From: Bacteroidota bacterium
GTDB taxonomy: Bacteria > Bacteroidota > Bacteroidia > Bacteroidales > B18-G4
Direction of reading: 5' to 3'
DNA length: 33,904 nucleotides
NCBI GenBank assembly: GCA_013202965.1
Contig: JABMQZ010000274.1
Span: 1 to 33,904 of the forward strand
Position numbers and translations under genes: made by a program. Below the pieces are notes generated by a model. That model made no database searches. It had not been told where the DNA came from and worked only from the letters and a program-made list of their open reading frames with translations. Shown here one piece after another: positions 1-33,904 of the stretch (position 1 is the first letter of the stretch; every line of letters starts with the position of its first letter).

Positions 1-2
1 CG

Positions 3-1334
3 GGACATGAAGCTTTTACTGCCATGCGTGCCAGGGGAGCAATGGTTACTGATATTGCCATTATCATCATAGCGGCAGACGACGATGTGATGCCCCAAAC
101 CAAAGAAGCCATCAATCACGCACAGGCTGCAGGAGTGCCGATTATCTTTGCCATCAATAAAATTGACAGGCCCAATGCCAATCCTGAAAAGATCAAACAG
201 CAACTGTCAGAAATGAACATTCTGGTGGAAGATTGGGGAGGGAAATATCAGAGTCAGGATATTTCTGCTACGGAAGGAACCAATATTGACGAACTCCTCG
301 AGAAGATATTACTGGAAGCTGAGATGCTGGATCTTAAGGCCAACCCCGAAAAAAATGCGATTGGCACCGTGATCGAGTCCTCGCTCGACAAAGGAAGAGG
401 ATATGTAACCAATATTCTGGTGCAGGCTGGGACTTTACATAGGGGAGACATGGTACTTGCCGGTTCAAATTACGGCAAAATAAAGGCCATGTATAATGAA
501 AGAAACCAATTGATAAAAGAAGCCAGGCCTTCTGTGCCTGTATTGATACTTGGGCTTAACGGAGCTCCCCAGGCTGGTGATGGCTTCAACGTTATCAGGA
601 ACGAAAGGGAAGCTAAAAACATTTCCAATAAACGAGAACAATTGCAACGTGAACAGGGCCTGCGTACGACGAAGCATATTACCCTCGATGAGATCGGCCG
701 CAGAATTGCCATCGGTGATTTCAAAGAACTTAACATTATCGTAAAAGGTGATGTTGATGGTTCGGTTGAAGCCCTGTCGGATTCACTGCTCAAATTATCA
801 ACTGAAGAAGTACAGCTAAACATCATACTGAAAGGTGTTGGTGCAATAACTGAAACAGATGTTATGCTCGCATCCGCTTCAAATGCAATCATTATCGGAT
901 TCCAGATCCGCCCTCAACCCGGGGCAAGGAAGCTAGCCGAACATGAACAGATCGACATTCGCCTGTACAGTATTATCTACCAGGCTATCGAAGAGATCAA
1001 ATCTGCTATTGAAGGCATGCTCTCACCTGACATTGAAGAAAAGATCACCTGTAACGTGGAAGTCAGGGAAGTATTCAAGATCACCAAGGTGGGTACCGTT
1101 GCAGGATGTATGGTACTTGATGGTAAAATTACACGTAAGACCACTGTACGCCTGATACGCGACGGCATTGTTGTATATACCGGCGTGCTGGGATCCCTGA
1201 AACGATTTAAGGATGATGCTAAAGAGGTGGCCACCGGTTATGAATGCGGCCTGAACATCGAGAACTTCAATGATATCAAAGTTGGTGATATTATTGAGGG
1301 ATATGAAGAAATTAAAATCAAGAGAACGCTGTAA
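3..1334 (+). CDS. infB: Translation initiation factor IF-2, C-terminal part (5' end outside the window)
   Basis: This GTPase delivers initiator fMet-tRNA to the 30S subunit and promotes subunit joining. The frame is open from base 3, so the gene enters from outside the window and the ATG used by the ORF track at 24 is internal. The first residues, [12 protein letters not shown], are the end of the G3 (DTPGH) motif. NKID is G4, and SATEG sits where the usual SAK G5 motif occurs. Domains II, III ([11 protein letters not shown]...) and the fMet-tRNA-binding C2 domain follow to a normal IF-2 C-terminus ([10 protein letters not shown]). About 443 residues are present; the P-loop and the N-terminal region are missing because of the window edge, not a deletion. 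The TAA stop directly abuts the stop codon of the convergent purA gene, with no intergenic base between them. Confidence 0.97.
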
Positions 1335-2627
1335 TCACTTTCTGAACAAAGTCTGGGTCCGGTCGGGGCCGACTGAAACGATCTCAATAGGAATTCCGGT
1401 ATTTTTCTCAATGTAGCTGATGTAGTCGTTCAGTGTATCCGGTATCTGATTAATATTTTCCAGACTTTCAATATTACTGTTCCATCCCGGCAATGTGTTA
1501 TACACCGGCTCAATTTTTTCGCTGCACAGATCGAAGGGGACTTCCCTGCTTGGTTCACCGGCAATCGAATAGCTGGTGCATACATCCAATTCTGTGAAGG
1601 GGCTAAGCACATCGGTTTTCATCATAAATAGTTTTGTAACCCCATTGAGCATAATGGCGTAATTCAGTGCAACCAGGTCGAGCCAGCCACAACGGCGTGG
1701 ACGCCCTGTTGTTGAGCCGAATTCGCGCCCGGTTTCACGCATCAGGTCGCCGCTTTCATCCAGTAGTTCTGAGGGAAAAGGCCCGCTCCCCACACGGGTG
1801 CAATAAGCTTTGAAAACCCCGAAAACTTCACCTATCTTTTGAGGAGACACTCCCAGCCCGGCACATACACCGGCACAAATAGTGTTTGATGAAGTCACGT
1901 AGGGATAGGTTCCAAAGTCAATATCCAGCATAGATCCCTGTGCACCTTCCGCAAGTACTTTTTTCCCTTCAGCCAGTGCATGATTAATAAAATATTCGCT
2001 ATTCACAAGCTGGAGGTCGTCAAATATTTCCAGGGCCTCAAACCAGGCCGATTCATAGTCAGGGAATGACATGCCATCAAATTCGAAATCTCCGGGATTA
2101 ACGCCGAATGACCCAATGATCCGCATATGCATTTCCCGGATTTTATCAAATTTCTCACGGAAACCAGTCTCATGCAAATCGCCAATCCGCAGGCCAAGTC
2201 TTGCAATTTTATCTGTATACGCAGGTCCAATACCTTTCAATGTTGAGCCAATCTTTTCTTTTCCCTTTGCCTTCTCATAAGCGGCATCCAGTAAACGATG
2301 CGAGGGAATAATCAGGTGCGCCTTACGGGAAATAAAAAGGCGTTCCCTGGCCAGGATATTATTGGCATCCAGGTTGTCAAGCTCCTTTTGCATGATAAAA
2401 GGATCGATGATCACCCCATTCCCGACAACATTTTTTGATGTTGGAGAAAAGATACCGGAGGGGATGGTGTGCAGAATAAACTTTTTCCCATCAAAAATAA
2501 TGGTATGCCCGGCATTGGGGCCTCCCTGAAATCTGGCAATAATATCATAATCAGGGGTCAGAACATCCACAATTTTCCCCTTACCTTCGTCTCCCCACTG
2601 GAGACCAAGTAACACATCTATTTTCAT
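1335..2627 (-). CDS. purA: Adenylosuccinate synthetase
   Basis: This cytoplasmic enzyme catalyses the first committed step from IMP to AMP: IMP + aspartate + GTP gives adenylosuccinate + GDP + Pi. At 430 aa it has the usual length. The N-terminal GLQWGDEGKGK loop holds the catalytic Asp and the GTP/IMP contacts, followed by GPNAGHT and further in by STTGRPRRCGWLDL, all hallmarks of PurA. The gene starts 11 bases after the fur stop codon on the same strand, so the two are probably co-transcribed. No strong Shine-Dalgarno is visible before its ATG. Its TGA stop touches the infB stop on the opposite strand. The neighbourhood (rel, fur, purA) puts GTP/ATP balance, the stringent response and metal regulation side by side. 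Confidence 0.97.
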   Translation of the reverse strand: MKIDVLLGLQWGDEGKGKIVDVLTPDYDIIARFQGGPNAGHTIIFDGKKFILHTIPSGIFSPTSKNVVGNGVIIDPFIMQKELDNLDANNILARERLFISRKAHLIIPSHRLLDAAYEKAKGKEKIGSTLKGIGPAYTDKIARLGLRIGDLHETGFREKFDKIREMHMRIIGSFGVNPGDFEFDGMSFPDYESAWFEALEIFDDLQLVNSEYFINHALAEGKKVLAEGAQGSMLDIDFGTYPYVTSSNTICAGVCAGLGVSPQKIGEVFGVFKAYCTRVGSGPFPSELLDESGDLMRETGREFGSTTGRPRRCGWLDLVALNYAIMLNGVTKLFMMKTDVLSPFTELDVCTSYSIAGEPSREVPFDLCSEKIEPVYNTLPGWNSNIESLENINQIPDTLNDYISYIEKNTGIPIEIVSVGPDRTQTLFRK

Positions 2628-2638
2628 GAGCCTGATTT

Positions 2639-3082
2639 TTATTGTTTGATATGACCGTAAAACGTAAGTGAATGATGGGTAACTTCTACATTCAGTGTCT
2701 TCTCAACGTAGTTCTTAATATCCTCTATCCTCGGATCTGAGAATTCAAAAACCTGGCCATCGTTCACACTGATAAAATGATCATGTTTTTTGAACTTGTA
2801 GGAACGCTCAAATTGCGCGCAGTTATTCCCAAACTGATGCTTCGTAACAAGATTGCAGTCGAGCAGCAATTCAATCGTATTATAAAGTGTAGCCCGGCTG
2901 ACACGATACTTATTGTTCTTCATCCGGATATAAAGGGTTTCTATATCGAAATGCCCTTCCGTTGCATAAATCTCCTGCAAAATCGTGTATCTTTCAGGTG
3001 TTTTCCTGTGTCCTCTCTGCTCCAGATAATCCGTAAATAATTTCTTGACTTGCTCAACTGTATCCTTGTTCGTATCTTTCAT
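2639..3082 (-). CDS. fur: Fur-family metal-responsive repressor, structural-zinc cysteines absent
   Basis: This is a Fur-superfamily winged-helix regulator of 147 aa. The start is set at MKDTNKD, because the longer 156-aa ORF begins with a TTG that lies inside a TAnnTTTG promoter element. The DNA-binding half is clear: [15 protein letters not shown], then the recognition region [14 protein letters not shown]. Sensory-site residues survive ([23 protein letters not shown]). However, the CxxC motif that normally follows HDH (as in ICxxCG) reads ISVNDG here, and the C-terminal second cysteine pair is also missing (the protein ends YGHIKQ). The structural zinc site is therefore lost. The exact subtype (Fur, Zur, PerR or other) cannot be assigned. 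It probably forms an operon with purA and has its own promoter. Confidence 0.9.
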
Positions 3083-3106
3083 CGAAGTACATTTTATTAC
3101 AAGCCT

Positions 3107-3114
3107 CAAATTTA
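3107..3114 (-). promoter_or_regulatory. Bacteroidota -7 element for fur-purA
   Basis: Read on the minus strand this is TAAATTTG, a match to the Bacteroidota sigma-ABfr -7 consensus TAnnTTTG. It lies about 25 bases upstream of the ATG at 3082. I see no clear -33 TTTG. The element argues for the shorter fur start. Confidence 0.5.
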
Positions 3115-3211
3115 ATGAAAAAATTTTTATTATAATTTGGTATAAATAAAAATAATTTCACTTATCCGCTATTAAAACGATTAATTCCCTACAAAAGTGA
3201 CACTTACAAGA

Positions 3212-5443
3212 TTAAGTCACAGAGCGGTCTATCCGGCTGATCTTTTGAATTTCAGGAATTTTCTTGAGGTTATCAATTAATTGATTCAGGGCTTGTGTAT
3301 TTTCAATATACAACATGATCACGACATCAGTGAGGCCGCCGTGCGTATTCAGGTTAAATGAACGGATCCCAAGGTCATGTTTATCATAGATAACCTCAGA
3401 TATTTGCCTTATGAGGCCCTTCTTGTCAACACATTTCAATTTAATTCCGGTCAGGAAGCCAATGGATTCATTGGTTCTCCATTTCGCTTTAATGATCCTG
3501 TTGCCGTAGCTGGACATCGATTGAATGGCCACCGGACAGTTTGTGCGATGGATCATGATTTTACCTTTTCGGCTTATGAATCCCATCACATCATCTCCGG
3601 GAATCGGGTTACAACATTTGGAAATAACATAGCGGATATCTTCAATATCGTCGCTTAGAACCAGTGTTTCAGGTTTCTCATTTAACTGTTCAATAAGATC
3701 AGGGCTTACCGACTTCTGGGTTCTTGAGCGTGTAAAAGGTTTGCTGATATACCTGAGCCAACTCCCCTGATCAGTTAATTGTGTAAAGGCCTTCACATCC
3801 TGCAAGCGAATGCTGTCATGCGCCAGATCATAATACATCCTGATCTGCGATGTATAGCCTACATACTCCATAAAACGGTTTGCCACCCCTTCAGAACATT
3901 CGACCTTTTGTTGTCCGAGGTATTTTTTAAGTATTTCTTTTCCTTTTTCGGTAAATTTTCTGTACTCATCTTTCAGTGCCGCTTTGATACGATGTTTTGC
4001 TCTTGCTGTGATCACAAATCCCAGCCAGTTTTCTGTTGGCACCTGCTTCTGGGATACGATCACCTCTACCTGATCACCGCTGTTCAACTTATGGTTCAGG
4101 GGGACCAGATTATGGTTCACCTTGGCCCCTATGGCCCGGTTTCCTATCTGGGAGTGGATATTATATGCAAAGTCAAGGACTGTGGCACCTACAGGCATGA
4201 TCTTCAAATCACCTTTGGGTGTATAAACAAAGATCTCATCAGCAAACAGGTTAAGCTTGAAGTCATCCAGGAAGTCAAGTGCATCGGAATCTTCTCCATG
4301 CAGCATTTCCCTGATCTTGTTTAACCATTCATCAAGGCCGGTTTCATGGTCAATTCCATCTTTATATTTCCAGTGGGCAGCATATCCTTTTTCTGCGATT
4401 TCATCCATTCGTTTCGTACGGATCTGAACTTCCACCCATTTCCCGGTCCGGCTCATTACCGTAGTATGCAGCGCTTCATACCCATTTGCCTTGGGAAGGG
4501 AAATCCAGTCACGCAGCCGTTTCTGATTTGGCCTGTAATAATCGGTAATGACGGAATATACTCTCCAGCATTGTTCCTTTTCCTTCTCAATGGGCGTGTC
4601 GATGATGATCCGGATGGCAAAAAGATCAAAAATATCTTCAAACGGAATTTCCTTGCTTTGCATTTTCTCCCAGATAGAAAAAACAGATTTCTCCCTGTCC
4701 AGGATACTGAAATTCATTCCTTTTCCTGCCAGGTCTTTCTTAATGGGATAAATGAACTTATTATTAAAGCGTTTTCTTTCCGGTCTTGATTCTTCCAGTT
4801 TTCTTGAGATGGTATTAAAAACTTCCGGTTCCAGAAACTTCAGCGACAGGTCTTCCAATTCGCTTTTGATGGCATGAAGTCCGAGACGATGCGCCAGTGG
4901 TGCAAAGAGGAAAAGGGTTTCAGATGCAATTTTGAGTTGTTTGTCTCCGGGCATTGCATCCAGTGTGCGCATATTATGCAAACGATCGGCAAGTTTGATC
5001 AGGATCACCCTCACGTCCACCGACATGGTCAAAAGCATTTTTTTGAAATTTTCAGCCTGGGCTGAAGACGCAGGATGTTCGAAGATCTCTTCTATTTTTG
5101 TCAATCCATCTATGATCCTGGTGACAGTATCCCCGAATAAATGCCTGATATCTTTCAGGGTATACTCAGAATCCTCAACGACATCATGCAGGAGAGCACA
5201 AATAACAGAAGTGGTACCCAGACCGATCTCTCCGGCAGCGATTTTTGCTACATCAAGCGGATGATAAATATAGGGTTCTCCCGACTTCCTGCGCATATCC
5301 TTGTGCGCATCCACTGCCAGGTTAAATGCTTTCCGGACAAGTTTTTTATTGACCGGTTTCTCCCGTGTAGCCCAAACCCTGAGCAGGTTTCGGTAACGGT
5401 TCAATATTTCTCTTTTTTCCTTTTCCGGGTCCGGAGTATACAT
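3212..5443 (-). CDS. rel: Bifunctional (p)ppGpp synthetase/hydrolase, RelA/SpoT (Rel) family
   Basis: This 743-aa Rel makes and degrades the alarmone (p)ppGpp. The N-terminal HD hydrolase domain looks active: RRKSGEPYIYHP contains the first metal-binding His (about residue 61), and LLHDVVED carries the HDxxED motif (86-91). The synthetase domain also looks active, with FAIRIIID (275-282), RLRDWISLPKANGYEALHT from about 309, and EVQIRT (338-343). A TGS domain (about 400-460, DEIFVYTPKGD) and a C-terminal ACT domain (about 665-740) complete the long-Rel layout. There is no truncation. Both activities in one protein suggest a single long Rel, though a second copy elsewhere cannot be excluded. 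It is transcribed towards fur, about 130 bases from its 3' end, and has its own promoter element at 5475-5482. Confidence 0.96.
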   Translation of the reverse strand: MYTPDPEKEKREILNRYRNLLRVWATREKPVNKKLVRKAFNLAVDAHKDMRRKSGEPYIYHPLDVAKIAAGEIGLGTTSVICALLHDVVEDSEYTLKDIRHLFGDTVTRIIDGLTKIEEIFEHPASSAQAENFKKMLLTMSVDVRVILIKLADRLHNMRTLDAMPGDKQLKIASETLFLFAPLAHRLGLHAIKSELEDLSLKFLEPEVFNTISRKLEESRPERKRFNNKFIYPIKKDLAGKGMNFSILDREKSVFSIWEKMQSKEIPFEDIFDLFAIRIIIDTPIEKEKEQCWRVYSVITDYYRPNQKRLRDWISLPKANGYEALHTTVMSRTGKWVEVQIRTKRMDEIAEKGYAAHWKYKDGIDHETGLDEWLNKIREMLHGEDSDALDFLDDFKLNLFADEIFVYTPKGDLKIMPVGATVLDFAYNIHSQIGNRAIGAKVNHNLVPLNHKLNSGDQVEVIVSQKQVPTENWLGFVITARAKHRIKAALKDEYRKFTEKGKEILKKYLGQQKVECSEGVANRFMEYVGYTSQIRMYYDLAHDSIRLQDVKAFTQLTDQGSWLRYISKPFTRSRTQKSVSPDLIEQLNEKPETLVLSDDIEDIRYVISKCCNPIPGDDVMGFISRKGKIMIHRTNCPVAIQSMSSYGNRIIKAKWRTNESIGFLTGIKLKCVDKKGLIRQISEVIYDKHDLGIRSFNLNTHGGLTDVVIMLYIENTQALNQLIDNLKKIPEIQKISRIDRSVT

Positions 5444-5474
5444 AGGTGTATGTTTCCATTTCTGAACTACCTAA

Positions 5475-5482
5475 CAAAATTA
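5475..5482 (-). promoter_or_regulatory. Bacteroidota -7 element for rel
   Basis: The minus strand reads TAATTTTG, a full match to TAnnTTTG, about 32 bases upstream of the rel ATG at 5443. The -33 region is not recognisable. Confidence 0.5.
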
Positions 5483-5538
5483 CAGTAAAATAAGTTATTC
5501 TTTAAAGGAAGACAGGCATTTATTCTAAGGAATATTAT

Positions 5539-5546
5539 TAATTTTG
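5539..5546 (+). promoter_or_regulatory. Bacteroidota -7 element for the T9SS cargo gene
   Basis: TAATTTTG matches TAnnTTTG and ends 27 bases before the ATG at 5574. It overlaps the TTG that the ORF track proposes as start (5544), which supports the downstream ATG instead. With the rel element it forms a divergent promoter region. Confidence 0.55.
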
Positions 5547-5573
5547 GATTGGCTTGAACAAAGAATTTGCTTA

Positions 5574-8189
5574 ATGAAAAGACTTTTCCTGCTTAGCCTT
5601 ATGATTACCACCTGTTTATCTGTTGCCTTCGCAACGCATCAAAGAGCAGGTGAAATTACGTATACTTACGTTTCAGGCCTGACCTTTGAAATAACCGTCA
5701 TTACTTATACCCGTACTTCTGCACCAGCCGACAGGCCATGGCTTGAGATTTTATGGGGGGATGGCAGCAGCAGTGAGCTTCCCAGGACTGAAAAGATCAA
5801 TTACGGCAATGACATCAGCCGTAATGTTTATGCATACGTACCTGAGTTAGGGGCAACACAAGCACGACATACTTATTCTTCGCCCGGAACATACAAGATT
5901 TCCCTGGAAGATCCGAACAGGAATTTTGGCGTAATGAACATCCCGAATTCGGTGAATGTGCCACTGTACATAGAAACTATCATGGTCATCAACCCGCTTA
6001 TGGGCATGAACAACTCTCCCGTTTTGCTGAACCCTCCCATAGACAACGGCTGCGCCAACCAGATCTACATCCATAATCCGGGCGCTTATGATATTGACGG
6101 TGATAGTCTTGCATACAGCCTCATCACCTGCAGGGGGGCAGAAGGCCTTCCTATTCCCGGCTATACCCTTCCAATAGCCACTGACAGCATCAGCATTAAT
6201 CCCGTAACCGGTGACCTGTTGTGGGTGACGCCCCCCATGCAGGGAGAGTTTAATATTGCCATCCTCATCGAGGAATACAGGAACGGGATCTGGATCGGGA
6301 GTATTACGCGCGATATGCAGATTAACATCATTGCCTGTGATCATCACCCGCCAACTATTCATGCTATCAGCGATACTTGCGTGGAGGCCGGCGACACATT
6401 GGTCTTTGAAGTGATGGCTACCGAAGCTGATGGAGATGTTGTAGAACTCAGCGCTACGGGAGGGCCCTTTGAAGTGGAACAAAGTCCGGCATGGATATTC
6501 CCTGATCCGGCCACAGGAATTGATACCGTAAAAACCACCTTCATCTGGGAAACTGTGTGTAATCACGTGCAAAAACAACCCTATTACACCTATTTTAAAG
6601 CCAGGGATGATGGAGAGCCTGTCAACCTCGTGGATTTAAAAACAATATCGATCAAAGTAATCGGCCCTGCACCCAAAGGACTGGCTGCCGAGCCCGTTGG
6701 AAATTCGATTCATCTCAGTTGGAATAAAAGTCCGTGCCTGAAAGCCGTACGCTACACGGTATACAGGAGGGTGGGCTTTTATGGATATATTCACGGTTAT
6801 TGCGAGACAGGTGTACCTGAATACACTGGTTACAGCCTCATTCATACAACTGCCACAGTTGACGACACCACATTTGCAGACAATGGAGGTGGCTCCGGAT
6901 TGATCAATGGGCTGGATTATTGTTATATGGTGGTGGCTATATTTTTTGATGGTGCTGAGAGTTATGCATCGGAGGAAGTTTGTGCCCAGCTTAAAAAAGA
7001 TCTTCCCATTATCACAAATGCCGGAAACGACAGTGCCAACCTCTTCAATGGGTATGCCCGGCTGGCATGGTCAAAACCGACAGAACTGGACACCATACAG
7101 ATACCGGGGCCATATTATTATGAACTTTATCGGGCCGAAGGGCCGGATGGTCAGGATTTCCAGTTCATAGAAAGCTTCCCTGAACTGAACGACACCTTAT
7201 ATCTTGACCAGTCCTTAGATCTTAATGCAAGCCCTTTTGCATATAATTACAAGTTAGACTTCCTGAGTGGATCCCATGGGTACATTGGCACTACTCAGCA
7301 AGCCACCACTATTTACCTGGACATTTATGAGACCGACAGGAGGCTTGAACTCAGCTGGCATCTGAATGTTCCCTGGAACAACGAATACTATACGATCTTT
7401 AAAAAAGAGCCCGGTGGCAGTGATTATATTCAAATCACCACAACAACTGACTTATCCTATGTAGATTCGAACCTGGTAAATCATGAAGAATACTGTTATT
7501 ACATTAAGAGCACGGGAAGTTATGGAACCACAGGCCTGATAGATCCCATCATTAATTTTTCACAGATCGCATGTGGAAAGCCGCTTGACAATGTTCCCCC
7601 CTGCCCTCCCGGGCTTGCCGTTTATACTGACTGTACTGAATTTAAAAATACACTGAGATGGAGCAATCCGGCACTCATTGACAGCTGTGACCCGGATGTT
7701 GCACAATACTATATTTATTACGGACCGGATGAAAGCTCCGACTTTTCGCTGATCGATTCTGTATTGCAAAGCAATGAAGACAGCCTGACCTATATCCATG
7801 GGGGATACACACTCGGATGCTATGTCGTAACCGCCCTTGATTCATTGGGCAACCAAAGTGCGTATAGCAACATAGTATGCACACCGGGCTGTTCCGGTTA
7901 TGAACTGCCAAATGTTTTCACCCCTAATGGTGACCAGTATAATGATTATTTCACCCCGTTTCCTGAAACTGCAGGCAGGGCAGAAAGTATAGATATCAAA
8001 ATCTTTAACAGGTGGGGGCAAATGGTTTATGAAACTACAGATCCGATGATTAACTGGGACGGAAGAAACCATAAAACAAACAAAGATTGTCCTGACGGCA
8101 CCTATTTCTATGTTTGTGAAGTATATGAAAAAACCCTGACAGGTCTTGTCCAAAAGACCCTTCAGGGTTCAATCACTATTTTAAGGTGA
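5574..8189 (+). CDS. Secreted multidomain protein with a gliding-type (CHU_C) T9SS C-terminal domain
   Basis: This is an 871-aa exported protein. The start is placed at MKRLFLL, which opens a good Sec signal peptide (hydrophobic core to ...SVAFA, then THQRAGEITYTY). The TTG proposed 30 bases earlier lies in the promoter. The N-terminal part resembles the 'GGE(I/L)TY' module found at the start of many Bacteroidota gliding-associated proteins, with a PKD-like stretch (HTYSSPGTYKISL). Several fibronectin-III-like modules follow from about residue 370 (GLAAEPVGNSIHLSWNK and similar). The last ~95 residues (ELPNVFTPNGDQYNDYF...IKIFNRWGQMVYET...WDGR...DGTYFYV) are a textbook type-B T9SS sorting domain (TIGR04131). 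The protein is probably displayed on or released from the cell surface. The ligand is unknown and no catalytic domain is visible. It stands alone and converges on gapA. Confidence 0.9.
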   Translation: MKRLFLLSLMITTCLSVAFATHQRAGEITYTYVSGLTFEITVITYTRTSAPADRPWLEILWGDGSSSELPRTEKINYGNDISRNVYAYVPELGATQARHTYSSPGTYKISLEDPNRNFGVMNIPNSVNVPLYIETIMVINPLMGMNNSPVLLNPPIDNGCANQIYIHNPGAYDIDGDSLAYSLITCRGAEGLPIPGYTLPIATDSISINPVTGDLLWVTPPMQGEFNIAILIEEYRNGIWIGSITRDMQINIIACDHHPPTIHAISDTCVEAGDTLVFEVMATEADGDVVELSATGGPFEVEQSPAWIFPDPATGIDTVKTTFIWETVCNHVQKQPYYTYFKARDDGEPVNLVDLKTISIKVIGPAPKGLAAEPVGNSIHLSWNKSPCLKAVRYTVYRRVGFYGYIHGYCETGVPEYTGYSLIHTTATVDDTTFADNGGGSGLINGLDYCYMVVAIFFDGAESYASEEVCAQLKKDLPIITNAGNDSANLFNGYARLAWSKPTELDTIQIPGPYYYELYRAEGPDGQDFQFIESFPELNDTLYLDQSLDLNASPFAYNYKLDFLSGSHGYIGTTQQATTIYLDIYETDRRLELSWHLNVPWNNEYYTIFKKEPGGSDYIQITTTTDLSYVDSNLVNHEEYCYYIKSTGSYGTTGLIDPIINFSQIACGKPLDNVPPCPPGLAVYTDCTEFKNTLRWSNPALIDSCDPDVAQYYIYYGPDESSDFSLIDSVLQSNEDSLTYIHGGYTLGCYVVTALDSLGNQSAYSNIVCTPGCSGYELPNVFTPNGDQYNDYFTPFPETAGRAESIDIKIFNRWGQMVYETTDPMINWDGRNHKTNKDCPDGTYFYVCEVYEKTLTGLVQKTLQGSITILR

Positions 8190-8192
8190 CAC

Positions 8193-8212
8193 TTAAGGGC
8201 TAAACAGCCTTA
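8193..8212. terminator. Weak bidirectional hairpin between convergent genes
   Basis: The 20-base gap between the T9SS cargo gene and gapA contains AAGGGCTAAACAGCCTT, a GGCT/AGCC stem with a 4-base loop, flanked by T/A-rich sequence. The gapA stop lies in its right arm. It is short and imperfect, so termination is only a suggestion. Confidence 0.3.
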
Positions 8213-9214
8213 TTTATCAATGCTCATTAAGAGTGTGATCAGATCAACTACCCTGTTGGAATATCCCCATTCATTGTCGTACCAGTTCAGTGTCCTGACG
8301 ATTCTTTTGCCCAGCACTTTGGTATATTCGGGATCATAGATAGAGCTGTATGAGTTCCCTACTATATCTGACGAAACAATCATGTCTTCTGAATAAAGGA
8401 GGATATTTTCCATGCGTTTTGTTTTGGATGCAATCCTGACGGCAGCATTGATATCCTCGACCGTCACATCTTTTTCTACCTCGACCACCAGGTCGACAAC
8501 AGAGCCATCAGGAACAGGTACCCTGGAGGCCATACCATCCAGTTTACCTTTCAGAGCCGGAATAACCTGCCCTACAGCTTTGGCTGCACCGGTTGTGGTA
8601 GGAATGATATTCTCGGCTGCTGCACGGCCACGGCGCCAGTCCTTGTGCGGTACATCTGCCAGGCGCTGGTCATTGGTATATGCATGCGTTGTGGTCATGA
8701 GGCCTTCCTTTATACCGAAAGAGTCGTTGAGGACTTTGGCCATCGGTGCAAGGCAGTTGGTGGTACAACTGGCATTGGAGATGATCTTATGTTCCGGTTT
8801 CAATTCATCTTCATTTACACCCAGTACAACAGTACAATCAATTTCATCTTTGGCCGGCACGGTCAGGACAACCCTTTTCGCCCCTGCCCTGAGATGAGGT
8901 TCCAGCTTTTCCCTGGTGCGAAAGATCCCTGTAGCTTCTACCACTACATCAATATCCAGTTCTTTCCACGGGAGATCTTCAGGATCCCTGATACTCAGCA
9001 TTTTAACTTTTTCATGCGGTGTAACCAGGTAATCATCTACCAGTTTGATATCCTGGCCGAAGCCTGACATCACTGTATCATATTTCAGGAGGTATGCCAG
9101 CACCTCATCATCAAAGAGGTCGTTTATAGCAACCACATCAATGTCTTTCCTTGCATTCATGATCCTGAACACCGAGCGTCCGATCCTTCCGAATCCGTTT
9201 ATTGCTACTCTCAT
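8210..9214 (-). CDS. gapA: Glyceraldehyde-3-phosphate dehydrogenase, type I, catalytically complete
   Basis: This glycolytic/gluconeogenic enzyme oxidises glyceraldehyde-3-phosphate to 1,3-bisphosphoglycerate with NAD+. At 334 aa it has the standard length. The Rossmann motif INGFGRIGR is at the N-terminus. NDL, with Asp32, suggests NAD preference. The nucleophile lies in SNASCTTNC (Cys150) and the base in THAYTND (His177). The phosphate sites TTTGAAK and SRVPVPDG and the C-terminal WYDNEWGYSNRVVDL are intact. Its ATG overlaps the TGA of the upstream paralog by 4 bases (ATGA), and an AAGGAG sequence inside the end of that paralog lies 8 bases before the start. Expression is therefore probably translationally coupled to the paralog. 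Confidence 0.97.
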   Translation of the reverse strand: MRVAINGFGRIGRSVFRIMNARKDIDVVAINDLFDDEVLAYLLKYDTVMSGFGQDIKLVDDYLVTPHEKVKMLSIRDPEDLPWKELDIDVVVEATGIFRTREKLEPHLRAGAKRVVLTVPAKDEIDCTVVLGVNEDELKPEHKIISNASCTTNCLAPMAKVLNDSFGIKEGLMTTTHAYTNDQRLADVPHKDWRRGRAAAENIIPTTTGAAKAVGQVIPALKGKLDGMASRVPVPDGSVVDLVVEVEKDVTVEDINAAVRIASKTKRMENILLYSEDMIVSSDIVGNSYSSIYDPEYTKVLGKRIVRTLNWYDNEWGYSNRVVDLITLLMSIDK

Positions 9215-10233
9215 TTTCTGACTCCTTTCTTATCTAATTCATTATAGGCAATTATAGCATCTATGATCCTGCAGGCCGTTGCTAATGCAGTATGATACCA
9301 GCTAAGTGTCTTTACCATTCTAAGCGGTGAAATCAATGTTGCCTGCTTATCAAAAACCACGGAATGCCGGTCACCAATCACATCCGTGGAAACGATCGGA
9401 TCCGCTACAACCCTGACAACGGCAGGGTTCTTTTTTGCATACGCTTCAACAGCCTGATTAACCTGATCTTTTGTCACTCCTTTATCTTTAAGGATGGTGG
9501 TAAGGTCAAGCAATGATCCATTGGGTACCGGTACGTTCAGTGCAGAGCCGGCGATCCTTCCTTTAAATTCAGGCATAATATGCTGGATCCATTTCGGGCT
9601 CGGTGTTTCATTGGGAATAATATTTTCCGCTGCCGAACGGCTCCTCCTGAAGTCTGTACTCGCTTTATCTCGCAGAGGCTGATCTGAAGTATATGAATGT
9701 ACGGTGGTGAGCAGGGCATAGTCAATACCGAAAGCCTCATCAAGGACCTTCAGCATCAGTGCAGTTGCATTTGTGGTAGCCGAGCCTGCCGATATCAGGC
9801 GATCAGATACCTTCATGCTATGGTCGTTTACGCCCCTCACCACGATCCTGTCAATCTCATCAGATGGCAGAGTGGTAAGCATTACGCGTTTCGCCCCTGC
9901 CTCGAGGTGACGTTTCATATCAGCCCTTGATTTATATATACCTGTTCCATCAATAGCCACATCCACATCCAGCATATCCCATAATACATCACCGGGTTCC
10001 ATGCTTTTTCTCTCGATCATCCTGGCCCTGCCATTTTTAGAAACCAGGAAGTTCCCTTCCAGTTTCACATCAATACCTCCTTTGGTTTCAACTTTTAGAA
10101 GGTACTCGAGGATCTCGGGACGCCCAAGATCGGCAATGGCAACGATCTCTATCCGGTCATCATTGAGGCATAAACGGTAAATATGCCGCCCTACCTCTCC
10201 GAATCCCATAATTCCAACTCGAATCTTGTCCAT
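9211..10233 (-). CDS. GAPDH-fold paralog lacking the catalytic cysteine (probable pseudoenzyme)
   Basis: This 340-aa protein is clearly GAPDH-like along its full length: GFGEVGRHIYR Rossmann loop, IADLGR, DGTGIYKSR, EAGAKRVMLT, VHSYTSDQ, RRSRSAAENIIP and VPVPNGSLLDL. The active site is dismantled. SCTTN reads SATTN (Ala152, codon GCT at 9778-9780). The phosphate-binding TGAAK loop reads TPSPK. The substrate Arg in SRVPVP is Asn (ALNVPVP). The C-terminal YDNEWGYSN is YHTALATAC, which removes the Asn that contacts nicotinamide. The His (His179) and the NAD-binding Asp remain. The frame is open and well conserved, so it is not a decayed pseudogene. It overlaps gapA by 4 bases as the first gene of a two-gene operon, which suggests a stoichiometric partner, regulator or NAD(H) sensor. 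Another reaction is possible; I do not know its function. Confidence 0.88.
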   Translation of the reverse strand: MDKIRVGIMGFGEVGRHIYRLCLNDDRIEIVAIADLGRPEILEYLLKVETKGGIDVKLEGNFLVSKNGRARMIERKSMEPGDVLWDMLDVDVAIDGTGIYKSRADMKRHLEAGAKRVMLTTLPSDEIDRIVVRGVNDHSMKVSDRLISAGSATTNATALMLKVLDEAFGIDYALLTTVHSYTSDQPLRDKASTDFRRSRSAAENIIPNETPSPKWIQHIMPEFKGRIAGSALNVPVPNGSLLDLTTILKDKGVTKDQVNQAVEAYAKKNPAVVRVVADPIVSTDVIGDRHSVVFDKQATLISPLRMVKTLSWYHTALATACRIIDAIIAYNELDKKGVRK

Positions 10234-10261
10234 TTTAAATATTTTTATCTGTTAAAAATGC

Positions 10262-10278
10262 ACCTGAGCTAATCAGGT
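10262..10278. other. Hairpin in the 5' leader of the GAPDH operon
   Basis: ACCTGA-gctaa-TCAGGT is a perfect 6-bp stem with a 5-base loop. On the plus strand it is followed at once by six T. On the minus strand, where the gap operon is transcribed, a T5 run follows after GCA. It lies about 30 bases before the first GAPDH start and downstream of the predicted promoter, so it is in the mRNA leader. It could be an attenuator or an mRNA-stabilising stem. Confidence 0.4.
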
Positions 10279-10344
10279 TTTTTCAATAATTTAATTTCTT
10301 TATGATAAGAACGTAAAAAAAACCACTTGGTTCATAAAGGACAA

Positions 10345-10352
10345 CAAAATTA
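10345..10352 (-). promoter_or_regulatory. Bacteroidota -7 element for the GAPDH pair
   Basis: The minus strand reads TAATTTTG, a full TAnnTTTG match. It would give a leader of about 105 bases before the ATG at 10233, containing the hairpin at 10262-10278. Confidence 0.5.
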
Positions 10353-10444
10353 ATATTAATATTTATGGTAACAGAATAATAATATGTTAATTCCTGATTA
10401 TCACCCCTGCAATTAAAATTCATTCTTCATTAAAGAATTAATAT

Positions 10445-10452
10445 TATTTTTG
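10445..10452 (+). promoter_or_regulatory. Bacteroidota -7 element immediately before lepA
   Basis: TATTTTTG matches TAnnTTTG and ends only 5 bases before the lepA ATG. If used, transcription would begin at or within a base or two of the start codon, giving a leaderless or nearly leaderless mRNA. Confidence 0.45.
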
Positions 10453-10457
10453 CAGAA

Positions 10458-12245
10458 ATGAAAAACATCCGCAACTTCTGCATCATCGCCCATATTGATC
10501 ATGGGAAAAGCACACTGGCAGACCGGCTGCTAGAGTTCACAGATACAATCAATGAGCGGGACCTTCAGGAGCAGGTGCTGGATGATATGGATCTGGAAAG
10601 AGAGCGAGGGATCACCATAAAGAGCCATGCCATTCAGATGGAACACGACCATGAAGGGCAACACTATATTATGAACCTCATTGACACCCCCGGACATGTT
10701 GATTTTTCTTATGAAGTTTCCCGGTCTCTGGCGGCCTGCGAAGGAGCCTTGCTGATCGTTGATGCCGCACAGGGCATTCAGGCCCAGACCATATCCAATC
10801 TTTACCTCGCCATTGATAACGACCTTGAGATCATTCCAGTACTGAACAAGATGGATCTGGAAGCTGCCATGCCCGAAGAAGTGAAGGACCAGATCGTTGA
10901 CCTTATTGGCTGCGACAGGGACGACATCATTGAAGCCAGTGGTAAAACAGGCTATGGTGTTGATAGAATACTGAAAGAAATCATACATAAGATACCCCCA
11001 CCTGAAGGCGATCCGGAAGCCCCACTGCAAGCGCTCATATTCGATTCTGTTTTTAATTCATACCGTGGAATTATTGCCTATATCAGGATCATCAACGGCA
11101 GATTAAAAAAACAGGATCATGTCAAATTTTTCAATTCCGAAAAAGAATATGATGCCGATGAGATCGGGGTACTGAAATTAAAACAGGACGAAAGAAAAGA
11201 GTTGTCGGCCGGTGATGTGGGATATATCATTTCCGGGATCAAACTGTCAAAAGAGGTCAAGGTGGGTGATACCATTACCCATGTTCAGCGTCCCTGTGAC
11301 AAAGCCATAGAAGGCTTTGAAGAAGTGAAGCCAATGGTATTTGCCGGGATCTATCCGGTCGATGCCGATGAGTATGAAGAATTAAGGGCCTCGATCGAAA
11401 AACTACAGCTTAACGATGCTTCCCTGACATTTATACCCGAATCTTCAGTAGCCCTGGGATTTGGCTTCCGTTGCGGATTCCTGGGACTCTTACATATGGA
11501 GATCATCCAGGAAAGGCTTGACAGGGAATTCGACATGAACGTAATCACTACGGTGCCCAATGTGTCGTATAAAGTAGTGAACCATAAAGGAGAATACATT
11601 GAAGTGCATAATCCTTCCGGCCTTCCGGAACAAAAGCATATCGACCATATAGAAGAACCCTACATCATTGCCCAGATCATTTCTAAAAGCTGTTATGTTG
11701 GTTCCGTCATGAAGCTCTGTATCGATAAACGAGGAATCTTGAAGAACCAGGTTTACCTTACCAGCGACCGTGTAGAAATTACCTTTGAGATGCCGCTGGG
11801 CGAAATCGTTTTTGATTTTTATGATAAGTTAAAGAGCATTTCAAAGGGCTATGCCTCATTTGACTACCATCAGTCAGGATACAAACCGGCCAATCTTGTT
11901 AAACTTGACATCCTGCTGAACGGAGAGTCGGTGGATGCACTATCCACCCTCATACACCGCGACAATGCATACGATTTTGGGAAACGCATGTGTGTGAAGT
12001 TAAAAGAACTCATTCCACGGCAGCAATTCGACATTGCCATCCAGGCTGCCATCGGAGCCAAGATCATTTCCCGTGAAACGGTAAAGGCCGTACGAAAAGA
12101 CGTAACGGCAAAATGCTATGGCGGTGACATCACACGTAAAAGGAAACTCCTCGAAAAACAGAAAAAAGGCAAGAAGCGTATGCGGCAGGTTGGGAATGTG
12201 GAGGTGCCGCAGCAGGCGTTCCTTGCGGTACTCAAATTAGATTAA
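10458..12245 (+). CDS. lepA: Elongation factor 4 (back-translocating ribosomal GTPase LepA)
   Basis: This 595-aa translational GTPase acts on stalled or mistranslocated ribosomes and in 30S biogenesis. The ATG at 10458 opens directly into [17 protein letters not shown] (P-loop, G1). ERGITIK is the switch I region, DTPGHVDF is G3 and NKMDL is G4. Domain II, the EF-G-like domains III and V, and the LepA-specific C-terminal domain (ending [25 protein letters not shown]) are all present, so the length is normal. The gene is divergent from the GAPDH pair and has its own promoter element just 5 bases before the start. It ends 122 bases before the ECF sigma gene and no hairpin terminator follows. 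Confidence 0.97.
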
Positions 12246-12265
12246 GCTTGGTAAAACAGAACACT

Positions 12266-12293
12266 GATTACACGGATACAACGGATGATCACA
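12266..12293 (+). repeat. Degenerate ~9-bp tandem units after lepA
   Basis: GATTACACG, GATACAACG and GATGATCACA lie in tandem, each beginning GAT. This is a short degenerate array in the lepA-sigma gap, similar in style to the other arrays in the window but weaker. Confidence 0.4.
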
Positions 12294-12305
12294 GATAATT
12301 CAAAC

Positions 12306-12331
12306 TGTAACTTTATAGCTTACATTCCGTC
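12306..12331 (+). promoter_or_regulatory. ECF-type promoter of the sigma factor gene
   Basis: TGTAAC, a 16-base spacer, then CGTC. This matches the -35 'AAC' and -10 'CGTC' architecture of extracytoplasmic-function sigma promoters. A second copy (13965-13991) precedes the envelope gene downstream, so the sigma factor probably activates itself and that gene. Confidence 0.65.
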
Positions 12332-12367
12332 TTATCAATAAATCAGGATATTGGGCTTATAGGATCA

Positions 12368-12853
12368 ATGACTACCCGGGAATATAATACGTGTGTAGAT
12401 ATGCATGCCGACGGTGTGTTCAGGTTCATTCTGAAAAACCTAAGGAATGAACATGATGCCCAGGATATTGTCCAGGATTCTTTTGAAAAACTCTGGATTA
12501 ACCACAAGAAGCTGGATCCCGGAAAAGCAAAATCATACCTGTTCACTACCGCTTATCATACGATGATAGATCATATCAGGAAGAAAAAGTATTCCGGCAG
12601 CATTGAGGATATCCCTGAAACGAGCAACGAAACATTCCGTGATTATTCCGACCTCAGGGAAATTCTTGATGAAGCGCTTGCAAAGCTGAATGAGGTGCAA
12701 AGATCGGTGGTCCTGCTCAGGGATTATGAAGGATATTCATACCATGAAATCGGCGAGATAACGGGACTGAATGAATCACAGGTGAAAGTATATTTATACA
12801 GGGCAAGGGTATACCTGAAAAATTATATTGTAAGCCCTGAACATGTTATATAG
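12368..12853 (+). CDS. ECF-type RNA polymerase sigma factor
   Basis: This 161-aa sigma-70 family protein has only regions 2 and 4, as ECF factors do. Region 2 includes HDAQDIVQDSFEKLWINH and the promoter-melting stretch AKSYLFTTAYHTMIDHIRKKK. Region 4 (about 110-155) contains LNEVQRSVVLLRDYEGYSYHEIGEITGLNESQVKVYLYRAR, a helix-turn-helix that reads the -35 box. It is followed at once by a membrane protein that looks like its anti-sigma factor (the ATG is one base after the sigma stop). The upstream TGTAAC-N16-CGTC promoter suggests autoregulation. The stimulus is unknown; neighbouring genes point to envelope stress or the cell surface. Confidence 0.93.
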   Translation: MTTREYNTCVDMHADGVFRFILKNLRNEHDAQDIVQDSFEKLWINHKKLDPGKAKSYLFTTAYHTMIDHIRKKKYSGSIEDIPETSNETFRDYSDLREILDEALAKLNEVQRSVVLLRDYEGYSYHEIGEITGLNESQVKVYLYRARVYLKNYIVSPEHVI

Positions 12854-12854
12854 G

Positions 12855-13871
12855 ATGGCAATAAACAGACATAATTACGAAATCTACTTCATAGATTATC
12901 ATGAAGGCAATCTGCCCCCGGACAGGGAGGAGGAGCTGATGGCCTTTCTTGAAGCCAATCCTGATCTTAAAAAAGAATTTGATGAATATCCTGAAGAACC
13001 CTTGCTTGCCGATCAGAATATAATATTCAGGAACAAGAAATTACTTAAAAAAGAAGAAAGTAGCCCGGAATTCAGTGAAAATGACCAGATGGCCATTGCT
13101 TACCTGGAAGGTGATCTTTCTGCAGATGACAAGTTGAGAGCAGATTCAATGCTCAATGAGGATGATCATGTTCAACAACTACACGAACAATATCTTTCGA
13201 CCAGATCAATTGCTGACTACAGCATCACATGCCCTGACAAAGCGGAGTTGAAGAAAAAAAGCAATGTGGCTTTCCTTCTTCCTCAATACCTCCGCTATGC
13301 TGCTGCAGCGGCAATTATTATCTTTATTGGCATTACCGCCTATTTTCGGTTTACCCCTGCCGATGAACCAAGAATTACAAGCTTACCGCAGCGGCTGGAA
13401 ACCCGGCCAGCAGGTCTCATTGAGTTCCAGGCCGATTGCCTCGTTCTGGAATCCAGGAATGATCCGCCCTCATCTATTCAAATGTCATGGCGCGAGGAAG
13501 GAATACCTCCTGTCAGGCTTGCTTCTATACATCCACTGGCAATTACACCTTCACCGCAAGGGACATATGCAGCCATTTTATTTCCCAGGCCTTTCCCTGT
13601 TTCGGGATCTGATGTTTTCGCAATGGATACAGAAGTAAAACAGAAAAGCCTGGTGGGGAAAATTTTCTCAGGATTCTTTAATAAAGCCAGTGCACCCTTC
13701 TCTATAGAAAACAAGAGCAATCGGGCCGGCAAATCAGACAAGCTTTCCATCTGGGATATCGCTGATCTTGGGATGCAAGGCATTAACGTTCTCGGCGATC
13801 ATGATTATACGCTTGTCAGGAAGTATAATGAGGATGGCAATGTAAAGGGGGTTGTGGTTGCCGGAAAATAA
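12855..13871 (+). CDS. Probable membrane anti-sigma factor of the ECF sigma
   Basis: This is a 338-aa protein of no family I can name with certainty. The start is taken at the ATG one base after the sigma stop; an ATG at 12843 would overlap the sigma gene by 11 bases. The cytoplasmic N-terminal half holds two similar acidic helical modules: YFIDYHEGNLPPDREEELMAFLE near the start and IAYLEGDLSADDKLRADSML at about 80-105. Each begins with an aromatic-rich 'Y(L/H)EG(N/D)L' and continues with a charged helix. One membrane segment (RYAAAAAIIIFIGITAYF, about 147-166) precedes a ~170-residue probably periplasmic domain. This layout and the gene position fit an anti-sigma factor; no zinc-binding HCC motif is seen. 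Confidence 0.7.
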   Translation: MAINRHNYEIYFIDYHEGNLPPDREEELMAFLEANPDLKKEFDEYPEEPLLADQNIIFRNKKLLKKEESSPEFSENDQMAIAYLEGDLSADDKLRADSMLNEDDHVQQLHEQYLSTRSIADYSITCPDKAELKKKSNVAFLLPQYLRYAAAAAIIIFIGITAYFRFTPADEPRITSLPQRLETRPAGLIEFQADCLVLESRNDPPSSIQMSWREEGIPPVRLASIHPLAITPSPQGTYAAILFPRPFPVSGSDVFAMDTEVKQKSLVGKIFSGFFNKASAPFSIENKSNRAGKSDKLSIWDIADLGMQGINVLGDHDYTLVRKYNEDGNVKGVVVAGK

Positions 13872-13961
13872 AAAAATCCAAAATCCAAAAAACAAATTCC
13901 AAAACTGTTAACTCCAAACTCAAAGTACTTTAAATACTCTAAATACTTTAAGTACTTAAAA
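13872..13961 (+). repeat. Degenerate heptamer array followed by a nonamer array
   Basis: It begins at the base after the anti-sigma stop. About eight 7-base units can be laid out in register (AAAAATC, CAAAATC, CAAAAAA, CAAATTC, CAAAACT, GTTAACT, CCAAACT, CAAAGTA), followed by four 9-base units (TACTTTAAA, TACTCTAAA, TACTTTAAG, TACTTAAAA) at 13926-13961. The repeat length changes within one intergenic stretch. Confidence 0.75.
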
Positions 13962-13964
13962 AAC

Positions 13965-13991
13965 TGTAACTATTCATATCATACATCCGTC
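13965..13991 (+). promoter_or_regulatory. ECF-type promoter of the DUF2807/beta-barrel gene
   Basis: TGTAAC, a 17-base spacer, then CGTC. The preceding AAAC and the TTACAT/ATACAT stretch before CGTC are also shared with the sigma-gene promoter at 12306. It is the only other copy I found in an intergenic region of the window, and lies 28 bases before the ATG at 14020. Confidence 0.65.
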
Positions 13992-14019
13992 ACACTACAA
14001 ACAATCAAAATTTACAATT

Positions 14020-15591
14020 ATGCAAAAAACAGTTTTTACCTTTTTGATCACGATCCTTGCAGGATCGTTTATTCCTGGCAGCGGGCAGGTTCAGGCCCAG
14101 GACAACATCGTAAAAGAAGTCAGGGAAGTTGCTGATTTCAGTGGCATTGACGTTGGAGGTGCATTCGACATCCTCTTGAGCCAGGCTGATGTTACCAAAG
14201 TTGTTATTGAAACGGAAAAAGAAAATATCGACAAAATCCAAACCAGGGTAAACAATGGTATTTTGGAGATCTCTTCCAAAAACATCAAAAATTCGGATAA
14301 GCTGAATGTTTACATCATCTCACCTGAAATAAACAACATCAGCATTCATGGTGCCGCCGACCTGAAAGGACTTAGCGGCCTTCATGGGACTGAGCTTGTC
14401 ATACGTGCCAGTGGCGCATCCGATGCCAAACTGGATGTTGTGTATGACAAAATCAACTCAAATGTTTCCGGTGCTGCAAGCCTTGTTTTACGGGGAGAGG
14501 CGCGCAGGCATACTATTGTGGTCAGCGGTGCGGGAGATGTCGATGCCGGCAAACTGCTCACTGAAATCAGCAGTGCTACCGTAAGCGGAGCAGGATCGGC
14601 CAGTGTAAATGCCAGCACTGAAGTGGTTTCCAATACTTCAGGTGCAGGAACCATCGACCTTGTCAGCAAACCTGAAACCCTGACCATCGTCTCGGGTGAG
14701 ATCATTGGCGAAAGCGAGACCCTCAGGGTTCAAAGCACGGAATACGGAGATACAACTAAGGTCAGAATAGCCGGCATCAGGGTAGAAGTCATCGACAACG
14801 ACAGTACCAGGATCACCATTGGCAACAGAATGCTGACGGTTAATGAAAACGGAAATGTGAAGTGGTGCAAGGTGAGATTACGCAAGTTTAACGGGCACTG
14901 GGCAGGAGTAGAACTGGGTGTTAATGGTTATCTGACCAAAGATTATGACATGAAGTTTAGTCCTGAAGATGAATACATGGACCTGCGCATGGAAAAATCC
15001 ATACAGGTAAACTTAAATATTTATGAGCAGAATATTGCCCTGAGCAGGAATCAGGAATGGGGTATGCTCAGTGGTATTGGGTTGTCGTGGAACAATTACC
15101 GTTTCAGAAGGCCCACCACACTGAACCCTGACTCTTCTTACCTGGTCGGTTATATTGATGAAGGTATCAGTGTCAGAAAGTCCAAACTGGCCATTGCTTA
15201 TCTGCAGATACCACTGATATTTGAATGGCAGAACCATACACTGAGACAACGCAATTCATTCCATGTGGGCCTGGGTGTGGTTCTTGGGGTACGCCTCTGG
15301 TCATGGCAAAAGAAGTATTATGATGAACTTAACAAGCAATATACGCTTACTCAATACGATCCTGCTACAGGCCAATACATTGATAAATGGCAGAGGACAT
15401 CCCCCAACTATAACAAAACCCATACTTATGATGATTATCACCTGCAGCCCTTCAAGGCAGATGCCACATTTCGTATCGGCTGGGGGTATGTAAACCTTTT
15501 TGCAACTTACAACCTGGTGCCTATGTTCCGCAAGGATAAAGGGCCCGAGCTGCACCAGTTTGCAGCAGGAATAACCTTATTGGGGTGGTAG
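14020..15591 (+). CDS. Envelope protein with a DUF2807 (GIN) head domain and an outer-membrane beta-barrel-like C-terminus
   Basis: This 523-aa exported protein has a signal peptide (MQKTVFTFLITILAGSF...VQAQ). Residues ~35-230 form a right-handed beta-solenoid-like DUF2807 'head GIN' domain: VADFSGIDVGGAFDILLSQ, then repeated strands with SGAAS, SGAGD, SGAGSAS and SGAGT turns. From about residue 265 the sequence changes to alternating aromatic/hydrophobic strands (WAGVELGVNGYLTKDYDMKF, GMLSGIGLSWNNYRFRRP, HVGLGVVLGVRLWSW) ending in a typical barrel strand (HQFAAGITLLGW), which resembles the PorT-like/outer-membrane barrel families. Surface or periplasmic location is inferred. It has an ECF-type promoter of its own and is the likely output of the sigma/anti-sigma pair. 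Substrate or ligand is unknown. Confidence 0.82.
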   Translation: MQKTVFTFLITILAGSFIPGSGQVQAQDNIVKEVREVADFSGIDVGGAFDILLSQADVTKVVIETEKENIDKIQTRVNNGILEISSKNIKNSDKLNVYIISPEINNISIHGAADLKGLSGLHGTELVIRASGASDAKLDVVYDKINSNVSGAASLVLRGEARRHTIVVSGAGDVDAGKLLTEISSATVSGAGSASVNASTEVVSNTSGAGTIDLVSKPETLTIVSGEIIGESETLRVQSTEYGDTTKVRIAGIRVEVIDNDSTRITIGNRMLTVNENGNVKWCKVRLRKFNGHWAGVELGVNGYLTKDYDMKFSPEDEYMDLRMEKSIQVNLNIYEQNIALSRNQEWGMLSGIGLSWNNYRFRRPTTLNPDSSYLVGYIDEGISVRKSKLAIAYLQIPLIFEWQNHTLRQRNSFHVGLGVVLGVRLWSWQKKYYDELNKQYTLTQYDPATGQYIDKWQRTSPNYNKTHTYDDYHLQPFKADATFRIGWGYVNLFATYNLVPMFRKDKGPELHQFAAGITLLGW

Positions 15592-15614
15592 ATCCGCTTC
15601 AATATCCTGAATTT

Positions 15615-15646
15615 GGGGAAGTGGTAAGGCCTGCTTCCTTTTTTTT
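15615..15646 (+). terminator. Intrinsic terminator after the DUF2807 gene
   Basis: GGAAG(t)GG...CC(tg)CTTCC forms a stem with a short loop, followed directly by eight T. It lies about 25 bases after the stop codon. Confidence 0.65.
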
Positions 15647-15649
15647 ATT

Positions 15650-15733
15650 TACCCACCCCCTGTCCCCCTCCCTGCATCGCCTTCGCGTAGCTTCGGCAGA
15701 GCAAGGCCAGCAGGGAGGGGCCGGGGGTGGGTA
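15650..15733. repeat. Large GC-rich inverted repeat (intergenic palindromic element)
   Basis: The left arm TACCCACCCCC...CTCCCTGC (15650-15675) pairs with the right arm GCAGGGAG...GGGGGTGGGTA (15710-15733). The outer 11 and inner 8 bases match perfectly, with a 5-7 base asymmetric middle. The loop contains GCCTTCGCG...GAGCAAGGC, itself able to pair at its ends. The G/C content is far above the flanks. It lies just after the intrinsic terminator and looks like a REP- or MITE-like dispersed element; no transposase is present. Confidence 0.7.
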
Positions 15734-15808
15734 AAAGAAGTACTTAATCCTCCCAAAAAACTCAGAACTAATGGCCGGTAATCAGTACCCATTAACCGTA
15801 TTTTTTTG

Positions 15809-15816
15809 TATCTTCG
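15809..15816 (+). promoter_or_regulatory. Variant -7 element (TATCTTCG) before yebC
   Basis: TATCTTCG differs from TAnnTTTG by one base, and the same 8-mer occurs before the small NqrM-like gene (32405). It lies about 41 bases before the ATG at 15858. Confidence 0.35.
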
Positions 15817-15857
15817 TAGGCCGAAATAAAATAGAATCTACTTAAATAACAAACATC

Positions 15858-16598
15858 ATGTCAGGTCACAGTAAATGGTCTACGATCAAAAGGAAAAAGG
15901 GTGCAAATGATGCCAAAAGATCCAAAATATTCTCAAAGATCATTAAAGAGATCACTATTGCAGTGAAAGACGGCGGCTCGGATCCTGAGGGGAACCCAAG
16001 GCTGAGGCTGGTCATTGCCAATGCCAAAGGTGCCAGTATGCCTAAAGATAATATCCAACGTGCCATCAATAAAGGAAAAGATAAAGATGCCAGCAACTTC
16101 GTTGAATATACCTTTGAAGGCTATCTCCCTCATGGCATTGCAGCTTATGTTGAATGTACTTCCGATAACCAGCAGCGTACCGTAAGTAATGTTCGCTCAA
16201 TATTTAACAAATTCAGCGGTAACCTCGGGACACACGGTTCATTGAGTTTTCTGTTCGACCGCAAGGGTGTTTTTACAATCCCCCTGGGTGATCTCGACCA
16301 GGATGAATTTGAGCTGGAGATGATCGATGCCGGGGCGGAGGATATTGTTGTTGAAGATAATTTCATCACTGTAACCACAGCCATGGAAGATTTTGGTTCG
16401 CTCATGAAAAAACTCGAAGAACTCGGAGTGGAGCCTGAAAATGCTGAGTTACAAAGGATTCCGAAAGAAAGCATAAACCTCAGTGTGGAAGATGCCAAAA
16501 AGATCATGAAGATCGTAGAAACTTTTGAAGACGATGATGATGTCCAAAGTGTGTTCCACAATATGGAGATCACAGATGAATTGATCGAGGCAATGTAA
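15858..16598 (+). CDS. yebC: YebC/PmpR/TACO1-family protein
   Basis: This 246-aa cytoplasmic protein opens with the family signature MSGHSKWSTIKRKKGANDAKRSKIFSKI and contains RLRLVIANAKGASMPKDNIQRAI and GTHGSLSFLFDRKGVF, so assignment is secure. The family was long annotated as a transcriptional regulator. More recent work links it to rescue of ribosomes stalled on polyproline stretches, in line with mitochondrial TACO1. It stands alone between a GC-rich inverted repeat and a good intrinsic terminator, so it is probably monocistronic. Confidence 0.95.
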   Translation: MSGHSKWSTIKRKKGANDAKRSKIFSKIIKEITIAVKDGGSDPEGNPRLRLVIANAKGASMPKDNIQRAINKGKDKDASNFVEYTFEGYLPHGIAAYVECTSDNQQRTVSNVRSIFNKFSGNLGTHGSLSFLFDRKGVFTIPLGDLDQDEFELEMIDAGAEDIVVEDNFITVTTAMEDFGSLMKKLEELGVEPENAELQRIPKESINLSVEDAKKIMKIVETFEDDDDVQSVFHNMEITDELIEAM

Positions 16599-16622
16599 TT
16601 TAGAATCAAAAAACATAAGACG

Positions 16623-16655
16623 GCAGCTTTCCATGGAAGGCTGCTATTTTTTTTT
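16623..16655 (+). terminator. Intrinsic terminator after yebC
   Basis: GCAGCTTTCCA/TGGAAGGCTGC forms an 11-bp stem with a single T-G wobble and almost no loop. A nine-T run follows. It lies 24 bases after the yebC stop. A second small hairpin (GCCTcaaaAGGC) follows at 16656-16667. Confidence 0.85.
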
Positions 16656-16667
16656 GCCTCAAAAGGC

Positions 16668-16943
16668 AGGGAAATGAGTTTAAAAACCCGGCGAAGCCAA
16701 TACAAGCCGGAGCACTACGCTCATAAAAACTGCGTCTCGCTAATTTAAAATCTATATAAATTAACCTAATGAGAGATAAAACAAATCCCTATATTAATTA
16801 GTGTATCTGCTTCATTAACAAATACTTATATAATAAGCCTTGTGATGCTATTCATGCATTCCTAACATAATGCCTTAATTTACTGACATTTAAAGCACTT
16901 TACATCTGTTTTTATTCCGATTTTAATCTTATAAAAATTATAC
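16668..16943. other. AT-rich intergenic stretch upstream of the porin gene
   Basis: The 409-base gap between yebC and the porin gene holds the yebC terminator, this AT-rich stretch and the porin promoter. It contains a short GC-richer patch (about 16688-16737, with CCGGCGAAGC and GAGCACTACGC) and an inverted repeat TAATTTA...TAAATTA (about 16740-16762). I find no open reading frame, tRNA or recognisable RNA gene in it. Confidence 0.5.
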
Positions 16944-16951
16944 TAATTTTG
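16944..16951 (+). promoter_or_regulatory. Bacteroidota -7 element for the porin gene
   Basis: TAATTTTG is a full match to TAnnTTTG. It puts the transcription start about 50 bases before the ATG at 17008, just upstream of the palindrome at 16969-16984. Confidence 0.55.
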
Positions 16952-16968
16952 TGCCCTAATGAATTAAC

Positions 16969-16984
16969 TGTTAATTTATTAACA
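16969..16984. promoter_or_regulatory. Operator-like palindrome TGTTAATTTATTAACA before the porin gene
   Basis: The arms TGTTAAT and ATTAACA form a near-perfect 16-bp palindrome in the leader, just downstream of the predicted start of transcription. It differs by one central base from the palindrome at 21721. Its position would suit a repressor. Confidence 0.55.
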
Positions 16985-17007
16985 ATAAAGTATAAGCATC
17001 GATTAAC

Positions 17008-18252
17008 ATGAGAAAAAGTTTATTATTGTTATTGTTTTCCGTTATCCTAACTGCCACTTCCATCGCCCAGGATAACAATAGTTTTGGGATCAGGTTCTCC
17101 GGATTTGTCAAAACAGATATCTTCTGGGATTCCAGGCAAACGGTTTCAGTTCGTGAAGGGCATTTTCTGCTCTATCCTATGAATGAAGAACTGGATGCAA
17201 ACGGGGAGGATATCAATGCCAAAGCTAACTTCAACATGCTCTCAATCCAGACCAGGCTACGCGGGACCATCACAGGCCCCGATGCCCTGGGTGCAAAAAC
17301 ATCTGGTGTGATCGAGGGGGCATTCTTCGGCCACACAGGTGGTGACATCAATGGCTTCAGGCTGCGCCATGCTTTTGTCAAACTCAGCTGGGAAAAAACA
17401 AGCCTGCTGGTGGGACAATACTGGCATCCTGCGTTTGTCACGTATTGTTTCCCGGGTACGGTATCATTTAATACCGGGGCACCATTTGTTCCTTTCACAA
17501 GGAACCCCCAGATCAGGGTTACCCAGAAGCTTGGCAAGTTCAACCTGATGTTTACCGTCCTGAGCCAACTCGACTTTTTGAGCACAGGCCCTGATGGCGT
17601 CAGTGCAAAATATCTTCGCAACAGCGCCTTGCCGGCACTCAACCTTCGCTTTGAATACAGGAATGTGAACACAGATGAAAACAAAGAATTCCTTATCGGT
17701 GCAAGCGTAAACTTTAAAATGCTGACCCCGCGCCTGGCTACCGACAGCAATTACAAAACCTCAGAAACAGTTACCTCCATCTCAGAAACCTTTTATCTCA
17801 AACTTAAACTTCCAAAAGTTACTTTTAAACTTCAAGGGATATATGCACAGGATCCTTACAACTGGGTTATGATCGGTGGTTATGCTGTGGAAAGCATCTC
17901 CGACCCGATGAAGGACTACAGAAATTATGTTCCCATCACCACTGCCTCAGCTTGGCTTGATATACACAGCAATGGTAAGAAATGGCAGGTGGGACTACTC
18001 ACCGGATATGCCCAAAATATGGGTGCTGGCAATGACTTCGACGGGCCGGTTTACCAGCGTGGTGATGACATCGCCTATTTATACAGGATTTCACCCCGCT
18101 TCGTTTATAATTCCGGTAAATTCAGGGTCGCCCCTGAGATTGAATATACCGTCGCTGCCTATGGCAAAACCATTGAACCCAATGGAATTGTAAATGACAC
18201 TAAAGAAATAGGAAACCTACGCTTTCTTTTAGGTTTTTACTATTTCTTTTAA
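17008..18252 (+). CDS. Outer-membrane porin-like beta-barrel protein
   Basis: This 414-aa protein has a clear signal peptide (MRKSLLLLLFSVILTATSIAQ, cleavage near residue 20). The mature part begins FGIRFSGFVKTDIFWDSRQ, typical of the first strands of porins related to the DcaP or general-porin type. It continues with many alternating strands (LRHAFVKLSWEKTSLLVGQYWHP, FRVAPEIEYTVAAYG) and ends LRFLLGFYYFF, with the C-terminal aromatic residue expected for Bam-dependent barrel insertion. It is the first gene of the organic-acid block, 58 bases ahead of acs, so passage of acetate-like solutes is a fair inference. I cannot name the subfamily with confidence. Confidence 0.75.
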   Translation: MRKSLLLLLFSVILTATSIAQDNNSFGIRFSGFVKTDIFWDSRQTVSVREGHFLLYPMNEELDANGEDINAKANFNMLSIQTRLRGTITGPDALGAKTSGVIEGAFFGHTGGDINGFRLRHAFVKLSWEKTSLLVGQYWHPAFVTYCFPGTVSFNTGAPFVPFTRNPQIRVTQKLGKFNLMFTVLSQLDFLSTGPDGVSAKYLRNSALPALNLRFEYRNVNTDENKEFLIGASVNFKMLTPRLATDSNYKTSETVTSISETFYLKLKLPKVTFKLQGIYAQDPYNWVMIGGYAVESISDPMKDYRNYVPITTASAWLDIHSNGKKWQVGLLTGYAQNMGAGNDFDGPVYQRGDDIAYLYRISPRFVYNSGKFRVAPEIEYTVAAYGKTIEPNGIVNDTKEIGNLRFLLGFYYFF

Positions 18253-18292
18253 GCAAACTGTAAATCAAAAAATAAATAAATAAATTTTCAAC

Positions 18293-18308
18293 ATTTAAAT
18301 TATTAACA
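18293..18308. promoter_or_regulatory. Degenerate copy of the operator-like palindrome before acs
   Basis: ATTTAAATTATTAACA matches TGTTAATTTATTAACA at 13 of 16 positions and keeps the right half-site ATTAACA. It ends two bases before the acs ATG. In an AT-rich gap this could arise by chance. Confidence 0.3.
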
Positions 18309-18310
18309 CT

Positions 18311-20224
18311 ATGACAAACAAAATCACCAGTCTGCTGGAATATTTCCAGAAATACCAGGAAAGCGTTGACAATCCTGAAGGCTTCTGGGCAAATATTGCC
18401 GAAGACTATATCTGGAGAAAAAAATGGGATAAAGTTCTCGAATGGAACTTTACCGAACCAAACGTAAATTGGTTCGTGAATGGTAAACTGAACATCACTG
18501 AAAACATTTTCGAAAGGAACCTTCCACATCGGAAAGACCAGACTGCATTGCTCTGGGAACCCAATGACCCGAAAGAAGAAGCAATTTCCATCACCTATGG
18601 TGAATTGTACGAAAAAGTTAGCCAGTTTGCCAATGCCATGAAGAATCTGGGCGTTAAGAAAGGTGACCGTGTGTCCCTTTATCTTCCCATGATCCTCGAG
18701 CTTCCCGTTGCCATGCTCGCATGTGCCAGGATCGGGGCCATTCATTCCATCGTATTTGCAGGCTTTTCAGCCAATGCACTTGCCGACCGTATCAATGACT
18801 CACTCTGTAACCTTGTGATCACATCTGATGGTGGTTACCGTGGAACCAAGAGCATTCCGCTGAAAAGCATCGTAGACGAGGCAGTGAAAACATGCCCTTC
18901 AGTCAACAATGTGATCGTTTTCAACCGCACTGGCGAAGATATCAACTGGGTTGAAGGCAGAGATGTTTGGTGGCATGATGCCATTGATGGCATGGACACA
19001 GTTTGTGAAGCCGAAGAAATGGATGCCGAAGACACCCTCTTCATCCTCTATACATCAGGTTCAACAGGAAAACCAAAAGGCGTACTGCACACCGTTGCCG
19101 GATATATGATATTTGCCGAATACACATTTAAAAATGTATTCCAGTACAGCGAAGGCGACATCTTCTGGTGTACCGCCGACATTGGTTGGGTTACAGGCCA
19201 CTCATACATTGTTTATGGGCCACTGCTGACAGGCGCTGTTTCCGTTATGTTTGAAGGTGTTCCCACCTGGCCGGATGCAGGCAGATTCTGGGAAGTAGTA
19301 GAAAAACACAAGGTGAACCAGTTCTACACTGCTCCTACTGCAATCCGTGCCCTCATCGCCCAGGGTAATGAATTCGTTACCAAACATGACCGGAGCTCAT
19401 TAAAAGTGCTGGGTACTGTTGGTGAACCTATCAATGAGGAAGCATGGCGCTGGTATCATGACCTTATTGGTGAAGGAAGATGCCCCATCGTTGACACCTG
19501 GTGGCAGACCGAAACCGGTGGTATCATGATCACGCCTCTGGCAGGGATCACTCCTACCAAACCATCATTTGCCACATTGCCTCTGCCCGGTATTCAGCCT
19601 ATCCTGGTTGACCCTGAGGGCAAAGAACTTAAAGGCAATGGTGTGGAAGGAAACCTTTGCATTAAGTTCCCCTGGCCTGGAATGATCAGATCCCTTTATG
19701 GTGATCATGATCGTTGCTATCAAACTTACTTCTCAGCCTACAAAGACCTCTATTTCACCGGTGACGGTGCGAAACGTGATGAAGAAGGCTATTACAGGAT
19801 CATTGGCCGTGTTGATGACGTAATCAACGTATCAGGCCACAGGATCGGTACCGCCGAGGTGGAAGATGCCATCAACCAGCACCCAAAAGTTATTGAGTCA
19901 GCTGTTGTAGGTTATCCTCATGAGATCAAAGGAGCCGGCATCTATGCATATGTGATCTGCGATGAGCTTTCAGAAGATGAAGCCAATAATATTGAGAAAG
20001 AGATCCGGGCTACTGTGACCAAGTATATCGGACCCATCGCAAAACCGGATATGATCCAGGTCGTAAACGGGCTGCCAAAAACCCGTTCAGGTAAGATCAT
20101 GAGAAGGATACTGCGTAAAATTGGTGAAGGTGATGCCACCAACCTCGGTGACACCTCCACACTTCTCGATCCGGGCGTTGTTGAAGACATCATCTCCGGA
20201 GCAAAAGTTGAAGTAAAACGTTAA
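18311..20224 (+). CDS. acs: Acetyl-CoA synthetase, AMP-forming
   Basis: This 637-aa cytoplasmic enzyme activates acetate: acetate + ATP + CoA gives acetyl-CoA + AMP + PPi. Motifs appear in order: the ATP-binding P-loop ILYTSGSTGKPKG; CTADIGWVTGHSYIVYGPL; DTWWQTETGG, whose Trp limits the acyl pocket to acetate-sized substrates; YFTGDGA and GRVDDVINVSGHRIGTAEVE at the domain hinge; and PKTRSGKIMRR, whose Lys595 (codon 20093-20095) is the adenylation lysine that protein acetyltransferases modify in other bacteria. The full family length is present. It lies between the porin and MFS genes, with an intrinsic terminator just after it. A Pat-like acetyltransferase domain is encoded 1.6 kb downstream. 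Confidence 0.97.
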   Translation: MTNKITSLLEYFQKYQESVDNPEGFWANIAEDYIWRKKWDKVLEWNFTEPNVNWFVNGKLNITENIFERNLPHRKDQTALLWEPNDPKEEAISITYGELYEKVSQFANAMKNLGVKKGDRVSLYLPMILELPVAMLACARIGAIHSIVFAGFSANALADRINDSLCNLVITSDGGYRGTKSIPLKSIVDEAVKTCPSVNNVIVFNRTGEDINWVEGRDVWWHDAIDGMDTVCEAEEMDAEDTLFILYTSGSTGKPKGVLHTVAGYMIFAEYTFKNVFQYSEGDIFWCTADIGWVTGHSYIVYGPLLTGAVSVMFEGVPTWPDAGRFWEVVEKHKVNQFYTAPTAIRALIAQGNEFVTKHDRSSLKVLGTVGEPINEEAWRWYHDLIGEGRCPIVDTWWQTETGGIMITPLAGITPTKPSFATLPLPGIQPILVDPEGKELKGNGVEGNLCIKFPWPGMIRSLYGDHDRCYQTYFSAYKDLYFTGDGAKRDEEGYYRIIGRVDDVINVSGHRIGTAEVEDAINQHPKVIESAVVGYPHEIKGAGIYAYVICDELSEDEANNIEKEIRATVTKYIGPIAKPDMIQVVNGLPKTRSGKIMRRILRKIGEGDATNLGDTSTLLDPGVVEDIISGAKVEVKR

Positions 20225-20240
20225 TTCTTCATTCAATATT

Positions 20241-20284
20241 AAAGGCATTCCGGATTCTACCATGTTTCCGGAGTGCCTTTTTAA
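20241..20284 (+). terminator. Intrinsic terminator or attenuator between acs and the MFS gene
   Basis: AAAGGCATTCCGGA pairs with TCCGGAGTGCCTTT, a 14-bp stem with one wobble and a 12-base loop, followed by T-rich sequence. It ends 13 bases before the MFS start codon, leaving no room for a separate promoter between hairpin and gene. Confidence 0.8.
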
Positions 20285-20296
20285 AAACCAAATAAT

Positions 20297-21631
20297 ATGG
20301 AAAACAAGAAAGTTATGAATCGCTGGCTGGTCGTTGTTGGGGCAATCCTGATACAGCTGGCACTGGGTGCCATTTATGCCTGGTCGGTGTTTACACCGAA
20401 GCTTACTGCTGCTGACGGAGTATACCAATTCTCAGCAGGAGAAGCTGCATGGGTATTCTCAGCCGGTCTCTTCTTCTTCGCCCTGGTTATGATATGGGCA
20501 GGAAGGAAACTGAACAGTATCGGGCCTCAAAAACTTGCTATTGCAGGTGGAGTCGTACTGGGTCTGGGATATATCCTTGCCGGATTTTTTGGAGACAGTT
20601 TTATCACCCAACTCATTTTCATCGGGATCATTGGTGGTTCCGGGATTGGCCTCGCCTACGTGGTACCTATTGCCGTTGGCGTAAAATGGTTTCCCGATAA
20701 AAAAGGAATGCTTACAGGTCTGGCAGTAGCCGGATTCGGTTTCGGTGCCACCATCTGGGTAAAATGGGCCGGATCCTGGGGCGGTGGATTGCTTAACACG
20801 ATGGAAATTGCCGGCCTTGACGGACTTAGAAGCGTGTATCTTCTTTACGGTGTCATCTTTGCTGTTATGGTGATACTTGGCAGCCTTGTTATGAAAGATC
20901 CGCCAGTAGGCTGGTTACCTAAGGGATATACACCCCCACAATCTTCAGATGCAGGTGCATCAGGTGTAATCAATTATGACTCCAAAGATATGATCAAAAC
21001 ACCTCAATACTACATGATATTTATCACATTCGTTTTTTCTGCACTGGCAGGACTGATGGTCATATATTGCATTAAACTTTTTGGTATTGATGCCCTCACC
21101 TACACTAAACTGGGAACCCTTGATCCCGGTGCTGAAGGTTTCGCAGAGACTTTAGCATGGGCAAGTGCTACAGCAGGCACCGCCATGGCAGTATATGCAA
21201 TTCTCAACGGACTTGGCAGGATCGTCTGGGGAATGGTTTCCGACTACATCGGAAGAAGGACCTCGATCATCCTTATGACCCTTTTGCAGGGAATCATCAT
21301 GCTTTCATTCTTTTATCTTGGTGGAACTGCATGGGGGCTGATCATCGCAGCTGCGATCATTGGTTTTAACTTCGGTGGCAACTTTGCCCTCTTCCCTGCT
21401 ATCACTGCTGATTTCTTTGGCAATAAAACTGTTGGCAGGAATTACGGTTTGGTATTTTTCGCCTACGGTATCGCAGGCATACTCGGCCCACAGATTGCCG
21501 GTTACTTTAAGGATGCCGCCAAAGGAGCCTCTGATCCCTCCGCATGGCTTACACCCTTCATTATTGCAGGTGTAGCCTGTCTGCTGGGCACAGTGATCAT
21601 ATTGCTGGCTAAAACACCCAGGAAAGCTTAA
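20297..21631 (+). CDS. OFA-family MFS transporter
   Basis: This 444-aa inner-membrane carrier belongs to the major facilitator superfamily, most like the oxalate/formate antiporter (OFA) group. The N-terminus MNRWLVVVGAILIQLALGAIYAWSVFTPKL is characteristic of that group. About 12 hydrophobic segments are visible, with a central cytoplasmic loop near residues 200-235 (DPPVGWLPKGYTPP) and the loop motif GRIVWGMVSDYIGRRTS in the second half, matching MFS motif A. OFA members carry small carboxylates such as oxalate, formate or pyruvate. The real substrate here is not determined; the neighbours acs and the ADP-forming synthetase suggest acetate or a similar acid. It is transcribed either by read-through of the acs terminator or from a promoter inside acs. 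Confidence 0.85.
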   Translation: MENKKVMNRWLVVVGAILIQLALGAIYAWSVFTPKLTAADGVYQFSAGEAAWVFSAGLFFFALVMIWAGRKLNSIGPQKLAIAGGVVLGLGYILAGFFGDSFITQLIFIGIIGGSGIGLAYVVPIAVGVKWFPDKKGMLTGLAVAGFGFGATIWVKWAGSWGGGLLNTMEIAGLDGLRSVYLLYGVIFAVMVILGSLVMKDPPVGWLPKGYTPPQSSDAGASGVINYDSKDMIKTPQYYMIFITFVFSALAGLMVIYCIKLFGIDALTYTKLGTLDPGAEGFAETLAWASATAGTAMAVYAILNGLGRIVWGMVSDYIGRRTSIILMTLLQGIIMLSFFYLGGTAWGLIIAAAIIGFNFGGNFALFPAITADFFGNKTVGRNYGLVFFAYGIAGILGPQIAGYFKDAAKGASDPSAWLTPFIIAGVACLLGTVIILLAKTPRKA

Positions 21632-21647
21632 TCATTTCCAACACATT

Positions 21648-21684
21648 AAAAAAACCCGCCCGGAAAACAGAGCGGGTTTTTTTT
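21648..21684. terminator. Intrinsic terminator after the MFS gene
   Basis: AAAAAAACCCGC pairs with GCGGGTTTTTTTT around a 12-base loop. The A-run on one side and T-run on the other make it potentially bidirectional. It lies 16 bases after the stop codon. Confidence 0.85.
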
Positions 21685-21720
21685 ATCTGACTGCTGACAT
21701 CTCCCGAAGGCTTATTTTTC

Positions 21721-21736
21721 TGTTAATTAATTAACA
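21721..21736. promoter_or_regulatory. Perfect operator-like palindrome TGTTAATTAATTAACA
   Basis: This is an exact 16-bp palindrome. It ends 19 bases before the -7 element TACCTTTG (21756) and so covers the expected -33 region of the ADP-forming synthetase promoter. With the following ATA it shares 18 of 19 bases with the site before the porin gene. Confidence 0.6.
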
Positions 21737-21755
21737 ATAGCCTCAAGATTATTAC

Positions 21756-21763
21756 TACCTTTG
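21756..21763 (+). promoter_or_regulatory. Bacteroidota -7 element for the ADP-forming synthetase gene
   Basis: TACCTTTG is a perfect TAnnTTTG match. It gives a leader of about 55 bases before the ATG at 21824. Confidence 0.6.
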
Positions 21764-21823
21764 CACAGGTTTTAACAAAAACAATATATTTCTATTATCC
21801 GATAACATTAAAAAATCACAGTC

Positions 21824-24520
21824 ATGCCCATCAAAACACTTCAAAAAATTTTCAGGCCAAAAAGGATTGCCCTGATCGGAGTTTCCAATAATCCCGACAG
21901 TGTTGCAGGAATCGTTTTGAAAAACCTCGTAGGAGCAGGCTTCCAGGGAGTGGTGTATCCCATCAACCCAAAGTATGAAGCAGTAATGGGGATCAGTTGC
22001 TACCCTGATATCAAGAGTGTTCCGAAAACACCTGATCTGGCAGTGATCGCAATATCGGCCCATCGCGTACCACAGCTGATTAAAGAATGTGGCGAAGCAG
22101 GGGTACTCGGTATTATTATCATGTCGGCCGGATTTAAAGAGTCAGGAGAAGAAGGCCGCCAGCTGGAAGAGCAGGTAAAAGCCGAAGTGGCCAAATATGA
22201 AGGCATGCGGGTAATCGGGCCGAACTGCCTCGGGATCATTGTTCCCGGACTCAATATGAATGTCAGCTTCGCAGCCAATATGCCAAAGAAAGGCAATGTG
22301 GCTTTCATCTCACAATCAGGAGCCCTCTGCACTTCAGTGCTCGACTGGGCCATAGAACAAAACATCGGTTTCTCTGATTTTGTTTCCATCGGGAACAGCA
22401 TGGATGTGGGTTTCGGCGACCTGATCGATTATTTCGGGCAGGATCCCAATACCAAATCTATCGTCCTTTATGTTGAAAGTATCACTTTTGCACGTGAATT
22501 TATGACGGCTGCCCGTGCCTTTGCCCGTAATAAGCCTATCATCGTTTATAAAGCAGGACGGTACCCGGAGTCGGCGGCTGCAGCAGCATCCCATACCGGC
22601 GCCATGGCCTCTGAGGACAATATTTACGATGCAGTATTTGAACGTGCAGGGATTGCAAGGGTATATGATATTGGGGATATATTTGATTTTACCGACCTTA
22701 TTTCCAGAAGAAATATTCCGAAAGGATCAAAACTTGCCATCGTTACCAATGCCGGTGGTCCCGGGGTAATGGCTACCGATATGCTTATCTCAAAAGGAGG
22801 TATGCTTACAAAACTTTCAGAGGAAACCATGAATAAACTGAATGAGGTTCTTCCCCCATTCTGGTCCCATGGAAATCCTGTAGATGTAATCGGAGACGCT
22901 ACGCCACAAAGATTTTCCGATGCAACGGATATTGTCCTCCAGGATGAAAAAGTGGATGCCGTTCTGGTAATACTCACTCCACAGGCCATGACTGCACCCA
23001 CGAAAACAGCCGAAGCTATTGTCAAGCTTTCTGAACACCATTCCAAACCCATCATGGCAGCATGGTTGGGAGGTCATAGCATGAAGGGCGGGATAGAAGT
23101 ATTCCTGAACAAAGGCATTTCAGTTTATTCAACTCCTGAGCAGGCGATCAGAGCATTTATGACCCTTGCCAAGTACTCCAGGAATCTGGGCATTCTTTTT
23201 GAAACACCAAGAGACATTCCGTTTTCCTTTGAACTTGACCGTGCCAAAGTCAGAAAGGAATATGCCAGCAAATACTTCAAAAAAAAGGACGCTATTCTAT
23301 CCGAAGATATTTCAAAAATCCTGATCGATGCCTACGGAATAAAAACTACAAAACCGCAGCCTGCATATTCAGCACTTGAAGCTGCCGACATAGCAAATAA
23401 AATTGGCTATCCGGTAGTGTTGAAGATCCTGTCACCCGATATCACACACAAATCAGATATTGGTGGTGTGGTGCTCAACATCAAAGATGAGAACTCGGTA
23501 TGGATGACATACAAAAATATGACAGAAAGCATCAGCAAGAAAATGCCTGAAGCCACCATTGAAGGAGTCACGGTTCAGCCCATGTTCAATGCCAAGGATG
23601 CAGTGGAACTGATTATGGGGATAAAAAAAGATCCTGTCTTCGGCACCTGTATGATGATCGGAATGGGAGGAACTGCAGCTGAGCTTTTTAAGGATAAATC
23701 ACTCGGCTTCCCTCCTTTGAATGAAAGGCTGGCAAGAAGGATGCTCGAAAATCTGAAAATATATCCCCTTCTGAAGGGATATCGCGGCAGCAAACCAAAG
23801 AATATAGAAAAATTGATCGAGATCATGATCAGGATGTCTTACCTTGCTGCAGACTACCCTGAGATTGCCGAGCTTGATATCAACCCCTTGCTGGTTACAC
23901 CGGAAGATGTCATTGCTCTTGATGCACGCATCGTTCTGGACGATAAAGTTGTGGGGAAGAAAATTCCAGAGTATTCCCACCTCTTGCTTCATCCTTATCC
24001 GGAAAAGCTGATAAAAAAATCAAAGTTGAGCGATGGTACGATCATTAGCATGCGTCCGATCAAACCGGAAGACGAACCCCTCTGGCTTGAATTACTGGGC
24101 AGTTGTTCAAAAGAGTCAATATATTCACGTTTTCGCTACAATTTCCATTTCGACTCTCATGAAGTTGCAACACAATTCTGCTATATTGATTATGCCAGGG
24201 AAATTGGGATTGTTGTAGAAATTAAAGACAAAGGAAAGAAAAAGCTTATCGGGGTAGGCCGTTTAATCGCCGACCCGGACCTGACATCGGTGGAATATGC
24301 CATCCTTATAACAGATGATTACCAGAAAAGGGAGTTGGGCACCATCCTGACTACCTATTGTGAAACAATCGCCAGGAATTGGAAGATGAAACGCATATTC
24401 GCAGAAACCACCAAAGACAACAAAGCCATGATATCCGTTTTCAAAAAGCTTGGTTTTGAGGTAAGCTATAACCAGGATACTACGGTGAGTGTTTCGAAGA
24501 CCCTTAAGAATAACGAATAA
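21824..24520 (+). CDS. ADP-forming acyl-CoA synthetase fused to a GNAT acetyltransferase domain
   Basis: This 898-aa protein contains, in order: a CoA-binding domain (about 1-130, RPKRIALIGVSNNP), a succinyl-CoA-ligase-like domain (150-290), a second ligase domain (305-460), an ATP-grasp domain (490-710, YPVVLKILSPDITHKSDIGGV), and a C-terminal GNAT domain (735-898). ADP-forming synthetases make acetyl-CoA from acetate, ATP and CoA reversibly through a phospho-histidine. That His is present in AASHTGAMAS (His257), so this half looks active. The GNAT domain keeps the Glu of VEYAILITDD (about 824), in the position of the catalytic Glu of the Pat lysine acetyltransferase. Its CoA loop QKRELGT is diverged from the usual GxG. 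Architecture equals enterobacterial Pat, which acetylates Acs. Its last codons are part of a tandem repeat. Confidence 0.88.
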   Translation: MPIKTLQKIFRPKRIALIGVSNNPDSVAGIVLKNLVGAGFQGVVYPINPKYEAVMGISCYPDIKSVPKTPDLAVIAISAHRVPQLIKECGEAGVLGIIIMSAGFKESGEEGRQLEEQVKAEVAKYEGMRVIGPNCLGIIVPGLNMNVSFAANMPKKGNVAFISQSGALCTSVLDWAIEQNIGFSDFVSIGNSMDVGFGDLIDYFGQDPNTKSIVLYVESITFAREFMTAARAFARNKPIIVYKAGRYPESAAAAASHTGAMASEDNIYDAVFERAGIARVYDIGDIFDFTDLISRRNIPKGSKLAIVTNAGGPGVMATDMLISKGGMLTKLSEETMNKLNEVLPPFWSHGNPVDVIGDATPQRFSDATDIVLQDEKVDAVLVILTPQAMTAPTKTAEAIVKLSEHHSKPIMAAWLGGHSMKGGIEVFLNKGISVYSTPEQAIRAFMTLAKYSRNLGILFETPRDIPFSFELDRAKVRKEYASKYFKKKDAILSEDISKILIDAYGIKTTKPQPAYSALEAADIANKIGYPVVLKILSPDITHKSDIGGVVLNIKDENSVWMTYKNMTESISKKMPEATIEGVTVQPMFNAKDAVELIMGIKKDPVFGTCMMIGMGGTAAELFKDKSLGFPPLNERLARRMLENLKIYPLLKGYRGSKPKNIEKLIEIMIRMSYLAADYPEIAELDINPLLVTPEDVIALDARIVLDDKVVGKKIPEYSHLLLHPYPEKLIKKSKLSDGTIISMRPIKPEDEPLWLELLGSCSKESIYSRFRYNFHFDSHEVATQFCYIDYAREIGIVVEIKDKGKKKLIGVGRLIADPDLTSVEYAILITDDYQKRELGTILTTYCETIARNWKMKRIFAETTKDNKAMISVFKKLGFEVSYNQDTTVSVSKTLKNNE

Positions 24521-24543
24521 CGAATAAGGAATAACGAATAAGG
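24509..24543 (+). repeat. AATAASG heptamer array overlapping a stop codon
   Basis: Five in-register 7-base units: AATAACG, AATAACG, AATAAGG, AATAACG, AATAAGG. The first encode the last residues (Asn-Asn-Glu) and the TAA stop of the synthetase-GNAT gene. The array fills the gap to the convergent adk stop. Confidence 0.9.
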
Positions 24544-24546
24544 AAC

Positions 24547-25122
24547 TTAGCTTATCCTGGAATCGATAACATTACAGAGGCTGTTAAAAATTTCTTCGAT
24601 CGAGCCTGTCCCCTGTACCTGTTCCAGTTTGCCTTTATCGTCATAGTGATCCATGAGGGGTTTGGTCTGGCTGTGATAAATACCTAACCTGTTTGCGATC
24701 ACTGTTTCCGTATCGTCTTTTCTGCCTTCGATTTTTGCGCGATTGAGCAATCGCTGCATAAGTTCATCATCCTGTACATCCAGGGCCAGAACTATATTCA
24801 CAGCAGTATTGTTTTCCTGCAATAATACTTCAAGGTCATTTGCCTGTTGTAAGGTGCGCGGATACCCGTCGAAGAGGAAGCCGCCTGTGCCGGGATGCTT
24901 ATCCATGGCAGACTTCAAAAGGTCAAGCAGCAATTCATCCGGTACCAGTGCACCTTGCTCAATAATGCTGACCACCCGAAGGCCAAGTGCAGTCCTGGCT
25001 TTGATCTCACTCCGGAATATATCGCCGGTAGAAATATGCGTCAGGCCGTACTTTTCGGCAATTTTCACGCTTTGGGTGCCCTTTCCTGATCCCGGGGGGC
25101 CAAAGATTATGATGTTGAACAT
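24547..25122 (-). CDS. adk: Adenylate kinase (short-LID type)
   Basis: This enzyme equilibrates ATP + AMP with 2 ADP. The start is set at MFNIIIFGPPGSGKGTQ, because the first strand and P-loop normally begin the protein; the ORF track's 208-aa version adds 17 unlikely residues. The 191-aa product has the P-loop GPPGSGKGTQ, the AMP-binding THISTGDIFRSEI, the GFLFDGYPRTLQQA motif and a short LID with RAKIEGRKDD. There are no zinc cysteines, as in the short isoforms common in Bacteroidota. It converges with the synthetase-GNAT gene; only the AATAASG heptamer array separates them. AMP made by Acs is recycled by this type of enzyme, but the gene is on the other strand and not in that operon. Confidence 0.95.
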   Translation of the reverse strand: MFNIIIFGPPGSGKGTQSVKIAEKYGLTHISTGDIFRSEIKARTALGLRVVSIIEQGALVPDELLLDLLKSAMDKHPGTGGFLFDGYPRTLQQANDLEVLLQENNTAVNIVLALDVQDDELMQRLLNRAKIEGRKDDTETVIANRLGIYHSQTKPLMDHYDDKGKLEQVQGTGSIEEIFNSLCNVIDSRIS

Positions 25123-25160
25123 AAAAGAATATTTGATTAAATTGTTAAACTTGTGTTGGG

Positions 25161-25223
25161 TATCAGATACCAAATACCAGGTACCAGATACCAGGTACCA
25201 GGCACCGGGTACCGGATACCGGG
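25161..25223 (+). repeat. TACCRGR heptamer array
   Basis: Nine consecutive 7-base units without interruption: TATCAGA, TACCAAA, TACCAGG, TACCAGA, TACCAGG, TACCAGG, CACCGGG, TACCGGA, TACCGGG. It lies upstream of adk, in the gap between adk and the divergent DUF4271 gene. A further CTCATAC CTCATAC pair lies at about 25297-25310. Confidence 0.9.
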
Positions 25224-25376
25224 AATATTTAATTACCAGATTGTTTAATAAGAGGTATTTCTCTATGCCACTTAGTCACCCCTCCTGTGACAAGCCTCAT
25301 ACCTCATACCTACATAAGTGGAATACCCGGCACAAATATATACATATCCCGCGATTCATGGAAGCTAAATAATGAT

Positions 25377-25384
25377 TATTTTTG
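25377..25384 (+). promoter_or_regulatory. Bacteroidota -7 element for the DUF4271 gene
   Basis: TATTTTTG matches TAnnTTTG and ends 27 bases before the TTG start at 25412. Confidence 0.5.
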
Positions 25385-25411
25385 CAATTATCATTGATCA
25401 TTTTCTGAACA

Positions 25412-26230
25412 TTGCAAAGCGATACAACAGATATAAACATTCAAACAACAGTAGTCCTGCCGGATACTTTTCTCATTGTCCCTTCAGGCAGCTCAGATAG
25501 TATAGTCGGCCATGAACCATCTGACTCATTTTTTCATTCGGTTTCTTTAAAAAACGGACTTAATGAGATCCCTTATCCGGGCCATGATCATCCGGCCTGG
25601 GTTGCCGGACTAATCGTTCTGTGCTTTATTTTACTGGCCTGGGGACGTTTGTTTTTCAGGCACAGGCTGGGAATGATCTTTCGGGGCGTATTTGCAAAAA
25701 ACTATGCCAATCAGCTGATAAGGGAAGGAAACCTGTTCAATGAAAGAATTGCCCTGGTTCTTTTTCTGATCTACCTGGCAATGATATCCCTCTTTGTTTA
25801 CCTTGCGATTCCTATATTTGAGCCAGATCTGTCTTACATTCAGGAAGACCTGCTCTATCCACTCATTTTCGGATTCTTTCTTGGATTATGGTTTTTAAAG
25901 GTCTTTATCGTTAAGTCACTTTCCAGTTTATTCAATACTGCTGAGCATTCCAGAGAGATGCTTTCCAATATGTATTTATTCAATCTGTTTGCCGGAATTG
26001 CATTGCTTCCCATTGTTGCTTGCATGGCGTATGCCCATTTAGAAATTTTCTTCTATATAGGACTGATTATCATTATCTTAATTTATTTTTTCAGAATAAT
26101 CAGGGAAGGAATAATAGGATTTACTGTTATAAATTTTTCTGTTCTTCATTTAATTTTATATCTTTGCACCCTCGAAATTTTACCAATGATCGTTCTGGCT
26201 AAAATAATGACGGGAAACATGATCCTATAA
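25412..26230 (+). CDS. DUF4271-like polytopic membrane protein
   Basis: This 272-aa protein has a ~60-residue soluble N-terminal part followed by about seven hydrophobic segments (starting AWVAGLIVLCFILLAWGRLFF near residue 62 and ending at ILPMIVLAKIM). Size, topology and position immediately before hemD match the DUF4271 family of Bacteroidota, whose function is unknown. The start is a TTG: an in-frame TGA lies 6 bases upstream and the next in-frame Met is inside the first membrane region, so TTG is the only reasonable choice. It is probably co-transcribed with hemD, though hemD also has a promoter-like element within the 3' end of this gene. Confidence 0.72.
   Translation: MQSDTTDINIQTTVVLPDTFLIVPSGSSDSIVGHEPSDSFFHSVSLKNGLNEIPYPGHDHPAWVAGLIVLCFILLAWGRLFFRHRLGMIFRGVFAKNYANQLIREGNLFNERIALVLFLIYLAMISLFVYLAIPIFEPDLSYIQEDLLYPLIFGFFLGLWFLKVFIVKSLSSLFNTAEHSREMLSNMYLFNLFAGIALLPIVACMAYAHLEIFFYIGLIIIILIYFFRIIREGIIGFTVINFSVLHLILYLCTLEILPMIVLAKIMTGNMIL
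26159..26166 (+). promoter_or_regulatory. -7-like element inside the DUF4271 gene, upstream of hemD
   Basis: TATCTTTG is a full TAnnTTTG match located 120 bases before the hemD ATG. It could provide an internal promoter. Because it lies in coding sequence, chance occurrence is possible. Confidence 0.3.
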
Positions 26231-26285
26231 TAAAAACAGGACTAAAAAGAGAGGGAACCATTCGTTTCATTAAAAAGGTACAAAA

Positions 26286-27041
26286 GTGAAAATAAAGAAT
26301 ATACTTGTATCACAACCTGAACCTGCTGACATAGAGAAATCACCATACGGTGAACTTGCAAAGAACCATAATCTGAATATTGATTTTAATAAGTTCATCA
26401 AGGTAGAGGGTATTTCATCAAAGGAATTTCGTCAAAACAGGATACAATTACTTGATTTTTCTGCAATAATCTTTACCAGCAGAAATGCTGTTGACCATTT
26501 TTTCCGGCTTGCAAAAGACCTGCGTGCTGAGATACCCGATAGCATGAAGTATTTCTGTATCTCTGAATCCACCGCTTTCTATCTTCAAAAATATGTTCAG
26601 TACCGTAAGCGCAAGATCTTCCACGGCAAGCAAAGCTTTGAGCAATTAATGGAACTGATCAAGAAACACAATGATGAAAAATATCTTCTGCCTTGTTCGG
26701 ATATACATAAAGCCAGCATGTCGAAGCAATTGGAAGACAATAATATCAATTTCCAGAAAGCAGTCTTTTACAAGACACTGGCAAGCAATCTTTCCCATCT
26801 CAAAATTGGGGGATACGATATGCTCATATTTTTCAGTCCTTCAGGAGTAAAGTCTCTCTTTAAGAACTTCCCGGAATTTAAGCAGAATTCTACACTGATA
26901 GCTGCTTTCGGTCCTACCACATCGAAGGCAGTGAAAGAAGCCGGCCTTAATCTTAATATTACTGCACCGACAAAAACTGCTCCTTCCATGACCATGGCCA
27001 TTGAACAGTATATCGATAAAATGAATAAAAAGATTAAGTGA
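26286..27041 (+). CDS. hemD: Uroporphyrinogen-III synthase family protein
   Basis: This enzyme closes hydroxymethylbilane with inversion of ring D to give uroporphyrinogen III, the branch point to haem and cobalamin. The 251-aa protein has the two-domain HemD pattern: an N-terminal segment beginning KIKNILVSQPEP; FSAIIFTSRNAVDHFF (about residues 58-73), which corresponds to the family's '(F/W)...FTS.N.V..F'; and a second-domain DMLIFFSPSGVKSLF (about 178-192) with AAFGPTTSKAVKEAG. HemD is poorly conserved in sequence, so the call rests on these short motifs, the length and the location next to DUF4271, a pairing common in Bacteroidota. No other haem gene is in the window. Confidence 0.82.
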   Translation: MKIKNILVSQPEPADIEKSPYGELAKNHNLNIDFNKFIKVEGISSKEFRQNRIQLLDFSAIIFTSRNAVDHFFRLAKDLRAEIPDSMKYFCISESTAFYLQKYVQYRKRKIFHGKQSFEQLMELIKKHNDEKYLLPCSDIHKASMSKQLEDNNINFQKAVFYKTLASNLSHLKIGGYDMLIFFSPSGVKSLFKNFPEFKQNSTLIAAFGPTTSKAVKEAGLNLNITAPTKTAPSMTMAIEQYIDKMNKKIK

Positions 27042-27094
27042 TCTTTTACATTAAATAGATAATGAAGGGGGTAAGTAAAGAAGCCCCACCTAAA

Positions 27095-27196
27095 GGGGAG
27101 CAAGGGATGTTTCTTTCTACAAATTCTAAGCACTAAAACCCTAAATCCGAAACAAATTCAAAATTCAAATGCTAAGTGCTCAAAACATTGAAAACT
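27095..27196 (+). repeat. Degenerate heptamer array after hemD, preceded by a CCCC/GGGG palindrome
   Basis: A small palindrome GCCCC-acctaaa-GGGG lies at about 27083-27098. From 27120 eleven 7-base units can be read in register: CAAATTC, TAAGCAC, TAAAACC, CTAAATC, CGAAACA, AATTCAA, AATTCAA, ATGCTAA, GTGCTCA, AAACATT, GAAAACT. The units are strongly diverged but keep the A-run and pyrimidine spacing. Confidence 0.55.
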
Positions 27197-27290
27197 CATT
27201 CCTGAGTTATTGTTTAGGATTGCGGATTTAAAAAAAATGTGAAGCACTCACTACATAGCCATAGAAACAGATGCACGCCCATCCCATGTT

Positions 27291-27692
27291 ATGAGACATA
27301 CATTTAGAAAAGAAGAACGGCTTAAGAGCAGCAAGGTAGTCAAACAGCTCTTTTCACAGGGCAAGAGTTTCCTGGTTCATCCTTTCAAGGCAAACTGGAT
27401 CATCGGGGAAGAAAAAGAGAAATATCCGGCAAGAATACTCATCGGAGTATCCAGAAAGAACTTCAGGAAGGCAGTGGAGCGGAACCGCTTGAAAAGGCTG
27501 ATCAGGGAAGCGTACAGAAAAAACAAGTATTTATTATATCAATATCTTGAAGACAGGCACAGCTCCTGTAATTTTTCAGTGATATATATTGGAAAAACCG
27601 AAGAAGACTATTCTGTTATTGAGAAAAAAATAATTATTCTTTTACAACGTTTAATTTCAGAGCTGGAATCACATCATCCGGAAAAAATTTAA
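27291..27692 (+). CDS. rnpA: Ribonuclease P protein component
   Basis: This small basic protein binds the RNase P RNA and helps process the 5' ends of tRNA precursors. It is 133 aa. The start RHTFRKEERLKSSKVVKQLFSQGKSF is typical of the family, and the RNR signature is present as FRKAVERNRLKRLIREAYRKNK (about 60-82). The RNA component gene is not in this window. The gene ends 5 bases before the S41 protease gene, so the two form an operon. The usual rnpA neighbours of many bacteria (rpmH, yidC) are absent; the hemD-rnpA arrangement is a Bacteroidota pattern. Confidence 0.93.
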   Translation: MRHTFRKEERLKSSKVVKQLFSQGKSFLVHPFKANWIIGEEKEKYPARILIGVSRKNFRKAVERNRLKRLIREAYRKNKYLLYQYLEDRHSSCNFSVIYIGKTEEDYSVIEKKIIILLQRLISELESHHPEKI

Positions 27693-27697
27693 ATACC

Positions 27698-29410
27698 ATG
27701 AAGTTTAAAACAATACTCAGGCATACCATCTTCAGTATACTTGTTCTTACTTTTGCCACTTTCAGTGTCAGGGGACAAAATGAAAATAATTTTGAGATTT
27801 CAAAAAACCTGGAGATATTCATATCCATGTTCAATGAACTGAACAAAAGCTACGTAGATGATATCAATCCCGGGGAGCTGATGGAAACCGGCATAGAATC
27901 CATGCTGAAAACCACTGATCCTTACACTGTTTATATCCCGGAATCACAGATTGAAGATTACCGCATGATCACTACCGGGCAATATGGCGGTATCGGATCG
28001 CTGATCCATAGAAATGGCGAATACGTTGTAATCTCTGAACCATATGAAGGCTATCCTGCCTATAATTCTGGCCTTAAAGCCGGCGACCGCCTGCTGAAGA
28101 TCAATGGAGAAGACATGATCAATAAGCCCTCTGATGAAGTGAGTAAATTCCTGAAAGGACAACCCGGAACTTCAGTTTCCTTGCTTGTGGAAAGGGACGG
28201 TGAAGATGCACCACTTGAATTTGAGATCCAAAGGGAGAATATTACCATAAAAGACATCCCGTATTATGGCATGCTTAACGAGCATATAGGATATATAAAA
28301 CTTACAGGTTTCACACAAAAGGCAGGAAGTGAAGTGAAGAAAGCCCTGATGAATCTCAAAAGCAATAATGATGTGCAAGGTATCATTCTGGATCTGAGGA
28401 ATAATGGGGGAGGATTGCTGGGTGAAGCTGTAAATATTACCAACATTTTTGTTGAAAAAGGGCAATTGGTAGTCAGTACAAAAGGCAAACTCAAAGACAA
28501 GAACCAGGATCATTATACGCGCTTTAATGCTATCGACACAAAAACCCCCTTGCTAATACTCATAAATGCACACAGCGCCTCAGCCTCGGAGATTGTGGCC
28601 GGTGCTATCCAGGATATTGATCGTGGAGTAGTATTGGGACAACGGTCATTTGGCAAAGGCCTGGTGCAAAATGTGATTCCTCTCAGTTACAACTCCCAGA
28701 TAAAAATAACGGTTGCCAAGTATTATATCCCTTCCGGAAGGTGTATTCAGGCCGTTGATTACTCGATGAAAGACGAGGATGGTTATTATACCAAAATCCC
28801 AGATTCCCTCGTGAACGAATTTAAGACAAAGAATGGCCGCCCGGTTTTCGATGGCGGGGGGATTGAGCCTGATATTTGCATGAAGCCAAGGAAATACAGT
28901 CAGATCCTCAGCAGCCTGTTCTCCAAATTCCTGATATTTGATTATGCAACCCAATACACCCTTGAGCATCCTTCGATCAGCTCGCCCGAAGAGTTTTTTA
29001 TCAGTGATTCTGAATTTGATGATTTCGTTTCTTATCTCGCCGATAAAGATTATGACTATATCACCCTGGGGGAAGAAAAGCTCAAAGAGCTGAAAAATAC
29101 TGCCATCAAAGAAGATTATTTCGAAGCCATTAAGCCCCAGTATAAGCTTCTCAAACAAGCCATGATACATAATAAGGAAGAGGATCTTGTTACCTATGAG
29201 AATGAGATCAAGGAGCTGCTCAGCCTGGAGATCGTATCCAGGTATTATTTCCAGGAAGGAAGGATCAGAACTTCCCTGCGCCGCAATCCTGAAATTGAAC
29301 GAGCCATTGATATCCTTGAAAACCCTCTTACCTATGAGTCTATCCTTAACGGTAGCTATTCAGATGAAAAAGCGGAATCTGAAGATCATAAGGATAAGGA
29401 GCAGGGGTAA
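27698..29410 (+). CDS. C-terminal-processing peptidase, S41 family, with PDZ domain
   Basis: This exported serine protease cleaves near the C-termini of periplasmic proteins. The 570-aa protein starts with a signal peptide (MKFKTILRHTIFSILVLTFATFSVRG). A PDZ domain lies at about 85-180 (GQYGGIGSLI...GLKAGDRLLKINGEDM) and the S41 catalytic core at about 195-380. The Ser/Lys dyad is visible in AHSASASEIVAGA (Ser about 297) and RSFGKGLVQ (Lys about 320), with DLRNNGGGLL between. The C-terminal ~190 residues are a charged helical extension common in Bacteroidota CtpA homologues. It is translated just 5 bases after rnpA. Its substrate is unknown. Confidence 0.93.
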   Translation: MKFKTILRHTIFSILVLTFATFSVRGQNENNFEISKNLEIFISMFNELNKSYVDDINPGELMETGIESMLKTTDPYTVYIPESQIEDYRMITTGQYGGIGSLIHRNGEYVVISEPYEGYPAYNSGLKAGDRLLKINGEDMINKPSDEVSKFLKGQPGTSVSLLVERDGEDAPLEFEIQRENITIKDIPYYGMLNEHIGYIKLTGFTQKAGSEVKKALMNLKSNNDVQGIILDLRNNGGGLLGEAVNITNIFVEKGQLVVSTKGKLKDKNQDHYTRFNAIDTKTPLLILINAHSASASEIVAGAIQDIDRGVVLGQRSFGKGLVQNVIPLSYNSQIKITVAKYYIPSGRCIQAVDYSMKDEDGYYTKIPDSLVNEFKTKNGRPVFDGGGIEPDICMKPRKYSQILSSLFSKFLIFDYATQYTLEHPSISSPEEFFISDSEFDDFVSYLADKDYDYITLGEEKLKELKNTAIKEDYFEAIKPQYKLLKQAMIHNKEEDLVTYENEIKELLSLEIVSRYYFQEGRIRTSLRRNPEIERAIDILENPLTYESILNGSYSDEKAESEDHKDKEQG

Positions 29411-29562
29411 GCACATAATTTGTCTTATTTCATGTTTCTATGGCTATGCCCTTGAAAGTTTTACCATGCATTCAAATCCCCCGAGTGCCCGGATATTCTT
29501 CACTTTTTGTTAAGCTTTGGCATACTGTAACTGTTTTTGTGAATTTTCTGTATAATATAAAT

Positions 29563-29570
29563 TAACTTTG
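29563..29570 (+). promoter_or_regulatory. Bacteroidota promoter (-7 element) for the cdd operon
   Basis: TAACTTTG is a full TAnnTTTG match. A TTTG occurs at 29536-29539, 23 bases upstream, which is a little far for a -33 box. This is the clearest two-part promoter of this type in the window. The start codon of cdd follows 78 bases later. Confidence 0.6.
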
Positions 29571-29647
29571 GCAGAAATAAAATAAGTGAAAGGGCATCAG
29601 TTTTATCACTTTATGTGGAGGAACAGTGAGGATGGCCTTAGAAATGA

Positions 29648-30157
29648 ATGGCAGTTCAGAAAATGAAAATCAAGAACATACAACTTTCTATTGAGGAATA
29701 TGATTCCATGGGAGATCTGCCTTCAGCTGACAGGCAATTGATGGAATTGGCGGAGCAGGATATTAAAAAAGCCTATGCGCCTTATTCACACTATCGTGTC
29801 GCTGCTGCCTTAAGCCTTTCAAACGGAGAGATCGTAAGGGGGAGCAACCAGGAAAATGCTGCCTATCCTTCGGGGCTTTGTGCAGAAAGGGTGGCCATAT
29901 TCTATGCAAAATCAAAATATCCTGATGCCTGCATTGAGCGTATTGCTATTGCTGCCAGATCAGATGACTTTGTAATACATGAAGCTGTATCACCATGTGG
30001 AGCCTGCAGGCAGGTCATGGCAGAATACGAAATCCAACAGGGCAAGGATATCCGGGTTATTATGAAGAGTGAGCAAGGGCCGGTTCTGGCTGTCAACTCC
30101 ATAAATGAATTATTACCCATGATGTTTCATGCAGAAGAACTTAAAAAGAAAGATTGA
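29648..30157 (+). CDS. cdd: Cytidine deaminase
   Basis: This zinc enzyme of pyrimidine salvage converts cytidine and deoxycytidine to uridine and deoxyuridine. At 169 aa it is a little longer than the minimal ~130-aa tetrameric form because of an N-terminal extension of about 35 residues (MAVQKMKIKNIQLSIEEY...). Core motifs are complete: AYAPYSHYRVAAAL, NQENAAYPSGLCAER (zinc Cys and catalytic Glu), and SPCGACRQVM (the two other zinc Cys). The start could also be the second Met at 29663. It opens an operon with a thioesterase 1 base later and a ChaN-like gene. Confidence 0.94.
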   Translation: MAVQKMKIKNIQLSIEEYDSMGDLPSADRQLMELAEQDIKKAYAPYSHYRVAAALSLSNGEIVRGSNQENAAYPSGLCAERVAIFYAKSKYPDACIERIAIAARSDDFVIHEAVSPCGACRQVMAEYEIQQGKDIRVIMKSEQGPVLAVNSINELLPMMFHAEELKKKD

Positions 30158-30158
30158 T

Positions 30159-30557
30159 ATGGAACTGGTATCCTCTCAAATATGCAAAACCGGTGATATC
30201 GGCATCTATGATAACCTCTTCGGGGGCAAATTGCTGGCATGGCTCGATGAAGCAGGTGGAACATTCGCTGCTTCCATATGCTGCACACCATATATGATCA
30301 CACTTAAAATGGATGAGGTCGTATTTAAAAAACCCGTAAAGGTCAATGACCACATACGTATCTATGGAGAAGTGAAAAGAATGGGCACTTCTTCCCTGAC
30401 GACCTACCTCGAAGCCAGGCGATTCAACTTCTCATCCCATATGGAAGAGCTTGTTTGCTCCACGACCATCACTTTCGTGAGAATTGACGAATACGGACAG
30501 GCCGTAGCAATCAGTGAGGAGATCAGACAGAAATATGAACATCTAACAAATAAATAA
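30159..30557 (+). CDS. Acyl-CoA thioesterase, hotdog fold
   Basis: This 132-aa hotdog-fold protein probably hydrolyses acyl-CoA to free acid and CoA. The start is taken at MELVSSQ, one base after the cdd stop; the ORF track's ATG at 30129 would overlap cdd by 29 bases. The signature of the YciA/acyl-CoA hydrolase group is visible as DNLFGGKLLAWLDEAGGTFAA (about 16-36), where the Asp is the likely catalytic residue on the long hotdog helix. The segment MITLKMDEVVFKKPVKVNDHIRIYGEV fits the second strand pair. Chain-length preference cannot be read from the sequence. It is the middle gene of a tight cdd operon. Confidence 0.87.
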   Translation: MELVSSQICKTGDIGIYDNLFGGKLLAWLDEAGGTFAASICCTPYMITLKMDEVVFKKPVKVNDHIRIYGEVKRMGTSSLTTYLEARRFNFSSHMEELVCSTTITFVRIDEYGQAVAISEEIRQKYEHLTNK

Positions 30558-30564
30558 TCAAAAA

Positions 30565-31434
30565 ATGAAAAGAATTTACTTCCCTTTGATCATTGTCGCC
30601 ATAGTTCTGATGGCCATGAAAACTGACAAAACTGCTTATAGGTTCTTCGACCAGAAAGGCAAAAAAAGCTCATATGACAAAATGCTGAAGGAAGCCAAAG
30701 AAGCAGATATCGTATTCTTTGGAGAACTGCATAACAACCCGATCTGCCACTGGCTACAACTAGAGCTGACCAAAGATCTCTTCCAGGAAAAAGGACAAAA
30801 GCTGGTGCTGGGAGCAGAGATGTTTGAAAGCGACGAGCAACTGATCCTGGAGGAATATATAAATGCTACGATAAGCACCAAAAATTTTGAATCACAGGCA
30901 AGGCTCTGGCCTAACTATGAAACCGATTACAAGCCCCTGGTAGAATTTGCCCGGGAAAACAATTTGGATTTTATTGCTACAAATGTGCCAAGGCGCTATG
31001 CTTCCATTGTATTTCGTGAAGGCTTTGAAGGACTTGACAGCCTGAGCAGCCATGCAAAACTTTTCCTTCCTCCCCTGCCCATTCCTTATGATGCGGAATT
31101 GCCGGGTTATCAATCTATGCGTGAAATGGGCGGTCGCATGGGTGGACATGGAGCCAACAACCTACCCAAAGCACAGGCAGTTAAAGACGCCACGATGGCT
31201 TATTTCATCCTTGAAAATCTGAAAGAGGGTGGATTGTTCATCCATTATAACGGAACTTATCACAGCAATGATTTTGAAGGAATCGTCTGGTACCTGAACC
31301 AATACATGCCGGAACTAAAGATCATGACCATTGCCAGTGTTGAACAGGCCTCCACTGATAAAATGGAAGAAGAAAACATTGGTCTGGCTGATTTTATATT
31401 ACTTATACCGGAGACGATGACGAAGACGTACTAG
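30565..31434 (+). CDS. ChaN-like (Tiki/haem-binding-uptake superfamily) exported protein
   Basis: This 289-aa protein has an N-terminal hydrophobic segment (MKRIYFPLIIVAIVLMAM) acting as a signal or anchor; unlike many ChaN proteins it lacks a lipobox cysteine. The body matches the ChaN (PF04187) family: VFFGELHNNPICHWLQLELT carries the GELH motif, followed by LVLGAEMFESDEQ and FIATNVPRRYASIV. ChaN of Campylobacter binds haem, and the fold is related to the TIKI proteases and EreA-like enzymes, so a haem or hydrolase role is possible here; neither is proven. It starts 7 bases after the thioesterase stop. Its own stop is followed 4 bases later by a long heptamer array. Confidence 0.82.
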   Translation: MKRIYFPLIIVAIVLMAMKTDKTAYRFFDQKGKKSSYDKMLKEAKEADIVFFGELHNNPICHWLQLELTKDLFQEKGQKLVLGAEMFESDEQLILEEYINATISTKNFESQARLWPNYETDYKPLVEFARENNLDFIATNVPRRYASIVFREGFEGLDSLSSHAKLFLPPLPIPYDAELPGYQSMREMGGRMGGHGANNLPKAQAVKDATMAYFILENLKEGGLFIHYNGTYHSNDFEGIVWYLNQYMPELKIMTIASVEQASTDKMEEENIGLADFILLIPETMTKTY

Positions 31435-31438
31435 GGTT

Positions 31439-31515
31439 AAATTCCAAATTTCAAAAAACAAAATCCAAAAAAAATTCAGAATAATTTAAAACTCAAAATT
31501 CAGAATTTAAAACTT
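31439..31515 (+). repeat. AAAWTYC/AAAACTY heptamer array after the ChaN-like gene
   Basis: Eleven 7-base units in one register: AAATTCC, AAATTTC, AAAAAAC, AAAATCC, AAAAAAA, ATTCAGA, ATAATTT, AAAACTC, AAAATTC, AGAATTT, AAAACTT. It begins 4 bases after the ChaN-like stop and ends just before the methyltransferase start. Confidence 0.75.
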
Positions 31516-31532
31516 TCGTCCATAATTAATAG

Positions 31533-32285
31533 GTGCTTAGCAAAAATCAAATAAAGCTTATTCAATCCTTGAAGCAAATTAAGTTCAGGAGGGAACATGG
31601 GCTGTTCGTAGCGGAAGGGCCTAAGATTGTTGAAGAATTGCTGGCAGCAAACTATAGGATTGATACAGTGTATGCTACTGAAGATTGGATAGAAGAGAAG
31701 AAAGAAAAATTCGCACAAAAGTTTGCTGAGTTTATCAGGATCTCCCCGAAAGAGCTGGAACGTATCAGCAAGCTTAACACTCCCAACAAAGTGCTTGCTG
31801 TTTGTCGCCTTCCTGAGAGGGATTTGCAGGAGATCAGTAATCCTGAAGGGATACTGCTGGCCCTGGACGACATTCGTGATCCGGGAAATATGGGAACCAT
31901 CATGCGCACGGCCGACTGGTTTGGCGTAAATAATATTATCTGTTCAAATGATTGTGTGGATGCCTTCAATCCAAAAGTGGTACAATCAAGCATGGGATCA
32001 CTGGCGAGGGTAAAAGTTTATTATACCGATCTGGAAACTTACATTTCTGAAAGCAAAGTGCCGGTTTATGCAACGGTTCTCGACGGCTCTTCCATTTGGG
32101 AAAGCAGTGCTGACAAGGGAATTTTCCTCATCGGAAATGAAACCAGGGGCATCAGTCCGGAAATCCTCCGGCATGCCACACACAGGATCTCCATTCCTTC
32201 CGCAGGCAGTGGCGCTGAGTCCCTGAATGCTGCGGTAGCGACGGGGATTGTGCTGGCGGCGGTGAAGAGAGTAGGGACTATGTGA
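31533..32285 (+). CDS. SpoU/TrmH-family RNA 2'-O-methyltransferase
   Basis: This 250-aa SPOUT enzyme transfers a methyl group from S-adenosylmethionine to a 2'-O position in tRNA or rRNA. The N-terminal RNA-binding domain (KIKFRREHGLFVAEGPKIVEELL) is that of the SpoU substrate-binding family (~residues 10-90). The catalytic trefoil-knot domain shows motif 1 (DIRDPGNMGTIMRTADWFG), motif 2 (GIFLIGNETRGIS) and motif 3 (IPSAGSGAESLNAAVATGIVLA). The start is a GTG at 31533; an in-frame TAG directly precedes it. The target nucleotide cannot be stated; similar proteins methylate 23S rRNA. Its stop codon overlaps the first base pair of an octamer array. Confidence 0.92.
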   Translation: MLSKNQIKLIQSLKQIKFRREHGLFVAEGPKIVEELLAANYRIDTVYATEDWIEEKKEKFAQKFAEFIRISPKELERISKLNTPNKVLAVCRLPERDLQEISNPEGILLALDDIRDPGNMGTIMRTADWFGVNNIICSNDCVDAFNPKVVQSSMGSLARVKVYYTDLETYISESKVPVYATVLDGSSIWESSADKGIFLIGNETRGISPEILRHATHRISIPSAGSGAESLNAAVATGIVLAAVKRVGTM

Positions 32286-32331
32286 CTTTGAGACTATGTG
32301 ACTGTGGGACTGTGAGACTGTGGGACTTTGT
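32284..32331 (+). repeat. GACTNTGN octamer array overlapping a stop codon
   Basis: Six exact 8-base units: GACTTTGA, GACTATGT, GACTGTGG, GACTGTGA, GACTGTGG, GACTTTGT, with a decayed seventh (GAAGTGTG). The first two bases are the last two of the methyltransferase TGA stop. Confidence 0.9.
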
Positions 32332-32370
32332 GAAGTGTGAGTTGAAAAAAGTAAAAAGAGTCAATAATCC

Positions 32371-32396
32371 AACACTTAAAACTTAACTTAAAACTA
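32371..32396 (+). repeat. Short AAAACTT heptamer run
   Basis: AACACTT, AAAACTT, a truncated AACTT, AAAACTA. These are the same unit types as at 31488-31515 and 32723-32757, here upstream of the NqrM-like gene. Confidence 0.6.
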
Positions 32397-32404
32397 TTTT
32401 ACAG

Positions 32405-32412
32405 TATCTTCG
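32405..32412 (+). promoter_or_regulatory. Variant -7 element (TATCTTCG) before the NqrM-like gene
   Basis: This is the same 8-mer as before yebC. It lies 39 bases before the ATG at 32452 and differs from TAnnTTTG by one base. Confidence 0.35.
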
Positions 32413-32451
32413 CTGCCTCTTATAAGCATAGCAAAAATAACCACTTTATTC

Positions 32452-32649
32452 ATGGAGCCTTTATTCAAAGTACTCATTATCACAGTCATTCTCCTGGCGC
32501 TGGCTATTTCTGCTATCGCCATTAAAATGTTCCTCAAAAAGGGTGGTGAATTCAAGAAACAATGCAGCAGCGTGGACCCTGCTACCGGGGAACGGATTGG
32601 ATGTAGCTGCGGGAAAGCTGAAGGTGGGGAAGATTGTGAGAATAACTGA
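32452..32649 (+). CDS. Small Cys-rich membrane protein, NqrM-like (DUF539)
   Basis: This 65-aa protein has one N-terminal membrane segment (FKVLIITVILLALAISAIAIKMF, about 5-27), then a basic stretch KKGGEFKKQ and four cysteines (C38, C51, C53, C62) in the pattern C-x12-CSC-x8-C. NqrM (DUF539) is a small membrane protein of the same build that is needed to assemble the Na+-translocating NADH:quinone reductase, probably by delivering iron to its membrane Fe-S site. It is usually encoded beside apbE, as here, although the two genes are convergent. The family call is an inference from size, topology, cysteines and neighbour. No nqr gene is present in the window. Its stop codon is followed directly by a heptamer array. 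Confidence 0.6.
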   Translation: MEPLFKVLIITVILLALAISAIAIKMFLKKGGEFKKQCSSVDPATGERIGCSCGKAEGGEDCENN

Positions 32650-32757
32650 TACCGGAAATCTGATATCAGATATCAGATGTCAGAAGTCAGAAATTCCTAA
32701 GCCCGTACCTCGCACCTAATTTAAAACTCAAAACTTAACACTCAAAACTTAAAACTA
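32650..32757 (+). repeat. Three successive heptamer arrays between the NqrM-like gene and apbE
   Basis: Directly after the NqrM-like stop come TACCGGA, AATCTGA, TATCAGA, TATCAGA, TGTCAGA, AGTCAGA (32650-32691). Then GTACCTC and GCACCTA (32705-32718). Then AAAACTC, AAAACTT, AACACTC, AAAACTT, AAAACTA (32723-32757), which reach the apbE stop. The first type is the same family as at 25161-25223. Confidence 0.8.
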
Positions 32758-33756
32758 CTTACAGAGTAAATCCTCCATCCCTTCTGTAACATATGTTTCA
32801 AGTTTCCCATTTTCTCCCGAATAGATAAAAAAGGCTTCAAGCTCTGTTCTACTTTCGAGGAATTCCACAGATTTGTCGAGGCCCATGACCATAAAGGCGG
32901 TAGCATAAGCATCGGCACTGCCGCAATCATCTGCAATGACCGATGCGCTCAACAAAGTATGCGTTACCGGATATCCTGTTTCCGGGTTGATGGTATGTGA
33001 ATAACGGATCCCGTTTTCTTCATAAAACTTACGGTAATTTCCTGATGTTGCCATGGCCCGGTTTGTCAGAGTAATGCTGGCTTCCAGTTCACGCTCTGAA
33101 AATTCATCCATGGATGGCTTCTCTATCCCGATAACCCATGGACCGATACCGGGTTTCTCCCCAATGGCCAAAACCTCTCCGCCAATATCTACCAGGTAAT
33201 TCTTCAGTCCTTTTGAAGCCAGGAAATCACTCAGCAGGTCAACGGAATAGCCCTGTGCCACAGCATTGAAATCAAAGCTGATGCCTGGTTTTTCTTTGAT
33301 GATCTGATTCCCTTCCAGGGTAACAAGACGGTAACCGACCAGCGGCAGGAGGCTGTCGAGCAGGGCCTGGTCAACCTTTTGCCGGTCTTCGAAGCCAAAG
33401 CCCCAGGCATTTACGAGCGAGCCAACAGTAAAATCGAAGGCGCCTCCCGTTTCTTCCGCCACTTTACGAGCCAACAGATAAGTATTAATAAATGCTGAAT
33501 CACAGATCACGCTATCCTCTCCTCTGTTGATCCTTGAAATAAGGGAGGCAGGTTCCCACATCGATACCGCCATATCAAAAGCGATAAGCAATGAATCGAT
33601 CTCTTGCTGAAAATTCCTGTCGAGATGATCAAAATATGTGACCGAATAATAGGTTCCCTGGGCCATGCCGGAGAAGCTGATCTTTTTTTGAAGTTGGCGG
33701 GGAATGCAGGCAGTAATTAGCAATAAGAGAATGAGAATGGGGCTTAGCTTTTTCAT
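32755..33756 (-). CDS. apbE: FAD:protein FMN transferase (ApbE), lipoprotein form
   Basis: ApbE attaches FMN covalently to threonine residues of periplasmic-facing flavoproteins such as NqrB, NqrC and RnfG. The start is placed at MKKLSPILILLLLITAC, a lipoprotein signal with Cys about residue 17 as the lipid site; the ORF track version adds 15 residues. The mature protein shows the family order: FSGMAQGTYYSVTYF near the N-terminus, then VSMWEPASLISRIN, GGAFDFTVGSLVNAWGFG, FNAVAQGYSVDLLSDFL, LVDIGGEVLAIG, YSHTINPETGYPV and the Mg-binding ADDCGSADAYATAFMVMG. At 333 aa it is complete. It converges on the small NqrM-like gene, which supports a role in Na+-NQR or Rnf maturation. The gene end abuts a heptamer array. 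Confidence 0.95.
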   Translation of the reverse strand: MKKLSPILILLLLITACIPRQLQKKISFSGMAQGTYYSVTYFDHLDRNFQQEIDSLLIAFDMAVSMWEPASLISRINRGEDSVICDSAFINTYLLARKVAEETGGAFDFTVGSLVNAWGFGFEDRQKVDQALLDSLLPLVGYRLVTLEGNQIIKEKPGISFDFNAVAQGYSVDLLSDFLASKGLKNYLVDIGGEVLAIGEKPGIGPWVIGIEKPSMDEFSERELEASITLTNRAMATSGNYRKFYEENGIRYSHTINPETGYPVTHTLLSASVIADDCGSADAYATAFMVMGLDKSVEFLESRTELEAFFIYSGENGKLETYVTEGMEDLLCK

Positions 33757-33823
33757 AGTGGTAAAAATATAACAAAATTGCCACAGAGGCACAGAAGGCA
33801 CAGAGATTCACGGTTGAAAAACA

Positions 33824-33858
33824 TCAAATATCGAAAATCAATTCAACACCCAACACCC
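33824..33858 (+). repeat. Heptamer units upstream of apbE
   Basis: TCAAATA, TCGAAAA, TCAATTC, AACACCC, AACACCC in register. They follow a run of CACAGAG-type 8-9 bp units (about 33781-33806). The stretch is intergenic, just upstream of the apbE start. Confidence 0.55.
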
Positions 33859-33877
33859 ACCGCGTCCGCCGTGCTCC

Positions 33878-33903
33878 TACGCTGAAGCTTCGGCGCAAGC
33901 GTA
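33878..33903. repeat. GC-rich hairpin at the window end
   Basis: TACGCT...AGCGTA is an inverted repeat around a GAAGCTTCGGCGCA centre. It shares the word AGCTTCGGC with the loop of the inverted repeat at 15650-15733 and contrasts in GC content with its flanks. The element may continue beyond the window. Confidence 0.45.
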
Positions 33904-33904
33904 A

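Follow-up and report, generated by a model that had tools for sequence, protein, structure and literature searches.

GAPDH is among the best-studied enzymes, and it is taught either as a homotetramer or as the plant A2B2 enzyme made of two live chains. The plant GapA and GapB subunits are both catalytic. The R interface consists of NAD-contacting residues together with the S-loop (PMC5119734). S-loop residue 188 reaches over the R axis to touch the coenzyme bound by the opposite subunit (PMC3728087). In the trypanosomatid prozymes an active enzyme is accompanied by a dead paralog. Deoxyhypusine synthase gains 3000-fold in activity when the heterotetramer forms (PMC3663545), and the AdoMetDC prozyme relieves autoinhibition (PMC5201418). 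We found no Cys-less GAPDH, GAPDH pseudoenzyme or mixed live/dead GAPDH described in the open-access literature searched.

The window considered here is a stretch of 33,904 nucleotides from a Bacteroidota assembly of 3.3 Mb in 284 contigs, which its relatives suggest is a Bacteroidales MAG. It carries two overlapping GAPDH genes (Table 1). The downstream one is gapA, and GapX is our label for the product of the upstream open reading frame. We argue that GapX is the dead partner subunit of an A2X2-like GapA/GapX hetero-oligomer and that it shapes the NAD site of GapA across the R axis. We put the probability of this at roughly 0.68. The case is built from sequence: the loss of catalytic residues, purifying selection, the pairing of the genes, their overlap and its Shine-Dalgarno (SD) sequence, the retention of the S-loop and the divergence of the partner at its R/Q interfaces.

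Table 1. Features of the gapX/gapA locus, in window coordinates
Feature	Position	Strand	Evidence
gapX, dead paralog of type I GAPDH (340 aa)	9211..10233	-	ORF, Pfam/NCBIfam, 69-member Cys-less family, AF2, Foldseek
gapA, intact type I GAPDH, 334 aa	8210..9214	-	Above TIGR01534 cut-off; belongs to a clade restricted to GapX carriers among the genomes examined
ATGA stop/start overlap of gapX and gapA, putative termination-reinitiation site	9211..9214	-	Overlap -4 in 57/66 pairs, -1 in 6 more
AGAAAGGAG, putative intragenic Shine-Dalgarno for gapA within the gapX 3' end	9222..9230	-	SD hexamer, GGA codon and complementarity counts
Ala152 codon, catalytic Cys position (SATTN)	9778..9780	-	Ala 55, Ser 12, Gly 1, Pro 1, Cys 0 of 69
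Asn233 codon, in place of the substrate-phosphate Arg (Arg231)	9535..9537	-	67/68 GapX have Asn; 65/65 partners have Arg
S-loop at the R-axis interface, the region that GapX conserves best	9616..9693	-	15/24 GapA-fixed sites kept vs 57/172 overall
Glu13 codon (R10E, dinucleotide loop)	10195..10197	-	Glu in 58/68 GapX
Arg188 codon (GapA position 186), S-loop	9670..9672	-	Covaries with Glu13

A Cys-less GAPDH family

Pfam recognises both GAPDH domains in GapX (Gp_dh_C, PF02800, 1.9e-43; Gp_dh_N, PF00044, 1.2e-15). Against the NCBIfam type I GAPDH equivalog TIGR01534, whose cut-off is 367.2 bits, it falls below at 272.8 whereas GapA scores 443.6. The AF2 monomer models have pLDDT values of 90.3 for GapX and 89.4 for GapA, and Foldseek matches the GapX model to GAPDHs with TM scores of 0.86-0.89. 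The original prediction described a Cys-less GAPDH frame overlapping an intact gapA by four bases, and the ORF coordinates bear this out; the shared bases are ATGA. The motif losses it listed are present (SATTN with Ala152, TPSP, LNVPVP and YHTALATAC). The active-site His (His179) and the Rossmann-fold acidic residue, which it described as kept, are there too.

Within the host order, 35 of the 393 genomes examined have GapX, each in a single copy. The partner clade of GapA is present in 34 of them and in no other genome of the 393; in the 35th, GapX is truncated, apparently by the end of a contig. Sampling across the phylum gave no GapX in the other 296 genomes. Among 60 relatives there were 10 further carriers, every one Cys-less and overlapping gapA by the same 4 bp. 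When 84,980 species genomes were scanned, 68 GapX loci stood among the best 80 matches, and below about 41% identity there is a clear drop to ordinary GAPDHs. These loci belong to Bacteroidota, Candidatus Neomarinimicrobiota and Gammaproteobacteria (Halieaceae and Pseudomonadales, including a record titled Halioglobus japonicus). The carriers are mostly uncultured bacteria of these three phyla, and nearly all the genomes are metagenome-assembled. In two genomes of unstated completeness (G697 and G701) the pair is the only Gp_dh_C found.

Two other GAPDH-like items should be recorded. Most carriers have an additional long GAPDH-like protein besides the pair (about 490-550 aa; for example G000:C80, the contig of locus L003). 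The sole genome of the same family without a full GapX match is 83% complete, and it holds a short GAPDH-like fragment (G008:C15:7336-7485) that may belong to a truncated pair.

Cys is absent from its catalytic position in all 69 homologues. The substrate-phosphate Arg231 has become Asn almost throughout the family (Table 1), and the full active site is kept in all 65 readable partner GapA proteins. Gly209 of the Pi loop (TGAAK) is replaced, mostly by Pro or Ile. The losses of Cys, Arg231 and Gly209 are thus family traits. The predicted loss of the nicotinamide Asn is not, since 21 of 69 homologues retain it. GapX clades differ from one another in the Pi loop and in the C-terminal segment that corresponds to YDNEWGYSN. 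The dinucleotide loop, which the prediction had not mentioned, is altered as well. Its R10 is usually Glu, its third Gly is replaced in 35 of 68 sequences (often by Pro, Asn or Ser), N6 is mostly Met or Lys, and N31 is replaced in all.

These residues bear on two other readings. GapX might be an NAD(H)- or metabolite-sensing regulator that acts independently of GapA, its target lying for instance in transcription or signalling; an NAD(H) sensor was one of the original suggestions. The Rossmann fold is kept and position 32 is always acidic (Asp 56, Glu 12), and in Neomarinimicrobiota a gene for a TrmB-like sugar regulator precedes the pair. However, no regulator is a common neighbour across clades. 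Because the dinucleotide loop is degraded, a free-standing sensor is less favoured, and we consider it very improbable.

The second reading gives GapX a new function on the GAPDH fold, as an enzyme or a binding protein with another ligand or a non-thiol chemistry, and has it co-expressed with GapA only through a common pathway. Six residues (His177, Tyr179, Thr180, Asp182, Gln183 and Arg197 in GapA numbering) are invariant in 69/69, and the conservation of His177, Thr180, Asp182 and Gln183 is more than a pure scaffold strictly needs. R231N, A213W and C154A are newly fixed near the active site. Yet the Cys site offers no conserved nucleophile (Ala, Ser, Gly or Pro), and one would not look for clade-to-clade differences in the Pi loop and C-terminal segment of such an enzyme. 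The stretch from His177 to Gln183 opens the S-loop, and the interface may be the reason for its retention. Nor would an independent enzyme be expected to pair with a single clade of GapA. We regard this reading as unlikely.

Selection and history

GapX is under purifying selection. Its dN/dS is 0.02-0.19 (NG86, pairs with usable dS) and that of the partner GapA is similar. In the tree GapX forms one clade (SH-aLRT 100) and the partner GapA another (SH-aLRT 98). The two clades are separate and have matching internal groups, from which we conclude that the pair is ancient and moves as one. As with a prozyme, a dead paralog is found while the active enzyme is kept in the same genome, and the dead copy is under purifying selection and co-inherited with the active one.

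One objection is that GapX is a duplicate in decay or a product of misassembly. Active-site residues have been lost, and nearly all carriers come from metagenome assemblies. But the same losses recur in 69 open frames from three phyla, dN/dS is far below 1 and the family is one old clade. This rules the idea out for practical purposes; we give it next to no chance. The original prediction was of a selected pseudoenzyme, and it had named what would speak for and against it. Adjacency to gapA with a residue other than Cys at position 152 was sought in Bacteroidota; it was found there and also in Neomarinimicrobiota and Gammaproteobacteria. Homologues with a restored Cys were sought and number 0 of 69, a dN/dS near 1 was not observed, and independent contigs exclude an error in the Ala codon. 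These comparisons strongly support a real pseudoenzyme maintained by selection. GapX very probably works together with GapA, which is intact beside it in all three phyla.

The overlap and its Shine-Dalgarno sequence

The genes overlap by -4 or -1 in nearly all of the 66 pairs (Table 1). Among the remaining three, L095 and L099 have uncertain starts and L101 has a gap of 17 nt. An SD hexamer precedes gapA in 41/42 Bacteroidota pairs, compared with 6/230 other genes. Complementarity to the 16S tail of at least 9 nt precedes it in 36/42 against 0/221 other genes, where the tail is assumed to be the Bacteroidota one and its GGAACACCTCCTTT core (the canonical anti-SD) was seen in one carrier, G376. 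The 16S tail was looked for in the source MAG and not found. Before the start of gapX itself even an SD 5-mer is present in only 2 of 43 Bacteroidota carriers, and the other ATGA overlaps in these loci have an SD in 0/3 cases. The Gly codon inside the SD is GGA in 42/42 sequences versus 134/407 (33%) of internal Gly codons, and therefore selection acts on the nucleotides here. With its -4/-1 overlap and an SD within the upstream gene, gapX/gapA fits a translationally coupled pair.

Such an SD is unusual for this phylum. In Bacteroidetes fewer than 10% of overlapping pairs have one (PMC6728339). Bacteroidia ribosomes are reported to fail to recognise the SD, with extended SDs such as that of rpsU as an exception (PMC9976891). 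The gapA SD resembles the rpsU one in its unusually long complementarity where ribosomes reportedly ignore the SD, but it differs in lying inside a coding gene, at the restart site of a metabolic gene. No Bacteroidales met the rpsU criteria of that study (PMC9976891). It is possible that gapA is a further gene, besides rpsU and rpsR, whose SD is read in Bacteroidota (window 9222-9230; gapX 3' ends of L035-L102). The conserved extended SD at the Bacteroidales gapA restart makes SD reading by Bacteroidia ribosomes directly testable.

One could take this further and argue that GapX is mainly a translational cis-regulator of gapA, or a folding helper. Its translation would set the rate at which ribosomes restart and the protein would be of minor importance. 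The nucleotide-level selection on a strong intragenic SD is in line with this, and so is an overlap that stays fixed in a phylum where SDs seldom accompany overlaps. But a leader would not need 340 aa at such a dN/dS with the S-loop selectively preserved. The overlap also persists without a strong SD in L088/L096 and in part of the gammaproteobacterial clade. This makes a purely cis-acting role quite improbable. A hetero-oligomer would suit the overlap as well: -4/-1 overlaps are enriched 4.5-fold in E. coli for subunits of heteromeric complexes, although about 70% of overlapping E. coli gene pairs do not encode complexes (PMC10666635).

The subunit interface

One comparison is of the sites that are fixed in GapA. 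GapX keeps 15/24 of them in the S-loop versus 57/172 overall (p 1.5e-3), with interface boundaries that are approximate, having been transferred from one crystal-structure paper by residue offset. It keeps 4/14 in the active site and 5/17 in the NAD loops. The strands of the P interface show no special conservation in GapX (5/21). Overall GapX is equally far from its partner GapA (identity 0.38) and from ordinary GAPDHs (0.37). In segment 191-204 the identity of GapX to its partner is 0.72, compared with 0.57 to other GAPDHs, and that of the partner to other GAPDHs is 0.63. It must be noted that the S-loop residues common to GapX and GapA could reflect shared ancestry instead of coevolution.

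There is also covariation within GapX between the dinucleotide loop and the S-loop, and it has no exceptions. The 58 sequences with Glu10 have Arg186, and the 10 others have Gln or Leu. This may be a single event, since the sequences without Glu10 are largely one part of the tree. In the partner GapA position 186 is Ala in 66/66, and in other GAPDHs it is Leu, His, Ile or Gln. When the partner is compared with ordinary GAPDHs (32 sequences, nearly all Bacteroidota), 8 sites are fixed in a partner-specific way. Five of these (41, 49, 186, 188 and 202) are in the R/Q interface stretches, which span 54/334 columns.

The retention of the S-loop, the covariation and the R/Q divergence of the partner fit an A2X2 tetramer in which A and X would touch across R and Q. 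A hetero-tetramer with GapA was among the original suggestions. It is the one that best fits the interface evidence, and the assembly itself is what we infer. A low-confidence S-loop in the AF2 monomer of GapX was considered as a sign that it needs a partner. We dropped this because the GapA control behaves the same way (182-198).

Genomic context

In Neomarinimicrobiota the gene order is TrmB-like regulator, gapX, gapA, GH57 4-alpha-glucanotransferase and glucan phosphorylase, which is likely a glycolysis/storage-glucan operon. In each of the 11 Neomarinimicrobiota loci examined (L071-L086) the regulator gene lies directly ahead of gapX, at a distance of about 75 bp. In two Halieaceae loci PEP carboxylase follows the pair, and in one of them KDPG aldolase comes before it. 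The Bacteroidales neighbours are housekeeping genes. In the window lepA is divergent from gapX, and a RelA/SpoT homologue, a Fur-family regulator and adenylosuccinate synthetase are further on. Neighbours common to all clades were sought as a functional clue, and none was found besides the pair itself. The gene context points to central carbon metabolism as the place where the pair works.

Other features of the window can be listed here. The intergenic region between gapX and lepA has a small inverted repeat with T-runs, terminator-like on both strands (10262-10278). An acetyl-CoA-synthetase-like gene is at 18311-20224. Two genes after it, at 21824-24520, is an ADP-forming acyl-CoA-synthetase-like protein with a GNAT acetyltransferase domain (Pfam).

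A proposed dead subunit in a live enzyme

We argue that the best explanation of the pair would run as follows. GapX would be retained as a subunit that GapA cannot do without, an obligate partner. The genes gapX and gapA would be transcribed on one mRNA. Termination and reinitiation at the ATGA, aided by the extended SD inside gapX, would give a near-fixed ratio of the two proteins. They would then form a hetero-oligomer, in the simplest case an A2X2 tetramer, whose active sites would come from GapA. Across the R axis, the S-loop of GapX would form part of the pocket in which the GapA subunit binds its coenzyme. GapX could thereby tune the NAD binding, activity or stability of a main glycolytic/gluconeogenic GAPDH in the manner of a prozyme. 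The most specific proposal we make is that the GapX S-loop controls the coenzyme site of GapA.

A broader version seems to us slightly favoured over its negation. On this view obligate live/dead hetero-oligomers would form a class of bacterial GAPDH that has so far gone undescribed. It would extend over three phyla, and some cells would have no other GAPDH. The S-loop of GapX would both complete and regulate the live coenzyme site, and the subunit ratio would be set by an extended-SD restart in bacteria that hardly use the SD. If this is true, it is a bacterial case from central metabolism of an enzyme controlled by a pseudoenzyme. It would also be a natural test of half-of-sites behaviour and of cross-subunit coenzyme control. 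The automatic annotation of GapX-type proteins as GAPDH would need correcting.

Comparison with known systems

GapX shares its fold, length, S-loop and active-site His and Thr with type I GAPDH (TIGR01534; B. stearothermophilus 1gd1 and the C149A mutant 1npt). It differs in having neither the Cys nor Arg231, in its altered Pi and dinucleotide loops and in scoring below the family cut-off. In the chloroplast A2B2 hetero-oligomer (GapA/GapB) the S-loop of one subunit extends over the R axis to its neighbour's coenzyme (PMC3728087), and the same would hold for GapX/GapA if assembled. Unlike the plant subunits GapX is dead and bacterial, and it has no long C-terminal extension of the GapB kind. 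There is a parallel with the trypanosomatid prozymes, the deoxyhypusine synthase prozyme DHSp and the AdoMetDC prozyme, in that each is a dead paralog of its active partner. Those are eukaryotic enzymes of the polyamine pathway, whereas GapX belongs to bacteria and central glycolysis, is encoded in an overlapping gene pair and is known here from its sequence.
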